NCBI GenBank assembly: GCA_947503305.1
Contig: CANNDF010000004.1
Span: 186,001 to 250,000 of the forward strand
DNA: 64,000 bases
Source of the DNA: an uncultured Dokdonia sp.
GTDB taxonomy: Bacteria > Bacteroidota > Bacteroidia > Flavobacteriales > Flavobacteriaceae
Direction: 5' to 3'
Part shown: positions 1-64,000 of the stretch, piece after piece
Numbering within the stretch: position 1 is the stretch's first letter
How the letters are laid out: each line of letters begins with the position of its first letter
Made by a program: the position numbers and the translations under genes
Notes under the pieces: model-generated
Told to the model about the DNA's origin: nothing
The model's database searches: none
Seen by the model: the letters and a program-made list of their open reading frames with translations, nothing else

Positions 1-24
1 TAGAAGTATGCATACAATACCCAT
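1..24 (-). pseudogene. 5' end of a possible paralogue of the small membrane protein at 278-538
   Basis: On the minus strand the first readable ATG (22-24) begins MGIVCILL and runs off the window. In the same frame the codons just before it read HSIF, so the stretch HSIFMGIVC matches QSIFIGILC of the neighbouring small membrane protein. The leader upstream of both also shares a 13-bp stretch (68-80 and 546-558). The expected start position has no ATG in this frame, so it is either a shorter paralogue starting at MGIV or a decayed copy. Confidence 0.3.
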
Positions 25-277
25 GAAAATGGAATGATAGATATTGGTGTGTTTTTTATTTGTTGAGAGGTTAAGTAAATATGACATTTTATAGTTAATT
101 TTATGTTTATAAGCTGATTTTCAACAGTATATACTACTATTTTGTAGCCGCTTATGTTTCGTTTAATGGGCGCAAGACACAAATAATAATAGAGATTTAC
201 ACATGTAAAGTAATAAGTGGTAGAAATCGTGTTATATACGGGAGTATGTAGAAATATTCGTATGAATTAGTATGTAT

Positions 278-538
278 TCATACCCAGTTATTTCTTCTTT
301 GATGGGAGTAAATAACCGATTCTTTATCAACATTTATATTGCCTCTTGAATAGGGGCTATCATATGAGGTGAATTTAAAAACCTGCTCAGAATATTTATA
401 CGTTGAAAAATAGAAATTTATAGATGTCATATCGACATCAGAAGTGTTGTTTTCATCTTCAATTTTATTCATTGCGTATAGTAAAAAAAACGCACAAAGA
501 ATACCTATGAAGATGGATTGGGGGATCCTTCTTTTCAT
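278..538 (-). CDS. small membrane-anchored protein of unknown function
   Basis: I do not recognise this family. The start was placed at the ATG at 536-538, giving about 86 residues that begin MKRRIPQSIF, because the upstream in-frame extension is not needed and the chosen start begins a Lys/Arg-rich tip followed by one hydrophobic segment (residues about 6-20). The rest is polar with several Tyr and Ser, which suggests an inner-membrane anchor or uncleaved signal with a periplasmic tail. A similar N-terminus and a shared leader sequence occur at the left edge of the window, which suggests a tandem duplication. The gene is AT-rich and short, so it could be a chance reading frame, but the signal-anchor pattern and the paralogue favour a real gene. 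Confidence 0.45.
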   Translation of the reverse strand: MKRRIPQSIFIGILCAFFLLYAMNKIEDENNTSDVDMTSINFYFSTYKYSEQVFKFTSYDSPYSRGNINVDKESVIYSHQRRNNWV

Positions 539-740
539 AATTTGTAGGTTAAGTAAATTTGGTAATCTAAGATACAATTATATGATTAAAAATCCGTGTT
601 TTTTATAGTATATTATGACTTTTTTCACATATTTATATATTTGATAAACAGATTTTTACAATAAAATATTAATGTGCTAAATAGGTTTTATGATATAATG
701 ATTTTATTCTCCATATATTTAACATATAATATGATGAATT

Positions 741-1358
741 GTGGCAGATTTTATAAAAATATATGCTAAAGATCCTAGCGAAAAGGAGGTGAAAAAAGCT
801 GTAGAAATTGTTAAAAATGGAGGGCTTATTATTTATCCAAGTGATACGGTGTACGCATTAGGTTGTGATATTACAAATACAAAAGCTCTTGAACGTCTGG
901 CAAAAATAAAAGGGGTCAAATTACAAAAGGCTAATTTTTCATTTGTTTGTGAAAATTTAAGTAACCTTTCAGATTATGTAAGACAAATCGATACTAAAAC
1001 TTTTAAAATTTTGAAAAGAGCATTGCCAGGTCCTTATACGTTTATTCTTCCTGGGAATAATAATCTACCCACTGTTTTTAAGAAGAAAAAAGAAGTTGGA
1101 ATAAGAGTTCCTGATAATAATATTACTAGAGCGATTATTCATGAATTAGGAAATCCTATCGTATCAACATCTATATATGATGAGGATGAACTCATTGAGT
1201 ATATGACAGACCCCGAACTTATTTTTGAAAAATGGCAACGTATTGTAGATGTGGTTATAGACGGAGGGTATGGTGATAATGTTCCTTCTACAGTTATTGA
1301 CCTTACTGGAGATGACCCTGTTGTTATAAGAGAAGGGAAAGGAAGTTTAGAAATATAG
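741..1358 (+). CDS. tsaC: L-threonylcarbamoyladenylate synthase (TsaC/YrdC/Sua5 family)
   Basis: This 205-residue protein is a single YrdC/Sua5 domain. The family makes threonylcarbamoyl-AMP from threonine, bicarbonate and ATP, the first step of tRNA t6A37 modification. Typical features are the N-terminal stretch GGLIIYPSDTVYALGCD (about 27-43), the LPGPYTFIL motif (about 94-102), GIRVPD (about 119-124), the PIVSTS motif and the closing PSTVIDLTGD segment. The length fits the short TsaC form without the extra C-terminal Sua5 domain. It starts at a GTG (741-743); the ATG codons a few bases upstream are in another frame. It is monocistronic, convergent with the LRR gene. Confidence 0.9.
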   Translation: MADFIKIYAKDPSEKEVKKAVEIVKNGGLIIYPSDTVYALGCDITNTKALERLAKIKGVKLQKANFSFVCENLSNLSDYVRQIDTKTFKILKRALPGPYTFILPGNNNLPTVFKKKKEVGIRVPDNNITRAIIHELGNPIVSTSIYDEDELIEYMTDPELIFEKWQRIVDVVIDGGYGDNVPSTVIDLTGDDPVVIREGKGSLEI

Positions 1359-1360
1359 AA

Positions 1361-1382
1361 AAAGCCCCACGAATGAGGCTTT
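1361..1382 (+). terminator. weak hairpin after tsaC
   Basis: Six-base arms AAAGCC (1361-1366) and GGCTTT (1377-1382) directly follow the tsaC stop. The T-run is short, so it is only a probable terminator. Confidence 0.4.
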
Positions 1383-1412
1383 AAACTAAATCTAAAAAGA
1401 TTTGGGGGGAAT

Positions 1413-1435
1413 ATACTGGTCTTCTTCACCAGTAT
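1413..1435. terminator. 8-bp stem-loop between convergent tsaC and LRR gene
   Basis: Perfect arms ATACTGGT (1413-1420) and ACCAGTAT (1428-1435) with a 7-base loop lie just beyond the stop of the minus-strand LRR gene. There is no clear T-run on either side, so function as a terminator is uncertain. Confidence 0.35.
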
Positions 1436-1442
1436 AGGGTTA

Positions 1443-2198
1443 CTAACCGCCAGCAATGGCAGTAGTTATTTCGTTAAAAGAATTACCATGATATGATAAC
1501 TCTTCTAGATTTTTTGAATTCAAGTTTTCTGGTAAATCTCCTGAGAAGTTATTATCAAATAAACTTAATCTCTTTAATGATGGTAATGCGATGATTCCCT
1601 CAGGTAATTCTCCGTAAAAACGATTACTACTTATCTGTACATCTTTTATATTTTCTAATGCTACTATTGAAGCTGGAAGTTGGCCAGTAAAATCATTACT
1701 ATACAAACTTAATCTTCTTAATTTTGTTAAATTTCCAATGTCTTCTGGTAATTCACCAGTTAAATTATTGAAGAATACATCTAAATATTCTAAAGCAAAT
1801 AATTGGGTTAAGTTTGAAGGTAATGTACCATTCAATTTATTAAACGAAAGATTCAAAACTTTTAATCCTTTTATATCGGTAAGGGTTTCTGGAATACTAC
1901 CTTCTATTTTGTTTTTATGTAGATTCAATACCTTCAGGTTTTTTAAATTCCCAAGAGTTTCTGGTAAGTTACCTTGAAGGTTATTGTTTGCGAGACTTAA
2001 TGCTATGACTTTGTTATTAATTATAGTGACACCTTTCCATGTAGTAGGGGCATCTTCTAGATTCCATGGAATATTCCATGAATCTCCTTGAGTGTGGGAA
2101 TATAAGTCAAGAAGTGCTTTTTTCTCTTTCTGCGAAATTTGAGCTACCGACGCTAAGGACAAGAACAAGCTCAATGCTAGTGTTGTAATGAATTTCAT
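1443..2198 (-). CDS. secreted leucine-rich-repeat protein
   Basis: The start was placed at the ATG at 2196-2198, which begins MKFITTLALSLFLSLASVAQ, a clear signal peptide; the longer upstream extension is Cys-rich and unlike coding sequence. The mature part starts with a plant-type LRR cap (about residues 25-65, with W-K-G-V and LxLxxNxLxG) and continues with about seven 23-24-residue repeats of the form LxxLxxLxLxxNxLxGxLPxxL. Such LRR proteins in Bacteroidota are extracytoplasmic binding or adhesion proteins; no enzyme domain or T9SS tail is visible. The second LRR gene in this window (13527-14444) has shorter, bacterial-type repeats and is not a close copy. Confidence 0.75.
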   Translation of the reverse strand: MKFITTLALSLFLSLASVAQISQKEKKALLDLYSHTQGDSWNIPWNLEDAPTTWKGVTIINNKVIALSLANNNLQGNLPETLGNLKNLKVLNLHKNKIEGSIPETLTDIKGLKVLNLSFNKLNGTLPSNLTQLFALEYLDVFFNNLTGELPEDIGNLTKLRRLSLYSNDFTGQLPASIVALENIKDVQISSNRFYGELPEGIIALPSLKRLSLFDNNFSGDLPENLNSKNLEELSYHGNSFNEITTAIAGG

Positions 2199-2598
2199 AG
2201 ATATGCTGATTTGGGTGACACTAATGTATACACAAAACTCAAATATCCGATGAAAGGGCGTGTATTTTCGACAAAAAACACAAAAATTTAACATTTACAC
2301 CCTCCTTTTGTGTAGTTCATCTATATTTTACATAGCAAAATCTGTCTATTTTTCATGATAAAAAACATAATGTTATAGTTGAAATGCACAATTTGACTAT
2401 TTTCTTACTAAGAAAAACAGGTATGAACCTTATATGTAAGACTATATCTTATTAAAAAAGTGTTGCTGGAATTATTTTATGAACTCATTGGAGTAAGCAG
2501 GAATACGTAGTATACATTAAAAAAGAGACGATCATTGCATATAAAAAAATAGGCAACTATACGCATATCTGCCTGTTTTATATATAAAGTTGTGACTA
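2199..2598. other. intergenic region with a terminator at its right end
   Basis: No gene supported. It carries the upstream region of the LRR gene on the left and the terminator of the barrel-protein gene on the right (2543-2574). The middle is low-complexity AT-rich sequence in which I see nothing definite. Confidence 0.6.
2543..2574 (-). terminator. intrinsic terminator of the outer-membrane protein gene
   Basis: Arms AGGCA (2551-2555) and TGCCT (2570-2574), followed on the minus strand by a run of seven T (2543-2549). Confidence 0.6.
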
Positions 2599-3180
2599 TT
2601 AAAAACGGTATCCAAAAGAAATGCCGCCTCTAAAAAAAGCTTCTGGAGATCTTCCATTATCATCATTTCCAAAATAACGACCGCCTCCTGCAGACACTTC
2701 TATGACAAACCCATTTTTACTTACCCATTTTTGACCTATGGCAGCACCGATACCAAATTTATTCCAAGTGTCATTATTCTCTACAACACTTTGACCGTTA
2801 TTAACGAAAGTAAATAATCTTTCACTAATACCACTTGCATATTGTAATAGACCTTCAGCAAAAAAACCTCTGGCTCCAAAGTCCTTTTTATTAAAGAAAT
2901 ATTGTCTGTAATACCCAGTAAATGCAAACTTTTGATCAAAATCAAATTCGTCCTCATCAAGGTTTATATTCACACTAGCTCCAACGCCAGAATATTTACT
3001 TAAAACATATTCATAACTAATATCTAATGCAGGAACAACGAGCCCTTCAAATACATCTATTCTGAATTCGTGTTTTTTGTTATTGATCTCATTAAGATTA
3101 ACAGCTTGCTCATCATCAGCTTCTTGTGCAAATGAAATTGTAGTAATAATACTCACTAATAGTGTTATGATTTTTTTCAT
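2599..3180 (-). CDS. outer-membrane beta-barrel-like protein
   Basis: A 193-residue protein with a cleavable signal (MKKIITLLVSIITTISFAQ) and a mature part dominated by alternating hydrophobic/polar strands with many Gly, Tyr and Phe. It ends in GYRF, an aromatic last residue as expected for BAM-inserted barrels. The size suggests an eight-stranded barrel similar to the porin-like small OMPs common in Flavobacteriia. No substrate can be proposed. It is flanked by terminators on both sides and stands alone. Confidence 0.6.
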   Translation of the reverse strand: MKKIITLLVSIITTISFAQEADDEQAVNLNEINNKKHEFRIDVFEGLVVPALDISYEYVLSKYSGVGASVNINLDEDEFDFDQKFAFTGYYRQYFFNKKDFGARGFFAEGLLQYASGISERLFTFVNNGQSVVENNDTWNKFGIGAAIGQKWVSKNGFVIEVSAGGGRYFGNDDNGRSPEAFFRGGISFGYRF

Positions 3181-3292
3181 GTGATTGTTGTTAGTGATAT
3201 TCGGGTAGTATTGTAAAATACCCTTATATCTTTGTGGTTTTATCTATTATATACTAGACACAGATCCATGAATTTGGTTGCCTCTGTTTTAG

Positions 3293-3314
3293 TAAGCTTA
3301 ACGTAAGCTTAACG
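3293..3314. repeat. two tandem 11-bp repeats
   Basis: TAAGCTTAACG occurs twice head to tail (3293-3303 and 3304-3314) upstream of the barrel-protein gene. It could be a regulator site or chance slippage. Confidence 0.5.
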
Positions 3315-3381
3315 TTTTTAGAGTGTAAGTAATTGAAAATAAATTTAATACAGTTGATTTGGTTACGTCTTAATAAAAATA

Positions 3382-3432
3382 AAAAAAATCACAAAACATT
3401 AAGTTAATTGTTTAAAGTTTTGTGATTTTTTA
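3382..3432 (-). terminator. long bidirectional terminator downstream of pepT
   Basis: Arms AAAAAATCACAAAAC (about 3383-3397) and GTTTTGTGATTTTTT (3417-3431) enclose a 19-base loop. The A and T runs allow termination in either direction; the likely user is pepT on the minus strand. Confidence 0.75.
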
Positions 3433-3475
3433 TGAAGTACAATTCTTAATTAAAGAACAATAATAATATAGGTTG

Positions 3476-4714
3476 TTATTTTCTTTGCGCAGTGATCTCT
3501 GCAATTTTTACAATGACTTCTACAGCCCTCATCATACTTTCTACAGGGACATATTCATAACGTCCATGAAAGTTATGCCCTCCAGCAAAAATATTAGGAC
3601 ACGGTAATCCCATATATGAAAGTTGAGACCCATCTGTTCCTCCTCGTATCGGTTTAATAAGAGGTACAATATCTAATGTTTTCATGGCTTCTTCAGCAAT
3701 ATCAACAATATGCATGACTGGAGCTACCTTTTCTCGCATATTATAATATTGATCTTTGATAGCGACAGAGATAAGGTCTTTTTCTAATTGGGAGTTAAGT
3801 TCATTCGCAAGTTTGATCATCATCTCTTTACGAGCTTCAAAATGTCCTTTATCATGATCTCTTATAATATATTGTAATCGAGTACTATCTACGCCTCCTT
3901 CTATATTGTATAAATGGAAAAATCCTTCACGATCTTCTGTATGTTCAGGAGTTTCCAAACGGGGTAATGAGTTGATATAGTCTGTGGCGATATACATACT
4001 ATTGACCATTTTGCCTTTTGCATATCCAGGATGTACTATTTTTCCTTCTATAGTCACTAAAGCTCCTGCGGCATTAAAGTTTTCATATTCAAGTTCACCT
4101 ATTTGACTACCATCCATAGTATATGCCCATTGTGCGCCAAATTTTTCTACATCAAATTTATGAGCACCGCGCCCTATTTCTTCATCAGGTGTAAAACCTA
4201 CTCGTATTGCTCCATGTTTTATCTCAGGATGAGCGAGCATATATTTCATCGCCTCCATGATTTCTGTAATACCCGCTTTGTCATCGGCGCCGAGAAGCGT
4301 GGTCCCATCTGTAGTAATAATGGTTTGGCCTTTATATTGTTTGAGATCATCAAAATAGTCTGGCGATAATACGATGTTTTGTTCTTGATTCAGTAGTATA
4401 TCTCCACCATCATAGTTTTCTATAATCTGCGGATTTACATTTTTTCCTGTAAAATCAGGAGTTGTATCAAAATGCGCTATAAACCCTATGACTGGTACAT
4501 CATGATCTACATTAGAAGGCAAAGTAGCCATGATATAGGCATGTTCATCTATAGTGACGTCTGTCATCCCCATTGCTTTAAGCTCTTCAGCAAGTTTTTT
4601 TGCTAAATCCCATTGTTTATAAGAACTAGGCGTAGTATCGCTATTAGGATCACTTTCTGTATCTATAGTTACGTAACTTATAAATCGGTTAATGAGGTCT
4701 TGTTTATTAATCAT
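3476..4714 (-). CDS. pepT: peptidase T (tripeptide aminopeptidase, M20 family)
   Basis: At 412 residues it has the normal length of PepT, a cytoplasmic zinc enzyme that removes the N-terminal residue from tripeptides. The metal-site motifs are in order: HFD with H81 and D83, GADD with D144, the catalytic DEE with E178/E179, MDG with D201 and GGHNFHG with H380. The lid domain lies between about 210 and 320. The start gives the usual MxxKQxLINRFxxYVxIDT N-terminus. It is divergent from pyrD, with a dispersed palindrome (4856-4869) between them. Confidence 0.95.
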   Translation of the reverse strand: MINKQDLINRFISYVTIDTESDPNSDTTPSSYKQWDLAKKLAEELKAMGMTDVTIDEHAYIMATLPSNVDHDVPVIGFIAHFDTTPDFTGKNVNPQIIENYDGGDILLNQEQNIVLSPDYFDDLKQYKGQTIITTDGTTLLGADDKAGITEIMEAMKYMLAHPEIKHGAIRVGFTPDEEIGRGAHKFDVEKFGAQWAYTMDGSQIGELEYENFNAAGALVTIEGKIVHPGYAKGKMVNSMYIATDYINSLPRLETPEHTEDREGFFHLYNIEGGVDSTRLQYIIRDHDKGHFEARKEMMIKLANELNSQLEKDLISVAIKDQYYNMREKVAPVMHIVDIAEEAMKTLDIVPLIKPIRGGTDGSQLSYMGLPCPNIFAGGHNFHGRYEYVPVESMMRAVEVIVKIAEITAQRK

Positions 4715-4855
4715 AGTTATTCTTTTTGTAATAATTGAGAGGGTGTATTGTTTCTAGAACTTTTTGATTCTTGATCCGTGCGAAAGAATGATATGCATAT
4801 TTTATTAAGAAAGAAGTGCAGTATTTGGATCATAGTTTCTAGTCGCAATATTTCC

Positions 4856-4869
4856 GCTTTCGCGAAAGC
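4856..4869. repeat. dispersed 14-bp palindrome, copy 1 (intergenic)
   Basis: Exact GCTTTCGCGAAAGC between divergent pepT and pyrD, about 22 bases upstream of the pyrD -7 element. Confidence 0.9.
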
Positions 4870-4890
4870 ATAAAATTACCTATTTTCAAT

Positions 4891-4898
4891 TACTTTTG
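4891..4898 (+). promoter_or_regulatory. -7 element of the pyrD promoter
   Basis: TACTTTTG matches the Bacteroidota consensus TAnnTTTG and lies 20 bases upstream of the pyrD ATG. No clear TTG -33 element is present at the expected distance. Confidence 0.55.
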
Positions 4899-4918
4899 CA
4901 TCCAGTAAAGTAGCAAAT

Positions 4919-5935
4919 ATGTACAAACTTTTCATAAGACCCCTTCTTTTTCTTTTTGATCCAGAACGGGTTCATTATTTTACCTTTTCATTAATACGGA
5001 ATATGACTAAATTAGGTTTTAAAAGAATCTTTAGGAGTATATGGTGTGTTGAAGATCTAGATTTAGAGCGAAATGTATTTGGATTAACATTCAAAAACCC
5101 TGTAGGACTCGCAGCAGGATTTGATAAAGATGCAAAACTTTATCAAGAATTAGATAATGTAGGTTTTGGTTTTATAGAAATAGGTACGGTAACTCCTAAG
5201 CCACAGTCGGGAAATCCTAAAAAACGATTATTTAGATTAAAAAAAGATCAGGCAATCATTAATAGGATGGGCTTTAACAATGGTGGTGTAGTAGAAGCTG
5301 TGACTCGTTTAAAAAAGAACGAAGGAGTGTTAATAGGAGGGAATATAGGGAAGAATAAAATAACCCCTAATGAAGATGCTGTTCAAGATTATATACTCTG
5401 TTTTGATGCACTTTTTGAGCATGTAGATTACTTTGTCGTAAATGTAAGTTCTCCTAATACTCCAGGTTTACGAGAACTACAGGGCAAAGAACCCCTCACA
5501 CAACTATTACACACATTACAAAAGCGAAATACAGAGATGGATAGTCCTAAGCCTATTTTGCTTAAAATTGCTCCAGATCTTACCGACGATCAACTCATGG
5601 ATATTATAATTATCGTAAAAGAAACCAAAATTTCTGGCGTAATTGCTACCAATACAACTATTAGCAGAGAAGGTCTTACTTCGACCAACAAAAATGAAAT
5701 GGGTGGGTTAAGTGGTAAACCATTAACAAAAAGATCAACAGAAGTTATCCGTTTTCTCTCTGAAAAAAGTGATAAGGCATTTCCTATTATTGGAGTAGGA
5801 GGAATTCATACTGCAGAAGACGCTCTTGAAAAACTTGATGCAGGTGCCAGTCTTGTACAGCTATATACAGGCTTCATATATGAAGGGCCTCAATTAATTA
5901 AGGATATTAATAAAGCTCTTTTAAATCGTGCGTAA
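4919..5935 (+). CDS. pyrD: dihydroorotate dehydrogenase, class 2 (quinone-linked)
   Basis: At 338 residues this is the membrane-associated class 2 enzyme that oxidises dihydroorotate to orotate with transfer of electrons through FMN to quinone (pyrimidine synthesis). The N-terminal helical pair typical of class 2 (about 1-40) precedes the barrel; [12 protein letters not shown] (about 60-71), IGTVTPKPQ, the NRMGFNN segment and the catalytic [11 protein letters not shown] (about 175-185, Ser in place of the Cys of class 1) are all present, as is the IGVGGI phosphate-binding segment. A GTG of a tiny downstream gene overlaps its last codons. Confidence 0.96.
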
Positions 5936-6089
5936 CTCTCATAAAATTCTACTTGCTGCAGTTGTTTTAATGATTGCTAGTTTAAAACCAGATTTTGCAA
6001 CCTTCATACCTCAGGGTATAAAAGTACTTTTGGCAGGGCTTTTATTAATTATTGGTTTTTATCTTATGTGGAAAGAAAGACAGTGGTAA
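5928..6089 (+). CDS. tiny two-helix membrane protein overlapping pyrD
   Basis: A 53-residue frame starts with GTG at 5928-5930, overlapping the last codons of pyrD by 8 bases, and ends at TAA 6087-6089. The translation begins [20 protein letters not shown] and ends YLMWKERQW. It contains two hydrophobic segments (about 7-17 and 31-45) around a short polar turn, then a basic tail. The coupling to pyrD and the absence of any other start suggest translation from pyrD. I do not recognise the family; a role at the membrane together with the quinone-linked PyrD is only a guess. Confidence 0.55.
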
Positions 6090-6093
6090 GCAC

Positions 6094-7005
6094 TTATCTA
6101 ATGATAAGTTTTTGAGTAGCTCTTTTTCCATCTGTGGTTTCTATAGAGATAAAAAAGATACCAGAACCTAAGTTCCTTACATCTAGTGTTGTACTTCCTA
6201 CTGGAATCATTTGAGTTTTAATAAGCTGCCCTAGAGCAGAATAAATACTTATTTCTTGAGAAGTAGATTGATTGTTTTTAAATGTAAAAACGCCATTAGA
6301 TGGGTTTGGATACACTGAGAAAGCTTCTTCCAAATTTGCTTCTGATACCGCAAGTAAATCGTCTAATGTGATTGTAATAGTTCCCATTTTTTCATTTGAA
6401 AATGGGCTTTGTCCTTGTAAACTTGTTATGTTACCAGCTGGAGAACTATCTTGATTACTGGAGGTATAATCTACGCCATCATCAGTACCTGAGTCATATG
6501 GATATACATCAATACTAATTTCTTCTATCCAATTACCATTGTTATCCAGTAAATCAATACCATTTATAGCGATCATCCAGTCAGGACTTGGAGCTATCAT
6601 AGAGACTAAGGTCAGATAAGGATATTCTTCTGTAACTGGAATAAGGGATTGTGAAATCTCACCCAAGTTACTACTTAAAGCCCCTAAATCGATGATTTGA
6701 TACGCATTTTCATCGGCAATAGCTGAGTTTATTTCTTGAAAAAATATAGTGTTATCTCCAAGCTCTGCTACATCTTCGATTCCAGGAGTAGCTATTGAAC
6801 CCATTGCCAGAAAAGTTATTTGATCATTATGTGTTGTACCTACTAATCGAGACCAATGTGCATTGGAAGGAAGGCTACCACTACTATGCGGATGTGTAGT
6901 TTGACTCCAGTTACTAGTGAAGTTAATTGTATAAGTTGCATCTTGTGCATATACAGTAGTATAAACAATACAGATTACTATAAATAAAAAAGTATTCTTT
7001 TTCAT
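6094..7005 (-). CDS. secreted spondin-domain protein with T9SS sorting tail
   Basis: A 303-residue protein with a signal peptide (about 1-20), then a spondin_N-type domain (about 22-195). The domain is recognised from the opening YTINFTSNWS, the HWSRLVGTTHN stretch, the SPDWMIAINGIDL motif (about 141-153) and the acidic DVYPYDSGTDDGVDY stretch. Residues about 225-303 are a type A T9SS C-terminal domain (VYPNPSNGVF, then three short strands, ending KLIIR). So it is expected to be exported by Sec, moved across the outer membrane by T9SS and attached at the surface or released. In animals spondin_N occurs in F-spondin matrix proteins; in bacteria its ligand is unknown. It is convergent with pyrD. 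Confidence 0.8.
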   Translation of the reverse strand: MKKNTFLFIVICIVYTTVYAQDATYTINFTSNWSQTTHPHSSGSLPSNAHWSRLVGTTHNDQITFLAMGSIATPGIEDVAELGDNTIFFQEINSAIADENAYQIIDLGALSSNLGEISQSLIPVTEEYPYLTLVSMIAPSPDWMIAINGIDLLDNNGNWIEEISIDVYPYDSGTDDGVDYTSSNQDSSPAGNITSLQGQSPFSNEKMGTITITLDDLLAVSEANLEEAFSVYPNPSNGVFTFKNNQSTSQEISIYSALGQLIKTQMIPVGSTTLDVRNLGSGIFFISIETTDGKRATQKLIIR

Positions 7006-7084
7006 AGTTGTAGGATTTTAAGACCAAAAAGAAATTATAATTTAGCAATTTCGTATAAAGATACGTTTTTACCTGATTTATACA

Positions 7085-7696
7085 ATGATTGAAACTATAA
7101 TTGCTTTCTTAGGCGCCTCTGCATTACTTGCTTTTTCACCTGGACCAGATAATATTTATGTACTTACGCAAAGTGTTGTAAATGGCCGTAGATCTGGAAT
7201 TGCTACGACAGCAGGATTAATTTCTGGATGTATCGTGCATACGACACTGGTTGCGTTTGGTATTTCTGCATTAATAGCAGCCTCTCCCAAACTATTTTTA
7301 ATCATCAAAATAACAGGAGCTATATATCTTTTCTATTTAGCTTTTCAGGTGTATAAAAGTGATGCTTCTGTTAGTCTTACAGACGGAGCTCCTAAAAAAG
7401 ACAGCATGTCTTTATTTAAGCAAGGTGTATTAATGAACCTTTTAAATCCAAAAGTCACTATTTTCTTTTTGGCTTTTTTCCCTGGTTTTTTATGGGATCC
7501 AAATGGAAACACAGTATATCAGTTTTATATATTAGGGTTGCTTTTTATGATACAGTCTTTTATTATTTTTAGTAGCATTGCATTGCTTGCAGGAAGTATA
7601 TCTAGTTATTTGAGGAGTAATGAACAGATAGGATATATCTTTAAATGGTTACAAATTATAGTATTTATTGGGATTGCTATTTTTATTCTGTTATAA
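7085..7696 (+). CDS. LysE/RhtB-family amino-acid exporter
   Basis: A 203-residue membrane protein with about six hydrophobic segments and the family hallmark near the N-terminus, FSPGPDNIYVLTQSVVNGRRSG (split here as FSPGPDN then GRRSG, about 17-38), followed by GCIVHTTL. The conserved LLNPKVTIFFLAFFPGF (about 120-136) is also typical. The family exports amino acids such as lysine, homoserine or threonine; the substrate cannot be read from sequence. It starts close behind the divergent spondin-protein gene. Confidence 0.85.
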   Translation: MIETIIAFLGASALLAFSPGPDNIYVLTQSVVNGRRSGIATTAGLISGCIVHTTLVAFGISALIAASPKLFLIIKITGAIYLFYLAFQVYKSDASVSLTDGAPKKDSMSLFKQGVLMNLLNPKVTIFFLAFFPGFLWDPNGNTVYQFYILGLLFMIQSFIIFSSIALLAGSISSYLRSNEQIGYIFKWLQIIVFIGIAIFILL

Positions 7697-7755
7697 AGGT
7701 TTATTAAATAAATACCTAAGCTTTTGAAGTCACATAATTAGTCTATTTTTACATA

Positions 7756-8622
7756 GTGAGCGAAATCGTAAAAATTATAGAGTGTCCTCGAGATGCTATG
7801 CAAGGAATAAAAGACTGGATCCCTACAGAGGTAAAAGTTCAGTATATTCAATCCTTATTACGATGTGGTTTTGATACAATTGATGTAGGAAGTTTTGTGT
7901 CTCCTAAAGCAATACCACAAATGCAAGACTCGGCTGAGGTGTTGCATCGCCTTGATCTTTCAAAAACGACAAGTAAACTGCTTTCTATTGTAGCAAATGT
8001 AAGAGGTGCTAGTGATGCAGTACAGCATGAAATGATTGATTATTTAGGGTATCCTTTTTCAATTTCTGAAAATTTCCAGATGCGTAATACCCATAAGACA
8101 ATTGCACAATCTGTTGATATTTTAAAAGAAATTTTGGAACTAGCCTCTAAAAAAAACAAACAGGTTGTAGTATATATATCTATGGGATTTGGGAATCCTT
8201 ATGGGGATCCTTGGAATGTAGAAATTGTAGGAGAATGGACAGAAAAATTAAGTGCTATGGGGGTAAAAATACTCTCCCTTTCTGATACTGTTGGGACTTC
8301 TAATCCTGAAAATATATCCTACCTTTTTTCGAATCTTATTCCTAAATATCCAACCATAGAATTTGGAGCTCATTTACATACGACTCCTACATCATGGCAT
8401 GAAAAAGTTGATGCAGCATATATAGCTGGTTGCCGACGCTTTGATGGGGCTATTCAGGGATTTGGAGGTTGTCCTATGGCTAAGGATGAACTTACTGGAA
8501 ATATGCCTACAGAAAAGCTTATTTCATATTTTGCTTCGGCTAAAGCAATAGATAATATTAATACAATGTCTTTTGAAAGCTCGTATAATGAAGCATTAAA
8601 AGTATTTCAAAACTATCATTAA
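7756..8622 (+). CDS. hydroxymethylglutaryl-CoA lyase family protein
   Basis: A 288-residue DRE-TIM metallolyase. The N-terminal ECPRDAMQG (R12, D13) corresponds to the family EVGPRDGLQ motif, FGAHLHTT supplies the metal-binding H206 and H208, and GFGGCPMAKDE carries the catalytic Cys (C239) in the loop typical of HMG-CoA lyases. The reaction would be cleavage of HMG-CoA to acetyl-CoA and acetoacetate in leucine breakdown, although other CoA-thioester substrates are possible. The start is GTG (7756-7758). No leucine-catabolic neighbours are present. The stop codon lies in a 13-bp tandem repeat. Confidence 0.85.
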   Translation: MSEIVKIIECPRDAMQGIKDWIPTEVKVQYIQSLLRCGFDTIDVGSFVSPKAIPQMQDSAEVLHRLDLSKTTSKLLSIVANVRGASDAVQHEMIDYLGYPFSISENFQMRNTHKTIAQSVDILKEILELASKKNKQVVVYISMGFGNPYGDPWNVEIVGEWTEKLSAMGVKILSLSDTVGTSNPENISYLFSNLIPKYPTIEFGAHLHTTPTSWHEKVDAAYIAGCRRFDGAIQGFGGCPMAKDELTGNMPTEKLISYFASAKAIDNINTMSFESSYNEALKVFQNYH

Positions 8623-8644
8623 CTATTCTTATTAACTATTCTTA
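8619..8644. repeat. 13-bp tandem duplication holding two convergent stop codons
   Basis: TTAACTATTCTTA occurs at 8619-8631 and 8632-8644. The first copy carries the TAA of the HMG-CoA-lyase-like gene, the second carries the stop (TTA on plus) of the convergent methyltransferase-like gene. Confidence 0.8.
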
Positions 8645-9073
8645 GATAAGATAGGGGACTAATCGTTTAGTACGTTCTTTATAGGATGTATAAACTTCCC
8701 CAAAAGTTTCAAATAGTAGGATTTCTTCTTTATGAATTTTGAGTAGTAAAACTATAACTAAGAGAGTCAGTATACATAAACGGGCAATAGAAAATGTATC
8801 TACTACAGCTGTGACAAATACCATTAAAATTCCAGAATACATAGGATTACGAATCCAATGATAGGGACCAGATTCCACGAGTGTCGTAGCACGAACTTCG
8901 GGTTGTATATTAAAATTACCTATACGCATGCTTAGTATACCCCATATAGCGACGCTTATACCAATAAGTTGAATAATAAAACCAATAAATGTATGTGCGA
9001 TTATACCAGTAAATGTCAAATACAAAAGGCATACGCTTTGAAGTATGACTAAGAGTAGGGAGTAGGGAGTCAT
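8642..9073 (-). CDS. isoprenylcysteine-carboxyl-methyltransferase-like membrane protein
   Basis: A 143-residue membrane protein with about four hydrophobic segments and the motif GPYHWIRNPMYSGIL (about 70-84), which matches the SAM-binding RHPxYxG signature of the ICMT/PEMT-like family. Bacterial members are small-molecule or lipid methyltransferases of mostly unknown target, and some act on isoprenoid-like or phospholipid substrates. The C-terminal EEILLFETFGEVYTSYKERTKR is also typical. It is convergent with the preceding gene. Confidence 0.8.
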   Translation of the reverse strand: MTPYSLLLVILQSVCLLYLTFTGIIAHTFIGFIIQLIGISVAIWGILSMRIGNFNIQPEVRATTLVESGPYHWIRNPMYSGILMVFVTAVVDTFSIARLCILTLLVIVLLLKIHKEEILLFETFGEVYTSYKERTKRLVPYLI

Positions 9074-9130
9074 ATATAAATCAACAATGTGATTGCATTT
9101 ATTAAGATTATGAAACTTGTTATTTAAGTA

Positions 9131-9784
9131 TTACAAAGATGGAAATCTGGCTTTTATAAACTTAATTTGACCATTGTGATTAGATTCGTGTTCTACTACG
9201 TGAAACCATTTACAATATGCATTTGTAGGACCCCAAGGCCAATCGGGATCTACTTTTAATAACCAGGCATCATCTCTGTTTTTTAGTTCGTTTAAAGTAT
9301 GATCCCGTACTTCTTGTAATGCATCTAGATAATAATTAAGATCATTCCCTTTAATTTCTTTACGTCCTTTATCTCCTAATCCAGAAGCGGTGCTCCATCG
9401 TTTACGGTCTTCTTGTGACCATTGTCCCCAAGGTTTACCTTCAAATGTATGTATTTGGTAAAATCGCTCTGTAGCAGCGAGGTGTAATAACATTGCACCT
9501 ATAGTATTTGCTTCATCGTCTATCAAGAAATCCAATTGCTCTCTGTCAAGTTCTCGTACTTGTCCTTCTACCACATCCCGCATCCAGTTCATCATAGACA
9601 CTAAAGTGCCTATCTGTGGTGTATATCCCGATTTTGGCCCTACTATATTGATAAGATCTTCTTGAGTAGGATGATGAGAAGCCCCCATAAGAGGAATTGA
9701 GGCTAAGCTTAATGTCCCAGCAGCAGCTAAGGAGGATGTTTTTAAAAAATTACGTCGACTAGAATCATGTAATAAAGTACTCAT
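9131..9784 (-). CDS. DinB-family protein with twin-arginine signal
   Basis: A 217-residue protein. Residues 1-35 form a Tat-type signal (SSRRNFLKTSSLAAAG, then a hydrophobic stretch), which suggests export in folded form. The mature part is a DinB-like four-helix bundle: His in LLHLAATERFYQ (about 98-109) and the paired His of HVVEHESNHNGQI (about 193-205) are the expected metal ligands. DinB-fold proteins include metal-dependent thiol-S-transferases and many of unknown activity. It follows the CocE-type hydrolase gene on the same strand at about 90 bp. Confidence 0.8.
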   Translation of the reverse strand: MSTLLHDSSRRNFLKTSSLAAAGTLSLASIPLMGASHHPTQEDLINIVGPKSGYTPQIGTLVSMMNWMRDVVEGQVRELDREQLDFLIDDEANTIGAMLLHLAATERFYQIHTFEGKPWGQWSQEDRKRWSTASGLGDKGRKEIKGNDLNYYLDALQEVRDHTLNELKNRDDAWLLKVDPDWPWGPTNAYCKWFHVVEHESNHNGQIKFIKARFPSL

Positions 9785-9877
9785 TTTTGATGTGTATGTG
9801 TTAGTTAACTACAAGATAGTATCTCATATTCAAAAGTTTACGTTAATGCCTATATAAAATCCTGTTAAGAATGCTAC

Positions 9878-11695
9878 TTATTTTTTTACCGCTTTCGCGA
9901 AAGCAGAAACCCCACCAACCACTGGGAGTGATATGGTAGTGCCACTAAGATCTAGTGTTAATTCTGTTCCTGGTGATGGATGAAGTGTATATTCTTGATC
10001 ACTAGAAAAAATCATAAGTCCTATTTGTTGGCCTTTAGGAATAATCTGGTCATCAGGCATGAGATCAAACTGTACTGTGTAAAATTTTCCAGATTCCAAA
10101 GGTTCTCCTTTAGTAAGCGAGCTATGATTTTGAGGATCTGCCCAACCTCTAGTAATAATATTTTCAGTAATTTTTACTTTCTCTCCATCTTTCCAAGGTA
10201 AAGATACTAACCATACAGATAGATTTGCTGCAGCCTTACTACTTGAGAGTCGTATTGTGATATTTGCGGTACCAGATAGGTGTATATTTTCAGTAAGTTT
10301 TGGAGTTACATAGAGTAACCTATGTTTACTCTCTTCTGCTTTTGCAAGATCATTTCCTGAGACTGTGTAATCATCGATTAAAGTTTCTTTTCCTTTTCCT
10401 TTATCTAGAGCGAGATTTCCTTTAGAAAGACCTCCCTGAGTAGGATACAATGGTACAAGGCTGGCTTCAGGGTTGGGATAGTCTGCATAAGGAGTAGGTT
10501 GATCCATAGCATCGTTCTCACGTACAATCCATGCGCGGGCATCTTTTTCAACACCATTATCTATTCCATGGAGATAATGTGTAAACCATCTATTCCGCAT
10601 TGTCATAGGAGGTGGACCTCCATGACCATTCTGATGATAGAATATCTGCGAGGGAATTCCTTGTTTCTTTGCTTGGGCATAAATTCGGTAACTATGTTCA
10701 GGCATAACATTCCAATCATTAAAACCATGTGACATTAATAAGGCAGCCTTCATAGGTTTCATTTGTAATAAATAATCCCGTCCTGCCCAAAAATCATTAT
10801 AATCTCCCGTAATCCTGTCCATGCCATTTTTCATTTCAGTATCCCGTACAGTTTTATTATTATACGGGCGTTTGGCCTCATCTCCACTATGAATGAAATC
10901 ATAGAGTACATCAATATCTTCGCCTAGATATCCTCCTGGTGATCTCACTAGACCATTTGCTCTATAGTAGTGATAATACGAAGTGTTAGGAGCAATAGGG
11001 ATAATAGCTTCCAATCCGTCAACGCCAGTAGTTGCGGCTGCAAGAGGTATCGTGCCATTATATGAAGTTCCTGTCATACCTACTTTTCCAGTAGACCAGA
11101 ATGCGGCAACTTCTTCGGTACCATCGGGTGTTGTATATCCTTTTGCACGTCCACATAACCAATCTATGACTGCTTTTGGAGCCAATGATTCATTGATACC
11201 ACCTACAGTAGGTGCTCCCTGTGATAAACCTGTTCCTGGGGAAGAAGAATGAACAACAATATAGCCTCTAGGGACCCATGTTTTTATATGAGAGTTTGAA
11301 ATGATAGGGCGTTTTCCACGTCGTTGTACTTCGGGATGTACTCGTTCTTTTTCAACAGCTCCCAGTTCATGTTTAACATCCCAAAAAAGACCATCTACAT
11401 TTCCTGCAACACCCGCAAAATAAGGACTAGATACATATACAACAGGAAGTTTTAAACCCTCTGTGTCTGTTTGATAGGGACGAGTGACAGATACATGCAT
11501 TCGATCCATAGTTTCATCTCCATCCGTGTTAAAATTTGTTTCTACCCATAAATCATGACGAACCCATTTTTTTGAATCTTCAAATGCCGGGACAATTTGC
11601 GCTTCACCATCTTTAAAAATTGGAACCGCTTTTTCTTGTGAGAATGCAATAATTACAAAAAGGAATGTAAACGTAGAGATAAAGATTTTTTTCAT
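9878..11695 (-). CDS. secreted CocE/NonD-family alpha/beta hydrolase (X-Pro dipeptidyl-peptidase-like)
   Basis: A 605-residue protein with a signal peptide (about 1-19). The catalytic triad is visible: nucleophile S211 in MTGTSYNGT, Asp D327 in GFNDWNV and His H358 in NGHGG. A C-terminal jelly-roll domain of the X-Pro dipeptidyl-peptidase C-terminal type follows (about 410-600). Members are glutaryl-7-ACA acylases, cocaine esterases or Xaa-Pro dipeptidyl peptidases; the length and the Sec signal fit the peptidase/acylase group. The last coding residues, AFAKAVKK, are encoded by a copy of the dispersed palindrome. Confidence 0.88.
   Translation of the reverse strand: MKKIFISTFTFLFVIIAFSQEKAVPIFKDGEAQIVPAFEDSKKWVRHDLWVETNFNTDGDETMDRMHVSVTRPYQTDTEGLKLPVVYVSSPYFAGVAGNVDGLFWDVKHELGAVEKERVHPEVQRRGKRPIISNSHIKTWVPRGYIVVHSSSPGTGLSQGAPTVGGINESLAPKAVIDWLCGRAKGYTTPDGTEEVAAFWSTGKVGMTGTSYNGTIPLAAATTGVDGLEAIIPIAPNTSYYHYYRANGLVRSPGGYLGEDIDVLYDFIHSGDEAKRPYNNKTVRDTEMKNGMDRITGDYNDFWAGRDYLLQMKPMKAALLMSHGFNDWNVMPEHSYRIYAQAKKQGIPSQIFYHQNGHGGPPPMTMRNRWFTHYLHGIDNGVEKDARAWIVRENDAMDQPTPYADYPNPEASLVPLYPTQGGLSKGNLALDKGKGKETLIDDYTVSGNDLAKAEESKHRLLYVTPKLTENIHLSGTANITIRLSSSKAAANLSVWLVSLPWKDGEKVKITENIITRGWADPQNHSSLTKGEPLESGKFYTVQFDLMPDDQIIPKGQQIGLMIFSSDQEYTLHPSPGTELTLDLSGTTISLPVVGGVSAFAKAVKK
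9891..9904. repeat. dispersed 14-bp palindrome, copy 2 (coding)
   Basis: Exact GCTTTCGCGAAAGC inside the C-terminal end of the CocE-type gene, read as Ala-Phe-Ala-Lys-Ala. Confidence 0.9.
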
Positions 11696-11845
11696 GTGAA
11701 GGATAGTTATATAGATAGGTAAGATACGATATTCTTAATAAGAAAGATGTAGTAAAATGACTACTGTACTTTATGTCAATAGAGAGGTTCTATTTTGAAA
11801 TATTAAAATAAATTATTATTATTGTAATATCAAAATAATATCATT

Positions 11846-12700
11846 ATGAATAAAGAGAAAAGAATTAAAAGCACAAATGGATACCTAATGCTCATTGTTT
11901 TACTACTACTGTTTATTACTATTTTGGTAGGATCTATTGTCTCGCAGAGCCCTATTTTTTTAGTTTTAGTTCCAGTAGTACTATTAATTATGAGAGGCTT
12001 TTTTACAGTGAATCCTAATAGTTCTAAAGTGATGGTATTGTTTGGTGCTTATAAAGGCACAGTAAGAGATAATGGCTTTTTTTGGACAAACCCTTTTTAT
12101 TCAAGACAGAAAATATCTCTACGGGCGCGTAACTTTGATAGTGAACGAGTAAAAGTAAATGATAAGATAGGAAACCCGATTTTAATTAATGTGATTCTTG
12201 TATGGAAGGTTGAAGACACGTATAAGTCTGCTTTTGATGTAGATAACTATCAAGAATTTGTAAGAGTACAGACAGATGCCGCTGTTCGAAAACTTGCAGG
12301 TTCATACCCTTATGATAATTTTGATGATGCCCAGGCAGATGTTACATTACGATCTGGAATGGATGAAGTGAATGATGCTCTTGAAAATGAAATTACAGAA
12401 CGCCTTTCTATTGCTGGAATTCAGGTACTGGAAGCACGGATAGGATATCTGGCTTATGCTCCTGAGATTGCAAGTTCTATGTTAAAAAGGCAACAAGCGG
12501 TGGCGATAGTCGCAGCGCGTAAGAAAATAGTAGAAGGTGCAGTAGGAATGGTTGAAGATGCACTTGAAAAATTAACAACCGATGATATCATTGATTTTGA
12601 TGATGATAAAAAAGCGTCTATGGTAAGTAATTTAATGGTTGTACTTTGTGGCGATAAAGAAGCTATGCCTGTGATTAATACGGGAACCTTAAATGCCTAG
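11846..12700 (+). CDS. SPFH/band 7 (stomatin-like) membrane protein
   Basis: A 284-residue protein with two adjacent hydrophobic segments (about 12-32 and 35-52) and an SPFH domain (about 53-225) that opens with NPNSSKVMVLFGAYKGTVRDNGFFWTNPF. A heptad-rich stretch around 205-235 (RQQAVAIVAARKKIVEGAV) is the usual oligomerisation helix. Band 7 proteins form membrane scaffolds that often regulate proteases or organise microdomains. A 59-residue Arc-like protein gene starts 3 bases after the stop, so the two are probably co-transcribed. Confidence 0.9.
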   Translation: MNKEKRIKSTNGYLMLIVLLLLFITILVGSIVSQSPIFLVLVPVVLLIMRGFFTVNPNSSKVMVLFGAYKGTVRDNGFFWTNPFYSRQKISLRARNFDSERVKVNDKIGNPILINVILVWKVEDTYKSAFDVDNYQEFVRVQTDAAVRKLAGSYPYDNFDDAQADVTLRSGMDEVNDALENEITERLSIAGIQVLEARIGYLAYAPEIASSMLKRQQAVAIVAARKKIVEGAVGMVEDALEKLTTDDIIDFDDDKKASMVSNLMVVLCGDKEAMPVINTGTLNA

Positions 12701-12703
12701 TTT

Positions 12704-12883
12704 GTGAGTAAAAAGAAATCATTTGTTTTACGTATCTCCCCTGAGACATTCTCGCTTATTGAAAAATGGGCAGATGATGAATTCCGTAGTATAAATGGAC
12801 AATTAGAATGGATGATCCATAAGAGTCTTAAAGATGCAAAACGCTTAAAACCTAAAAGAACAGATACTCGCGACAATGAGTAA
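12704..12883 (+). CDS. small Arc-like (ribbon-helix-helix) DNA-binding protein
   Basis: A 59-residue frame with a GTG start (12704-12706) three bases after the band-7 stop, ending at TAA 12881-12883. The sequence runs KKKSFVLRISPETFSLIEKW, then a second helix with DDEFRSINGQLEWMIHKSL, matching the Arc/CopG ribbon-helix-helix layout: a basic strand then two helices. The conserved FRSxNGQxE stretch is typical of Arc-family proteins. The pairing with a band 7 protein suggests a role linked to it, possibly as an autoregulator, but that is inference. Confidence 0.75.
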   Translation: MSKKKSFVLRISPETFSLIEKWADDEFRSINGQLEWMIHKSLKDAKRLKPKRTDTRDNE

Positions 12884-12968
12884 TCTTACTTGTTGATGGC
12901 AATGCTAGTACTTTGGAGTAATTAGATATGTGTTTACATAAAGTTTGCTCTTTTATGTAAAAGTTGAT

Positions 12969-13505
12969 TTATTGGATTTTTTTTATAAATGATTCTTTTG
13001 TGAGTTCATGACGATGTACTCTTTGATGAAAATTAATCCAGCCTGGAGTAGTTTCATATGTTTGTTGTAGTGTAAATCCTAGTTTTTGTAAAACTCTATG
13101 TGGGGCAGGATTTTCTGCATAGGGTTCACAAAGTATTTTTTTGAGATGGAAATTTTTAAAATAATAGGGGAGGGTACTTTTTAAAAATCTAATGCCTAGA
13201 CCTTTTTTACGTTGTTGTGTATTCCACAGATGTAAATGCATTGTAGCATGATTTCCATAGTGTATCTTATTGATATTAGAATGTCCGACAGGTTCATCAT
13301 TTATCAACCAAATGATATAATAAAATTCTTTTTGAGGGTTGGGTTTGTTTAATTCAGATTGTATAAGTGTTATCCATGTATTTCTATCTGGGAACTTTGT
13401 TTTATCTGCCCCCATTCCTTTAAGAAACATGGCATCGGCATTTATAAAATAATCGACGACTTTTTCGATATCACTAGAAATCATTTCTCGAGTACCTATC
13501 TCCAT
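12969..13505 (-). CDS. GNAT-family N-acetyltransferase
   Basis: A 178-residue protein with the GNAT fold order: an N-terminal helix pair (about 10-60), YYIIWLINDEPVGHSNI central strands (about 82-98), the acetyl-CoA pyrophosphate loop QRKKGLGIRFLKS (about 117-129) and a C-terminal strand with NPAPHRVLQKLGFTLQQTYE (about 151-170), typical of the RimJ/RimL-like group. The substrate is unknown. It lies 21 bp behind the minus-strand LRR gene's stop, so the two may form an operon. Confidence 0.8.
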   Translation of the reverse strand: MEIGTREMISSDIEKVVDYFINADAMFLKGMGADKTKFPDRNTWITLIQSELNKPNPQKEFYYIIWLINDEPVGHSNINKIHYGNHATMHLHLWNTQQRKKGLGIRFLKSTLPYYFKNFHLKKILCEPYAENPAPHRVLQKLGFTLQQTYETTPGWINFHQRVHRHELTKESFIKKIQ

Positions 13506-13526
13506 ACTAATTATACGGTTATACTA

Positions 13527-14444
13527 TTAAAATATGACATTAACATTAGGAAGTGCTTCTTTGATTCTGGTCTGTTCTTCTATAGAAAAGGGATTTCTGC
13601 TTAATTCCAAAACGGCTAGTGAAGCAAACCCGCTTAGATCTTTGGGTAATTGTGATAAGTTACAGTCACGCAGTAAAATAACTTTTAATTCGGGTAGCAT
13701 ACTTTTATATCTAAGTAATCCATCTATGGCTATATTAGGATTTGTATCCAGCACCAAACCATTGAGCTGTTTCATCTGCATGATTTCAGATGGAATTGAA
13801 GTAATATGTGTATCAGATAGAACTAATATTTTAAGAGATTTTACAGGAGATAGGACCGTAAATATGTTTTTAAGATCCAATTGAGAGTTCTTAGAAAGGT
13901 GTAGTTCCTGGAGTACAGATAGGTTTTGAACCTCTGAGGGTAACTGTGTAATATTATTATCGCTTAAATACAGAAAATCCAATTTTTTGATATGTGATAA
14001 CTCTTTGATAGTTATGGTAAGATCTAATGCGTTATTGGCTAGATCAATTTCTCGAAGCTTTGGAAGCGTAAGTAACACTTCTGGAATCTGTTTAAAACTA
14101 TTACCTCTAAGATTGATCACAGCCAGCTCCTGTATTTTTTTTATTTCTGTTGGTAACGTTTTTAGGTTATTTCCTTGAAGATTAAGCAAACGTAAATTAT
14201 GCATAGTTCCTATACTACTAGGTAGTTCTTTAAGCTTGCAGTCTTTGATATAAAGATTTTCTATGGCTGTAAATGTAGCTGTGTGTTGTTCTAACTTATG
14301 ATAATCAGAGCAATTGAGATGTAATGTTGTGACATTTTTTGGAGTAACTAAAGCTTCTTCTAATGAAGTATAGACCCCGTTTTCTTGTGCTGTTAATATA
14401 CTTTGAGATAGTATAATTGTAATAACTGCAAGTAGTCTTTTCAT
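13527..14444 (-). CDS. secreted leucine-rich-repeat protein
   Basis: The start was placed at ATG 14442-14444 because it opens MKRLLAVITIILSQSILTAQ, a signal peptide. The 305-residue product carries about nine LRRs of the short bacterial type (LxxLxxLxLxxNxLxxLPxxI), e.g. NLRLLNLQGNNLKTLPTEIK and the following repeats, from about residue 45 to the end. No membrane anchor or sorting tail is visible. It is a predicted periplasmic or secreted binding protein without known partner. It is followed on the same strand by the GNAT gene. Confidence 0.75.
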   Translation of the reverse strand: MKRLLAVITIILSQSILTAQENGVYTSLEEALVTPKNVTTLHLNCSDYHKLEQHTATFTAIENLYIKDCKLKELPSSIGTMHNLRLLNLQGNNLKTLPTEIKKIQELAVINLRGNSFKQIPEVLLTLPKLREIDLANNALDLTITIKELSHIKKLDFLYLSDNNITQLPSEVQNLSVLQELHLSKNSQLDLKNIFTVLSPVKSLKILVLSDTHITSIPSEIMQMKQLNGLVLDTNPNIAIDGLLRYKSMLPELKVILLRDCNLSQLPKDLSGFASLAVLELSRNPFSIEEQTRIKEALPNVNVIF

Positions 14445-14563
14445 AAAGAATATTTCCATGTAATTCATACACATATAAACGTTGTATGGTCATCATAAAG
14501 ATACTTAGCATGAATAAGACTACAGCATATAAGTTCTTAAAATTTATAGGTTATAACAATGAT

Positions 14564-15865
14564 TTATACATCCATCAAATATGTTTTTAAATCCATATAG
14601 TTACCTGCATGTAATGCTACTTTTTCCTTATCCATAAGAGAAGCTATCTGTTCTGGAAGTTCTTTGAAGGCACCTACAACAGGCTCTACAGCAGGGAGAA
14701 ATTTTACGGGATGTGCTGTTTCTAAGAATATACCATGAGCTTCTGTATGATCTTTTAAATAAGCTTTAAGACCTAGATATCCTACAGCACCATGAGGATC
14801 TGCGATATAATTATGTTTGGTATATAGTGTGTGCATTGCAGCACGTGTAGCCTGATCACAATAGGAGTAGGAAGTAAATTTTTTAGAAAGTATGTTTCGT
14901 TCATTTTCAAACAGCTGTAAAACTCGCACAAAATTACTAGGGTCACTTACATCCATAGCATTACTAATAGTAGGCACTGTTGTTATAGGAGCATAGACAC
15001 CAGATGCCATATATCTAGGGATTGTAGTGTTACTATTTACCGATGCGACAAACTGTTGGACAGGCATTCCCATAAAATGTGCGACCATACCTGCACAGAT
15101 ATTACCAAAATTTCCACTAGGTACAGAAAATACTAAGGGTTTACCTAGTTTTTTAAGTGCTTTATAAGCAAAGAGGTAATAAAGTGATTGCGGTAACCAT
15201 CTGGCTACATTGATACTATTTGCAGAGGTGAGCTGTCGTTTATTCGTAATATCCGTATCTAGAAAAGCGCGTTTTACCATAGCTTGACAATCATCAAAAG
15301 TACCTTTGACTTCAAAAGCAGTGATATTATGTCCTAGGGTCGTGAGTTGCTTTTCTTGTATTTTACTCACTTTACCAGCAGGGTAGAGGATGACTACTTT
15401 AATCCCTGGCACTTTATAAAAACCACGCGCTACGGCACCACCTGTATCTCCACTTGTAGCTACGAGTACTGTAACTTCTTCAGTCTGTTTGCGCTTTTTC
15501 AAGAAGTATCCCAGACAGCGAGCCATAAAACGTGCTCCCACATCTTTAAAGGCCATCGTAGGGCCATGAAAAAGCTCTAGAGTTGCAACATTATTTTCTA
15601 TAGGAACGATTGGAAAATCAAAGGATAAAACATCGGCGACAATTTCGCGTAAAGCGTTATCATCTATAGTATCCCCTACAAAAGGCTTCATAGCTGTAAA
15701 TGCAATTTCTTCATGAGAAAGATGCTCTATATCTCCCCAAAAACTTGCAGGTAATTGCGGAATATCTTCTGGGAAATAAAGCCCTCTATCTGGTGCAATT
15801 CCTCGGATTACTGCTTCGTCAAATGTTACAATGGGTGCTTGTTGTTGTAAACTATAATATTTCAT
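14564..15865 (-). CDS. thrC: threonine synthase
   Basis: A 433-residue PLP enzyme that converts O-phosphohomoserine to threonine. The PLP lysine is K107 in GPTMAFKDVGARF, and VATSGDTGGAVARGF (about 134-148) and the SxNSINVARWLPQ stretch (about 210-222) are hallmarks. The N-terminal YSLQQ...PxVTFDEAVIRGIAPDRGLYFPE is the long bacterial type. It is the last gene of the thrA-thrB-thrC operon, 28 bp after thrB, expected to be under the same leader control. Confidence 0.96.
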   Translation of the reverse strand: MKYYSLQQQAPIVTFDEAVIRGIAPDRGLYFPEDIPQLPASFWGDIEHLSHEEIAFTAMKPFVGDTIDDNALREIVADVLSFDFPIVPIENNVATLELFHGPTMAFKDVGARFMARCLGYFLKKRKQTEEVTVLVATSGDTGGAVARGFYKVPGIKVVILYPAGKVSKIQEKQLTTLGHNITAFEVKGTFDDCQAMVKRAFLDTDITNKRQLTSANSINVARWLPQSLYYLFAYKALKKLGKPLVFSVPSGNFGNICAGMVAHFMGMPVQQFVASVNSNTTIPRYMASGVYAPITTVPTISNAMDVSDPSNFVRVLQLFENERNILSKKFTSYSYCDQATRAAMHTLYTKHNYIADPHGAVGYLGLKAYLKDHTEAHGIFLETAHPVKFLPAVEPVVGAFKELPEQIASLMDKEKVALHAGNYMDLKTYLMDV

Positions 15866-15893
15866 GTACTTTTTTTATTGACGGTTTTTTGAA

Positions 15894-16817
15894 TTATAGA
15901 ACGTAGCATCCTTGACCACTCACACGGCTGGAATAGGTATCTACCTCCAGTCCTTTGGACATATAATATGTTTTACTAGTGGCGAGGTAATTGTCTATAT
16001 GCGCTTTAGCGAAAGCAAAACAAAACAAACTAGGTCCTGATCCCGAAATTCCGAAAGCAATACATCCCTCTGCAATCGAAATCTCTTTGATTGCATCAAA
16101 ATGGGGGATAAGTTGCTTACGATGTGGCTCTATCAATAGGTCTTGTAGACTCTCTGCAAAAAGTGTTTTATCCCACTCATACAGACTGGTGACAAATCCT
16201 GCCAACTTTTGCGCCTGTGTAATAGCGTCTTTAAGTGGTACTTCTTTGGGTAAAATTGCACGTGCATCTTTAGTGGCTATTTTGATATGTGGATGCAATA
16301 TGCCTACAAATAGATGATCCATAGGAGGGAGTGCAGTAATCCTAAAAGGGTCATATCCTGTAATTAATGTAGTACCTCCATAAAGGCAAGGCGCTACATT
16401 ATCTGCATGTTCATGACCACTGGCAAGAGCTTCACCTTTCATAGCATAATGTGTAAGTTCTAAAGGGCTGATAGGAGTTTTTAAAAATTGATTTATCCCA
16501 AAAACAGCTCCTGCTGCACTAGCAGCACTGCTTCCAATCCCACTACCACAGCGTATTTTTTTATGAATTTCTATTTCTATACCAAAATCTAACGCTTCTC
16601 CCTCAAGCATTGCTATTGCAGCGACACCAGCTACATTCTTTGTAGCTTCCATAGGAAGGTCTTCTCCTGTGATTTTTGTAATAACAACTCCTGGCTGTGG
16701 TACCTTGCGAAAAACCATCTCATCACCGATTCCTTCTAGTGCAAATCCTAATGCATCAAATCCGCAATTGACGTTTGCTACAGTAGCCGGGCAAAATATT
16801 TTTACTTCGTTATTCAT
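15894..16817 (-). CDS. thrB: homoserine kinase
   Basis: A 307-residue GHMP kinase that phosphorylates homoserine with ATP. The N-terminal VKIFCPATVANVNCGFDALGFAL, the ATP loop RCGSGIGSSAASAAGAVFG (about 88-107) and the C-terminal GCIAFGISGSGPSLFCFA motif are all present. It begins 10 bp after the thrA stop and precedes thrC by 28 bp, so the three are translated from one message. A one-mismatch copy of the dispersed palindrome (16003-16016) encodes the AFAKA stretch near the C-terminus. Confidence 0.96.
   Translation of the reverse strand: MNNEVKIFCPATVANVNCGFDALGFALEGIGDEMVFRKVPQPGVVITKITGEDLPMEATKNVAGVAAIAMLEGEALDFGIEIEIHKKIRCGSGIGSSAASAAGAVFGINQFLKTPISPLELTHYAMKGEALASGHEHADNVAPCLYGGTTLITGYDPFRITALPPMDHLFVGILHPHIKIATKDARAILPKEVPLKDAITQAQKLAGFVTSLYEWDKTLFAESLQDLLIEPHRKQLIPHFDAIKEISIAEGCIAFGISGSGPSLFCFAFAKAHIDNYLATSKTYYMSKGLEVDTYSSRVSGQGCYVL
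16003..16016. repeat. dispersed palindrome, one mismatch (in thrB)
   Basis: GCTTTAGCGAAAGC differs from the 14-bp palindrome at one base; read on the minus strand as Ala-Phe-Ala-Lys-Ala. Confidence 0.7.
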
Positions 16818-16827
16818 ATCCCTTTTT

Positions 16828-19269
16828 TTATCCTTGTCTCAAACGTATAATATCCGAAAACAGACCACTAGCAGTTACATCACCACCTGCTCCTGCACCT
16901 TTTACAATAAGCGGTTGTTCAGGATAACGTTCTGTATAGAAAAGTACAATATTATCTTTTCCTTCAAGATTATAAAACGCACTTTCTGCACCTACAGCTT
17001 GGAGCCCCACACTCGCTTTTCCATGATCTAGTTGTGCGACGTATTTTAATCGTTTGTCTTGTGAAGCTGCCTCACTTACTAATTTTTCAAAATGTGCGGC
17101 ATCTTCTTTTAAGGTTTCGAAAAAATGGGGTACATCTGTACTCTTTAAGTTATTTTCTGTAAGAAAAGGAAGATTTTCAATATCTTCAAGTTCAAGTTTA
17201 AGTCCGCTCTCTCGAGCGAGAATTAAGATTTTGCGTGCCACATCCACACCACTTAAATCAATCCGAGGATCGGGTTCTGTATAGCCTTCGGTTTTGGCTT
17301 GTTGAACCACATCATGAAAACTATCACCTGGAGTAAAATTATTAAATACAAAGTTTAAACTACCTGATAAAACGGCTTGAATTTTTGTAATGCGGTCTCC
17401 AGATGCTATAAGGTTATTAAGTGTGTCAATAATAGGTAATCCTGCGCCTACATTAGTCTCAAAAAGGAAAGGGGCATTATAGGTACGGCTTAATTGCTTA
17501 AGTTCTGTATAGTTTTCCATTGCGCTGGCACATGCTATTTTATTACAAGCCACTACAGCAATACTATTACGTAAATAGTCTGCATAACTCATAGCTACAT
17601 CTTCATTTGCAGTAACATCTACAAATACAGAGTTTCGGATGTTGAGATTGATTACGCTTTCGCGAAAGCGTACCAAATCTGCTGTATCCCCTTTTTCCAA
17701 TAGCTCTTTCCATTGCTGTAAATCAATACCGTCTTCCTGTAATATCATAGTACGACTGTTTGAAATCCCTATAACTCGTAGATTAAGGTTGAGGTTTTCT
17801 AAAAGGTACTTTTGTTGTTGTTGTATTTGAGCCATAAGTCGTCCTCCCACATTTCCTACTCCCATAATAAAGAGATTAAGCTGTTTGCGTTGATCTTCAA
17901 AGAAACGCTCATGAAGACTATTTAATGCTTTTTTTACATCCTTAGAAGCTATAACCGCCGATATGTTTTTTTCGCTGGCACCTTGTGCAATAGCTCTGAT
18001 GTTTACATTGTTTTTTCCTAATGTACGGAACATTTTTCCTGAAATCCCTTGGTGACTTTTCATACGTTCTCCTACCAATGCAATAATGGCGAGATCTTCT
18101 TCTATGATTACTGGTTCTATCTTATGCAATGAGATTTCATAGGCAAAGGTTTCATCTATGGCATTTTTTGCTGCTTCTGCATCATCTTGTACAATACCAA
18201 GACAAATACTATGCTCACTAGATGCCTGTGTAATGAGGATGACACTAATATCTAAATTTGATAGTGTTTCAAAAAGGCGTTTTGAAATCCCAGAAATCCC
18301 TACAATTCCAGTTCCTTCTAGCGTAAGTAATGCAATATCACTTATGTGACTTATTCCTTTAATAGGGTGTGATTTTCCATTTGGCTGTTGTGTAATACAT
18401 GTGCCAGGGGCTTCTGGATCCATTGTGTTTTTTATGTATAATGGAATATTTTTTTGCATCACAGGAGCAATGGTTGGAGGGTATAATACCTTAGCACCAA
18501 AATGCGATAACTCCATGGCTTCATGATACGATATCGTGGCGATAGGTTGTGCTTGTTTTACCAGTTTGGGATTTGCACTATACATACCGCTTACATCTGT
18601 CCATATTTCAAGCGCATCTACATCCATTGCTGCCGCAATAATAGAGGCCGTAAAATCGGATCCGCCACGTCCTAACGTACTTGTATCACCTGCTTCAGAG
18701 CGTGCTATAAATCCGGGGAAGATCGTAATCTGCTGATTACTTTCTTCAAAGTAATCATGGATTGCTTTATGCGTTTTTTCATAGTATACTGTGGCTCTAC
18801 TATGGGTGCAATCTGTTAAGATTAAGTCACGCGTATCTTTTCGAGTAGCATGAACTCCTTCATGATTAAAAGCTGCAGTAATAATTAAAGAAGAGGCCAA
18901 TTCTCCAAAAGCAGCAAGCTTGTCTAAGGTCTTAGGCGATAACTCATTGATCAGATATATTCCGTGAAGTAAAGCTTCTAAGTCATTCATTAATTGAGTA
19001 ACTTCTTTTATAACAGATGGATTATGTGCCGTCAATGCTTTTGCAAAAGACGAATGTGTATCTTTAATTTCTTGAAATAATTGTTGATACTGCTCTTTTT
19101 TTTGAGAAGCAAATTCTCCGGCTTTCAAGAGTTTATTAGTGATACCTCCCACTGCCGAAACAATAACAGCAACACGATCTTTTTGCGCACTGTTTGCAAC
19201 GATAGAAATGACATCTTGTATGTTTGAAATACTTCCTACAGAAGTACCTCCAAATTTGAGTACACGCAT
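16828..19269 (-). CDS. thrA: bifunctional aspartokinase / homoserine dehydrogenase
   Basis: An 813-residue fusion. Residues 1-about 300 form the aspartokinase (KFGGTSVGS at 5-13, TLGRGGSDFTA at 198-208), about 310-460 two ACT domains, and about 465-813 the NAD(P)-dependent homoserine dehydrogenase (GVGNVGG at 470-476, and the GAGAGGDVTASGLFSDI close to the C-terminus). The ACT domains suggest feedback inhibition by threonine. It is the first structural gene of the thr operon; a Thr/Ile-rich leader peptide lies 79 bp upstream. A copy of the dispersed palindrome is read here as RFRES inside the dehydrogenase part. Confidence 0.96.
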   Translation of the reverse strand: MRVLKFGGTSVGSISNIQDVISIVANSAQKDRVAVIVSAVGGITNKLLKAGEFASQKKEQYQQLFQEIKDTHSSFAKALTAHNPSVIKEVTQLMNDLEALLHGIYLINELSPKTLDKLAAFGELASSLIITAAFNHEGVHATRKDTRDLILTDCTHSRATVYYEKTHKAIHDYFEESNQQITIFPGFIARSEAGDTSTLGRGGSDFTASIIAAAMDVDALEIWTDVSGMYSANPKLVKQAQPIATISYHEAMELSHFGAKVLYPPTIAPVMQKNIPLYIKNTMDPEAPGTCITQQPNGKSHPIKGISHISDIALLTLEGTGIVGISGISKRLFETLSNLDISVILITQASSEHSICLGIVQDDAEAAKNAIDETFAYEISLHKIEPVIIEEDLAIIALVGERMKSHQGISGKMFRTLGKNNVNIRAIAQGASEKNISAVIASKDVKKALNSLHERFFEDQRKQLNLFIMGVGNVGGRLMAQIQQQQKYLLENLNLNLRVIGISNSRTMILQEDGIDLQQWKELLEKGDTADLVRFRESVINLNIRNSVFVDVTANEDVAMSYADYLRNSIAVVACNKIACASAMENYTELKQLSRTYNAPFLFETNVGAGLPIIDTLNNLIASGDRITKIQAVLSGSLNFVFNNFTPGDSFHDVVQQAKTEGYTEPDPRIDLSGVDVARKILILARESGLKLELEDIENLPFLTENNLKSTDVPHFFETLKEDAAHFEKLVSEAASQDKRLKYVAQLDHGKASVGLQAVGAESAFYNLEGKDNIVLFYTERYPEQPLIVKGAGAGGDVTASGLFSDIIRLRQG
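17656..17669. repeat. dispersed 14-bp palindrome, copy 3 (in thrA)
   Basis: Exact copy, with symmetry extending to 18 bp (17654-17671). Read on the minus strand in the Arg-Phe-Arg-Glu-Ser frame. Confidence 0.9.
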
Positions 19270-19348
19270 GGTGTTTATTTTTATATGAATATTGATATGT
19301 AATATTTAAATCCAGAATATGGATAGAGAACGGACGATATGTAATAAC

Positions 19349-19423
19349 TTATAACCCCATAGGGGTACCTGTACCTGAAGTAATAATGGTACTAAAAATG
19401 AATATGTGTGATTGTGTATTCAT
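19349..19423 (-). CDS. thrL: thr operon leader peptide (24 residues, Thr/Ile rich)
   Basis: A short frame ATG 19421-19423 to TAA 19349-19351 encodes MNTQSHIFIF, then STIITSGTGTPMGL. Five of 24 residues are Thr and four Ile, clustered around the middle, as in the ThrL peptides of enterobacteria that sense charging of both tRNAs. It sits 79 bp upstream of thrA and starts about 14 bases after the -7 element of a good promoter, so it would be the first thing translated on the thr message. No strong terminator with a T-run is obvious between it and thrA, so the exact mechanism (attenuation or leader-ribosome stalling with another read-out) is open. Confidence 0.7.
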   Translation of the reverse strand: MNTQSHIFIFSTIITSGTGTPMGL

Positions 19424-19437
19424 ATCGTTTTACCCGT

Positions 19438-19467
19438 TAAAAGTAGTATTTTTACAATACTAGACAA
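19438..19467 (-). promoter_or_regulatory. predicted promoter of the thr operon
   Basis: On the minus strand TTG (19465-19467), a 19-base spacer and TACTTTTA (19438-19445; 7 of 8 to TAnnTTTG) form a Bacteroidota-type promoter. An inverted repeat with arms TAGTATT (19444-19450) and AATACTA (19456-19462) fills the spacer and could be an operator. Confidence 0.6.
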
Positions 19468-19515
19468 GGGGTGTGATTGATTTTTAGGGATTTAGTAATT
19501 ATAACCCTATATTTT

Positions 19516-19556
19516 AGCATATTTTTAGAATATGCTAGCAATTTGTCCTTTGCTAG
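19516..19556. promoter_or_regulatory. two inverted repeats upstream of nnr
   Basis: AGCATATT/AATATGCT (19516-19523, 19529-19536) and CTAGCAA/TTGCTAG (19535-19541, 19550-19556) lie back to back 28 bases before the nnr start. They could be an operator or alternative hairpins. Confidence 0.4.
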
Positions 19557-19583
19557 AAGGATAATTCAAAGAAATTAAAATAG

Positions 19584-21122
19584 ATGAAAATATATAGTAA
19601 AGAACAAATTTATCAAGCAGATAAAGTAACCATAGAAAAAGAAGGGATTCCTTTTTATAATCTTTTAGAACGTGCAGGTGGATATGTATATGAATGGATG
19701 CATAAACGATTACAAGGGGGGCAAGTACCGATAAAGGTTTTTTGTGGGATTGGAAATAATGGAGGTGATGGTCTTGTTATTGCTCGTAATCTTATAAAAA
19801 ACGGTTATAATGTTACAACCTATATTGTTAACTGTAGTGATAAAAGGTCTCCAGGCTTTTTAAAAGCTTATGACGAATTAAAAAATAGTACTAAAAACTG
19901 GCCTGTACTACTTAAAGCTGATACAGAACTTCCAGAGATTAGTCCTAAAGATATTGTAGTAGATGCTATTTTTGGAATTGGGCTTAATCGTTGTCCTGAT
20001 GATTGGGTAAAACAACTATTCACAAAAATCACACAATCAGGATCCTATATTTTATCTATTGATATACCTTCTGGAATGTATGTAGACCAATCTCCAACAG
20101 AAGAAGATGTGGTAATTGCCCCTACGTATGTGTTAAGTTTTCAGGCACCCAAACTTGCTTTTTTCTTGCCTGAGTCAGGACAGTATGTTACTATGTGGGA
20201 AGCAATAGATATAGGGTTAGATCCAGAATATCTTGCAACAACGCCTACAGATGTAGAACTTATAGGAAAACAAGAAATCATACAGCTTTATAGAAGTCGT
20301 CCTGAGTATGCACATAAAGGGATGTTTGGACATAGTCTTATTATAGGTGGGAGTTATGGAAAGATGGGGGCTGTTATCTTAGCCAGTAAAGCAGCTATGC
20401 GTGCAGGAAGTGGTTTGGTAACTGCTTATATTCCACAAATAGGTGTTCCGATTTTACAAACTGCTTTACCAGAAGTAATGACAGAAACCGATAATTTTAA
20501 TGGAAAGGTTTTTGAGGAAATTGATTTTCAGACAGAAGCAAATGCTATAGGAATAGGCCCAGGTATGGGTACAGATCCAAAAACAGCAAAAGCTATGGAG
20601 AATTTTCTTAAAGGGCAGGAGCGTCCTATAGTCATAGATGCCGATGCCATTAATATCATTGCGGCAAATCCTACTCTTATGGAACATGTGCCAAACCTTT
20701 CTATTTTTACTCCTCACTTAGGTGAATTAAAACGTCTAGTAGGGGAGTGGAAAGATGATTTTGAAAAACTTGAAAAGACCGCAAAGTTTGCCAAAAACCA
20801 TGATATTGTCATAGTTATCAAAGGTGCACATACTATTACTACGTATGATATGCGATTGTATGTAAATAATTCTGGAAATCCTGGATTAGCAACTGCTGGA
20901 ACAGGAGATGTTCTTACAGGTGTAATTACAGGAATGCTTGCACAAGGCTATCACCCGGTTGAAGCAGCAATGATGGGAGTATATTTTCATGGTACAGCTG
21001 CCGATATTGCGATTAACCAGTATGGTATAGAAAGTTTGATAGCCAGTGATGTAACCGAGTTTTTAGGAAGAGCCTATATGGATCTCTTTGCAAAACCCGA
21101 ACAACCTCCTCAAGAAGCATAA
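19584..21122 (+). CDS. nnr: bifunctional NAD(P)H-hydrate repair enzyme
   Basis: A 512-residue fusion. The N-terminal part (about 1-215) is the NnrE epimerase (YjeF_N) with GNGGDGLVIARNL-type motif, here FCGIGNNGGDGLVIARNL at about 53-70, and DAIFGIGL. The C-terminal part (about 225-505) is the ADP/ATP-dependent NAD(P)HX dehydratase NnrD with HKGMFGHSLIIGGS, IDADAINI and the catalytic GTGDVLTGVITG. It repairs hydrated NADH and NADPH in the cytoplasm. It is divergent from the thr operon and followed by a strong terminator. Confidence 0.95.
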   Translation: MKIYSKEQIYQADKVTIEKEGIPFYNLLERAGGYVYEWMHKRLQGGQVPIKVFCGIGNNGGDGLVIARNLIKNGYNVTTYIVNCSDKRSPGFLKAYDELKNSTKNWPVLLKADTELPEISPKDIVVDAIFGIGLNRCPDDWVKQLFTKITQSGSYILSIDIPSGMYVDQSPTEEDVVIAPTYVLSFQAPKLAFFLPESGQYVTMWEAIDIGLDPEYLATTPTDVELIGKQEIIQLYRSRPEYAHKGMFGHSLIIGGSYGKMGAVILASKAAMRAGSGLVTAYIPQIGVPILQTALPEVMTETDNFNGKVFEEIDFQTEANAIGIGPGMGTDPKTAKAMENFLKGQERPIVIDADAINIIAANPTLMEHVPNLSIFTPHLGELKRLVGEWKDDFEKLEKTAKFAKNHDIVIVIKGAHTITTYDMRLYVNNSGNPGLATAGTGDVLTGVITGMLAQGYHPVEAAMMGVYFHGTAADIAINQYGIESLIASDVTEFLGRAYMDLFAKPEQPPQEA

Positions 21123-21146
21123 TTAATAGACAATTGATTGTAAAAT

Positions 21147-21182
21147 AAAAAAGTTCCCATCATTTAAGTTGGGAACTTTTTT
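21147..21182. terminator. bidirectional terminator between nnr and the convergent lipoprotein gene
   Basis: Perfect 13-base arms AAAAAAGTTCCCA (21147-21159) and TGGGAACTTTTTT (21170-21182). Confidence 0.9.
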
Positions 21183-21214
21183 AATGTGCTAGTTGAATCT
21201 ATAGATGTGAGCCA

Positions 21215-21784
21215 CTATTCTAAGATTTCAATAGGGAAGGTCACTTCAATATCAGTTTCTCCTCCAGCATCTGCAAGACCTGTATTTGGTTTTGTTGGCT
21301 CATGACGTAGTGTAATTGTAAAATTACCTGTGCTTACTTCTCCAGTATTTAATGTGAATTGAGTCCCTAATGGGTTGTCATTTCCATCAAAATTGTCATA
21401 TTCTGTTGTGATGTTAAGACCATCTGAAACTGTAAAGAATACTTGATGTTCATCATCTTCTTCTTCTACTTCTTCGGTGATATCCTCGGCTGGATCTTCA
21501 GTTTCATTTAGGAATGTAATATCCGCTAAATAGACCTCATTGGGGTCGAAGTCATCTCCTTCCATAGTAATCACTGGAGGATTAGGTCCATCAGGCCCAT
21601 CATCATCTACACTGCGCAATGTTATTTCCTGACCAACGCCACCTAAAAGTTCTACAATTACTGTAGTAATTACTTCTTCTTCATTAATTACTGGGGGTGG
21701 TGTGCTATTATCGTCATCACTAGAACAAGAAACAGTAATAATTCCTGCGGTAAGTGCGATTGTAAAAAATTTAATAGTTTTCAT
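21215..21784 (-). CDS. lipoprotein partner of the TonB receptor locus
   Basis: A 189-residue lipoprotein: signal with lipobox ending TVSC (Cys about 20), then an Asp-rich tether SSDDDNS. The rest is very acidic (runs such as TEEVEEEDDEH about 103-113) and strand-rich, with a closing segment TLRHEPTKPN...DIEVTFPIEILE. It is 26 bp downstream of the TonB receptor gene and probably co-transcribed; small acidic lipoproteins of this type accompany metal-related TonB receptors in Flavobacteriia. I can not name a ligand; the acidic character fits cation binding. Confidence 0.65.
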   Translation of the reverse strand: MKTIKFFTIALTAGIITVSCSSDDDNSTPPPVINEEEVITTVIVELLGGVGQEITLRSVDDDGPDGPNPPVITMEGDDFDPNEVYLADITFLNETEDPAEDITEEVEEEDDEHQVFFTVSDGLNITTEYDNFDGNDNPLGTQFTLNTGEVSTGNFTITLRHEPTKPNTGLADAGGETDIEVTFPIEILE

Positions 21785-21810
21785 AATAATTGTTTTAATA
21801 GGTTTTATTT

Positions 21811-24210
21811 TTAATAATTTATTTTAAGTTGTAGACTCACATTTCTACCGAGGTCATCGGCAAAAAAGCGTTGTCTGTTTAAGTAATTACGATACGAGGT
21901 ATCAAAAAGATTATTAACAGCTAGTGCTACTTGTAGTGTAGATGTGTTACTTACTGCAAAATCAAGTTGCCCTCTTAAATTGATTAAGTGATAGGCATCA
22001 GGAGGGGTACTTACATCAATTAATTGGGTTTCATCCTCAAGCACCAGAAACACCTCAAAATTAGTATCTGGAAATTCATTTTGCCTAAATGCATAATAAC
22101 TCTCAACAGATACTTTTAAATTGTGCCACTTTTCATTGCTATAGGTAACACGATTTGTTGTATTTACTGGTGGGATATTGATCAATGGTAAATCCAAGGT
22201 AGTATCTTGCCCCTTGACAATAGATAGCTGATTGTTAATACTAAAATGCTCGCTTACGCTAAATTGATTATCAATATCAATCCCGAGGAGTCGTGCATCT
22301 GTCTGACGGTATTCCCATACGGGGAAATTACCACGTAATGATTGTTGACTTCCCGTAGGTTCTATCAGGATAAAATCTGAAATAAAATTTGCAAATGGAG
22401 CAACAGTAAAGGACCAATTTTTATGCTTTCGCGAAAGCGCAACAGACACCTTATTAGAAGTTTCTCGATCAAAACGGATATCTCCTAATTCAATACGAGC
22501 TGCACTTTGGTGTAACCCATCACTAAAGAGCTCCGATGGATTAGGGGCTCTATTTGAAAGTGCATAGTTTGCTGTCAGACTATAGAAGTCATTAAAATCA
22601 TAGTTCACACCAGCAGTAGCAGATACATTATGAAAGGTAAATTCAGGATTTGTTAAAATCTGAGTTCCTAAATCTTCCACTACTAATTCTGGAAATAAGA
22701 CATCATACCCTCTGGCTTCCCAAAAGGAAGTACGATAGAATTTTTGTGCATCTATAAAGTTATAATCATATCGAACGCCAGCTTCTATAGTCCATGGCTC
22801 TATTGTTTTACTAGCAAGGACATAAGCTCCAAAATCAAACCGATCATAATCAGGAATTAATCTACGTATTCCTGTTGCAGGATCTGGAAAATTAGTTTGT
22901 GAGCGCCCTATGATTCCTGCTTTAGCATCAATCGTATTATCGGCAGTATATTCAAAATCTAAGGTAGCACTATGTGTACGTAGTTCCAAATCTATGGCTG
23001 GTCGTACATCATCGCTATCACGTCTGATATCAAATTCCAATCGATTGTTTTGCTGGAAATCATACTGAAAGCTAAACTTTCCAATATCATTAAAACGCTT
23101 ATAGGCATTAAGTCTTGCTATCTGATGCTTCACTTCTTGTCTAGGCGGATTGATATCATACGTGAAATCTTCAATTACTAGTGGGATATCGTTATTAATT
23201 GCATTGGCAAGATCGGCAGCACTTCCCACATGAGATGCGCGTAAGATTCCTAATTTGTTATTATAAATAGAATAACTCGCTTCAACTCCATAGGAATACT
23301 TATTAACTCCAATACGTATTGCGGCGTCACGTTCATCGGCTCCTGTATTGCTTAATATATAATCTGGAGCTTCAAAATCACCAAAACGTTTTAGAGTTCC
23401 TTGAACACTGGCATACCATCCAGAATTATATGATTTGGTTAATGTAGAGGTGATACTACCACCACGTCCATTAGATACACCTGTAAGCAGTGTTTCTCCA
23501 TAGAGACTATCAGAAATTGGAATGCGTTTTGGGGTGACAATAATCGTTCCTCCTACTGCATCCCCTCCATATTGTAAGCCTGCAGCTCCTTTGATTACAG
23601 AAATGCTTCCTGCATTATTTAAATCTACATTAGGCGCATGTTCTACACCCCATTCCTGATCTTGTAAACGTGTACCTTCAGTAATCAATACAACACGACT
23701 ACTATGCAACCCTTGAATGATAGGTTTTACAACCGTATTTCCTGTATTTAAAGAAGAAACACCACTTAACTGGTTTAAAGCATCTCCTAAAGAGCCTGCG
23801 CTATTGGCTTGAATAGCTTCATTGGATACTTGCGATTCAATTGCAGTTTTTCCTCCATTTTTTCGAGCTTCTCCAGTAATTGAAACTTCCCCTAATTCTT
23901 CTAAGTGGTGTTCCATGTTTATAGTACGCTCTATATTACCATCTATAGTTACATTAATAGTCTGTGTGTTACATGATGGATGAGATACACGTATGGTATA
24001 GGTAGCACCATTACATAAATTATCAAAAGTATATTTTCCTTTTGTATTTGTTTTTATGGTATTACCTAGTTCCTCTATACTGAGTGTTGCATCAGTTAAA
24101 GCCTCTTGGTTGTGTAAATCAATAACGTAACCTGTAACCGTGTATGTACAGTCTTGTGCTATACAAATACTACTGCACATAATCGCGCAGAGTATAATGA
24201 AAAATTTCAT
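21811..24210 (-). CDS. TonB-dependent outer-membrane receptor
   Basis: A 799-residue protein with a signal peptide (about 1-18), a carboxypeptidase-regulatory-like Ig domain (about 24-105), a plug domain (about 118-235, with the typical VLITEGTRLQDQEWGVEH and the SVIKGAAGLQYGGDAVGGTI stretches) and a 22-stranded barrel ending NVSLQLKINY with a final aromatic residue. No SusD partner follows, so glycan uptake is unlikely; the plug EHAPNVD motif and the His/Cys-rich neighbour suggest a metal ion or metal chelate. A dispersed palindrome in the barrel is read as LSRK. Confidence 0.88.
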   Translation of the reverse strand: MKFFIILCAIMCSSICIAQDCTYTVTGYVIDLHNQEALTDATLSIEELGNTIKTNTKGKYTFDNLCNGATYTIRVSHPSCNTQTINVTIDGNIERTINMEHHLEELGEVSITGEARKNGGKTAIESQVSNEAIQANSAGSLGDALNQLSGVSSLNTGNTVVKPIIQGLHSSRVVLITEGTRLQDQEWGVEHAPNVDLNNAGSISVIKGAAGLQYGGDAVGGTIIVTPKRIPISDSLYGETLLTGVSNGRGGSITSTLTKSYNSGWYASVQGTLKRFGDFEAPDYILSNTGADERDAAIRIGVNKYSYGVEASYSIYNNKLGILRASHVGSAADLANAINNDIPLVIEDFTYDINPPRQEVKHQIARLNAYKRFNDIGKFSFQYDFQQNNRLEFDIRRDSDDVRPAIDLELRTHSATLDFEYTADNTIDAKAGIIGRSQTNFPDPATGIRRLIPDYDRFDFGAYVLASKTIEPWTIEAGVRYDYNFIDAQKFYRTSFWEARGYDVLFPELVVEDLGTQILTNPEFTFHNVSATAGVNYDFNDFYSLTANYALSNRAPNPSELFSDGLHQSAARIELGDIRFDRETSNKVSVALSRKHKNWSFTVAPFANFISDFILIEPTGSQQSLRGNFPVWEYRQTDARLLGIDIDNQFSVSEHFSINNQLSIVKGQDTTLDLPLINIPPVNTTNRVTYSNEKWHNLKVSVESYYAFRQNEFPDTNFEVFLVLEDETQLIDVSTPPDAYHLINLRGQLDFAVSNTSTLQVALAVNNLFDTSYRNYLNRQRFFADDLGRNVSLQLKINY
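22425..22438. repeat. dispersed 14-bp palindrome, copy 4 (in TonB receptor)
   Basis: Exact copy inside the receptor barrel, read on the minus strand in the Leu-Ser-Arg-Lys frame. Confidence 0.9.
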
Positions 24211-24251
24211 GGCAAATAATTTGTTAATTTAAAGCGTAGTTATACTTATAA

Positions 24252-24590
24252 TTAACAAGCTGGAGGGCCTCGAGATTCTGTAGTACGATATAAAGATAGA
24301 TATACCGTTTGTGTATGAATAGTTTTTTCTGGAATATCCTGATTGGGTATAAACAGGATTTCATTAGTAGGAGTAAAAACGCCGTTATTTTTTAAAGTAA
24401 CATCACAAAGGCAACAATCTAGTTCCTTTTTGTGTATATGTATGTCTGATTTGTTTTCACATCGATCAATGTGATCATGTCTTTCTGTGCTATGGACTAG
24501 ATTGACTACACTAGGTAACAACAAGAAGAACATAAGGGCTATTGCCGATATGTTTCTTATAATATGTATACGAAATGCGTGCAAATTCAC
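24252..24590 (-). CDS. small His/Cys-rich membrane-anchored protein
   Basis: A 112-residue protein with a hydrophobic N-terminal segment (about 12-32) followed by HSTERHDHIDRCENKSDIHI and HKKELDCCLCDVT, a dense set of His and Cys (about 33-63), and a C-terminal ESRGPPAC tail. It overlaps the upstream DUF6787 gene by 4 bases (ATGA) and precedes the TonB receptor by 41 bp, so translation of the locus is coupled. Similar small proteins with a RGPPA tail commonly precede TonB receptors in Bacteroidota. A metal-sensing or metal-delivery role at the cell envelope is inferred from the His/Cys cluster only. Confidence 0.65.
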   Translation of the reverse strand: MNLHAFRIHIIRNISAIALMFFLLLPSVVNLVHSTERHDHIDRCENKSDIHIHKKELDCCLCDVTLKNNGVFTPTNEILFIPNQDIPEKTIHTQTVYLSLYRTTESRGPPAC

Positions 24591-25105
24591 TTTTTAAATA
24601 AAAACCCAAATCCCATTCGGGATATCATATTGACCGCAAAATCCTTAAAAAAATTGTATTGACCAAATATCCAGCCAAAGATCACCAATAAAACTTGATA
24701 TAATGGGAATATTAACAGAATTCTAACAGGCCAGTATATCCATCCATTAAGGGTTTCTTTATGCAATCCTATTAATTCCATAACAGGATCTGAAATGCGT
24801 CCTGCTGTTGATCCAGTAACCGCAAATACAAGGAATATTGCGATAAGTTCCCAACGATAGGTTACTTTCCAACGAGTATATAGCTTTTTAAAAAACCATA
24901 GGGTAATGTATAGTAATAGTATTGTGATGACTACTGTAAAAAAGCCTAAGAGTTGGTAGAAAAGTTCATGGTCCTTACCTACAGTTTTGTTAAGGACCCC
25001 TTTGGCAATTAAAAACCCTGATACAACTAGCGCGATGCTTCCTAATATGGGATGTATAAGTTGCCAGTTTTTAGTAATTTCCCAACGTTCTTTAAATCTC
25101 TTCAT
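24587..25105 (-). CDS. DUF6787-like membrane protein
   Basis: The start was placed at ATG 25103-25105 (MKRFKERWEITKNWQLIHP), because this N-terminus is typical of the family and the longer form adds a Cys-rich stretch that overlaps the upstream gene. The 172-residue protein has about four hydrophobic segments (about 22-40, 53-75, 90-106, 133-155). The function is unknown. It lies 19 bp after the DUF6146 lipoprotein gene and overlaps the His/Cys-rich gene by 4 bases, so it belongs to the same operon. Confidence 0.7.
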   Translation of the reverse strand: MKRFKERWEITKNWQLIHPILGSIALVVSGFLIAKGVLNKTVGKDHELFYQLLGFFTVVITILLLYITLWFFKKLYTRWKVTYRWELIAIFLVFAVTGSTAGRISDPVMELIGLHKETLNGWIYWPVRILLIFPLYQVLLVIFGWIFGQYNFFKDFAVNMISRMGFGFLFKK

Positions 25106-25124
25106 AGCTGGGACAAAAATACAA

Positions 25125-25532
25125 CTATCGCAACTTTTGGTTGTAACGTTGTTCAAAAAATTCGAACCAATTATATAAAAGGTAATTTACTTCATACCCA
25201 TAATTTACATCTCGGGTGTAATCAATTTGTTGGATATATAAATTAGGATCAAATTGAGTTGAATTAAGGACTCGATTATTATATTCTATAACACTTATTA
25301 TATTTCTGTTTTCTAACCAAAATTGCTCGTAAAAACCTCTTGGCCTTTGTGTTGCAAGCCACGAGTTAAATCCAGGTTCTATAATCAATATTTCGTATTC
25401 TAAGCTATCGTTTGCTATTCGTAAGGTATCTGATGTATTCGTTGTAGTAATTGTGCCCTCTTTTTTTGTTTGTGTTGTTGCACATCCTATAATGACTATT
25501 GCTAGGGCTAGGCTATATATAATCTTTTTCAT
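25125..25532 (-). CDS. DUF6146-like lipoprotein
   Basis: A 135-residue lipoprotein: signal with lipobox IIGC (Cys 17), a Thr/Lys-rich tether, then a compact domain with DSLEYEILIIEPGFNSWLAT, QRPRGFYEQFWLENRN and DYTRDVNYGYEVNYLLYN, the conserved body of this Bacteroidota family. No enzymatic residues can be proposed. It is the first gene of the five-gene minus-strand locus that leads to the TonB receptor. Confidence 0.75.
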   Translation of the reverse strand: MKKIIYSLALAIVIIGCATTQTKKEGTITTTNTSDTLRIANDSLEYEILIIEPGFNSWLATQRPRGFYEQFWLENRNIISVIEYNNRVLNSTQFDPNLYIQQIDYTRDVNYGYEVNYLLYNWFEFFEQRYNQKLR

Positions 25533-25656
25533 AATTTTAAAAGTAATGTTTAATTTCTTAGAGTCAAAATTAAGAGAGAGGTTTGATATAAGAAATATAT
25601 AATGAGTAGGGAGGCGATTTGATTGAGGGAAAACTACTTTTTTATAATTATAAAAT

Positions 25657-25694
25657 AAAAAATCACGTTTTACATACTGTAAAACGTGATTTTT
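25657..25694 (-). terminator. strong terminator of the DUF937 gene
   Basis: Arms AAAAATCACGTTTTACA (25658-25674) and TGTAAAACGTGATTTTT (25678-25694) with a 3-base loop. Confidence 0.9.
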
Positions 25695-25713
25695 AGATTT
25701 TTAAGAACGTAAT

Positions 25714-26346
25714 TTATTTTCCAAATAGTCCGCCTAGTAGGCCACCTAGCCCTCCTTTTTTATTTCCACTATTTAATACCATTCCAGCTACATCATCTAG
25801 AATACTACCATCACCATCGGCATCAAGTAATGAAGAAATAAGGCTTTGATTTTCTTTAGGTTGCCCTCCTAACATTCCTCCTAGAAGTGCATTCATGCCG
25901 TTTGCGTCACTTACGCCACTTTGACGAGTTTGTTTTCCTAAAACTCCCATTAGTATCGGGGCCGCTACTTTTAGTATTTGACTTACAGACCCTGCGTCCA
26001 TTCCAGATTGACTACTCAATGCACTTTCTACAGAAGCTTGTTTTCCTCCTAATAAGTGCCCTAAAATTCCAGCTCCATCGTCAGTTACACTTTGATCTAC
26101 ACCTCCATCAAAAAGACCTCCAAGGTTATCTAATATGCTTCCGTCATGTTTTCCAGAAAGTGCTCCCATTAAACCAGCAGCACCATCAGGAGTTTGTACA
26201 TTCTTCTTCATTGCTCCCATAAGTACGGGCATAGCCATACTTAATAAATTTCCTGTTGCACTTTCTGATTGACCAGTTGACCCGCTCACACCGCTAATAA
26301 TTTGCTTACCCATTGGGCTATTTAATAAATCTAGTAATCCTGACAT
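25714..26346 (-). CDS. DUF937 domain protein
   Basis: A 210-residue cytoplasmic protein rich in Gly, Leu, Met and Ser with no signal peptide. It has the DUF937/YidB-like pattern: MSGLLDLLNSPMGKQIISGV at the N-terminus, repeated MPVLMGAMKK/APILMGVLGK helices and DGDGSILDDV loops that look like Ca-binding DxDGS turns (about 178-187). It ends in a Gly-rich GGLGGLLGGLFGK tail. The function of the family is unknown. It is monocistronic with its own terminator. Confidence 0.8.
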   Translation of the reverse strand: MSGLLDLLNSPMGKQIISGVSGSTGQSESATGNLLSMAMPVLMGAMKKNVQTPDGAAGLMGALSGKHDGSILDNLGGLFDGGVDQSVTDDGAGILGHLLGGKQASVESALSSQSGMDAGSVSQILKVAAPILMGVLGKQTRQSGVSDANGMNALLGGMLGGQPKENQSLISSLLDADGDGSILDDVAGMVLNSGNKKGGLGGLLGGLFGK

Positions 26347-26512
26347 TTTTATATGTTTTAAAGTTGTTTTTGATATTTACAATTTACAAAATATTTATAG
26401 CTACTTTCCTTATTATCATAATTATTACACTTAATCGACTAGATAAGCCATTTAATCGATTAAAATATGAACTCTCACCAGATTGTTAATTAATCATGAA
26501 GTATAAAATTGA

Positions 26513-26929
26513 TTATTTGACTTTTGCAGTAATTACTATCTGATCATTATTATTTTTAAATATAATTTCATCTGATGTGCTCTGAGACATTTGGGTTATT
26601 TCTGAAAAAGCATTTAATAATACTTTTTCTTTTCTGCCTACCTCTTTATCTGGGCAATATTTCTTTGTAGCTCCGATCTTTGAAAATGTAATGTCGCGAT
26701 CAGTAAGTGTGTAGCCTCCAAAATAGCTATTACATCCAGCATTACCAGATATTTGTTTGGTTTCAGCATCGAAAGAAATAGTCATATTGCTTGTTGAAAC
26801 ATCTTCTTCCATAAGTGTTATTATGGTATAACTATTATTTTCGAGATTTACTTTTTGGGAATCTGTCTTTGCACTATTACATGCCGAAAAGAATAGTGAG
26901 GCACTAAAAAGTAAGTATACTATTTTCAT
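26513..26929 (-). CDS. META/HslJ-domain lipoprotein
   Basis: A 138-residue lipoprotein (lipobox SACN, Cys 17). The body matches the META domain: MTISFDAETKQISGNAGCNSYFGGYT (here split as FDAETKQISGNAGC and NSYFGGYT, about 50-72), ITFSKIGATKKYCPD and the closing EIIFKNNNDQIVITA. HslJ/META proteins are envelope proteins linked to stress or motility in other bacteria. It stands between the S1 protease and DUF937 genes, each with its own terminator. Confidence 0.8.
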   Translation of the reverse strand: MKIVYLLFSASLFFSACNSAKTDSQKVNLENNSYTIITLMEEDVSTSNMTISFDAETKQISGNAGCNSYFGGYTLTDRDITFSKIGATKKYCPDKEVGRKEKVLLNAFSEITQMSQSTSDEIIFKNNNDQIVITAKVK

Positions 26930-26945
26930 TTTGTTGAATTTAAAA

Positions 26946-26971
26946 AAACGGGAGTCACTAGACTCCCGTTT
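26946..26971 (-). terminator. terminator of the S1 protease gene
   Basis: Perfect 11-base arms AAACGGGAGTC (26946-26956) and GACTCCCGTTT (26961-26971), then a T-run on the minus strand. Confidence 0.9.
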
Positions 26972-26998
26972 GATTTATATATTATAAGAAAGGGATTA

Positions 26999-29293
26999 TT
27001 ATCTCTTAATTATTTTTGTTGTAAACGTAGTATCATTTTCTATATCACGTATGGTGATAAAATACATACCATTTGATAAATCCTGAATTGCTAGTTCATT
27101 ATTTCCAGAATTCAAAGTTCCTCTTTGAATTTGCTGTCCTACTAGGTTCACAATCGTATAATCTACCTGAGCAGTATTATTAGACATGGTTACGTTTAAT
27201 ACACTAGATGCTGGATTAGGATATAATGCAAAGTTACTACTGAAGACATCATTTAAACCTAATGGTTCACTGATTGCCATTTCTGTAATTTCACTAGAAT
27301 CAAATTCACCAGATTCTATAAGAATTGTATCGTCATCTAAGGTTAATGAATAGGATCCTATTCCGAATCCACAGCAGATACCGTCTCCAAAAGCGTCAAA
27401 GATTTCAAATTCATAGCATTCATCTGCAGATACATCAAAATCATATGTGAATGTTGTATTGTCATCTACAGTTTGTTGGTAAGGTCCAAAACTTTCTAAT
27501 ACAGTACCATCAATATTTCTAAATTCCCATGAAGTTTCTTCAGCAAAATTATCTGTAGTCAATTCTAAATGAATCTGTGTAGTACCATATTGTGTTAGTT
27601 CTTCTACATTTACTTCTGTAGTTGTAGCGTCATTATTTGCATTTTGATCTGTACCATCGTTTACTTCTGTTAGTTCTGCACTTATTTCATGTAGTCCAAT
27701 ACTAAAATCTATTGGGTCTAGTACAAATTGTTCTGTTGCAAATTGTGCAAGAGTTCCATCAAACTCTAAAGTTTGATCTGCACCACCATCAAGATTCCAA
27801 GTTATCGTTGCAGAAGTAATATTTCCTGCTCCTAGATTAGTAAGTGTAATTGTAGGGGCAGCTGTTGTATTTCCACATTCTAACTCAGGAATACTAATGC
27901 TTAATGATCCATCTAATTCAAAAGTTTCTAATGGTGGGAAACTATCCTGAATATCTACATCACTTCCAGAAGGATCTAACCAATCACGTAATCTAGTAGC
28001 TGCTGATGATCCATCCCAAGAGACAGCAAAACGACCATAATAGTCAAAAGCATTGTTATCATTTGTTCCTGAACATGCAGCTGCACCTCCAAATAACTGT
28101 CCGATAATTCTACCATCTTGATCAAATAGAGGAGATCCTGATGATCCAGGTTCTGTAACTCCTAATTCCCAACCGGCTCCAGCACCTGTGATTTCCCATG
28201 TTTGAGCAGCAGGTCCTCCATTTACTTCTTTAGTAGCTGGATTATCATCTCTACATACTTTCATAACATCTCCACTTGGATGATGGATTCCTACTTGGAA
28301 TTCAGGAAAGTTATCTGATTTATCCCAACCAGCCCAAACTCTATCCCAGTCTGCTGGGATATCACTATTAATTTCTACTAGACAAAAATCAGATCCTGCA
28401 TTTCTAGCTCGTAAGGTACCTCCACTTATTGTCATATTTGTAGGTCCATTAGTACTATTTGCTGTAGTAGCACATACTGGGTTTGGACTTATCCATCCAA
28501 AACGGAATGACCACGCTGCAGGATTACTAAAGCAGTGATTTGCTGTTAAGAAATAGGGGGTACCATCATTTGCTGTGTTATTTACAAGAGCTCCAGTACA
28601 AAAACCTGAACCTCCAGAAAGTAAGATACCTACTGATTTTTTATTGTGATCTTTTAACTCAATCCAATCATCCCCGATTGGACAATCTACATCTAGGTTA
28701 CAATCTCCTGAATCGTTTAATGCTCTATTAGAAGAAAAAGATTCTGAGCTTCTGTAGCCATGAGTGGCTTTTGCAATATGTAACCTTCCTTGTCCTTGAA
28801 CAGATACAGGTTCAAAATACTCGATCCATACTTTCTCTCCTTTCACAAGCCAAGTACCTAAAATACCACTCTCTTGATTTTGGATAGATGTGTACGCTCC
28901 AAGTAAATCTTTTTTATCATCACTGTATAGATATACAGACGCTCCTTCCGGAACGTAAAATTCATCAAAAATAAAGTTTAATGATAACGCTCCTGGAGAT
29001 TCTATAGCAATTCTCCATACACGATCCCCATTTTCTAAGGTGTCCCATGTACCATCTTGCAGCCCATAGTCTACACTATGCATAAAACCAAAACGCCATG
29101 GTTTATTTGCACTAACATCATTTACAGCATCTTCTGCTCTAACAGCTTCCATATCAAAAGTGGGTAATACTTTTGAACTTACGGTAGGATTTGAAAGTAG
29201 CTTCCAACTTTTTGGAGTTCCTTCGTTTGTGACTTGTCCTATTGCAGTACCTGCAAAACAGAGTACTAGGCATAGAAGTAATAGTTTTTTCAT
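26999..29293 (-). CDS. secreted trypsin-fold serine protease with T9SS tail (lysyl-endopeptidase-like)
   Basis: A 764-residue protein with signal peptide (about 1-19), a pro-region (about 20-190) and an S1-type domain with triad H253 (TANHCFS), D302 (GSDFCLVEI) and S385 (EPGSSGSPLFD). Paired Cys around CNLDVDC, GFCTG, NHC and VCATT resemble the disulphide pattern of Achromobacter-type lysyl endopeptidases. A CARDB-like strand-rich region (about 455-560) and a domain with CYEFEIFDAFGDGICCG follow, then a T9SS type A tail (about 690-764, LYPNPASSVLNV, ending KIIKR). Predicted to be exported across the outer membrane and act on extracellular proteins; the specificity is inferred only. Confidence 0.85.
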   Translation of the reverse strand: MKKLLLLCLVLCFAGTAIGQVTNEGTPKSWKLLSNPTVSSKVLPTFDMEAVRAEDAVNDVSANKPWRFGFMHSVDYGLQDGTWDTLENGDRVWRIAIESPGALSLNFIFDEFYVPEGASVYLYSDDKKDLLGAYTSIQNQESGILGTWLVKGEKVWIEYFEPVSVQGQGRLHIAKATHGYRSSESFSSNRALNDSGDCNLDVDCPIGDDWIELKDHNKKSVGILLSGGSGFCTGALVNNTANDGTPYFLTANHCFSNPAAWSFRFGWISPNPVCATTANSTNGPTNMTISGGTLRARNAGSDFCLVEINSDIPADWDRVWAGWDKSDNFPEFQVGIHHPSGDVMKVCRDDNPATKEVNGGPAAQTWEITGAGAGWELGVTEPGSSGSPLFDQDGRIIGQLFGGAAACSGTNDNNAFDYYGRFAVSWDGSSAATRLRDWLDPSGSDVDIQDSFPPLETFELDGSLSISIPELECGNTTAAPTITLTNLGAGNITSATITWNLDGGADQTLEFDGTLAQFATEQFVLDPIDFSIGLHEISAELTEVNDGTDQNANNDATTTEVNVEELTQYGTTQIHLELTTDNFAEETSWEFRNIDGTVLESFGPYQQTVDDNTTFTYDFDVSADECYEFEIFDAFGDGICCGFGIGSYSLTLDDDTILIESGEFDSSEITEMAISEPLGLNDVFSSNFALYPNPASSVLNVTMSNNTAQVDYTIVNLVGQQIQRGTLNSGNNELAIQDLSNGMYFITIRDIENDTTFTTKIIKR

Positions 29294-29596
29294 TGTATAA
29301 ATTATTTAGTTAGTTTAAGAGAAATGTTAATACCTTCTTAAATATTGACGTCTAAAATAAAGATATTTTACTAATGTATTGTTAATATTGAGAATTATAT
29401 TATGAAGTAAATACGCATTTGGAAATAAAACCCAACTTTTCCTTATTTTAATGAGAATAATATTGTGGCGCGGAAATATCGGATAGCCTATACTCTCAGT
29501 GATATATGTAGCATCACACCTACGTTTTTATATGTAAAGAAAAAGCCCTAAGAAATATTTATTTCTTAGGGCTTTTTTGATCGTATTCTATAGTTT
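29294..29596. other. intergenic region with one terminator
   Basis: No gene supported. It holds the upstream region of the S1 protease and the terminator of serA (29541-29576); nothing else is evident. Confidence 0.6.
29541..29576. terminator. strong terminator after serA
   Basis: Perfect 16-base arms AAAAGCCCTAAGAAAT (29541-29556) and ATTTCTTAGGGCTTTT (29561-29576), with A/T runs on both sides. Confidence 0.92.
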
Positions 29597-30547
29597 TTAA
29601 GCGAGTATGCTTTTAATTTGATCGGCAAGTTCGGTACCTATACGATCTTGTGCTTCTCCTGTAGCGGCTCCTATATGCGGTGTGAGTGATACTTGCGGAT
29701 GCATAAGCACTTTGATAGCGGGTTTAGGTTCATTTTCAAATACATCTAAACCTGCAAATGCTAGTTTACCATTATCTAGTGCATCTATGAGCGCTACTTC
29801 ATCAATGACTCCTCCACGCGCTGCATTTACGATACCTGCTCCGTCTTTCATCATTGAAAACTCATCTTTGCCTATCACGTATTCTTTTTGCGCAGGGACA
29901 TGTAAAGTAACAAAATCTGCTTGTGAAAGAACTTCTTCTTTAGAAATGGTATCAATGGTTATCGATACTGATTGTCCATCAAAAAACGGGACCTCTACGG
30001 TAGCACTTTCCATAAATGGATCGCTCGCAATTACTTTCATACCACATCCTAAGGCAATTTTTGCAGTTTCTTGTCCTATTCTTCCAAATCCTATAACACC
30101 TAGTGTTTTTCCGCGTAATTCAACTCCTTTTGCATAGGCTTTCTTTAAATCTTTAAATTTTGCATCACCGTCTAGTGGCATATCGCGATTAGATGTATAT
30201 AAGAAGCGTACGCCTCCATATAGATGTGCAAATACTAATTCGGCTACCGAAGCCGATGACGCTGCTGGTGTATTAATAACATGTAATCCTTTTTCTCGAG
30301 CATAGGCTACATCTATGTTATCCATACCTACACCACCGCGGCCTATAATCTTAAGGTTTGGGCATGCATCTATTACTTCTTTACGTACCGTAGTTGCACT
30401 TCTTACAAGTACGACATCTATATTTTCTGAGTTAATATAGTTTGCAAGTTGTTCTTGAGCTACTTTTGTTGTAATGACTTCAAAACCTGCATTTTCTAAT
30501 GCATCAATTCCTGTTTGTGAAACTCCGTCGTTTGCTAATACTTTCAT
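29597..30547 (-). CDS. serA: D-3-phosphoglycerate dehydrogenase (short form)
   Basis: The start was placed at ATG 30545-30547 (MKVLANDGVSQTGI) because this is the usual N-terminus; the upstream extension encodes the dispersed palindrome. The 316-residue protein has the D-2-hydroxyacid dehydrogenase layout: substrate domain at both ends, Rossmann motif GKTLGVIGFGRIGQ (about 146-159), catalytic Arg in NAARGGVIDE, Glu in FENEP and His in TPHIGAAT. It lacks the regulatory ACT domain of long SerA. It lies 48 bp behind serC, so it shares the serine operon. Confidence 0.92.
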   Translation of the reverse strand: MKVLANDGVSQTGIDALENAGFEVITTKVAQEQLANYINSENIDVVLVRSATTVRKEVIDACPNLKIIGRGGVGMDNIDVAYAREKGLHVINTPAASSASVAELVFAHLYGGVRFLYTSNRDMPLDGDAKFKDLKKAYAKGVELRGKTLGVIGFGRIGQETAKIALGCGMKVIASDPFMESATVEVPFFDGQSVSITIDTISKEEVLSQADFVTLHVPAQKEYVIGKDEFSMMKDGAGIVNAARGGVIDEVALIDALDNGKLAFAGLDVFENEPKPAIKVLMHPQVSLTPHIGAATGEAQDRIGTELADQIKSILA

Positions 30548-30552
30548 GATTG

Positions 30553-30566
30553 CTTTTCGCGAAAGC
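30553..30566. repeat. dispersed palindrome, two mismatches (serC-serA gap)
   Basis: CTTTTCGCGAAAGC, a variant of the 14-bp palindrome, six bases upstream of the serA start. Confidence 0.6.
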
Positions 30567-30595
30567 GGATTCACTCCACTTTCAATTATTTTAAA

Positions 30596-31660
30596 TTATG
30601 CTTTTCTTTCTAATTCTGACATAACGTCTACAAGGGTTCCTACGCCCTCTATCGTCATTGCATTATACATAGATGCTCTATAGCCTCCTACACTTCTGTG
30701 TCCATTAAGACCATTGATACCGGCTTCTTTCCACATGGCATCAAAAGTTTCTTTTAAGTCCCCATCTGCAAGAGAGAATGTCGCATTCATACTAGAACGG
30801 TCTTCTTTAGCAGCAAATCCTTTAAATAATGGATTCAAATCTATTTCTGAATATAATAGGGTGGCTTTGCGATCATTGAGTTCTTCGATAGCTGCAATAC
30901 CTCCTTTTGCTTTAAGCCATCTTAATGTAAGCATGGATACATATACAGAGAATACTGGAGGAGTATTAAACATACTTCCTTTACTGATATGTGTTTTGTA
31001 ATCTAGCATACTTGGAATAACACGAGATACTTTTCCTAAAAGCTCTTCTCTAATTACAATAACTGTAGTTCCTGCTGGCCCCATATTTTTTTGAGCACCT
31101 GCATAGATTAAGTCAAATTTTGAAAAATCCAACGTTCGAGAAAATATATCGCTACTCATATCGCATATTAAAGGACAATCTACAACAGGGAAGTCCTTCA
31201 TTTGTGTTCCGAAAATGGTATTATTACTTGTAATATGAAGATAATCTAGCCCATCGGGTACAGTATATCCTTTTGGGATGTAGTTATAATTTGCGCCTTT
31301 ACTAGAAGCTACTTCTATAATTTCTCCAAAAAGCTTTGCTTCTTTGACCGCTTTATCACTCCATGTACCAGTATTTATATATCCAGCTTTAGATTGTAAC
31401 ATATTATATGCTACCATTAAGAATTGTGTACTTGCACCTCCTTGTAAAAACAAGGTTTTATATCCTTGCCCTTCGAGCCCTAGTAATTCTAATGTTAGAT
31501 TACGAGCTTCTTCCATAACATCAACAAAGTCTTTGCTACGGTGTGATATTTCTAGTATTGAAAGTCCTGAGTTATTAAAATCAAGAACTGCTTTTGAGGC
31601 TTCTTGAAAAACTTCTTGAGGTAAAATACAAGGTCCTGCGCTAAAATTATGCTTCTTCAT
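30596..31660 (-). CDS. serC: phosphoserine aminotransferase
   Basis: A 354-residue class V aminotransferase. HNFSAGPCILPQEV at the N-terminus, LFLQGGASTQF (about 70-80), the PLP lysine K191 in YAGAQKNMGPAG and the C-terminal GHRSVGGYRASMYNA are all typical of SerC. It converts 3-phosphohydroxypyruvate and glutamate to phosphoserine, and can also serve pyridoxine synthesis. It precedes serA and follows the LuxC-like reductase gene by 75 bp on the same strand. Confidence 0.96.
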   Translation of the reverse strand: MKKHNFSAGPCILPQEVFQEASKAVLDFNNSGLSILEISHRSKDFVDVMEEARNLTLELLGLEGQGYKTLFLQGGASTQFLMVAYNMLQSKAGYINTGTWSDKAVKEAKLFGEIIEVASSKGANYNYIPKGYTVPDGLDYLHITSNNTIFGTQMKDFPVVDCPLICDMSSDIFSRTLDFSKFDLIYAGAQKNMGPAGTTVIVIREELLGKVSRVIPSMLDYKTHISKGSMFNTPPVFSVYVSMLTLRWLKAKGGIAAIEELNDRKATLLYSEIDLNPLFKGFAAKEDRSSMNATFSLADGDLKETFDAMWKEAGINGLNGHRSVGGYRASMYNAMTIEGVGTLVDVMSELERKA

Positions 31661-31735
31661 AGTATGATTAAATTATGCACCACAAAGATGCCCAAATTGA
31701 CTTAAAAACTAGTTAACAAATCAATAATTTATGAA

Positions 31736-32803
31736 CTAAATTTTTAACAAAAATTCAATAGTATCAACTCCATCCGCATAATCTTCTAAGGATGGGCGTT
31801 GTGTTTGTCCAAACGCAATTTCGCTTTCGCGAAAACCATTACTAACGATACATTGTATTTTATCTGTATTTATGTCTAGTTGTGACTGTAAGGCATTCAT
31901 AGAGTCATAGGTTTCATAAAATAAAGTAGCGATAGGAGAACCAAAATTTTCATCTTCTTTAAGCATTAAGAAGCCATTTTCTAAAAGATCAAAAAGACTC
32001 ATTAAATATACCGCCTTGTTATAGTCATAATTATTGGCATATTTTGCTTGATTGATAATATCTTTCCAACTGTATATGGCATTAAAGAAAGCATCAAAAT
32101 TATAGTCTTTGGGGACATATAACTTAGATACATTACGACAGCCTAATCCATAGTATCTAAAAATATCTTCTGCCAAACCTATTAACTGCTGGTCTGTTTC
32201 ATTCCCGGTAAGGACGGCTACAGAATTCCTGTTTTTTCGAATAATGTGCGGTTTTTTTCCAAAGTAGTATTCAAAATAACGGGCCGTATTATCACTACCT
32301 GTAGCAATTACAGCATCATGTTCTGGAAGTTGATCATCTGTAAATAAAATTCGCCCTTTGAAGCTAGGTTCAACATATTCTAGATACTTTGCTAGAAACG
32401 GAAGTAAGTCTCTATCATTAGAGGATTGTTTTCCTATAAAACTATGTCCAGAGATGAGTACCGATAAAAAATCATGAAATCCAACCAAAGGAATATTACC
32501 AGCCATAATTACGGCAATTTTTTTCTGTGGGCTAGATGCTGTGTTTATTTCTGGATAAACTTGTATCCATTTTTGTAATGTGTCTCGGGTTAAAAGGGCT
32601 GTCCATCCAGCTATTGAAAATAAGATGTTCTCTTGTGTAAACCATCCATTGTGTTCTTGTGCAAGTTTTATTTGATTCTTAAATCCATCAAAGAATAGGT
32701 CATTATAGGGGATTTCTTCTTTTTTAGAAATGCCTGTAGATTTATATTGAGAAAGAAAATGCCCTAATTGGACAAAAGCGTTAATTCTTTGAGATACATC
32801 CAT
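31736..32803 (-). CDS. acyl-CoA reductase-like (LuxC-domain) protein
   Basis: A 355-residue member of the aldehyde dehydrogenase-like LuxC family. AVIMAGNIPLVGFHDFLSVL (about 98-116), IATGSDNTARYFEYYF (about 166-181) and the catalytic Cys C222 in GLGCRNVSKLYVP are recognisable. LuxC reduces activated acyl groups to aldehydes; in Flavobacteriia this stand-alone form sits next to a ferredoxin and serC-serA and its true substrate is unknown. A near-copy of the dispersed palindrome is read here as FRES. Its promoter overlaps that of the divergent ferredoxin gene. Confidence 0.8.
   Translation of the reverse strand: MDVSQRINAFVQLGHFLSQYKSTGISKKEEIPYNDLFFDGFKNQIKLAQEHNGWFTQENILFSIAGWTALLTRDTLQKWIQVYPEINTASSPQKKIAVIMAGNIPLVGFHDFLSVLISGHSFIGKQSSNDRDLLPFLAKYLEYVEPSFKGRILFTDDQLPEHDAVIATGSDNTARYFEYYFGKKPHIIRKNRNSVAVLTGNETDQQLIGLAEDIFRYYGLGCRNVSKLYVPKDYNFDAFFNAIYSWKDIINQAKYANNYDYNKAVYLMSLFDLLENGFLMLKEDENFGSPIATLFYETYDSMNALQSQLDINTDKIQCIVSNGFRESEIAFGQTQRPSLEDYADGVDTIEFLLKI
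31823..31836. repeat. dispersed palindrome, one mismatch (in LuxC-like gene)
   Basis: GCTTTCGCGAAAAC, read on the minus strand in the Phe-Arg-Glu-Ser frame. Confidence 0.7.
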
Positions 32804-32809
32804 AGTCGC

Positions 32810-32840
32810 TTGCCTAATCTTCGGCTAGGCATTATTTTTG
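32810..32840 (+). promoter_or_regulatory. ferredoxin promoter
   Basis: TTG (32810-32812), a 20-base spacer and TATTTTTG (32833-32840), 26 bases before the ferredoxin ATG. Arms TGCCTA (32811-32816) and TAGGCA (32826-32831) inside the spacer could be an operator. Confidence 0.7.
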
Positions 32841-32842
32841 TG

Positions 32843-32873
32843 CAAAGTTATTGAAAAGAAAAGGCTATGGCAA
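32843..32873 (-). promoter_or_regulatory. promoter of the LuxC-like reductase gene
   Basis: On the minus strand TTG (32871-32873, inside the ferredoxin start region), a 20-base spacer and TAACTTTG (32843-32850). Only 2 bases separate its -7 element from that of the ferredoxin promoter, so the two start sites face each other and their first bases would overlap. Confidence 0.65.
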
Positions 32874-33217
32874 TTATCATTACAGATGAATGTATAAACT
32901 GTGGAGCATGTGAACCAGAATGTCCAAATACTGCTATTTATGAAGGAGCAGATGATTGGCGCTATTCTGATGGAACAGATTTAAGTGGTAATATTGTTTT
33001 ACCTAATGGGAACGCTGTAAACGCAGATGAAGCTCAAGTACCTGTAAGTGACGAAATTTATTATATCATTCCTGATAAATGTACAGAGTGTAAAGGGTTT
33101 CATGACGAACCACAATGTGCGGCTGTATGTCCCGTAGATTGTTGTGTTCCTGATGAAGATCATGTTGAAACGGATGAAGTATTATTAGGAAAACAAGCGT
33201 TTATGCACCATAAATAA
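32867..33217 (+). CDS. ferredoxin with two [4Fe-4S] clusters
   Basis: A 116-residue cytoplasmic ferredoxin. The first cluster motif [13 protein letters not shown] is at about 10-22; the second is [18 protein letters not shown] at about 73-90, with the longer spacing between the second and third Cys that is typical of the Alvin/long-loop ferredoxins. The C-terminal helix follows. It is a likely electron donor for a reductase; the divergent LuxC-like gene is a possible partner. It ends with a long terminator. Confidence 0.93.
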
Positions 33218-33230
33218 TACAGTTAGTATA

Positions 33231-33279
33231 TAGAACATAAAAAAAGCCATCATTGAATGATGGCTTTTTTTATGTTCTA
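33231..33279 (+). terminator. long palindromic terminator of the ferredoxin gene
   Basis: Arms TAGAACATAAAAAAAGCCAT (33231-33250, symmetry continuing inward) and the complementary ATGGCTTTTTTTATGTTCTA (33260-33279). The right arm overlaps the first 58-bp direct repeat. Confidence 0.9.
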
Positions 33280-33325
33280 TATCTTTTTCCTGTTGACAGA
33301 GTAGAGGTAAAAGATGTTTCCGAAT
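33268..33325 (+). repeat. 58-bp direct repeat, left copy
   Basis: Identical to 36221-36278. Begins TTTTATGTTCTATATC and ends GATGTTTCCGAAT. Similarity continues for a further 8 bases with one mismatch. The pair bounds the accessory island. Confidence 0.95.
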
Positions 33326-33474
33326 GAAATAAGAATAGAAAAGAGAGAGGATTATCATTGTTGTAAAAAGTCTAAAGCTTTACCGTGTATATAAACCTTA
33401 ATTCTCTCTTTTGTTATTTCTGATTTATACATAAATATATTGAGAATCAAACTTAAGATGTGTATAGCTCACTG

Positions 33475-33555
33475 CAATTTGCTATCTTTCAATCACTGTG
33501 GAAAATTAGCAATGATTTTCCTCAACATACCATGTACAAAACCGTTATCCAACAT
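33475..33555 (+). repeat. island internal repeat, copy A
   Basis: Starts with the 19-base CAATTTGCTATCTTTCAAT (33475-33493), then a hairpin GGAAAAT/ATTTTCC (33500-33506, 33515-33521) and ACCGTT. The same order occurs at 34809-34885. Confidence 0.75.
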
Positions 33556-33621
33556 TTGATGACGAGTTGAGTATTAAGCAAATGTGGCTTAATTCTTGAG
33601 CTGAATACCTCAAAAAGTAAT

Positions 33622-34749
33622 ATGAAATACTCTTTATTCTTTGTATCCTTTTTTTTAATTACTTCATTTGGAACATCATTTTCTCAGGAGAATAATACAG
33701 GCGATATTATTTCAAGAATTATCCAAAAAAACGGTCAGAAGTTCGTAAAAAATAAGAATATAAGTTCTGTTTCAATAGGGATCTATAAAGATGGTCAAGT
33801 TTACACCGAACACTTTGGGGAAATCGTAAAAGGAAAAGGCAACCTGCCAAATGACAAAACTATTTATGAGGTTGGTTCCGTTTCAAAAACCATTACTGGC
33901 TATCTTGTTGCTAAAGCCGTTCTAGAGCAAAAAATTAAATTAGAAGACGATATTAGAATTTATTTAGAAGGAAATTATTCAAATTTAGAATATAACGGCA
34001 CGCCAATCACAATAAGAAACTTAATTACACACACAAGCGGATTACCAACATTCCTTCCTGCCAAAATGAATGGATTATATGAAAAACTTACTAAAGAAGT
34101 ACCTAACGAATTCTTAGCTTTAGAAAAATCATATGATAAAGAAAAATTCTTAAGTGATTTAGGAAGTGTTTCAATTACAACAGAACCAGGGGTCAATTAT
34201 TTGTATTCCAATGCTGGTACAGAATTAATAGGATATATCTTAGAAGCAGTCTATCAAAAAAGTATTGACGAGTTATTAAAAGAAAATATCTCTGATAAAT
34301 ACAATATGTCAACTACAGCAATTACATTGGACTCAACACAAACTAAAAACCTCGTTCTTGGATATTGGATGAACAGTGAAACACCTGCGCCTAATAACTT
34401 GAACTCTCTTTGGGGAACAGCTGGTGGGATTAAAATGACAATTACAGATGTAATGCACTATATCGAATTACAACTGGATGATAAAAATCCAATAGTTTCT
34501 GAATCACATAAAGCACTTTATGAGGTGCGTTATCCATTACAAATAGCCTATTACTGGCGAGTTTGGAAAGATAAATATGGAACTTCATACAATCATCATG
34601 GAGGAACGAGTGGTACCCAAAATTGGTTATTCATTTATCCAAAATATAATTTAGGAATATCAATTATAACTAATCAAAGTGGGCCTAAAACACCAAACTT
34701 GTTAAGTAAAACGGCTCAAAAAATGCTTAAGGAATTAATAAAAGAATAA
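33622..34749 (+). CDS. secreted serine hydrolase, beta-lactamase class C fold
   Basis: A 375-residue protein with signal peptide (about 1-21). The penicillin-binding motifs are S86-x-x-K89 (GSVSKTITG), Y195-S-N197 (YLYSNAG) and a HHGGTSG box in the C-terminal third, with the usual LITHTSGLP segment at about 134-142. Members include AmpC-type enzymes, D-aminopeptidases and esterases; the activity cannot be told from sequence. It is one of two genes of the island at 33326-36220. Its leader shares a repeat with that of the following gene. A link to defence is not established. Confidence 0.82.
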   Translation: MKYSLFFVSFFLITSFGTSFSQENNTGDIISRIIQKNGQKFVKNKNISSVSIGIYKDGQVYTEHFGEIVKGKGNLPNDKTIYEVGSVSKTITGYLVAKAVLEQKIKLEDDIRIYLEGNYSNLEYNGTPITIRNLITHTSGLPTFLPAKMNGLYEKLTKEVPNEFLALEKSYDKEKFLSDLGSVSITTEPGVNYLYSNAGTELIGYILEAVYQKSIDELLKENISDKYNMSTTAITLDSTQTKNLVLGYWMNSETPAPNNLNSLWGTAGGIKMTITDVMHYIELQLDDKNPIVSESHKALYEVRYPLQIAYYWRVWKDKYGTSYNHHGGTSGTQNWLFIYPKYNLGISIITNQSGPKTPNLLSKTAQKMLKELIKE

Positions 34750-34808
34750 AACGTTGAGTACATTGTATATATCTCATTGCGAATGAATTACTTAACTAGA
34801 ATTCATTA

Positions 34809-34885
34809 CAATTTGCTATCTTTCAATAATGACGGAAAATCATAGCTAATTTTCTATTACGAGTTACATACAATACCGTTGGCAA
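34809..34885 (+). repeat. island internal repeat, copy B
   Basis: CAATTTGCTATCTTTCAAT (34809-34827), then GGAAAAT and ATTTTC arms (34834-34840, 34849-34854), then ACATACAATACCGTT just before the Shedu-like gene. It parallels copy A at roughly two thirds identity after the perfect 19 bases. Confidence 0.75.
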
Positions 34886-34890
34886 TAATT

Positions 34891-36138
34891 ATGAATCATA
34901 GACACATAGTACAAAAAAGCGTAAACCAACTATTAGATGAAAGTATAGAAATATCAGAAAGAGTTTTTCAATCACTTAATATAACGGGGAAATATGGAAA
35001 ACCTCCATCTCCATTAAACATATACTCAAAATTATACCATAGTTTCCCAGCCATTAATATGTTTTATGATAAAATTGGTTTTAAAACGGAAAATCTTGGC
35101 GGAAGTTATCATAATGAAAAATATAAAAACGAAAGAACAGTTGAATCTATTCACTTAAATAACTCTTCATTATGGAAAAATCAGTTAGCAAGAATTTTCT
35201 TCGATAAAATAGATTATCGTACAAAAAAATTAAACCGCATCGGTCAAAAAATAAAAAACACGAATCAACTTGACCTTCAATTATTGACTGAATCAATATT
35301 ATTTCATAAGAGAACAGATACTCAAGCGAATGCTCTTTTGAGAAAAATAATAAATGATTCTAACAATGATTTGACAGAAGTTAATTTAATAAATTTTGAG
35401 TCAAAACTTTCATCGTTTTTTAATGAAATTTCTGTTTTAGATTCTAGTTATAATGATCAGCAATTCATTATATATTTTGAAAATAATAAAATAAAATTAA
35501 GACCATTTGGTCATTTTGGAACGTATAATATTAACCTATCTCAAGATCAAAATAGAAATCTATCCAGAACTAACATTATTCAACAGTCGAATGTGTTTTC
35601 TGTTGAATCCATATTTGAATTAGAATACTTAATTAACAAAGATGGACTAGAAAGAGATTTTCAAAATTTCTTTGAAAGAAATCCTATTTTTTTAACCACA
35701 CTAGGAGATTATTCGAGTATACATTCACAAATAATACTGAAAGAAGAGAATGGAAGTGATTTAATTCCTGATTTTTTTCTTGAAAAAATAGATTCAGATT
35801 TTTGTGATATTTGCGATTTAAAAAGGCCTAACGCAGAATTAAGAAGACTACAAAAAAACAGAAATAGATTTAAGTCTAGCGTTTATGAAGCAGTAGCGCA
35901 ATTAACAAATTACAGAGATTATTTTGAAGATTCAATAAATAGAAAGAATTTTTCTGAGAGATATAACATTCAATCTTACAGACCAAAAGTTGTACTAATT
36001 ATCGGAAGACAAAATTCTTATTATGATGATATTGAAAAGATTAAAATTGAAAGCCAGCTACCAAATTGGGTAGATTTAAAAACCTATGATAACATATTAA
36101 ATAAAGCTAAATTCCTTAATAATTTAATAGGTCAGTAA
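34891..36138 (+). CDS. Shedu-like (DUF4263) predicted anti-phage nuclease
   Basis: The start was placed at ATG 34891-34893; a TTG 12 bases upstream is possible. The 415-residue protein has a long N-terminal region (about 1-235) that I do not recognise and a C-terminal domain with the Shedu/PD-(D/E)XK layout. E254 lies in GLERDFQNFFERNP, D294 in LIPDF, D309-x-K311 in CDLKRP, and Q337 in AVAQLTNYRDYF. Shedu SduA proteins are single-gene anti-phage systems that cut DNA, with variable N-terminal sensing regions. The gene lies in a repeat-bounded island and is richer in A/T than its neighbours, which suggests horizontal acquisition. Nuclease activity and defence are inferred from motifs. Confidence 0.75.
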   Translation: MNHRHIVQKSVNQLLDESIEISERVFQSLNITGKYGKPPSPLNIYSKLYHSFPAINMFYDKIGFKTENLGGSYHNEKYKNERTVESIHLNNSSLWKNQLARIFFDKIDYRTKKLNRIGQKIKNTNQLDLQLLTESILFHKRTDTQANALLRKIINDSNNDLTEVNLINFESKLSSFFNEISVLDSSYNDQQFIIYFENNKIKLRPFGHFGTYNINLSQDQNRNLSRTNIIQQSNVFSVESIFELEYLINKDGLERDFQNFFERNPIFLTTLGDYSSIHSQIILKEENGSDLIPDFFLEKIDSDFCDICDLKRPNAELRRLQKNRNRFKSSVYEAVAQLTNYRDYFEDSINRKNFSERYNIQSYRPKVVLIIGRQNSYYDDIEKIKIESQLPNWVDLKTYDNILNKAKFLNNLIGQ

Positions 36139-36220
36139 TAACTGTGCCCAACAACTTGGATAGTTAATAGTATTTAAAGATGGTTGGGAAAATTCTACCA
36201 AATTTCCACACTCTTCGTTC

Positions 36221-36278
36221 TTTTATGTTCTATATCTTTTTCCTGTTGACAGAGTAGAGGTAAAAGATGTTTCCGAAT
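36221..36278 (+). repeat. 58-bp direct repeat, right copy
   Basis: Identical to 33268-33325; ends next to the terminator of the minus-strand T9SS gene. Confidence 0.95.
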
Positions 36279-36279
36279 A

Positions 36280-36317
36280 AAATAAGGAGTGTAAAAAAAG
36301 ATAGACACTCCTTATTT
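36280..36317 (-). terminator. terminator of the DUF4394-like gene
   Basis: Perfect 13-base arms AAATAAGGAGTGT (36280-36292) and ACACTCCTTATTT (36305-36317). Confidence 0.9.
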
Positions 36318-36331
36318 CATTTTTAGAAGGA

Positions 36332-37516
36332 TTATTTTTTTATAAAGCGTATAACTTCCGTTTGTTCTTGATCATTCTTGATATTTAAGAAGTATATCCC
36401 ACTTTGCAACTTTGAAACATCAATTGTATTACTCTCTTTGATGTATATAGGGTTTTCCATTATAAGTTGTCCTTGTAGATTTATAACCTGTATTGACGTT
36501 ATACTTTTTTGAGATTCTATCGTAATAACATCAGTTACAGGGTTTGGAAATAGAGTAGTTTCTGATAGTTGAATATCAGTAAGACCTAAGGTTGAAGGAT
36601 TTTGAATACTTGCCCATGGGATTTGCACGTCAGTGCCATTACCAAGGAGATCAATAAAGGTCGTTTCTCCAGTAGTAAGGTTTACTGTGCGCATTTCAGC
36701 ATTTATAGTTGTTCCGTTAAAGGCAGTCATATACATAATTTGTGAAGCAGCATCCCACTCAAGATCTTGTCCAAAATTAGCATTAAAGTCTAGCGAAGCT
36801 ATAAATGTAGCATTTCCAGTAGCTATATCAATACTATAGAAACTATCTGAAACCACATCGTGTCCATACATATTTACATTGCTATCAAAAGCAATTGATA
36901 TCATTCCTGTAGTTCCAGTCTGACCAATAGGCGTAGCGGTAAGGGTTACGAGATCTATGGTAGAGAGTGTTGAAGAGGTAGAAAAATTGGAGGAAATTCC
37001 ATAAAGCGTATTGGTACCTGTATTAAATTCTATTCCATTCCACTCTTCTCCGTTAGGAGGCGTAATAGTTCCAAGAGATGTATAGGTTGCCGTAAGAATA
37101 TCTACTTGATATAATTCTCCATTTGTTAATGTCAATACATATGCTGTATTTATGTTTTCGGGATCAATATCTCCAGAAGATTCAAAATCTGCAGTACCAG
37201 AGTTATTTCCAATAATAGTTAATACTGTAGGTGTTGATGGATCAAAGGATACAAACTCATCTTCATCAGTATTTGGGCCATAGATGGTAAGGTTATTTCC
37301 TCTTTGAGTATCTGATGGATGTGTAACTACTTCAGAAAAATAATCCTTTAACGCTATAATTTCTTCTGTAGAAAAATAATGTGATATATGCCCGCCATTA
37401 GGAGGGATGTTATGATAACGATCTAAGAGAGTATCCATATTTATAGTGTTGTTGGTTTGAGCTATACTAGCTCCTATGCAAAATAGGATACACGAGATAA
37501 ATGTAATTTTTTTCAT
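36332..37516 (-). CDS. secreted DUF4394-like repeat protein with T9SS tail
   Basis: A 394-residue protein with signal peptide (about 1-19) and a run of short beta repeats (about 80-300) of the kind YxVDxxTGxxTxIG, e.g. LYQVDILTATYTSLGTI, FYSIDIATGNATFIASL and EMRTVNLTTGETTFIDL, which suggests a beta-propeller close to DUF4394. A T9SS type A tail (about 320-394, LFPNPVTDVITIES, ending RFIKK) targets it to the outside. No catalytic residues are apparent. Confidence 0.75.
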   Translation of the reverse strand: MKKITFISCILFCIGASIAQTNNTINMDTLLDRYHNIPPNGGHISHYFSTEEIIALKDYFSEVVTHPSDTQRGNNLTIYGPNTDEDEFVSFDPSTPTVLTIIGNNSGTADFESSGDIDPENINTAYVLTLTNGELYQVDILTATYTSLGTITPPNGEEWNGIEFNTGTNTLYGISSNFSTSSTLSTIDLVTLTATPIGQTGTTGMISIAFDSNVNMYGHDVVSDSFYSIDIATGNATFIASLDFNANFGQDLEWDAASQIMYMTAFNGTTINAEMRTVNLTTGETTFIDLLGNGTDVQIPWASIQNPSTLGLTDIQLSETTLFPNPVTDVITIESQKSITSIQVINLQGQLIMENPIYIKESNTIDVSKLQSGIYFLNIKNDQEQTEVIRFIKK

Positions 37517-37585
37517 GATTGTGATTTTAGTTATTATTTATATATCGACAATCTTATAGAATGTCATCACAATCAGGAATATGTA

Positions 37586-38749
37586 TTATATAATTCGTTT
37601 TAAAGTAATTGTAATTATTTTTATTTCTCCAGTTGATTTTTGAAATTTGATGCGTATTGCCTCACCTTCTTTTTGTAAGATATCTCTATACGTCTTAAGA
37701 GTGGTTGTTTCTTGATCATTAATTGAGAGGATAGTATCTCCTTTTTGAAGTCCTTTTTCTTTAGCTTCTGTATGATCTATTACTTGAGAAATTATAATAG
37801 AAGTATCTGTTTTTTCTAGCGCAAAGCCACTCAATGGGTATTTAAAGGGTTTTGAGTACTCACTATTGGGTTTAAAATAAAATTGTTTGGATTTATAATC
37901 CAAGACCATATCAAATCGATTAATGATTTTTGCTCCCAGTATTCCAGCATAACTTTTTGAGGCACTTACCCCAGCCTCGGCTTGTGCAATACCAATGGGA
38001 AGTTCACCAAAGCTAAAATCAAAAAAATCTAATCCTGCAAGAGTTCCAGAAATAGTATTCGATTCTCTTGTTAGTCCTCTGGATGTGATGGTGATGTTCT
38101 TTCCTGTTTTTTCTGATAATCTTTTCTTTTTTGCGTAGGGTGTATTAAATAATACGGTTAGATTGGCCCCGCTATCAAAAAGAAAATCTCCTGACAGCTT
38201 TTCATTATTTTTAAGTAGGTATGTTAGATTTATTTTAGGAATGGAACCTCTTAATTGCATAGGATATGGAGTATAACTGTCTATAGATGTTACATCTTTT
38301 ATATCTGTATACAATCGTAAGACTTTTTTTTCAAAGTCAAATTCGGTAATGAATTTTTGTAATACGTCGTATCCTATAATTCCATCAATAGCTACTCCTG
38401 CACGCCTACTTAATGCTTTTAGATCAACAAGAACCAAATTAAGATTTGAAAATTGAACCCCATCGATTGTTAGTTTTTGATGTGTGGCAATTTCATATTC
38501 CTGTGATCCGGATGCTCCTGTAGCTTGTTGTTTATAATTAGCAATAATTCCTAATTCGTCAGCTCTAGATGCGTCAAGTACTGCTGTTGATGCTCCAGTA
38601 TCAAAGACAAAGCTTAGTTTTTCTTGAGTTCCCTCTATTTGTACTTCTATAAAAATGAGTCCATTTTCAATAAAAGGAACTGTTGCTACTTGTGAAATAA
38701 GCTCATATGCGCTTATAAAAAGAATAAAGAATATTTTTATTTTCATCAC
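37586..38749 (-). CDS. aspartyl protease with PDZ domain
   Basis: A 387-residue exported protein: hydrophobic signal (about 4-20), then two retropepsin/pepsin-like lobes with D50-T-G (FVFDTGASTAVLD) and D192-S-G (FLFDSGANLTVLF), and a C-terminal PDZ domain (about 310-387, DHTEAKEKGLQKGDTILSIN). Both lobes in one chain carry a catalytic Asp, so it may act as a monomer. Proteins of this kind in Bacteroidota are periplasmic; the substrate is unknown. Confidence 0.8.
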   Translation of the reverse strand: MMKIKIFFILFISAYELISQVATVPFIENGLIFIEVQIEGTQEKLSFVFDTGASTAVLDASRADELGIIANYKQQATGASGSQEYEIATHQKLTIDGVQFSNLNLVLVDLKALSRRAGVAIDGIIGYDVLQKFITEFDFEKKVLRLYTDIKDVTSIDSYTPYPMQLRGSIPKINLTYLLKNNEKLSGDFLFDSGANLTVLFNTPYAKKKRLSEKTGKNITITSRGLTRESNTISGTLAGLDFFDFSFGELPIGIAQAEAGVSASKSYAGILGAKIINRFDMVLDYKSKQFYFKPNSEYSKPFKYPLSGFALEKTDTSIIISQVIDHTEAKEKGLQKGDTILSINDQETTTLKTYRDILQKEGEAIRIKFQKSTGEIKIITITLKRII

Positions 38750-38820
38750 TTTCCCAAAGATAATGGACTTATATCTTTAAAACAGTTAATGTATGTTAAT
38801 AGCGATAGTAAAAAAAGTAT

Positions 38821-38834
38821 GCTTTCGCGAAAGC
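38821..38834. repeat. dispersed 14-bp palindrome, copy 5 (intergenic)
   Basis: Exact copy between the haemoglobin stop (38838) and the aspartyl protease start. Confidence 0.9.
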
Positions 38835-38837
38835 GTA

Positions 38838-39239
38838 TTACTCTTTATAGGAAGGTCGTGCCTTAAAGAGGTGAATATGTAAAAAGGTTCCTATACTTCG
38901 AGCTCTGTTTTTTGCAGCCTCTGCTTTTTCTCCTACAAAATGAGCATCCAGTGTTTGTATCCAATAATTTAACCAAACTCCAAAATGTTGCTCATTGAGT
39001 GTATATCCTTGTGCTGCGTCGACCTTTTGATGTATTTCTAATGGATTACCCATAAATTTTTTTGAGAAGAAAAGTTGCGCTTCCCAAAAATCGGTAAGAT
39101 GTTCTAGATGTGCTTCCCAATCTTTAATATGCTTATTAAAAATAGGGGCAAGGTAGACATCTTTACGTACTTTGCTATAAAAGCTAGATACAAGAAAAAA
39201 TATATCCTCGCGGGAAGTAATCTCTTTTATGGGATTCAT
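38838..39239 (-). CDS. group III truncated haemoglobin
   Basis: A 133-residue haem protein. The 2-on-2 globin pattern includes VSSFYSKVRKDVYLAPIF (B helix with Tyr), HLEHLTDFWEAQLF and the F-helix EIHQKVDA around the proximal His (about 70), with W and Y in the distal part (YWIQTLDAHF). Group III truncated globins are linked to NO or oxygen chemistry. It directly follows the small membrane protein gene (1-base gap) and faces a Crp/Fnr regulator across an FNR-like box. Confidence 0.85.
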   Translation of the reverse strand: MNPIKEITSREDIFFLVSSFYSKVRKDVYLAPIFNKHIKDWEAHLEHLTDFWEAQLFFSKKFMGNPLEIHQKVDAAQGYTLNEQHFGVWLNYWIQTLDAHFVGEKAEAAKNRARSIGTFLHIHLFKARPSYKE

Positions 39240-39240
39240 A

Positions 39241-39522
39241 TTACAGAAGATTGATAATGATCAAAAGTACATTAATTACGATGGATAATAAAAGTAAGTT
39301 AAAGACCCATTTTACTCTCAATTGAGCTAGAACAGCTGCATTATAAAACATGCATGTAACTACACATATGATAAGTTCTAGCATAGCTGTACTTCGGGTA
39401 TGATCTACTAGAATATACATGGCTGCAATAGAACCTATACAACTCTGTAAAATAATACTCAACGGAATCATTGTATAATAAGTAGATTTAAATTCGGATA
39501 ATAAATAAGTGTACATAGTCAT
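39241..39522 (-). CDS. small three-helix membrane protein next to the globin
   Basis: A 93-residue protein with three hydrophobic segments (about 18-38, 48-66, 72-92) and few charged residues. I do not recognise the family. It starts 50 bp from an FNR-like box and ends one base before the truncated haemoglobin gene, so the two form an operon. A second in-frame ATG 6 bases downstream is an alternative start. Confidence 0.65.
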   Translation of the reverse strand: MTMYTYLLSEFKSTYYTMIPLSIILQSCIGSIAAMYILVDHTRSTAMLELIICVVTCMFYNAAVLAQLRVKWVFNLLLLSIVINVLLIIINLL

Positions 39523-39571
39523 TGTATTGTATTTTTACATGACAAAGCTAGAGAGAAGCTTTATGCTTTTT

Positions 39572-39587
39572 TATGATCTTAATCATA
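39572..39587 (-). promoter_or_regulatory. FNR/Crp-type box between globin operon and regulator gene
   Basis: TATGAT-CTTA-ATCATA has perfect 6-base arms and contains the FNR core TGATnnnnATCA. Its centre is about 57 bases upstream of the membrane-protein start, which fits a class II activator site for the globin operon, and it lies 4 bases before the regulator ATG, so it could also mediate autoregulation. Confidence 0.6.
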
Positions 39588-39591
39588 TAGA

Positions 39592-40185
39592 ATGATACCT
39601 GTAGAATTACTTATTTCGTATAATGCCCAAATGGTTTCTTATGTTAAAGATGATCACATCTTTTTTGAGAATGAGCACGCATTATATTATTATCAAGTGG
39701 TTAAAGGGACTATAAAAATGTATAATCTTACGGAAGACGGAAAAGAATTTATACAAGGTGTTTTTGGTCCTGGTAAAAGTTTTGGAGAGCCTCCACTTTT
39801 TAGTGATTTTAGATACCCGGCAAGTGCAAAAGCTGGTGAAAAAACAACCTTGCTTAAAATGCCTCGAATGGATTTCTTTTCTTTTTTGAAAGCGCATCCG
39901 GAAATTCACTTTTCATTTACAAAAACGTTAAGTGATCGATTGTTTTATAAAGCTATTATATTAAAAGAGGTATCTAGCTATCCTCCAGAGCATAGAATAG
40001 TTACGTTACTTCGTTATTTAAAAAAACAACAAGGACTCACAGATACTCAAAAGTATGTAATACCTCTTACGCGTCAAGAGATAGCAGAGCTTACAGGTTT
40101 ACGTACTGAAACTGTTATTAGAAGTATCAAAAAATTAGAAAAAGAAGCAGTACTATCTATTTCAGATAGAAAAGTAATTATTTGA
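39592..40185 (+). CDS. Crp/Fnr-family transcriptional regulator
   Basis: A 197-residue protein. Residues about 10-115 are the cyclic-nucleotide-binding-like beta roll (GTIKMYNLTEDGKEFIQGVFGPGKSFGE) and about 145-197 a winged helix with LTRQEIAELTGLRTETVIRSIKKLEKE. The recognition helix has the E-T-x-x-R form of FNR, which reads TGAT half sites. There are no Cys, so it cannot hold an FNR-type iron-sulphur cluster; a small-molecule or haem signal is more likely. It is divergent from the truncated haemoglobin operon. Confidence 0.9.
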   Translation: MIPVELLISYNAQMVSYVKDDHIFFENEHALYYYQVVKGTIKMYNLTEDGKEFIQGVFGPGKSFGEPPLFSDFRYPASAKAGEKTTLLKMPRMDFFSFLKAHPEIHFSFTKTLSDRLFYKAIILKEVSSYPPEHRIVTLLRYLKKQQGLTDTQKYVIPLTRQEIAELTGLRTETVIRSIKKLEKEAVLSISDRKVII

Positions 40186-40199
40186 GTTTTTTAGAAAAA

Positions 40200-40853
40200 C
40201 TAATCTATAGCCTCAAAGACATAACCTCCTTTTTCGGCACCCCAAATATGATTGCCTTCTGTATCAAAACCTCGATCCCAAGATACGATAAGCCCTTTGT
40301 CAATAGCTACTTCTGATGTGGCATAAGAAGCACCTCGCAGACTACTTTCACATGTTTTTTCTCCTGTACGTCCCATAAAAGTTCCATCTTCTTGTTGTTG
40401 TAAGAGAACTTCGCAACCATTACGTAATACAATATCTGATTGTGTAACACTATCAAATGCCTCAGGAGTTTTCCATTTTCCTATCCATAAAGAGTCGTTA
40501 GGGATTGTATATATATAACTAGCGATGGTTTGCTCATCCACACGTTTTACTTCATAAATACGCTGACGGTATGGCTTATCTTGCATGCTGTTAAGCGCTT
40601 GCTCCACGTACAAGAAATTACCTTTGTCTTTCCAAATAGGATACATATGTAATGAGATATTATAATACGAACTGTCTTCTGCGGCTTGTGTTGCAGAGTT
40701 ATAAGAACCTTGCATCATACCGAATAGGTTAGCCAGTTCGGTATCTTCTGCCACGACCATTTCGGCGACTTCTTCTTCGGTAGTCGAAGTTGACTTTTCT
40801 TTACAGCTGGCAAAAAGTAATGTTATACAGACTAGGAGTGTGATGTATTTCAT
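40200..40853 (-). CDS. CpcT/CpeT-like lipoprotein
   Basis: A 217-residue lipoprotein (lipobox FASC, Cys 17) with an acidic tether and a CpcT/CpeT-fold domain: LANLFGMMQGSYNSATQA, the MYPIWKDKGNFLYVEQA segment, PYRQRIYEV and CEVLLQQQEDGTFMGRTGEKTC. In cyanobacteria this fold attaches bilins to phycobiliproteins; in non-photosynthetic Bacteroidota it has no known role and lacks a phycobiliprotein partner. Co-oriented with the M16 peptidase gene upstream. Confidence 0.8.
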   Translation of the reverse strand: MKYITLLVCITLLFASCKEKSTSTTEEEVAEMVVAEDTELANLFGMMQGSYNSATQAAEDSSYYNISLHMYPIWKDKGNFLYVEQALNSMQDKPYRQRIYEVKRVDEQTIASYIYTIPNDSLWIGKWKTPEAFDSVTQSDIVLRNGCEVLLQQQEDGTFMGRTGEKTCESSLRGASYATSEVAIDKGLIVSWDRGFDTEGNHIWGAEKGGYVFEAID

Positions 40854-40910
40854 GATTGTGATTGTATTGGTGATGTATATGCTTTTGCAAAAACAAAATT
40901 ACACATAAAA

Positions 40911-40934
40911 AAAGACCTGCATACACAGGTCTTT
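40911..40934 (-). terminator. terminator of the M16 peptidase gene
   Basis: Arms AAAGACCTG (40911-40919) and CAGGTCTTT (40926-40934), T-run on the minus strand. Confidence 0.85.
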
Positions 40935-40957
40935 CTTAATTCTATAGGAAATGGAAA

Positions 40958-43828
40958 TTACTGCTTTACCTGTTTGAGATCGATATCATTTCCTTCTTTA
41001 TCTAGTAATACGACTTCATCAAAGCCCATTTTTTCAAACTGTGCATACTGTGTAGCTGCATCTCCTACTACTAGATATGCCATTTTTGACTCGTCCAAAT
41101 ACTTATTTGCAAGAGCTTTATGTTGTTCTAAAGTCATATTGCGCACTACATTTTCTTCATCTTCAATATAGTTTTCTTCTAGACCATATGCACTTCTTTC
41201 TTGTAGCATTCCTAATAAAGAAAATTGTGTTTCAAAACGTCTTGCATTCGATTTAATCAATGCATTTTTAGTGAATTGAAGGTCTTCTTCATTGATACCG
41301 TTTTTATAATTTTTAATTGCATCTCTAAAGATTTCTACAGACTCTCCAGTTGTATTGGTACGTACCGAAGATGAAGCTGTAAAGGTTCCAGGAATTTTAG
41401 TGCCAGAAAACCTAGTACGTGCTCCATAGGTATATCCTTTTTCTTCACGTAAAATCATATTTACATCTCCAGAAAAATTACCCCCTAATTTATAATTCAT
41501 TACTTCAGCAGGGTAAAAGTCTTTATCTGTACGTGGTAATGCTATATATCCTATGTTTATTACAGATTGCTTTGCATTAGGTACATCTACAAAAATTAAT
41601 GATGACTTATCACGGCTATCAGGAATTGTATAGGTAGGGATGGTTACTTCTTTTGCAGCCCATTTGGTTTCTATATCTGTAAGTGCATTCATCACAGCAT
41701 CTTGATTAATTTTACCTACAATATGAAAACGACTTATGGATGGTGAAAAGTTTGCGTCATAAAATGACTTAAGATCATCTATAGTAATCGCTTCTACGCT
41801 TTCTACAGTACCACTTGTTGGGTACGAGAATATATGACCTTCTCCATACAATGCCTTGTTGTATTGGTTACGTGCAATAACATTTGGATTTGCAGCAGAC
41901 CTTTTGATACTATTAATCGTCGCTGTTTTGATACGACCAAATTCTTCTTCATCCCATCGAGGTTCCATAAGAATTTCTTCTACTAGATCCATGGTAGCTG
42001 CAAAGTTACGAGTCAATGTATTTCCTTGAATAGTAATAGACTCGCGGCCTGTAAACATATTGATGCTCGCACCAAGTTTTTGAATTTCCTCTTCCAATTG
42101 TTGAGGTGTTTTTGTTGCGGTACCTTCCATCATGATATCAGTCATAAGGTTTGCAACACCATTTTTATTCTTATCATCTAAGAGGTGTCCTCCTTCAATA
42201 ACCAGATTGAAGTTTACGGTTGGGATTTCGTTCTGTTCTATACCATATACTTTTAATCCATTAGATAACTCTGTGGTCCAACTTGTAGGGATATTTAGTT
42301 TAGGAGCTTCACCTTGAGATGGTTGTGTAGCACGATCTATCAAAGATGGTGTTTTAGCAACTTCTACTTTGGTATCTTCTATAGTTTTTGTCACATTTTC
42401 TGTAATGGCTTCCTCTACTACAGGAGCTTTTTCTGAATTTTCAGCGATGAGCTCTAGCTGTCCTTTAGGCACAAAACTAGTAAGTACAAAAGGCTTGTCT
42501 TTTATGTATGTCTGATATACACGTAGGATATCCTCTTTAGTAACAGCTTTTATATTTTTAATATCCTGTTCTATAAAGCTGGGTTCTCCAGCAAACACAT
42601 TGTATTGTGCTAGTTGGAACGACTTTCCAAGTACACTACTTATACCATTATAAAAATCAGTCTCAAGACTTGCTTTGATACGTTCTACATCTTCTACAGT
42701 AAATCCTTCATTTTCAAATATTGAAAAAGCTTCTTGAATCCCTTTTTCTACATCATCTAGATCTTTTCCTGCATTTGCTGTAACACCTATTCTGAATGCT
42801 CCTGCTAATTGTTGAGAGTTGTTAAATGCAAAATACCTTGATGATAGTTCTTTATCTTTCTCTAAGACTTTATACATAGGAGCTTTCTTACCATCTGATA
42901 ATAATTCTCCTAAGAAATCTAATGCATAAGCGTCATTTGTATATTGCTCTACTGTAGGCCATACCATATTTAATTGTGGTGCTTGCGCAAAGTTATCTTC
43001 ATGGTATAAACGTACTGTCTTATCTAACGTAGTGCGTCTAGGTTGTAATGGAGTCACTTCTTGACGTTTTTTTATTTCTCCAAAATACTTCTCGATCATT
43101 GCTTTTGCTTCATCGGTCTCAAAATCTCCTGCAAGAACTAATGTAGCATTGTTTGGTCCATAATACTTGTCATAAAACTCACGTACATCATCTACAGTCG
43201 CATTTTGTAAGTCTACAAGTTCTCCTATTACTTGCCAGTTGTAGGGATGATCTTCTGGGTAAATATTTTTATCGATTACCCATCGAGTATGTCCATAAGG
43301 ATTATTATCTACGCGTTGACGTTTTTCATTTTGTACAACTTCTTGCTGATTGTCAAAAGCTGGAGCAGTTACTGTATTGATAAAATAACCCATACGATCA
43401 CTTTCCAACCACATGACCATTTCCATAGCGTTTTTAGGAACAATCTCATAATAGATAGTACCATCTTTCCATGTACCTCCATTTAGTGTACCTCCGGCAT
43501 CTTGTATTTTCTTAAAAAACTGATCTTGTCCCACATTTTCAGACTCCTGAAAAAGCATATGTTCAAAAAGATGTGCAAAACCAGTACGGCCCGATTTTTC
43601 TCTATTCGAACCCACTCCGTATTGTACGGCAAGGGATACTATAGGGTCACTTTTATCCTGATGTAAAATGATATCTAGTCCGTTTTCCAGTTCATACTTC
43701 TCATAAGCTACAGAGAAGGAAGCCTCATCCTCTTCTGTAGTTGTAGTGTTACCGTCTGTACATGAAATAATAAAGCTTGAAAGAACAAAACTCATACAAG
43801 CTAGTTGCAAAGATTTTTTTATAGTCAT
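40958..43828 (-). CDS. M16-family zinc peptidase (pitrilysin-like, lipoprotein)
   Basis: A 956-residue protein with two M16 halves. The signal has a lipobox ISC (Cys about 23). The first half carries the inverted zinc motif H86-F-L... HLFEH with H86, E89 and H90, and the later QNEKRQRVDNNPYG with the third ligand Glu. The second half (about 515-945) keeps the fold but not the HxxEH, as in most M16B pairs. It probably degrades peptides in the periplasm. Monocistronic with its own terminator. Confidence 0.9.
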   Translation of the reverse strand: MTIKKSLQLACMSFVLSSFIISCTDGNTTTTEEDEASFSVAYEKYELENGLDIILHQDKSDPIVSLAVQYGVGSNREKSGRTGFAHLFEHMLFQESENVGQDQFFKKIQDAGGTLNGGTWKDGTIYYEIVPKNAMEMVMWLESDRMGYFINTVTAPAFDNQQEVVQNEKRQRVDNNPYGHTRWVIDKNIYPEDHPYNWQVIGELVDLQNATVDDVREFYDKYYGPNNATLVLAGDFETDEAKAMIEKYFGEIKKRQEVTPLQPRRTTLDKTVRLYHEDNFAQAPQLNMVWPTVEQYTNDAYALDFLGELLSDGKKAPMYKVLEKDKELSSRYFAFNNSQQLAGAFRIGVTANAGKDLDDVEKGIQEAFSIFENEGFTVEDVERIKASLETDFYNGISSVLGKSFQLAQYNVFAGEPSFIEQDIKNIKAVTKEDILRVYQTYIKDKPFVLTSFVPKGQLELIAENSEKAPVVEEAITENVTKTIEDTKVEVAKTPSLIDRATQPSQGEAPKLNIPTSWTTELSNGLKVYGIEQNEIPTVNFNLVIEGGHLLDDKNKNGVANLMTDIMMEGTATKTPQQLEEEIQKLGASINMFTGRESITIQGNTLTRNFAATMDLVEEILMEPRWDEEEFGRIKTATINSIKRSAANPNVIARNQYNKALYGEGHIFSYPTSGTVESVEAITIDDLKSFYDANFSPSISRFHIVGKINQDAVMNALTDIETKWAAKEVTIPTYTIPDSRDKSSLIFVDVPNAKQSVINIGYIALPRTDKDFYPAEVMNYKLGGNFSGDVNMILREEKGYTYGARTRFSGTKIPGTFTASSSVRTNTTGESVEIFRDAIKNYKNGINEEDLQFTKNALIKSNARRFETQFSLLGMLQERSAYGLEENYIEDEENVVRNMTLEQHKALANKYLDESKMAYLVVGDAATQYAQFEKMGFDEVVLLDKEGNDIDLKQVKQ

Positions 43829-43960
43829 TATTGTAGTTTTTGATGTAGGCTACAATATACAATGGGTTTGGTAAGATAATCCCTAAGAGAATGTTAAAGA
43901 AAAACGATGGCTTTACCATCAATACTAGTTTGCTTAAATTCTTTTTTTTACCTTAGTGAT

Positions 43961-44830
43961 ATGGGGTATTGGTGGACTATAGTTATTGTTATTGTTTCTA
44001 TTTATTTGATAGTAAGTATTTTACTTTTCTATTTGCAAGATTATTTTCTTTTTAAGCCAGAAAAATTACCATCCGATTTTCAATTTTTTTATGATAATCA
44101 AGTAGTAGATGAATATAATATAGAAACACGTGATGGCGCAATACTTAATGGATTGCACTTTAAAATTAAAAAACCAAAAGGAGTTGTTCTTTATTTAAAA
44201 GGCAATTCAAAGAGTATAAAAGGATGGGGTAAATTTGCAGTAGACTTTACGCGTAATGGCTATGATGTGGTGATGATGGACTATCGCGGTTTTGGAAAAA
44301 GCACTGGAAGACGTAATCAAAAAGCCCTTAAAAGAGACCTTCAGGTAGTTTACAATAAGCTTAAAGAACATGTAGATGAAAAGTATATCATTTTATACGG
44401 ACGAAGCTTAGGTTCGGGACTGGCAACAAAGATTGCTTCTGTCAATAATCCAAGAATGTTAATACTAGACGCACCCTATTATAGCCTTACTAAAGTAACA
44501 AGTCGATACATGCCGTTTATGCCACTATCATGGCTTATCAAATACCCGTTACCTACCTATAAATGGATGAAATATGTGCAATGTCCCATTCATATTATAC
44601 ATGGCACCGACGATAAACTTATCCCTTATAAAACCAGTGTCAAGCTATCTAAAATCAAACCAAAACTTACGAAGTTGTATACCGTAATTGGTGGGGGTCA
44701 TAAAAACCTTAATAACTTTGAGAGTTACCATAAAATGCTGACAGAAATTTTAAACTCCAGACCTAAAGATGTAGATTTGGATGGCACAAGTTTTAAGGTA
44801 ATTCATAATTCACGACGTAAGAATGCGTAA
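43961..44830 (+). CDS. membrane-anchored alpha/beta hydrolase (first of a tandem pair)
   Basis: The start was placed at ATG 43961 (MGYWWTIVIVIVSIYLIVSI), which gives the same short anchor as the paralogue; an ATG at 43907 would add 18 residues. After the anchor comes an alpha/beta hydrolase (FrsA/BAAT-like) with VVMMDYRGFGKSTG, nucleophile Ser in ILYGRSLGSG, Asp in HGTDDKL and His in GGGHKNL. It overlaps the next gene by 8 bases, so the two are coupled. The substrate is unknown. Confidence 0.82.
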   Translation: MGYWWTIVIVIVSIYLIVSILLFYLQDYFLFKPEKLPSDFQFFYDNQVVDEYNIETRDGAILNGLHFKIKKPKGVVLYLKGNSKSIKGWGKFAVDFTRNGYDVVMMDYRGFGKSTGRRNQKALKRDLQVVYNKLKEHVDEKYIILYGRSLGSGLATKIASVNNPRMLILDAPYYSLTKVTSRYMPFMPLSWLIKYPLPTYKWMKYVQCPIHIIHGTDDKLIPYKTSVKLSKIKPKLTKLYTVIGGGHKNLNNFESYHKMLTEILNSRPKDVDLDGTSFKVIHNSRRKNA

Positions 44831-45635
44831 GTTAAAAAGAGCAGGAATCCTCCTTTTTATTATGGGAAATTTATATGGTATTTTATGTGGAGGGCTCTAT
44901 TTTTTTCAAGAAAATTTATTGTTTTTACCCAGTATCCTTCCACAGGAGTACACCTATACCTTTTCTCATGATTATGAAGAAATATATCTAGATCAAGAAG
45001 ATGGAGCACGCCTTAATGGCCTTTACTTTAAGGTGGCTAACCCTAAAGGGACGATTCTTTATTTTCATGGGAATGCAGGAGATCTCCAACGATGGGGAGA
45101 GATCACTTCTTTTTTTGTAGCAAAAGACTACAATGTAATTGTAATGGACTATCGCGGGTATGGGAAGAGTACGGGGCAGCGCTCAGAAAAGATGCTGTAT
45201 GCCGATAGTGATTTGTGGTACGCTTTCGCGAAAGCAAACACCCCCGAATCCCAATTAATCGTGTACGGCCGTAGTTTAGGAACTACTTTTGCAACCTATG
45301 TGGCTAGCCGAAATAATCCCCAAAATCTAGTATTAGAAACTCCCTTTTATAGTATAGAGCATGAGGCCAAATCGCGTTTTCCTATACTACCCGTAAAAAA
45401 ACTATTAAAGTTTAAAATGCCTACATATACTTTTATAAATGAAGTAAAAGCCCCTATTACATTCTTTCATGGTACCGATGATGATGTTGTAAATTATGAC
45501 CATGGGCAACGATTGTTTACAACACTCACTACAAATCAAAAAGAATTTATAACCATTCCCGATGGCGGGCATAATAATCTTGTGATTTTTCCTGAATATC
45601 TAGATAGCATAGACAGTGTTTTAGAAAAACGTTAA
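44823..45635 (+). CDS. membrane-anchored alpha/beta hydrolase (second of a tandem pair)
   Basis: A 270-residue paralogue of the preceding gene with the same order: N-terminal anchor (about 8-28), LYFHGNAGDLQRWGE oxyanion region, VIVMDYRGYGKSTG, Ser in LIVYGRSLGTTFA, Asp in HGTDDDVV and His in DGGHNNLV. A tandem duplication is clear from the shared spacing of motifs. A palindrome copy is read as WYAFAKA in an insert between the third strand and the nucleophile. Homologous animal ABHD12/13-like enzymes are lipid hydrolases, but activity here is open. Confidence 0.85.
   Translation: MRKLKRAGILLFIMGNLYGILCGGLYFFQENLLFLPSILPQEYTYTFSHDYEEIYLDQEDGARLNGLYFKVANPKGTILYFHGNAGDLQRWGEITSFFVAKDYNVIVMDYRGYGKSTGQRSEKMLYADSDLWYAFAKANTPESQLIVYGRSLGTTFATYVASRNNPQNLVLETPFYSIEHEAKSRFPILPVKKLLKFKMPTYTFINEVKAPITFFHGTDDDVVNYDHGQRLFTTLTTNQKEFITIPDGGHNNLVIFPEYLDSIDSVLEKR
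45222..45235. repeat. dispersed 14-bp palindrome, copy 6 (coding)
   Basis: Exact copy inside the second hydrolase gene, read as Ala-Phe-Ala-Lys-Ala. Confidence 0.9.
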
Positions 45636-45692
45636 AGTCTGTAACAAATGCAGTATACATACTTCTAAAAGAGTAGTTGTGTAATAGTACTT

Positions 45693-47087
45693 ATGAAATT
45701 TAAAAAAGAACTTAAGCCTTTATTAGGGATCTATGGAGGTGTCTGGATACTCATTCTGGTTTTATATGCTATTGCTATTGTACGCATAGATGTGAGTTTT
45801 TCAGAAGCCCTAGATCAACTAGGCCGTATGATCGCTAACTATCGCTTTCATATAGCATTCCACCTTCTTTTTTTAGTACTATATGTAGTATTCATTTGTA
45901 TACGATATGCTGTACGGGGCTATAGATATGGGAAATGGAAAATAGCTATAAAACGATTAAGTTTCTCATTGATACTACCCGTGCTCATCATATTTGGAAT
46001 AATAAAAGGGATTATGGCAATAAACAATACAGAAGTATATGTTTATGACTGGAATTATTATATAGAAAATAATACAGAAATTGCTACTAACAGATATGAT
46101 ACAGATGGAAAGCATCGCGGGATGAGTGTTTTCTGGTCCTATGATGATACAACCAACTATAAAGATGCGACCAAAGCTATAATAAAAGATAATATAGAAT
46201 GGTCTACAGTCATTCCATTTTTGTATCAAGAGGATGAACAAACAAATCGATTACAAGGCGATGTCTTAGAAGGCCGTTGGTCTCGAAGAGATTCTTCAGT
46301 AATGAGACAGATCAAACGGTTACAAGAACGAGGCATACGAGTACACTTAAAACCACATGTATGGTTAGGAGAGGGATGGCGATCTAACATCCACCTTTCT
46401 AAAGAAGATTGGACAACATGGTTTGAAGTATATCAACAGAAGATGGTACAATATGCAAGAATTGCAGAAACGATGAATGTCCAGTTATTTTGTATAGGAA
46501 CCGAATTACGCACGGTTATTGATAATAAACCAGAAGCTTGGAATACACTAATACAAGAAGTGAAGAAGGTATATACTGGAAAACTCACCTATGCTTTGAA
46601 TTGGGATGATCCCATAGAAAAAATTCCTTTTTGGGATCAAATGGATTATATAGGAGTGCAAGCTTATTTCCCACTTACAGATACTCCAAAACCTGAACTG
46701 GAAGATATAAAGCAAGGATGGGACTCGCATATGACAATGCTACAAAATGCTTCAGAAGCCTATCAAAAACCTATATTATTTACAGAAGTAGGATACCGTA
46801 GTGATACATCAGCAACGATTGCACCCTGGGAATGGGGAGCAATAACAGGTATTTTAAGTAAAAAAAAGTCTCATAAAACCCAACAATTAGCCTACGAAGC
46901 AATGTTTCAGAAATTATGGGATAAGCCTTGGTTTGCGGGATGTTACATCTGGCAATGGCATACTGGAACCACAGCAGAAAGTGCAAAAGATGATGTCGAT
47001 TTTACACCACGTTTTAAACCTGCCGAAAATACAATAGCCCGATGGTATGGTCAAGATGGCGCCGTTACAATAAAGACCACAAATTAA
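45693..47087 (+). CDS. GH113-like glycoside hydrolase with three N-terminal membrane helices
   Basis: A 464-residue protein. Three hydrophobic segments (about 11-31, 52-74, 89-111) anchor a TIM-barrel domain (about 130-455). RGMSVFWSYDD, HLKPHVWLGEGWR and FCIGTELRTV with acid/base E271, DYIGVQAYFPL, and FTEVGYRS with nucleophile E365 correspond to the GH113 (beta-mannanase-like) pattern. With the membrane anchor it may act on surface or periplasmic glycans. It follows the hydrolase pair at 57 bp. Confidence 0.8.
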   Translation: MKFKKELKPLLGIYGGVWILILVLYAIAIVRIDVSFSEALDQLGRMIANYRFHIAFHLLFLVLYVVFICIRYAVRGYRYGKWKIAIKRLSFSLILPVLIIFGIIKGIMAINNTEVYVYDWNYYIENNTEIATNRYDTDGKHRGMSVFWSYDDTTNYKDATKAIIKDNIEWSTVIPFLYQEDEQTNRLQGDVLEGRWSRRDSSVMRQIKRLQERGIRVHLKPHVWLGEGWRSNIHLSKEDWTTWFEVYQQKMVQYARIAETMNVQLFCIGTELRTVIDNKPEAWNTLIQEVKKVYTGKLTYALNWDDPIEKIPFWDQMDYIGVQAYFPLTDTPKPELEDIKQGWDSHMTMLQNASEAYQKPILFTEVGYRSDTSATIAPWEWGAITGILSKKKSHKTQQLAYEAMFQKLWDKPWFAGCYIWQWHTGTTAESAKDDVDFTPRFKPAENTIARWYGQDGAVTIKTTN

Positions 47088-47112
47088 TGATGGAAGTTTA
47101 TATCTTCCACTG

Positions 47113-47120
47113 TATCTTTG
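47113..47120 (+). promoter_or_regulatory. -7 element of the ychF promoter
   Basis: TATCTTTG matches TAnnTTTG; 62 bases before the ychF ATG, with a palindrome copy in the untranslated leader. No good -33 TTG. Confidence 0.5.
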
Positions 47121-47149
47121 CACGCTGAAAAGGGGAGTGGTGGTAGACC

Positions 47150-47163
47150 GCTTTCGCGAAAGC
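47150..47163. repeat. dispersed 14-bp palindrome, copy 7 (ychF leader)
   Basis: Exact copy in the predicted 5' untranslated region of ychF. Confidence 0.9.
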
Positions 47164-47182
47164 ATAATACAAACATATCATT

Positions 47183-48277
47183 ATGAAAGCAGGAATTGTA
47201 GGACTTCCTAATGTAGGGAAATCAACATTGTTTAATTGTTTATCCAATGCCAAAGCACAAAGTGCCAATTTCCCATTCTGTACCATCGAACCTAATGTAG
47301 GGGTGGTCAATGTTCCAGATCTAAGATTGGAAAAGTTAGAAGAATTGGTAAATCCAGAACGTGTTATACCCGCTACAGTAGAGATCGTAGACATCGCAGG
47401 ACTTGTAAAAGGAGCTAGTAAAGGAGAAGGATTAGGAAATCAATTTTTAGGAAATATCCGAGAGACAGATGCTATTTTGCATGTACTAAGATGTTTTGAT
47501 AATGATAATATTGTTCATGTAGATGGTAGTGTAGATCCGATACGTGATAAAGAAACTATCGATATCGAATTGCAATTAAAAGACCTGGAAACCGCAGAAA
47601 AAAAGCTGGATAAAGTAAAACGTGCAGCCAAAACCGGTAACAAAGAAGCACAGGCAGAAGAAGCTATATTACTACAAATCAAAGAAGGATTAGAATCAGG
47701 AATATCTGTACGTGCAATTACAATAGATGAAGACGCACGATCTGAATATGTAAAACCATTGCAGTTTATTACAGATAAACCAGTGATGTATGTATGTAAT
47801 GTAGATGAGAATAGCGCAGTTTCTGGAAATGCATATGTAGAACAAGTGAGAGAAGCTGTAAAAGATGAACATGCAGAAGTACTAGTACTAGCAGTAGGTA
47901 CAGAGGCCGATATTGCTGAACTGGATGATTATGAAGAACGGCAGATGTTTCTTGCAGATATAGGGCTTGATGAGCCTGGAAGTGCAAAACTGATACGTAG
48001 TGCCTATAAACTTTTAAACCAGCAAACGTATTTTACTGCGGGAGTTAAGGAAGTACGTGCATGGACTGTAAACATAGGAGCAACAGCCCCACAAGCGGCA
48101 GGCGTTATACATACTGATTTTGAAAAAGGATTTATCCGAGCTGAGGTAATTAAGTATGACGATTTTGTTACCTATGGTAGTGAATCTAAAGTACGTGAAG
48201 CTGGAAAGTTAGGCGTAGAAGGAAAAGCATATATTGTCAAAGATGGCGATGTGATGCATTTCTTGTTTAATGTATAA
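47183..48277 (+). CDS. ychF: ribosome-associated ATPase YchF
   Basis: A 364-residue Obg-related P-loop protein. [12 protein letters not shown] (about 6-17) is the G1 motif, [12 protein letters not shown] follows, [20 protein letters not shown] is the G3 region, and a TGS domain closes the C-terminus (about 280-364, [15 protein letters not shown]... [13 protein letters not shown]). YchF binds ATP more than GTP and acts on the ribosome and in oxidative-stress control. The ORF ends before a 42-bp perfect palindrome. Confidence 0.97.
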
Positions 48278-48312
48278 ATTAAGTAATACCTAAAATACTA
48301 GGTAGATGTATT

Positions 48313-48354
48313 CTAAAAATCCCGTATAGAACGCGTTCTATACGGGATTTTTAG
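48313..48354. terminator. 42-bp perfect palindrome, bidirectional terminator
   Basis: CTAAAAATCCCGTATAGAAC and its reverse complement meet at a central GC with no unpaired loop. T-runs at both ends. It serves ychF and the convergent SnoaL-like gene. Confidence 0.92.
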
Positions 48355-48371
48355 TCTTTATATATGATAGC

Positions 48372-48731
48372 TTATTGCTCGTTGTTGTAGTAAAAACGTT
48401 CATGTACAATCTGATCACCTTTCCATTGTTGTACAGCTACCTGCTCCATAAGGGCACGATGTCCATTTGTAAAGGTAATATCCATAGCAGCTTCTATAAA
48501 TGAAGTTCCTGCAGCCTCGTCAGATCCTACGTTTTTGATCTCTAATGAATGAAATTCTTGAATACTATTAAGGAACTGCTCCTCATAAGCACGATTCTCT
48601 GCTTTCCCTTTACGAGTACCTCTAGGTTCTGTCATAACGACGTCTTCTGCATAGTACTTATCAAAGGCTTCTAATAAATTTCCTTGTTGTAATTGTGTGT
48701 AAATGTCTGTTGCTTTTTCTTTATAAGTCAT
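48372..48731 (-). CDS. SnoaL-like (NTF2-fold) protein
   Basis: A 119-residue protein with the NTF2-like pattern: an N-terminal helix (YKEKATDIYTQLQQGNLLEAF), DKYYAEDVVMTEP, a Gly/Arg-rich turn (RGTRKGKAE) and the C-terminal sheet ending RFYYNN. No signal peptide. These small proteins often act as polyketide cyclase-like or unknown scavenger proteins; a specific role is not visible. Confidence 0.75.
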   Translation of the reverse strand: MTYKEKATDIYTQLQQGNLLEAFDKYYAEDVVMTEPRGTRKGKAENRAYEEQFLNSIQEFHSLEIKNVGSDEAAGTSFIEAAMDITFTNGHRALMEQVAVQQWKGDQIVHERFYYNNEQ

Positions 48732-48974
48732 GATTTCTAATTTTTAGTTATACAAATATACACACTATTTCCTATACAACTATTGTATATACAAATGTTA
48801 ACATAAATTTAACATTTTAGAATTTTTAAAAGTAGAGGTGTAGTACTTTCTATATTTTATAGAAGACACTATATTTTTTGATTTTTGATATGTTATATGA
48901 GTTCTATTATATATATGATGTTAGATATTTTAAAAAATAATAACTTTAGGTAACTAATTATAAAAAACAAACCA

Positions 48975-49619
48975 ATGAATAAATTAATAGGTGTAGTACT
49001 TATATTGCTTTTTATACATCTTAATAGTAACGCACAAGAACCACATCGTTTTGATGAGGAAATTAAAAAGATTACTGAATTACCAATTTCAAGTAAAGAA
49101 GATCTAACAATCTTTACAGGAAGCTCTAGTATTCGTTTTTGGAAGGATCTAGCAGATGATTGTGATGGGATGCAAGTTGTAAATACTGGATTTGGCGGAT
49201 CTCATATGTCCGATTTATTGTATTTTTTAGACCAAACAGTTTTAAGATTTCAGCCTTCTAAAGTTTATATATATGAAGGTGATAATGATATTGCTTCAGA
49301 AAAAGAACCTGCAGCAATTATTAAGACTGCAAAGGAAATTACGGCTCAAATACTAGCATTTAATCCTACTACAAAGATTTATTTTATAAGCACTAAACCT
49401 AGTCCGTCTCGATGGATGTATAAAGGACAGTATGAAGCATTTAATTCTTTATTGATGGATTATTGTAATAGTCACGATCAGCTTTTCTATATCGATATTT
49501 GGAACCCTATGCTTGCTAAAAATGGACGAGTAAAACCACATATCTTTATTTCTGATAGTCTACATATGAATCGAGATGGTTATTTGTTATGGAAAGATAT
49601 CATCTGTAAATCTTCATAA
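48975..49619 (+). CDS. exported SGNH/GDSL hydrolase
   Basis: A 214-residue protein with signal peptide (about 1-20). Block I is FTGSSSIRFW (nucleophile probably S51), block II NTGFGGSHMSD with Gly, block III EGDNDIA with Asn (about 108), and block V DSLHMN with Asp and His (about 194-198). Members are lipases or carbohydrate esterases. A serine hydrolase gene follows at about 110 bp. Confidence 0.83.
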   Translation: MNKLIGVVLILLFIHLNSNAQEPHRFDEEIKKITELPISSKEDLTIFTGSSSIRFWKDLADDCDGMQVVNTGFGGSHMSDLLYFLDQTVLRFQPSKVYIYEGDNDIASEKEPAAIIKTAKEITAQILAFNPTTKIYFISTKPSPSRWMYKGQYEAFNSLLMDYCNSHDQLFYIDIWNPMLAKNGRVKPHIFISDSLHMNRDGYLLWKDIICKSS

Positions 49620-49727
49620 AAATATCAAAGTAATATACATAGCGACTTTTAATAATTATGTACTTCATAATGTAACCATTTTTTAAATAGAATGTCTATA
49701 TGATAAACGGTATCTAATCAACCTATT

Positions 49728-51167
49728 ATGAAAACCTTCTTTTATACCCTCATTAGTATATGTATCCTTGCTAGTTGTACTTCTTCTTCTCCTAAAGATG
49801 AAAAATCTTTGGAAGAACGAATCTCTAGAATTGAAAATGGTCTTGAATTAAACCTACAGATTTATAAAAATGATAGTGTACAAGTACGCACGTATACTAT
49901 AGAAGAGCGAATGAAACATTTTGGAATCGCTGGTGTAAGTGTTGCTGTGATGCGCAATGGAGAAGTCGAATGGGCTAAGGGTTATGGAATGGCCGACAGT
50001 ATAACAAACCGAAAAGTCACTACAGAAACGCTATTTCAGGCAGGTTCCATCAGCAAACCAGTAGCTGCTACCAGAGCATTACAATTAGTAGAAGATGGTA
50101 TGATGGATTTGGATACAGATGTCAATACATATTTAACCAGTTGGAAGCTACCTGATAATGAATTTACTGAAACAGAAAAAGTAACTACCCGGAGGATACT
50201 GGATCACTCTTCTGGACTTACTGTTTGGGGTTTTCCTGGATATACTAGAGGAGATACAGTACCTAGTGTTCCTGAAATTTTAGATGGTAAAGGAAATACA
50301 GACTCTGTGCGTGTGTATAAAAAACCAGGAGAGAGTTGGAGATATTCTGGTGGAGGATATACCATTATGCAGTTGATGATTACAGATTTAGATCAAAAAG
50401 GGTTTCCGGAAATAATGCAAGAACATGTATTAAATCCACTAGGAATGCATTCCAGTACTTATATAAATCCATTACCTGAAAAATACCATTCGCTAGCTGC
50501 CACAGGATATCATTCTGATGGGAGGGAAGTAGAAGGTAAATGGAATATCTATCCTGAGATGGCTGCTGCAGGGTTATGGACAACCCCTTCTCAGTTAGTA
50601 AAATGGGCCAATGAGATGCAATATATTTCACAAACACAAACTGATGGATTGCTTAAAAAAGAAACTGTAAATGAAATGTTTACCCTTAGTACACAGGATT
50701 ATGGATTGGGTATTACAGTAGGGGATCATACTTTTGGACATGGAGGTGCTGATGAAGGATTTCGTGCTTCACTCATTGGATGGAAAGAGCACCCTATATC
50801 TGTAGCCATTATGGTAAATTCTAATAACGGGACTATTATGAGAGAAATCATGCTCAGTATTACCAAAGAATACGATCTTCCTGGAATAGAACCTCGCACC
50901 CGAATCATTCGCAAACAATCACGAGAACAGCTAGAGCGATTTGAGGGGACCTATAATTTTCCTGAGTATGGTGATTCTCATATCCGTGTAAAGAATAATG
51001 AATTAGAGTTTACGGGTGGTGTTTTTACGAATCCAATTTTCTTATTGCCAGAAACAGATAGTATTTTCTTTAATAAAAATTCTGGGACGTATTATGAGTT
51101 TCAATTTGCAAATGATACAATTACTGGGGTACAATTTTCAACCTTAAAAGGTAAAAGGATTAAATAA
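49728..51167 (+). CDS. serine hydrolase lipoprotein, beta-lactamase class C fold
   Basis: A 479-residue lipoprotein (lipobox LASC, Cys 17) with a coiled helix (about 28-43) before the domain. S107-x-x-K110 (GSISKPVA), the YSGGGY motif in the second box (Ser replacing the usual Asn region) and a HGGADEGF third box show the class-C penicillin-binding fold. The C-terminal part (about 400-479) is a lipocalin-like beta domain. It differs from the other class-C hydrolase in the island (33622-34749) in length and domains. Confidence 0.82.
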   Translation: MKTFFYTLISICILASCTSSSPKDEKSLEERISRIENGLELNLQIYKNDSVQVRTYTIEERMKHFGIAGVSVAVMRNGEVEWAKGYGMADSITNRKVTTETLFQAGSISKPVAATRALQLVEDGMMDLDTDVNTYLTSWKLPDNEFTETEKVTTRRILDHSSGLTVWGFPGYTRGDTVPSVPEILDGKGNTDSVRVYKKPGESWRYSGGGYTIMQLMITDLDQKGFPEIMQEHVLNPLGMHSSTYINPLPEKYHSLAATGYHSDGREVEGKWNIYPEMAAAGLWTTPSQLVKWANEMQYISQTQTDGLLKKETVNEMFTLSTQDYGLGITVGDHTFGHGGADEGFRASLIGWKEHPISVAIMVNSNNGTIMREIMLSITKEYDLPGIEPRTRIIRKQSREQLERFEGTYNFPEYGDSHIRVKNNELEFTGGVFTNPIFLLPETDSIFFNKNSGTYYEFQFANDTITGVQFSTLKGKRIK

Positions 51168-51229
51168 ATACTGAATCAGGTACACATCTTGTATCAAAGT
51201 GCCCCTATATTTTATTTTTTTTAAATAGT

Positions 51230-51274
51230 AATACCAAAAAGGATTACGTTTTTTGACGTCTCTTTTTTGGTATT
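51230..51274. terminator. terminator after the serine hydrolase gene
   Basis: Arms AATACCAAAAA (51230-51240) and TTTTTGGTATT (51264-51274) with a 23-base loop. Confidence 0.65.
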
Positions 51275-51364
51275 CCATTTTTCTTTTATCTCTTACTTAC
51301 ACTACTGTTTTCCTTTGTTTTCCCTTTTTAATTTGATCTTTTTTTAATTCAGTTTTTGACTAAA

Positions 51365-51529
51365 ATGAAAGCCTGTGAAAACTACCTGATTTTCCAAACA
51401 GGGATTTATGTTCTGATTTACAATGGATTACTAGTGTATGTTTGTATAGTAATCAAATCAATGATTCAAACGTGTAGCTACAAATTTTTGAATTTTATTG
51501 AAAAAGAGGTACCTGAAAATCTTATATAA
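51365..51529 (+). CDS. possible 54-residue hydrophobic peptide
   Basis: An uninterrupted frame from ATG 51365 to TAA 51527-51529 begins MKACENYLIF and has a hydrophobic centre (about 13-32) with a charged C-terminal end. It sits between a terminator and the orphan gene. Nothing supports expression, so it may be chance. Confidence 0.2.
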   Translation: MKACENYLIFQTGIYVLIYNGLLVYVCIVIKSMIQTCSYKFLNFIEKEVPENLI

Positions 51530-51561
51530 TAGAGTAAGGAAAACTTTAAATAATTTTAATT

Positions 51562-52314
51562 ATGTCATCAATTAATTGGAACGACGGACAGCTTATTAAT
51601 TTCGGTCAAGGAGATACAGCGACGTGTAACGGAAACTTAAACAATGGACAATTGTATTGCTTGTTTTTTTACAATGCAGCGGGGAATGATGCTTCTACAA
51701 CAGTAGATGTAGTATGGTCAAATTCTCAACCACCTGTACAAGTGACTGTACCAGGAACAACTCAAAATCAAGGCTTAGCTGCTTTATGTTTTGTAAATGG
51801 TAGCCAGACGAATACAGTTTCGGCAGCAATTACAGGAGGAAATCAAGGCGCAAAACTCCAAGCATTTATCTGTAGTGTAAAAATGCCTATTGATACACAA
51901 GGGATTAACAATAAACAGTTAAACCTTGATGGTCAACCTCAATCTTTTGATAAGTTTACACGATATTTTGCAGTTCCAGAATCTCATTGGTATTCTGCAC
52001 GTATTCAAAGTAATATCAATCAGTTTACATCAGTACAGTTTACAGAGTCAGAAGCTCAAGTATATATTGTAAACAAATTAGTAAACCCAAGTAATGTTAT
52101 CAAATATGCCGGGGATTCTGAGAAACATGTGACGATACAAACATCAGATACGCAGTCTATCTCATTTAACCTTCAAGGTAATGGTACACAATTAGTTTGG
52201 GTAAATGCAGATAGCGCTCAAAATAGTGATACTGCTTCTATCAGTGTTCAATCGTTAAGTGCTGTATACAAAGAGAATCTTGCCTTAGCTGCTTCTTCTA
52301 TAGAATATGCATAA
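51562..52314 (+). CDS. unrecognised 250-residue beta-rich protein
   Basis: I do not recognise this protein. There is no signal peptide, lipobox or membrane segment, so it is expected in the cytoplasm or exported by a leaderless route. It is rich in Asn, Gln, Ser, Thr and Val with alternating strands. The N-terminal part (about 1-115) has GDTATCNGNLNNGQLYCLFFYNAAG with Cys at about 22, 33, 81 and 104; the second part (about 125-250) begins DKFTRYFAVPESHWYSARI. This suggests two beta-sandwich modules of lectin- or coat-like type. It is monocistronic with a strong terminator and is convergent with the amine oxidase gene. Confidence 0.7.
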   Translation: MSSINWNDGQLINFGQGDTATCNGNLNNGQLYCLFFYNAAGNDASTTVDVVWSNSQPPVQVTVPGTTQNQGLAALCFVNGSQTNTVSAAITGGNQGAKLQAFICSVKMPIDTQGINNKQLNLDGQPQSFDKFTRYFAVPESHWYSARIQSNINQFTSVQFTESEAQVYIVNKLVNPSNVIKYAGDSEKHVTIQTSDTQSISFNLQGNGTQLVWVNADSAQNSDTASISVQSLSAVYKENLALAASSIEYA

Positions 52315-52359
52315 ATTACCGCTAAGAACCTATTTGTATTAAAATTGCATAGTAATAGT

Positions 52360-52389
52360 ACCGTCCTAATGATCACTCATTAGGACGGT
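52360..52389 (+). terminator. strong terminator of the orphan gene
   Basis: Perfect 13-base arms ACCGTCCTAATGA (52360-52372) and TCATTAGGACGGT (52377-52389), followed by seven T. Confidence 0.93.
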
Positions 52390-52516
52390 TTTTTTATGTC
52401 TTTAAATAAAACGGAAAGGAAATCTAGAAATTTTATAAAAAGGATTAAGTGCCAATACAGATTAGGCTATAGAGGGCTTTTATAATGATCAATAGAAGGA
52501 GTATAAGAACTTAAAA

Positions 52517-52588
52517 ATGATAACAAGACTTGTGAGTAGTGATGATTATTTAGATTCGATTGCGGGCTTATTGAAAGGAATTAAGTAA
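52517..52588 (+). pseudogene. possible GNAT gene fragment
   Basis: ATG to TAA encodes a 23-residue peptide beginning MITRLVSSDDYLDSIAGLL, close to the RLVxxxDYxxIAxLL start of GNAT acetyltransferases. Nothing related follows, so it would be a remnant; chance is possible. Confidence 0.25.
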
Positions 52589-52754
52589 AACCCTTTACAC
52601 AAGATTGCATAAGTAATATGCTGTTAAATGGAATAAAAGTATAAGCATAGATTAAAAAGCAGTGTTAAACCAGAAAACGTATGAATAAAAATAACTCTAC
52701 GTATATAGGATATTTATACATGCCCTTTTTTATTGCCTAATTATTACTAAAGCA

Positions 52755-52791
52755 AAAAGCCCTTTCTCAATGAAGAGAAAAGACTTTTTTA
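52755..52791 (-). terminator. imperfect terminator of the amine oxidase gene
   Basis: Interrupted complementary arms AAAAAG-CTTTCTC and GAGAAAAG-CTTTTT downstream of the stop. Confidence 0.5.
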
Positions 52792-52862
52792 AGTGAGTGA
52801 TTTGTGAAATATAGATACGCTACCAAAAGGTATTTAGTATCTTTTAGTAATGTATTATAGAG

Positions 52863-54860
52863 TTATTCTGGACAGATAAAAGGATAATGTTTTTCATCTA
52901 TAATCGGCTTAATACCAAAAAAGTCATTAAGTACAGATTCTGAAGTACAAAATGCACCTTCTACCCATGCCTGATCATTAGAATAGGTTTCTCCTACAAT
53001 AAAGATATCGCTATCTTCTCCTTTGATAAGCTGTGATGGTTTTCTAATCTTGCGTTGAACATCTCCCAGATTATAGTGCGATTTATAGGCATGATATCCT
53101 GCATTAAAAGGCGGTAATGACCAATCCATATATTTTGTTTCTAATGGCTTAGGAATAGCAGTATAATCTGCTTGAGGTCCATAATGCAAGGAGGCAAGTT
53201 GTTTCCGTAACATTTTTTCCATGACGGGCGTTGCTTTACGGGGTCCTTCCAGAGGCTGTGTATCCCTAGATTCTGGTACTTTTCGTTTAGCTTTAGGACC
53301 TAATTCTAATGCCTTCCAAAAAGTAGTGTATTGGATATCATCATAACTGGCTAAAATTCCGTAGACTTTTTTCTTCTTTTTACCGCGTGCATTATCTCCA
53401 AAATATACTACTTGACGTATAGGCATATCTGTTACACTTGGGCCTATTGTATCTAGCTCTGCGACTTCATATAACTGGTTTTCTTGTTTAATTGTAAGGC
53501 GTTCTTCTGTATGGTCCACAATAGCTTCCATAAAGCTTTCTTTGTCAGCATAGGTTGTATTTATAATTACAGGACTGCTATTTCCAGAAATAGCTTTTAG
53601 ATATTTTGCTGGAAACCCTTGCTTTTTTAATATAGCTATACCTTCAGGTGTTAGAAAGTAGCTTGTCAATTTAGCAGGGTATTTTGGACTTCCGTCTTGG
53701 GTTTCTCGCCACCATTCTGTTTCAAAGAACATCCCTACTTTATAGGAAGGTTCCATAATCACAGATTCCAAATACAATTGTACCTTCTCGTGATTAAGGA
53801 CATCAAGTCCTTTTTCATTATCATACCTACTTGCTTGCGCAACAAGTTCAATGGCACTCCTAGGCATAGCAAGAAAAGCAGCGTCACAAAATTTACGCTC
53901 ATCTTCTTTATCCGGACTTTTACGTGTTGCTGTTGTATAACAGATACCATCACCCGTATCTCTGATAGATCGTAGTCGTATATTAGGATAATAAGCTAAG
54001 TGAATTCCTTTTTTCTTAGCAAGCTCTACTACCTTCTTAAATAAGGCATCAAATAAATCAGAAAATCCCTTTGTAAGTGTTTTGTATTCTGTACCTGGTG
54101 TAAATTCATCATTTACATTAAAAGACTGGGCACTGTTACTATTGACCACATTTGAAGAATATCCATTTCCGTCTGCCAGATAACTAAACCCTTCTTGTCC
54201 CAACATATCATAGCCTAAGTTCCAATACCCTATGTCTTTCAGATAATCCCCTTTTTTATATATAGAACTGTCTGGCATCTCTATATTAATTTTTCCGTTT
54301 TCATAAAATTCACACCACTCTCTACGAGTTTTTGGGCCATGCTCTTCTGTAATAGCTACAGATTCTATAACTGTAAACCCATCATCTGGGGGAACATCTG
54401 CTCCATAATGATCTGCATCGTATGGTGCTGGATTATTTGAGTTTACATCTGAGATATACATATTTTTAGTGCGTAAAGACATAAGCGGATCTGCAGATTC
54501 ATTAAAAGGGACAGAATACTTGTCCAACCCTAACTCTGAAATGGTTTTCGTTACGACCCGATGCCCTTCTCCCATAGGCGATCCATCCCAATGAGAATAA
54601 CGCATTCCTCCTAATTCTAGATAGGATGCTTCTTTATCATCTTTATAATGCCATGTACAAACTCGCGCTCCTGGAGCTCTAGTTCCTGGGTTTGCTTTCG
54701 AAAAATCATATTTCCCCCAGTCATAGAGTTCTAATGTATCTCCTTTTACGAGTAATTTTTCATTTTTCTTTTTGGTGTCTGAAACACCGTTAAGTAATCT
54801 CCATGCCGTATAGAGCCCTGAAGCTCCTGCACCAAAAATTGAATATGTTTTTGTTTTCAT
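52863..54860 (-). CDS. FAD-dependent amine/amino-acid oxidase
   Basis: A 665-residue flavoprotein. The FAD motif is SIFGAGASGLYTAW (G10-x-G12-x-x-G15), followed by a GARVCTW and a LELGGMRYSHWDG region (about 80-94, GGMR motif of amine oxidases), and the C-terminal IFIVGETYSNDQAWVEGAF that closes the flavin site. The size and the long insert are like bacterial L-amino-acid or tryptophan oxidases. Co-oriented with, and 77 bp downstream of, the ThDP decarboxylase gene, so it probably supplies the 2-oxo acid that the decarboxylase uses. Confidence 0.78.
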   Translation of the reverse strand: MKTKTYSIFGAGASGLYTAWRLLNGVSDTKKKNEKLLVKGDTLELYDWGKYDFSKANPGTRAPGARVCTWHYKDDKEASYLELGGMRYSHWDGSPMGEGHRVVTKTISELGLDKYSVPFNESADPLMSLRTKNMYISDVNSNNPAPYDADHYGADVPPDDGFTVIESVAITEEHGPKTRREWCEFYENGKINIEMPDSSIYKKGDYLKDIGYWNLGYDMLGQEGFSYLADGNGYSSNVVNSNSAQSFNVNDEFTPGTEYKTLTKGFSDLFDALFKKVVELAKKKGIHLAYYPNIRLRSIRDTGDGICYTTATRKSPDKEDERKFCDAAFLAMPRSAIELVAQASRYDNEKGLDVLNHEKVQLYLESVIMEPSYKVGMFFETEWWRETQDGSPKYPAKLTSYFLTPEGIAILKKQGFPAKYLKAISGNSSPVIINTTYADKESFMEAIVDHTEERLTIKQENQLYEVAELDTIGPSVTDMPIRQVVYFGDNARGKKKKKVYGILASYDDIQYTTFWKALELGPKAKRKVPESRDTQPLEGPRKATPVMEKMLRKQLASLHYGPQADYTAIPKPLETKYMDWSLPPFNAGYHAYKSHYNLGDVQRKIRKPSQLIKGEDSDIFIVGETYSNDQAWVEGAFCTSESVLNDFFGIKPIIDEKHYPFICPE

Positions 54861-54905
54861 AATTAGATTGATTTATTCTTTATAGGTTTTGTAGGTGTTG
54901 CGTAT

Positions 54906-54919
54906 GCTTTCGCGAAAGC
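54906..54919. repeat. dispersed 14-bp palindrome, copy 8 (intergenic)
   Basis: Exact copy, with outer symmetry ATGCTTTCGCGAAAGCAT, in the oxidase-decarboxylase gap. Confidence 0.9.
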
Positions 54920-54937
54920 ATAAACGTATTCTACCTC

Positions 54938-56650
54938 TTACTCGATCCCAATTCTGTACATCTGTTGTGGCAAGTTCTTTTCGGGAATCACAACTTCTAC
55001 AAGAGTAGGACGATCTGATCTCTTTTTTAATTTTTTCAAAACATCATTAAGCTCTGTTACAGTTTCAACACGATAGCTATCTGCTCCAAAGGCTGTAGCG
55101 AGGGCTGTATAGTCCCATGTAGGTAAGATGTCAAAGGCGTCAAATGTATGTTCTGGCCCTGCTTCAAATGATGTAATGTCTACAAATACTTGCTCAATGG
55201 CATATACTTTATTACTCATCACAAAAATGACAGCATCTAGTTTAAATCTTGCCAGCGTAGAAAGGGATTGAGCAATCATCATAAAGCCTCCATCACCAGC
55301 AATAGTCCATGCACGCTTACCACTCCCTAATTGTGCTCCAGAAGCAGCTCCCGTTTCAAAACCAATACATTGCCATGCCGCAGATGAGATGTAACTATTT
55401 TTTGATAATCCATAAGCATTGGTAGCCACATACATGGCAGAACTTACTCCATAGGTCATCACAATATCATCCAAAAGTTTATGATCTTTTAAAAACTTCA
55501 TAGAATGTTCAAAAAATCTATTATATGTAATTACTTCTGGATGTTCTTTATATTTAGGGTCAGTATTAGAAAGCCATGGTTCTGGATATGTAGGTTGTGC
55601 AGGTGCTTTTATAGAGAGTGGATAATTCTCGTCTTTTTTAAATCGCTTAATAAGCATTTTTATAAAATCCTTGAGGGTTACCCCTTCATAGGTAAAATAT
55701 CCTGCACGCATTTCTTCTGTAGTTGACAGAATCATATCTGAAAATTTGTTTTCTACTAACCATAAATAGTCATCTGTAATAATAGTCCCTAAAGAAATTA
55801 TACAATCTGATTCTTGTATGAGTTTTGTTACAGCAGGTATAGAAGCTGCATCAGAATAAGTGCCGACAAATTTTTCTCCTTTTTCATCGAGTACTGTTTT
55901 ACCTAAACTTGTTGTCGTATATAATATCCCGCTTACGTCTATTAATTCTTGTAATAAGTCTGATAAGCCATGTCGTAAAATTTCGACCCCGGCAAATATA
56001 ACAGGCGATGTGGCATTGGTAATTTGTGTCCAGGCTTGATTTACAGCATTTTTAAGTGCAGCGCGCTCACTTTTAGGAATAATAGGTTTTAATTTCTTTT
56101 TAGGAGGTCTAGGACAGGGATCGTTCCAAACCTCTTTATAACATGCAATATACACAGGTCGTTGGTGTGTAAGAGCTGCGATCAAAAGATCATCTATTTT
56201 CCTAGGAGCATCTACAGAGGTACTTAATGTTTCGGCAGCTACCGTAACTTTTTCAAAAATTTCTTGATCAGCATTCAGGTTGCCAGTAGAGTGGTGGTAT
56301 AGTACATTATACATACTCCCTATCTGACGAGCATCGGCTCCTGGTGTAGCACTGATGACAACAATAGGACTACGTTCTACATAAGCCCCTGCAATAGCAT
56401 TGAGCGCACTATAAGTACTTACCCCATATTGAAGAGATACTGCAGAGAGTCCTCTTGTTCGTCCATATGCATCGGCGGCATAAGAAGCATCGAGTTCATT
56501 TGAAGTTCCTATCGTTTCTATTCCTTTAAAATGCTCTAACGCTTGTGTAAAGTGTTTTACATAATCACCAGGAATTTGAAATACTTCGGTAACTTCTAGT
56601 TGTTTTAGTCTTGTTAATAAATAATCTGCAACGGTAAATGGTTTTGCCAT
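54938..56650 (-). CDS. ThDP-dependent 2-oxo-acid decarboxylase (indolepyruvate/pyruvate decarboxylase-like)
   Basis: A 570-residue enzyme with three alpha/beta domains. FQIPGDY (about 24-30), NELDASYAADAYGR with catalytic E52, the YHHSTG pair H119-H120 and the ThDP motif AGDGGFMM (near 435) with SNKVYAIEQ place it in the pyruvate/indolepyruvate decarboxylase group rather than acetolactate synthase. The reaction would be decarboxylation of a 2-oxo acid to an aldehyde. With the neighbouring oxidase this makes a two-step route from amino acid to aldehyde. Confidence 0.85.
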   Translation of the reverse strand: MAKPFTVADYLLTRLKQLEVTEVFQIPGDYVKHFTQALEHFKGIETIGTSNELDASYAADAYGRTRGLSAVSLQYGVSTYSALNAIAGAYVERSPIVVISATPGADARQIGSMYNVLYHHSTGNLNADQEIFEKVTVAAETLSTSVDAPRKIDDLLIAALTHQRPVYIACYKEVWNDPCPRPPKKKLKPIIPKSERAALKNAVNQAWTQITNATSPVIFAGVEILRHGLSDLLQELIDVSGILYTTTSLGKTVLDEKGEKFVGTYSDAASIPAVTKLIQESDCIISLGTIITDDYLWLVENKFSDMILSTTEEMRAGYFTYEGVTLKDFIKMLIKRFKKDENYPLSIKAPAQPTYPEPWLSNTDPKYKEHPEVITYNRFFEHSMKFLKDHKLLDDIVMTYGVSSAMYVATNAYGLSKNSYISSAAWQCIGFETGAASGAQLGSGKRAWTIAGDGGFMMIAQSLSTLARFKLDAVIFVMSNKVYAIEQVFVDITSFEAGPEHTFDAFDILPTWDYTALATAFGADSYRVETVTELNDVLKKLKKRSDRPTLVEVVIPEKNLPQQMYRIGIE

Positions 56651-56808
56651 AATCTTAGTTTTTAATCATGCAACGCATGTATCATTTGGGGCTAGTACGA
56701 TCTCACCATAAGCGGTTTACCAAAGCTAGAAGTATTGCATTCTATTTTAACGCGTATAAATACGTGTTTTTTTAACTGTATGATAAGTTATCGGATGTGC
56801 TTATAAAA

Positions 56809-56838
56809 AAAGGGATGTACGTAAAAGTACATCCCTTT
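56809..56838 (-). terminator. terminator of the GH65 gene
   Basis: Perfect 12-base arms AAAGGGATGTAC (56809-56820) and GTACATCCCTTT (56827-56838), T-run on the minus strand. Confidence 0.9.
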
Positions 56839-56875
56839 GTGACTAAATTATATGGTATTACAATCCGTTATAGTA

Positions 56876-58906
56876 TTAATCTACTACATAAGTTTTTTTA
56901 TCGACTCCAACTCCTGTAATAGTTAATTTCTTCCATTGTTTAGGAAGTTTTGCATCTAGTTGTACAATACCCCCATTTGTAATGTCAAGACCTCCAATTC
57001 CAAAAATTACCGATTGTAACATTCCTCCAGCTCCTGTAGCAAAATACGGGTTGGTTCCTCCAGCGGTTTCGGCAAGGACTCCAAAAGGAGGAAGTTCATT
57101 GGGTTTATAACTTTTTTTAAACATTTCATACGCTTTTTTATGATCACCTAACCTGGAGTATAGTGCAGTGAGTATAGCACCTCCCATGGCAGGCCCTTCT
57201 GGGGAGAGTCTAGGTTCATAATAAGCTAAATCTTTTCGAATGGTGGTTTCATCAGTAATCACTTTTAAAGGATATGCTAGTAAGTTAACATCTCCCTGCT
57301 TAATCATTACGCCATTATAGGTAGCATTTTCTTTTGTAGTTCCATCTGGGAATTTAAGTATAGGAATATTTTCTGCAACATGTCTCCAATCTGGATTTGC
57401 TATTTTTCCTAAGGCTTCTGCTGCTTTTGAGGTATACTCTAGCACTGTTTTTACCATTCCGTTAGTAAAAGCGTTATTATCTATATTCTCTTCCCATTCA
57501 TTAGCACCTATAACATTATTGATATCATATGATCCAGGCCCATTACGTTCTACACGACTTGACCAGAAATCTGCTACTTCTTTAAGAACAGGATACCCTC
57601 GTGTTGCTAGCCATTCTTTATCTTTTGTTACTTCATAATACTTCCAGAATGCCCAACCTACAGTAGCCGTGATATGTTGTTGGAAAGGCCCTGTAAGTGC
57701 CCAGACGGGTGTATCTTCAGAACCATCTTCTGCGCTTTCCCAAGGAAACATAGCCCCATCATATCCATGAGCAAAGGCATTTTCTTTGGCAGCACCTAGT
57801 CGTTGAAAACGATATTCTAAAATAGATTTAGCAATATCAGGTTGTAACGCAAGCAATGGTGGATACATCCATAATTCTGTATCCCAAAAAACATGGCCAT
57901 TATATCCTAGTCCTGATAATCCCATAGGAGATAGGCTATAGGCAGTACCTTTTCTAGCAAAGGCATATAAATGATATAAAGCTGAGCGTACAGCACGCTG
58001 TGATTCAAGGTCTCCTTCTATTATGATATCACTTTCCCAAAGGGTATTCCATGCTTTTAAATGCGCTGTCTCTAAACGATTAATTCCTTCTAACTTTGCA
58101 TAAATGGTTAACCGTTCTGCCTCATTATGAGGATCTTGATTTTGTACAGATGATAACGTAGAACCTACCAAAGCAAACCGATAGGTTTCGCCAGCTTTAA
58201 GAGTGCGCTTAAACTTCATTAAATGCATATTATAATCCCAGTCTTCATGGATGATCTTTGGTTCATGTCCATGTTTTTCTGGAAATATAAAAGATGTAGA
58301 AGTTGCTACTTTTTTCTTCCCAGGACTATATGCAACGGAGCTCATAAGCGGTATTAATACATGAGGTCTGTCTATTTCTGAATAAAGGTTGCGGACATCA
58401 GAAAGATGGTTGGGGGCTTCTATATAATTTATAGGGACAATTTCTACATCACTCTTTGCAGTAACCTCAATAATACTCATAGCTGTATATGGAAGATTGC
58501 GTAATGACATGAGTTCGTGTTTTACAGCAACTTTATTTCCTACATCAAAACTAGTGATGAGTTTTGCTGTTTTCATATCTAACGTTTGTGCATAGTTTGA
58601 GATATCGTTGCGACCTACTCTTCGCTTATCTACCTCTAGATGCATATTCATATGACTAAAGGTTTTTAAAATGTTACTTACCCGACCTCGTTGATAATAA
58701 TCAAAAACACCATTGAGAATCACCTCATCTATTTTAAGAGGTTCTGGTGATGAGACCATACCTACCATTCCATTTGCCACAGTAATTCCATAATAATTAT
58801 TGGGATCTATATCTTGAGCTTGGATATGCCATGGCGATTCTTTGTAATTCTGTGCTTCTATAGAAAAGATACAAAGAGTGAGTAAGAGGGTAAAGTAATG
58901 CTTCAT
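56876..58906 (-). CDS. secreted GH65-family hydrolase
   Basis: A 676-residue protein with signal peptide (about 1-18), an N-terminal beta-sandwich (about 20-270) and an (alpha/alpha)6 barrel. FWDTELWMYPPLL (about 340-352) and the catalytic acid E470 in IGANEWEENIDNNAFTN are hallmarks of family GH65. A second Glu (E613, LAETAGGTNPYFATGAGG) lies where GH65 hydrolases carry their base, while phosphorylases use phosphate there. So it is more likely a periplasmic or extracellular alpha-glucosidase (kojibiose- or trehalose-type) than a phosphorylase. No transporter or phosphoglucomutase follows. Confidence 0.85.
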   Translation of the reverse strand: MKHYFTLLLTLCIFSIEAQNYKESPWHIQAQDIDPNNYYGITVANGMVGMVSSPEPLKIDEVILNGVFDYYQRGRVSNILKTFSHMNMHLEVDKRRVGRNDISNYAQTLDMKTAKLITSFDVGNKVAVKHELMSLRNLPYTAMSIIEVTAKSDVEIVPINYIEAPNHLSDVRNLYSEIDRPHVLIPLMSSVAYSPGKKKVATSTSFIFPEKHGHEPKIIHEDWDYNMHLMKFKRTLKAGETYRFALVGSTLSSVQNQDPHNEAERLTIYAKLEGINRLETAHLKAWNTLWESDIIIEGDLESQRAVRSALYHLYAFARKGTAYSLSPMGLSGLGYNGHVFWDTELWMYPPLLALQPDIAKSILEYRFQRLGAAKENAFAHGYDGAMFPWESAEDGSEDTPVWALTGPFQQHITATVGWAFWKYYEVTKDKEWLATRGYPVLKEVADFWSSRVERNGPGSYDINNVIGANEWEENIDNNAFTNGMVKTVLEYTSKAAEALGKIANPDWRHVAENIPILKFPDGTTKENATYNGVMIKQGDVNLLAYPLKVITDETTIRKDLAYYEPRLSPEGPAMGGAILTALYSRLGDHKKAYEMFKKSYKPNELPPFGVLAETAGGTNPYFATGAGGMLQSVIFGIGGLDITNGGIVQLDAKLPKQWKKLTITGVGVDKKTYVVD

Positions 58907-58960
58907 CGTGGTTTTTTTTAAGAATAACTAAAGTACAACGAAAGCCTCTTTTTTAAAAAC

Positions 58961-59068
58961 TTAAACACGCACTTTTTCAAGGGCTGTCATATCCACTTTG
59001 CGTAAGACGATAAGTCCCATAATCAAACAGGGCAATACGACAACTGTGGTAATAATAGTAGTAGTCGA
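58961..59068 (-). pseudogene. C-terminal remnant of a membrane protein
   Basis: An open frame without its own good start ends IMGLIVLRKVDMTALEKVRV before TAA (58961-58963). It has one hydrophobic helix with a short basic tail. It is in another frame than the LytTR remnant, so they come from two genes or a frameshifted one. Confidence 0.3.
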
Positions 59069-59076
59069 ATTTTAAA

Positions 59077-59196
59077 TCATAGATCACTCGTATCAAATGG
59101 AGCTATAACCACAAGAAATAATACAAGCCAAAAACCTATAACAAAACCTAATACACAATGAGCGCGAAAAGAAGTATTAAGGTTTAATCTTAACAT
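59077..59196 (-). pseudogene. remnant of a LytTR-type membrane regulator
   Basis: ATG 59194-59196 starts a 39-residue frame, ending at TGA 59077-59079. It includes the stretch AHCVLGFVIGFWLVLFLVVI then APFDTSDL, and the codons after the TGA read FKIRLLLL. This order is typical of the N-terminal membrane part of Flavobacteriia LytTR regulators; the gene breaks off, with no DNA-binding domain, so it is decayed. Confidence 0.45.
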
Positions 59197-59312
59197 ATAA
59201 ACATATAATCACTTTAAAGTAATGTAAATGTATAAAAATAAGCTGTTAAAAACTCGTATATTTTGTAGTTGAGAATTTTGAAAAACTGATACTAAAAGTG
59301 GTATTTTTGCCT

Positions 59313-60848
59313 ATGCAAAACAACAATGTCCTTATTCTAGACTTCGGGTCTCAGTATACACAGTTAATAGCACGTAGAGTACGTGAATTAAATATCTACT
59401 GTGAAATCAAACCATTCAATAATCCTCCAAAAAATATATCTAGCTATAAAGCAGTAATTTTATCTGGATCCCCACATTCTGTGAGAGGTGAAAACCCACC
59501 CCATCCAGATCTTTCTGAAATCAAAGGGAAGATGCCCTTATTAGGTGTATGCTACGGAGCACAATATCTAGCTCATTTTCATGGAGGCGAAGTAGGTCAA
59601 TCCAATACTCGTGAATATGGTCGTGCTAATCTATCAGATATAAAAAATGGAGATCCCTTTTTAGAAGGTGTTTCTCTAGGGAGTCAGGTATGGATGAGCC
59701 ATAGTGATACTATTAAAAAATTACCCGAAGGAGCGATACGTATAGCTTCAACAAGTGATGTAGAGAATGCTGGTTACCGTATTGAAGGAGAAGATACCTA
59801 TGCGATTCAATTTCATCCAGAAGTGTATCACTCTACAGACGGGAAAAAAATATTAGAAAATTTCTTAGTTAAAATTGCAAAAATCACCCAATCATGGACA
59901 CCAGATGCTTTTGTAGAAACTACAGTAGCAGACCTTAAATCACAATTAAATGATGATCGCGTGATCCTTGGGCTCTCTGGAGGCGTAGATAGTACAGTAG
60001 CCGCTACATTATTACACAAAGCTATAGGTAAAAATCTATACTGTATTTTTGTAAATAACGGATTATTACGTAAAAATGAGTTTACAGATGTTCTGAAACA
60101 ATATGAAGGAATGGGGCTCAATGTGAAGGGAGTAGATGCTTCGGCACGTTTCTTGGAAGCCCTAGAAGGAGAAAGCGATCCAGAAACCAAACGCAAGGCT
60201 ATAGGGCGTGTTTTTGTAGAAGTTTTTGATGATGAAAGTAAATTAGTTGAAAACGCAAAATGGCTAGGGCAGGGGACCATATATCCCGATGTAATTGAAT
60301 CTGTAAGTGCTACTGGAGGACCCAGTGCAACTATAAAATCACATCATAATGTAGGTGGGTTGCCAGATTATATGAAGTTACAAGTAGTTGAACCCTTACG
60401 TATGTTATTTAAAGATGAAGTACGGAGAGTAGGTGCAAGTATGGGATTATCGGCAGATTTACTCGGTAGACACCCTTTTCCAGGACCTGGACTTGCCATT
60501 AGAATCTTAGGAGATATCACTGCAGAAAAAGTACGTATCTTACAAGAGGTAGACCATATTTTCATCAGTGGACTCCGTGATTGGGGACTATATAATAAAG
60601 TATGGCAAGCTGGTGCAATGCTACTCCCTGTAAATTCTGTTGGCGTTATGGGGGATGAACGTACTTATGAAAAATGCGTGGCATTACGTGCTGTGGAGAG
60701 TACGGATGGAATGACAGCAGACTGGGTAAATTTACCGTATGAGTTCTTGCAAAAGGTCTCAAATGATATAATAAATAAAGTAAAAGGCGTTAATAGAGTG
60801 GTATATGATATCAGTTCAAAACCGCCGGCCACAATTGAGTGGGAATAA
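59313..60848 (+). CDS. guaA: GMP synthase (glutamine-hydrolysing)
   Basis: The start was placed at ATG 59313 ([20 protein letters not shown]), which is the usual N-terminus. The 511-residue enzyme joins a class I amidotransferase (C80 in GVCYGAQ, H168 and E170 in FHPEVYHS) to the ATP-pyrophosphatase domain (SGGVDS at 222-227) and the GMP synthase C-terminal dimerisation domain (VxxPxATIEWE end). It converts XMP to GMP. Its last codons overlap a potential GTG of the next gene, so it is translationally close to the LysM gene. Confidence 0.97.
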
Positions 60849-60856
60849 CCAAAATT

Positions 60857-62878
60857 ATGAAGAAAGTTAGTTTAGTACTATGTATGGTGTTTGTTTATGC
60901 TTTCGCGAAAGCGGAAACTAATAAACCTATTCTTTTCCAAGATTTTGTTTCACATCAAGTAGAAGCAGGAGAAACAGTTTATAGTATATCTAAGAAATAC
61001 AAGCTCTCAGAAAAAGAAATTGTAAAGCTCAATCCAGATGCCAAAGATCGTATTTATGAAGGACTGGTATTAATTCTTCCATCCAAAGCATCTGTAGTAG
61101 TACAAACACCTCAAGAAGATATCCGCTTTAAAACGCATAGAGTACGACGTAAAGAAACCTTATATAGTATTTCTAAAAAGTACGATGTGGCTCAGGAGGT
61201 TATTAAGAAGTTTAATAAACGTTTATATAGTGAGACATTGCGGAAAGGGGATAGAATTAGAATCCCATTAAATTATGTTAAGCAAGAAGAAGTTGTCACA
61301 ACAGGAGGGGCGATAACTAGTGATACAGCTCCAAAAGATGATGCTCCTTATACTAAGTACCAAGTAAAGCCTAAAGAGACTAAATATGGGATTGCACGTA
61401 TCTACGGTATTACAATTTCAGAATTAGAAGCAATCAACCCAGATATGGGAGAAGGCCTTAAAGAAGGCGCTGTTATTAATGTTCCTAGAAAAGAAGTGAC
61501 AGACTCTGCAACTATTGATACAGAGAAGTATTCTTTTTATGAGGTACAAAAAGGAAATACCATCTATAGTCTACTGCGCACTTTTGATATGAAAGCAGAT
61601 GAACTTGTAGATTTAAACCCTACAATCGCAGATGGACTCAAAGAAGGTATGATACTTAAAGTCCCTAAGGGAATAGCTGGTAGTATTAACACTACGGGAG
61701 AAATAATTACAATTCCTGGAGACGTTGTAAAAGGAAGCCTTTTAGACAGTCTAACTAATTTTTCTGTAAAAAAAGTAGCATTGATGTTGCCATTTGGTCT
61801 TAAACGAGTAGATGTAGATAGCGCAGATGTTCAGAAACAGATGCTTAAGAATGATCGTATTCTCAGACTCTCTTTAGATTTTTATAGTGGTGCATTGATG
61901 GCTGTAGAAATGGCAAAAGAACATGGAGTATCTACAGATTTACATGTATATGATACGGATTATGTAAGATCAGATGGAGCAGCAACAAACGCTAGAAAAG
62001 TAGAAACCATTATATCTGATTCCAATTTTTCAGATATAGATGCTGTTGTAGGTCCAGTACTATCTGGTAATTTCAATCGAGCAGCGAGTTTATTATCTAG
62101 GCGTAATATACCTTTGATATCACCATTTACTCAAAAAGTAAATGCTGCATCTAATGTTTTTCAGTCTAGACCCAGTGAATCTATGCTTCGCAATGCCATG
62201 CTAAATTTTCTAAAAGAGAACGGTGAAGGAAAAAATATTATCATTATTGCAGATTCAAAAAATGCAACTTCAAAATCTAAATTACGTAGCTTGTTTCCTA
62301 ATGCAAAACAAGTAAATCCAAGATCTGGTGACAAAGGTCTGTATTTGTATCCAGATGATATCCCCTCACAAATTTCAGAAACTCTAGAGAATTGGGTGAT
62401 TTTAGAAACAAATGATGTACCCCTTATTAGTAATGTAACGACAAACCTCAATACACTCGTAGCATTAAATAAAGTGGTATTGTTTACAACAAATAAAGGG
62501 AGGGCTTACGATAGTGATGAAATACAACATATGCACTTAATGAACCTTAATTTTCATTTTCCTTCAATGAATAAAGAATATAGTTATAACGATCAATCAA
62601 AAGAATTTATAGACGCTTACGAGGAACGTTATAAATTAAGTCCTAGTGAAGAAGCAATACGAGGATTTGATATTATGTATGATACACTTTTACGTCTAAC
62701 ATATGCAGATGATTTATATGGTGCTGCATATTCTGGGATTGAAACTAGCTATATAGAAAACAAATTTAGATACCAAAGAAACGCATCTGGAGGCTTTGAT
62801 AATGATGCTATTTTCCTTATAAAATATGGAGAAGAACTTACTCTTGATGAAGTCTCGATTCAGAAATCTGATGAGTAA
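60857..62878 (+). CDS. LysM-repeat protein with periplasmic-binding domain
   Basis: The start was placed at ATG 60857, since a GTG at 60839 overlaps guaA. The 673-residue protein has a signal peptide ending YAFAKA-ET. Four LysM repeats follow (about 30-70, 98-140, 167-210, 223-270; e.g. VEAGETVYSISKKYKL and KETLYSISKKYDV). Residues about 300-670 are a type 1 periplasmic-binding fold (VALMLPFGL, AVVGPVLSGNFNRAASLLS, IPLISPF). It probably binds peptidoglycan and may act like LpoA in wall synthesis; this role is inferred. Confidence 0.85.
   Translation: MKKVSLVLCMVFVYAFAKAETNKPILFQDFVSHQVEAGETVYSISKKYKLSEKEIVKLNPDAKDRIYEGLVLILPSKASVVVQTPQEDIRFKTHRVRRKETLYSISKKYDVAQEVIKKFNKRLYSETLRKGDRIRIPLNYVKQEEVVTTGGAITSDTAPKDDAPYTKYQVKPKETKYGIARIYGITISELEAINPDMGEGLKEGAVINVPRKEVTDSATIDTEKYSFYEVQKGNTIYSLLRTFDMKADELVDLNPTIADGLKEGMILKVPKGIAGSINTTGEIITIPGDVVKGSLLDSLTNFSVKKVALMLPFGLKRVDVDSADVQKQMLKNDRILRLSLDFYSGALMAVEMAKEHGVSTDLHVYDTDYVRSDGAATNARKVETIISDSNFSDIDAVVGPVLSGNFNRAASLLSRRNIPLISPFTQKVNAASNVFQSRPSESMLRNAMLNFLKENGEGKNIIIIADSKNATSKSKLRSLFPNAKQVNPRSGDKGLYLYPDDIPSQISETLENWVILETNDVPLISNVTTNLNTLVALNKVVLFTTNKGRAYDSDEIQHMHLMNLNFHFPSMNKEYSYNDQSKEFIDAYEERYKLSPSEEAIRGFDIMYDTLLRLTYADDLYGAAYSGIETSYIENKFRYQRNASGGFDNDAIFLIKYGEELTLDEVSIQKSDE
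60899..60912. repeat. dispersed 14-bp palindrome, copy 9 (signal peptide)
   Basis: Exact copy encoding Ala-Phe-Ala-Lys-Ala, the predicted AxA signal-peptidase site of the LysM protein. Confidence 0.9.
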
Positions 62879-62892
62879 ATAATTTTAACTTC

Positions 62893-62928
62893 AAAAAAAA
62901 GCGTTTCCAAACTGGAAACGCTTTTTTT
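62893..62928. terminator. bidirectional terminator after the LysM gene
   Basis: Arms AAAAAAAGCGTTTCCA (62894-62909) and TGGAAACGCTTTTTTT (62913-62928). Confidence 0.93.
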
Positions 62929-62941
62929 AATCTATTTTAAT

Positions 62942-63739
62942 TTACAGCCCTCCATTTGCTTGTAAATCTGCAATACAAAGAGGATCAAAATCTGGAATAC
63001 TTCCTATATCACTTGTATTAAATATGCTTGTCACCGTTTGAAAAAACATTAAACATCCATCTACATTACAATGTCTTGGATTTTCTGGAAGATCTTCATG
63101 ATCTGATGTAAGTGGTGTACCAGAATTTACTAATCCGAAAATATGTCCAAATTCATGACGCAATGTGGATGTTTCTAATAGGGTTCTATTAATCGGGGTT
63201 GTTGAGTTATTTGCCAGATCTATGAATGTCTTTTCATAAATTACCATAGATGTATTACGATAGGCAGTTCCTAAAACAACAGAGTTTCCAGAGTTGGACT
63301 CAGAAACACCATCAGAAAAAAACATCCATACTCCTATTTCATCACCATTATTAAAAACAGTGCGATGTGCATCTTCTATTGCAACAATTTCATTTATGTC
63401 ATAAGGAGCAGTTGCAGTTTGAGACGGGTCAATAACGGTCTCTACAATTGTAATCCCATCAGGTTTATCAAGACGTGCTGCTAGAAATGATTCTATAAGA
63501 TCTATTGTCATTTGCGTAGGGCGAAAGCCTTCAGGATATGATAATTCTAGACGTAAACTGGTAAAGCTCGTTGCCGATAATAACTCATTTGCAGAAGCCC
63601 CTAAGGGTAATTGGTTTGCCGCATTATTTGATACTTCAGGTTCTGTAGTGCCACTTTCATCGTCACTTCCGCACCCTACAGCGATCAAAAGAACCATCAT
63701 AATGTATGTTATAGGTAGTCTAAACAGTTTACTATTCAT
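62942..63739 (-). CDS. metzincin-like zinc metalloprotease lipoprotein
   Basis: A 265-residue lipoprotein (lipobox AVGC, about 22-25, then an acidic tether). RHEFGHIFGLVN (about 193-204) is a HExxHxxGxxN zinc site, in which Asn stands where the third His of most metzincins lies, and a downstream His (about 213) may substitute. CNVDGCLMFF with two Cys follows, like the Met-turn region of M10/M12-like proteins. A role in degradation of extracellular proteins is inferred. It is divergent from the next gene. Confidence 0.75.
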   Translation of the reverse strand: MNSKLFRLPITYIMMVLLIAVGCGSDDESGTTEPEVSNNAANQLPLGASANELLSATSFTSLRLELSYPEGFRPTQMTIDLIESFLAARLDKPDGITIVETVIDPSQTATAPYDINEIVAIEDAHRTVFNNGDEIGVWMFFSDGVSESNSGNSVVLGTAYRNTSMVIYEKTFIDLANNSTTPINRTLLETSTLRHEFGHIFGLVNSGTPLTSDHEDLPENPRHCNVDGCLMFFQTVTSIFNTSDIGSIPDFDPLCIADLQANGGL

Positions 63740-63776
63740 TTTTATATCTTTAGTGTCTTAGAATTTAATCGTAAAA

Positions 63777-64000
63777 ATGATGAAAAAATTACTATTTGTA
63801 CTACTTTTTTTAAGTTCATTACATTTTTTTGCTCAAAAATCTACCTATCATCAAGATGTAATTAAATATTTAAATACCAATGGAACGGCAAATCAATATA
63901 CGGATGCTATCGATCAACTATTTACATTACTTAAACATCAGTATAAGAATTATGATATTTCGGAGAGTCTTTGGGATGAACTTAAAACAGACACAAAACC
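63777..64000 (+). CDS. start of a DUF2059-like exported protein (truncated by the window)
   Basis: An ATGATG start (63777 or 63780) opens a signal peptide MMKKLLFVLLFLSSLHFFAQ and continues with HQDVIKYLNTNGTANQYTD and AIDQLFTLLKHQYKNYD, the N-terminal pattern of DUF2059 proteins. The frame is open to the window edge. It is divergent from the metalloprotease gene. Confidence 0.65.
   Translation, partial: MMKKLLFVLLFLSSLHFFAQKSTYHQDVIKYLNTNGTANQYTDAIDQLFTLLKHQYKNYDISESLWDELKTDTK

Follow-up and report, generated by a model that had tools for sequence, protein, structure and literature searches.

A putative stranded piece of an integron cassette array between perfect 58-bp direct repeats in a Dokdonia genome

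Organization of the Locus

In a 64,000-base stretch of an uncultured Dokdonia genome (the window), a two-gene island lies between a ferredoxin gene and a gene for a type IX sorted protein, which converge (plus and minus strands) as a sequence-only reading of this DNA had described. The features of the locus are listed below by window position; R1 and R2 are attC models introduced later.

32867..33217, plus strand: ferredoxin gene (4Fe-4S), left neighbour (open reading frame; Pfam Fer4 families)
33228..33282, plus strand: ferredoxin terminator, 27-bp perfect stem (33228-33254/33256-33282) with a 1-nt loop
33268..33325, no strand: left 58-bp direct repeat, sharing 15 bases with the 3' arm of the ferredoxin terminator
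33326..33416, no strand: insert DNA left of attC_a, folding no better than shuffles
33417..33551, plus strand: attC_a, decayed integron attC site with a shortened inner part (R1 34.6 bits; R2 30.3 bits)
33622..34749, plus strand: serine hydrolase, first cassette gene (beta-lactamase fold; PF00144, E 2.2e-47; SVSK, YSN and HGG motifs)
34754..34885, plus strand: attC_b, integron attC site (R2 69.6 bits, E 1.5e-13)
34891..36138, plus strand: Shedu-type protein, second cassette gene (SduA_C domain PF14082, E 1e-13; best PADLOC SduA match, E 7.2e-17)
36145..36190, plus strand: attC_c remnant, possible R''-L'' part closing the Shedu cassette (R1 8.0 bits, E 0.68)
36221..36278, no strand: right 58-bp direct repeat, its last bases being the start of the neighbour's hairpin
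36276..36321, minus strand: terminator-like hairpin of the right neighbour, an inverted repeat (stem 36276-36292/36305-36321)
36332..37516, minus strand: type IX sorted protein gene (Por_Secre_tail), right neighbour (open reading frame; Pfam)

At the DNA level, the ferredoxin gene is matched in all 18 genus genomes. Its hairpin, listed as terminator-like, is the longest perfect one in the window with loops of up to 8 nt scanned; the right neighbour's hairpin is absent from that list because its 12-nt loop exceeds the limit of 8. Rfam searches over 32800-37000 gave no family at gathering score, with weak matches on and around the ferredoxin hairpin. The repeats had been described as abutting the neighbours' terminators; they do lie at the hairpins, but overlap rather than merely abut them, and the last three bases of the right copy are the first three of the right-hand stem. 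The insert is AT-rich, at 29.0% G+C; windows of the same size have a median of 35.0% and go no lower than 28.9%.

The 58-bp Direct Repeat and Its Distribution

The two copies agree at 58 of 58 positions, begin 2953 bp apart and enclose 2,895 bp. They are the only exact same-strand repeat of at least 25 bp in the window, where about 4e-24 perfect 58-mer pairs would be expected by chance, and the earlier description of a perfect pair is thereby borne out; this identity is compatible with about 5% divergence (95% bound). Past the block, one mismatch is followed by seven further matching bases, and the 26 bases beyond it contain 16 matches (shuffle p 0.056), indicating that the block ends sharply.

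The sequence-only reading had also proposed a search for other copies, and the whole genome was found to contain these two and no others. No further copy occurs in 17 congeners, nor in 396 other genomes of the family with two candidates scored per genome, 33 of which hold fragments of 19-36 bp only; the sequence is not a common terminator motif. Among collections that may omit records very near this genome, the repeat was not found in phages, plasmids gave six partial matches at E 0.2 or worse and no copy, and viral and GTDB r220 contigs gave no exact match to 27 or 26 bases of it. Compared with sequence near congener integrases, its best match is 11 bp (E 0.10). Transposon ends were rejected, as the DNA just inside the direct repeats has no terminal inverted repeat (an equally good score is reached by 877 of 1000 shuffles).

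Relatives yielded no empty site. At 16 congener ferredoxin loci read by eye, no recognisable repeat follows the ferredoxin gene (the two of the 18 loci not included are L020, truncated at a contig end, and L021, the second copy in G015), and the right-hand gene is present at 0 of the 18. Among the matches listed, G013 alone has full-length relatives of that gene (53% and 30%), and the 53% one stands in a different context, so that the congeners show neither the presence nor the absence of an empty site. A dif-like site was dropped as an explanation, since the relative position of the ferredoxin gene along the contig in the five one-contig congeners is 0.08 or 0.78-0.93, away from mid-contig, an argument that assumes contigs beginning at the origin.

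Integron-Derived Features of the Island

The sequence-only reading missed that the insert is made of integron cassettes. R2, a covariance model built from nine attC sites that lie in the same genome but not in the island, scores highest in the window at attC_b and at 33428-33551 within attC_a (E 1e-4), followed by a next-best match at E 0.66; since the two top matches fall at island attC sites, the island is read as a small attC cluster that is partly decayed and lacks an integrase. One attC precedes the hydrolase gene and one the Shedu gene, in the same orientation. The DNA of attC_a is 77-80% identical to attC sites of two arrays in the same genome, and its bottom-strand fold (z -0.66) suggests that the structure has not been retained. 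The corresponding values for attC_b are 78% identity to two arrays over 115-120 bp and a z of -2.70. The attC_c remnant is not significant alone by R1 and is absent from the R2 matches; it has the letters ACT-N6-AAC, as other cassette ends do. In a functional cassette the start is complementary to the end; here this complementarity extends over three contiguous bases in the hydrolase cassette (just GTT/AAC) and five in the Shedu cassette, and both are therefore described as cassette-derived, not as working cassettes.

Cargo Genes

The first gene product, in which a possible signal peptide was read by eye, scores below the cut-off of every NCBIfam model among those listed. A class C beta-lactamase was rejected (bla_class_C, 102.8 bits versus a cut-off of 415), and the protein is hence named a serine hydrolase only. 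At E 1e-60, relatives occur in 22 of 396 other family genomes, with at most four candidates scored per genome. R1 gave two weak matches over 19 of their loci (E 0.016 and 0.29), and these relatives were rejected as the cassette source. By eye, attC-like letters are seen upstream of the relative in locus L113.

The second gene product (searched over 34894-36135) belongs to the SduA_C family, with 52.2 bits against a PF14082 cut-off of 27, and by sequence resembles the known anti-phage protein Shedu (SduA). PDF and DLK residues, which we take to be nuclease residues, lie inside the SduA_C domain, and about the first 200 residues lie outside every best Pfam or PADLOC stretch. In the 396 other family genomes a single weak match was found (33% across the C-terminal part), and 67 pattern matches in GTDB r220 included none that was confirmed. 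With few relatives of either gene in the family, the earlier characterization as accessory-like holds, as does that of an island lacking its own recombinase, none appearing among its open reading frames, the Pfam matches of the two genes or the matches to the integron-integrase model TIGR02249.

Cassette Arrays and Integrases in the Genus

R1 attC matches number at least 25 in this genome, ten of them R1's training set, and occur in at least 16 of 18 genus genomes, these counts being lower bounds with 150 candidates scored per genome. In the other arrays, the R and L stems are paired in 100% and 96.3% of alignment cells, and two pairs have changed on both sides; because the majority of pairs are invariant, the paired-cell share is no higher than the mean for shuffles, 266 of 500 of which equal or exceed it. 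Cassette starts and ends are complementary over 9-10 contiguous bases including GTT/AAC in 7 of 16 neighbouring pairs, a count made without shuffle control. Compared with shuffles, three of the bottom strands have much stronger folds (z -6.36, -4.57 and -3.81). The two comparison arrays of this genome look real; the paired-cell share counts against the cassette-fragment reading, as does a third helix, which was misplaced in the analysis (25.9% paired). In three one-contig congeners, an integrase adjoins the arrays. At E 1e-20, the sole match to a congener integrase in the present genome is XerD, 32% identical and on a different contig; TIGR02249 has 14 matches in this genome, none of them in the window.

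Exact repeats of at least 20 bp were sought within 24 other attC-bearing stretches as fetched, three of which (L172, L173 and L183) run into contig ends. Seven (L164, L166, L167, L168, L174, L176 and L177) are filled with repeats, at least 12 in some, and are uninformative. The 17 interpretable stretches hold no repeat comparable to the 58-bp pair: attC is bracketed only in L179, by a 20-bp low-complexity repeat, and in L181, by a 23-bp common palindrome, and the 29 bp repeated in L157 are common to two attC sites themselves. Bracketing by 58 bp is thus not the usual route of cassette spread here, and a general cassette-insertion repeat was rejected.

Origin of the Island

We propose, with a probability of about 0.6, that the island is an orphan cassette-array fragment (CALIN) inserted in one event that duplicated the 58-bp spacer. 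A fragment comprising attC_a, the serine-hydrolase cassette, attC_b, the Shedu cassette and perhaps the attC_c remnant would have entered the spacer between the two convergent genes, and repair of a staggered break with ends at the two terminator hairpins would have copied the spacer between them. The block would now be fixed unless the repeats recombine, which would delete it and leave one copy, or attC_b is acted on by an incoming integrase. The repeat begins within one hairpin, stops at the foot of its counterpart and was found nowhere else, as expected of duplicated target DNA, and is most likely the inter-hairpin spacer duplicated by one insertion. Several observations weigh against this interpretation. 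Duplication during insertion is proposed with no empty site found, and 58 bp is longer than the target duplications of common transposons, which are far shorter. The cassettes are unclean (short complementarity, the attC_a fold and a non-significant attC_c), 91 bp on the left and 30 bp on the right inside the repeats have no assigned feature, and none of the 17 stretches has a comparable repeat.

In an unlikely alternative, site-specific integration, a tyrosine recombinase supplied in trans would have joined a 2,953-bp circle with a 58-bp attP to an identical attB in the spacer, making the repeats attL and attR. Perfect repeats at both ends, a site overlapping a terminator (terminators being a usual place for att sites), the 14 TIGR02249 matches, which put tyrosine recombinases at hand, and an 11-bp imperfect palindrome inside the repeat, ATCTTTTTCCT-N13-AGGTAAAAGAT, agree with it. 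However, the island contains no recombinase, no other copy of the repeat was found in the collections searched, and the palindrome occurs at these two copies only in 18 genus genomes; of 3000 58-mers drawn at random from the window, 43 have a comparable one. The sequence-only reading had suggested a circular or mobile unit or excision-capable att-like repeats; the block with accessory genes and no internal recombinase stands, but neither excisable att-like repeats nor a circular mobile unit is supported, the palindrome being weak and no other copy having been found.

Less probable again is a Campbell-type single crossover, whereby homologous recombination across the short stretch in common brought in a circle that already carried the spacer next to cassettes. 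It yields the same product, integron cassettes can be circles when an integrase is present, and the seven matching bases past one mismatch suit it; yet 58-66 bp is very short for homologous integration, and no donor with the spacer was found in the 396 other family genomes or, by exact 26-base match, in GTDB r220 contigs. That the spacer was duplicated first, by slippage or template switching between the hairpins, and the fragment entered between tandem copies later, is very improbable: the repeat ends coincide with hairpins, one of them the longest perfect hairpin in the window, but two events and insertion exactly at the copy junction would be required. A spurious attC resemblance in an unrelated insertion, for which the decayed cassette ends might speak, is scarcely credible given independent model matches and DNA identity, and the R2 result contradicts it.

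Returning to insertion with spacer duplication, a bolder extension, to which we assign little credence, is that the genus runs integrons with an integrase lacking most of the extra domain regarded as necessary in integron integrases, and that cassette fragments can be deposited elsewhere by a route duplicating all DNA between two terminator hairpins. If so, the island would be the first footprint of that route.

Comparison with Known Systems

The IntegronFinder 2.0 paper (PMC9024848) sets the CALIN threshold at at least two attC sites. The island has two in one orientation, attC_a and attC_b (R2 E 1e-4 and 1.5e-13), with one gene after each and no integrase nearby, as TIGR02249 has no match in the window and XerD lies on another contig. 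Unlike a typical CALIN, it is bracketed by a perfect 58-bp direct repeat, its cassette ends are decayed, and its attC sites belong to a ~130-bp family of this genus. For Bacteroidetes, the same paper describes integrases without cassettes and then one complete integron (PMC9024848). The present observations point to an under-described integron system in this genus, whose gene content, judged by the type IX sorting tail, is that of Bacteroidota.

Insertions of integron cassettes at attG sites have been reported (Loot et al. 2024, as cited in PMC12901181 and PMC12444791). Like these, the island cassettes sit in the chromosome away from their array, but here 58 bp are duplicated. No duplication of the target would be expected from attG insertion. 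Small integrative elements flanked by att repeats likewise show perfect direct repeats at a gene's 3' end, whereas this island has no recombinase gene and its repeat no other copy found. An element of a tyrosine recombinase would have a recombinase gene inside it, which the island lacks, and the collections searched yielded neither an att core elsewhere nor a relative with one copy. Compared with SduA, the second protein shares the SduA_C domain and differs in its N-terminal ~200 residues, outside the best matches, and in its single weak match in 396 genomes. Shedu is among the integron cassettes published for Xanthomonas, according to PMC12444791.

The origins of orphan cassette clusters named in one review are off-target insertion, integrase loss and rearrangement (PMC8618304). 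For the question of how such clusters come to lie apart from their integron, a cluster whose scar is preserved at either end is a useful case. The island is a known kind of element, but its junction is unusual.

A repeat-bounded island between two hairpins

The island lies between convergent genes, with the following features (window coordinates):

32867–33217, ferredoxin gene, convergent with the right neighbour
33228–33282, ferredoxin terminator
33268–33325, 58-bp direct repeat, left copy
33417–33551, predicted attC site (attC_a)
33622–34749, + strand, serine hydrolase gene
34754–34885, predicted attC site (attC_b)
34891–36138, + strand, Shedu-type gene
36145–36190, possible attC remnant (attC_c)
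36221–36278, 58-bp direct repeat, right copy
36332–37516, − strand, type IX sorted protein gene, convergent with the ferredoxin gene

The sequence-only reading described two perfect 58-bp copies flanking an accessory block between convergent genes, and this description holds, with the ferredoxin and type IX genes as neighbours. The copies are identical and represent the sole exact direct repeat of at least 25 bp in the 64-kb window. In the whole genome (4.26 Mb, 57 contigs) two copies were found, both at the island, and none was found in 17 congeners; the repeat is not spread over many unrelated terminators there. The 2,895-bp block between the copies has a G+C content of 29.0%, against a minimum of 28.9% and a median of 35.0% in windows of the same size. 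The copies had also been said to abut the neighbours' terminators; they do end at hairpins, but extend into them. The ferredoxin terminator is a 27-bp perfect stem with a 1-nt loop, the longest perfect hairpin found within the window; the left copy starts within its 3' arm, and the repeat opens with the final 15 bases of this hairpin. The right copy terminates in the opening bases of the right neighbour's terminator-like hairpin, which has a 12-nt loop exceeding the limit of the terminator scan and was not reported by it, unlike the ferredoxin hairpin. The repeat therefore corresponds to approximately the entire interval between the two hairpins. Since 58/58 identity is compatible with about 5% divergence, no strong claim on repeat age is made. 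Judged by eye, congener hairpins downstream of the ferredoxin gene look shorter than the 27-bp stem.

Island genes

The first gene encodes a 375-aa serine hydrolase with a beta-lactamase fold (PF00144, E 2.2e-47) and SVSK, YSN and HGG motifs, which scored under the cut-off for every NCBIfam model displayed. The second product (415 aa, start codon ATG at 34891) contains the Shedu domain SduA_C (E 1e-13; best PADLOC E 7.2e-17; searches run with 34894–36135). The locus today would be a fixed island, with a hydrolase that is probably exported and a probable anti-phage nuclease as its cargo. Recombination between the repeats could remove it, and an integrase, if one arrived, could excise cassettes.

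Cassette sites in the island and in other arrays of the genome

In a search of the own genome, noncoding DNA upstream of the hydrolase gene (33327–33621) matched one place on each of two contigs, C5:371845–371923 (80%) and C4:412555–412645 (77%), and noncoding DNA upstream of the Shedu-type gene (34747–34900) matched C4:412517–412636 and C5:371804–371918 (78%, E 5e-22 and 6.5e-19). These places are integron arrays, with short genes in a single orientation and intervening elements that measure about 70 to 140 bp. Two covariance models of attC sites were built. R1 was derived from 10 sites including attC_b, so its score at that site proves nothing; R2 was derived from nine sites, all outside the island. 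Across the whole window, the best R2 match was 34754–34885 (69.6 bits, E 1.5e-13) and the second 33428–33551 (30.3 bits, E 1e-4), the third reaching only E 0.66. The Shedu cassette end (36145–36190) scored 8.0 bits with R1 and was absent among R2 matches in the window; it shows the ACT-N6-AAC letters found at other cassette ends. Together, the R2 matches and these letters indicate that the island holds two attC sites, with perhaps a third as a remnant at the Shedu cassette end.

Complementarity between the start and end of a cassette is a mark of cassettes once closed into circles. Of 16 neighbouring pairs in the other arrays, seven showed it over 9–10 contiguous bases, among them the invariant GTT/AAC. 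This count had no shuffle control and includes some pairs that are probably non-adjacent, as the model misses short attC sites. Bottom-strand folds of three array elements were far better than those of shuffles (z −6.36, −4.57 and −3.81). Outer stems paired in 100% and 96.3% of cells across nine elements, with both-side changes at two pairs, in a count with one helix placed wrongly; controls were mixed, as slid structures paired far less and column shuffles equally, most columns never varying. The island cassettes are decayed rather than clean: complementarity spans only 3 bases in the hydrolase cassette and 5 in the Shedu cassette, the attC_a fold is no better than shuffles (z −0.66), and that of attC_b is moderate (z −2.70).

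In or beside other arrays of this genome (stretches L094 13145–14835, L077 5074–6657 and L076 1244–2311), IrrE-like peptidase, DUF4411, RelA/SpoT, PLD-like and TIR domains occur, which suggests defence or toxin-antitoxin cargo.

Integrons across the genus

R1 matches at E 0.01 were present in at least 16 of 18 genus genomes, with at least 25 in the own genome. In three one-contig congeners, a 274-aa tyrosine recombinase (95–96% identical to the G001 protein) is followed by attC sites in a divergent integron arrangement:

Integrases and attC sites of three congeners (coordinates internal to each stretch)
G001, L218: integrase 8375–9196; attC from 10506
G007, L219: integrase 7971–8792; attC from 9505
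G004, L220: integrase 7336–8157; attC at 6640 and below

Relatives (37–86% identity) occur in 10 other genus genomes, many at contig ends. With R1, only G014 showed attC sites near a relative (L217; L214 gave one weak match, E 0.016), and none appeared in the stretches around relatives of the other nine, where the contig mostly ends near the gene. The G014 gene (L217, 3996–4544), with 37% identity over 179 aa, represents a second and more distant type of recombinase and adjoins attC sites (4956–5090). In the own genome, the sole match to the congener integrase at E 1e-20 is XerD (32%); its arrays thus lack an integrase of the congener kind in this assembly.

Some congener arrays (L164, L166, L167, L168, L174 and L177) have inter-cassette stretches that share many exact repeats, perhaps another attC subfamily. 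Separately, a 14-base palindrome, GCTTTCGCGAAAGC, occurs nine times in the 64 kb (4856, 9891, 17656, 22425, 38821, 45222, 47150, 54906 and 60899); congener stretches picked for their attC sites, 257,852 bases in all, hold 44 copies of its 12-base core, where rough base composition would predict about 0.01.

Origin of the repeat

The favoured origin of the 58-bp repeat is a single insertion that duplicated the spacer; conjecturally, the break ends of the inserting event would have lain at the two hairpins. A single homologous crossover would leave the same product as such a target duplication. So would a circle that integrated through an att site, a view close to the att-like repeats of the sequence-only reading, for which a palindrome inside the repeat is a weak hint; a comparable one, however, arises in 43 of 3000 random 58-mers, and this one was found nowhere else in the genus. 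The att explanation also predicts the same core elsewhere, and the search for further copies returned only partial matches beyond the island's own pair. Among 396 other family genomes (two candidates per genome scored), 33 had only 19–36 bp fragments (at most 38.3 bits). The core was not found in phages, the six plasmid matches were partial with E 0.2 at best, and viral contigs and GTDB r220 contigs held no exact 27- or 26-base match; all four of these collections may omit records very near the own genome. A repeat made generally by cassette insertion is unlikely, as 0 of 17 interpretable attC-bearing stretches show one. No relative with an empty site was found.

Comparison with known integron systems

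Most of the additional domain specific to IntI seems, from the alignment, to be missing from the XerA-like 274-aa integrase: the G001 recombinase scored 185.5 bits in two pieces against the integron-integrase model (cut-off 265), with 23 residues between the aligned pieces compared to 66 in IntI4 (2a3v). This domain is called necessary for integron recombination in PMC9668308. In PMC2426708, integron integrases were picked if they had the additional domain or patch, a selection by which the integrase type of this genus would be passed over. Bacteroidetes appear in the IntegronFinder 2.0 paper (PMC9024848) as having integrases without cassettes in earlier work, plus one complete integron; the main text of PMC8352920 mentions neither Bacteroid- nor Flavobacteri-. 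Among the matches listed in a literature search covering few subscription papers, none concerned cassette arrays of this group or long direct repeats flanking orphan cassettes. Clusters of attC sites lacking an integrase (CALINs) have been described, along with proposals for their origins, in PMC8618304 and PMC12444791, the latter also placing Shedu among Xanthomonas cassettes. The island is a set of orphan integron cassettes, a known kind of element with an unusual scar, and its junction is useful for understanding how such cassettes settle.
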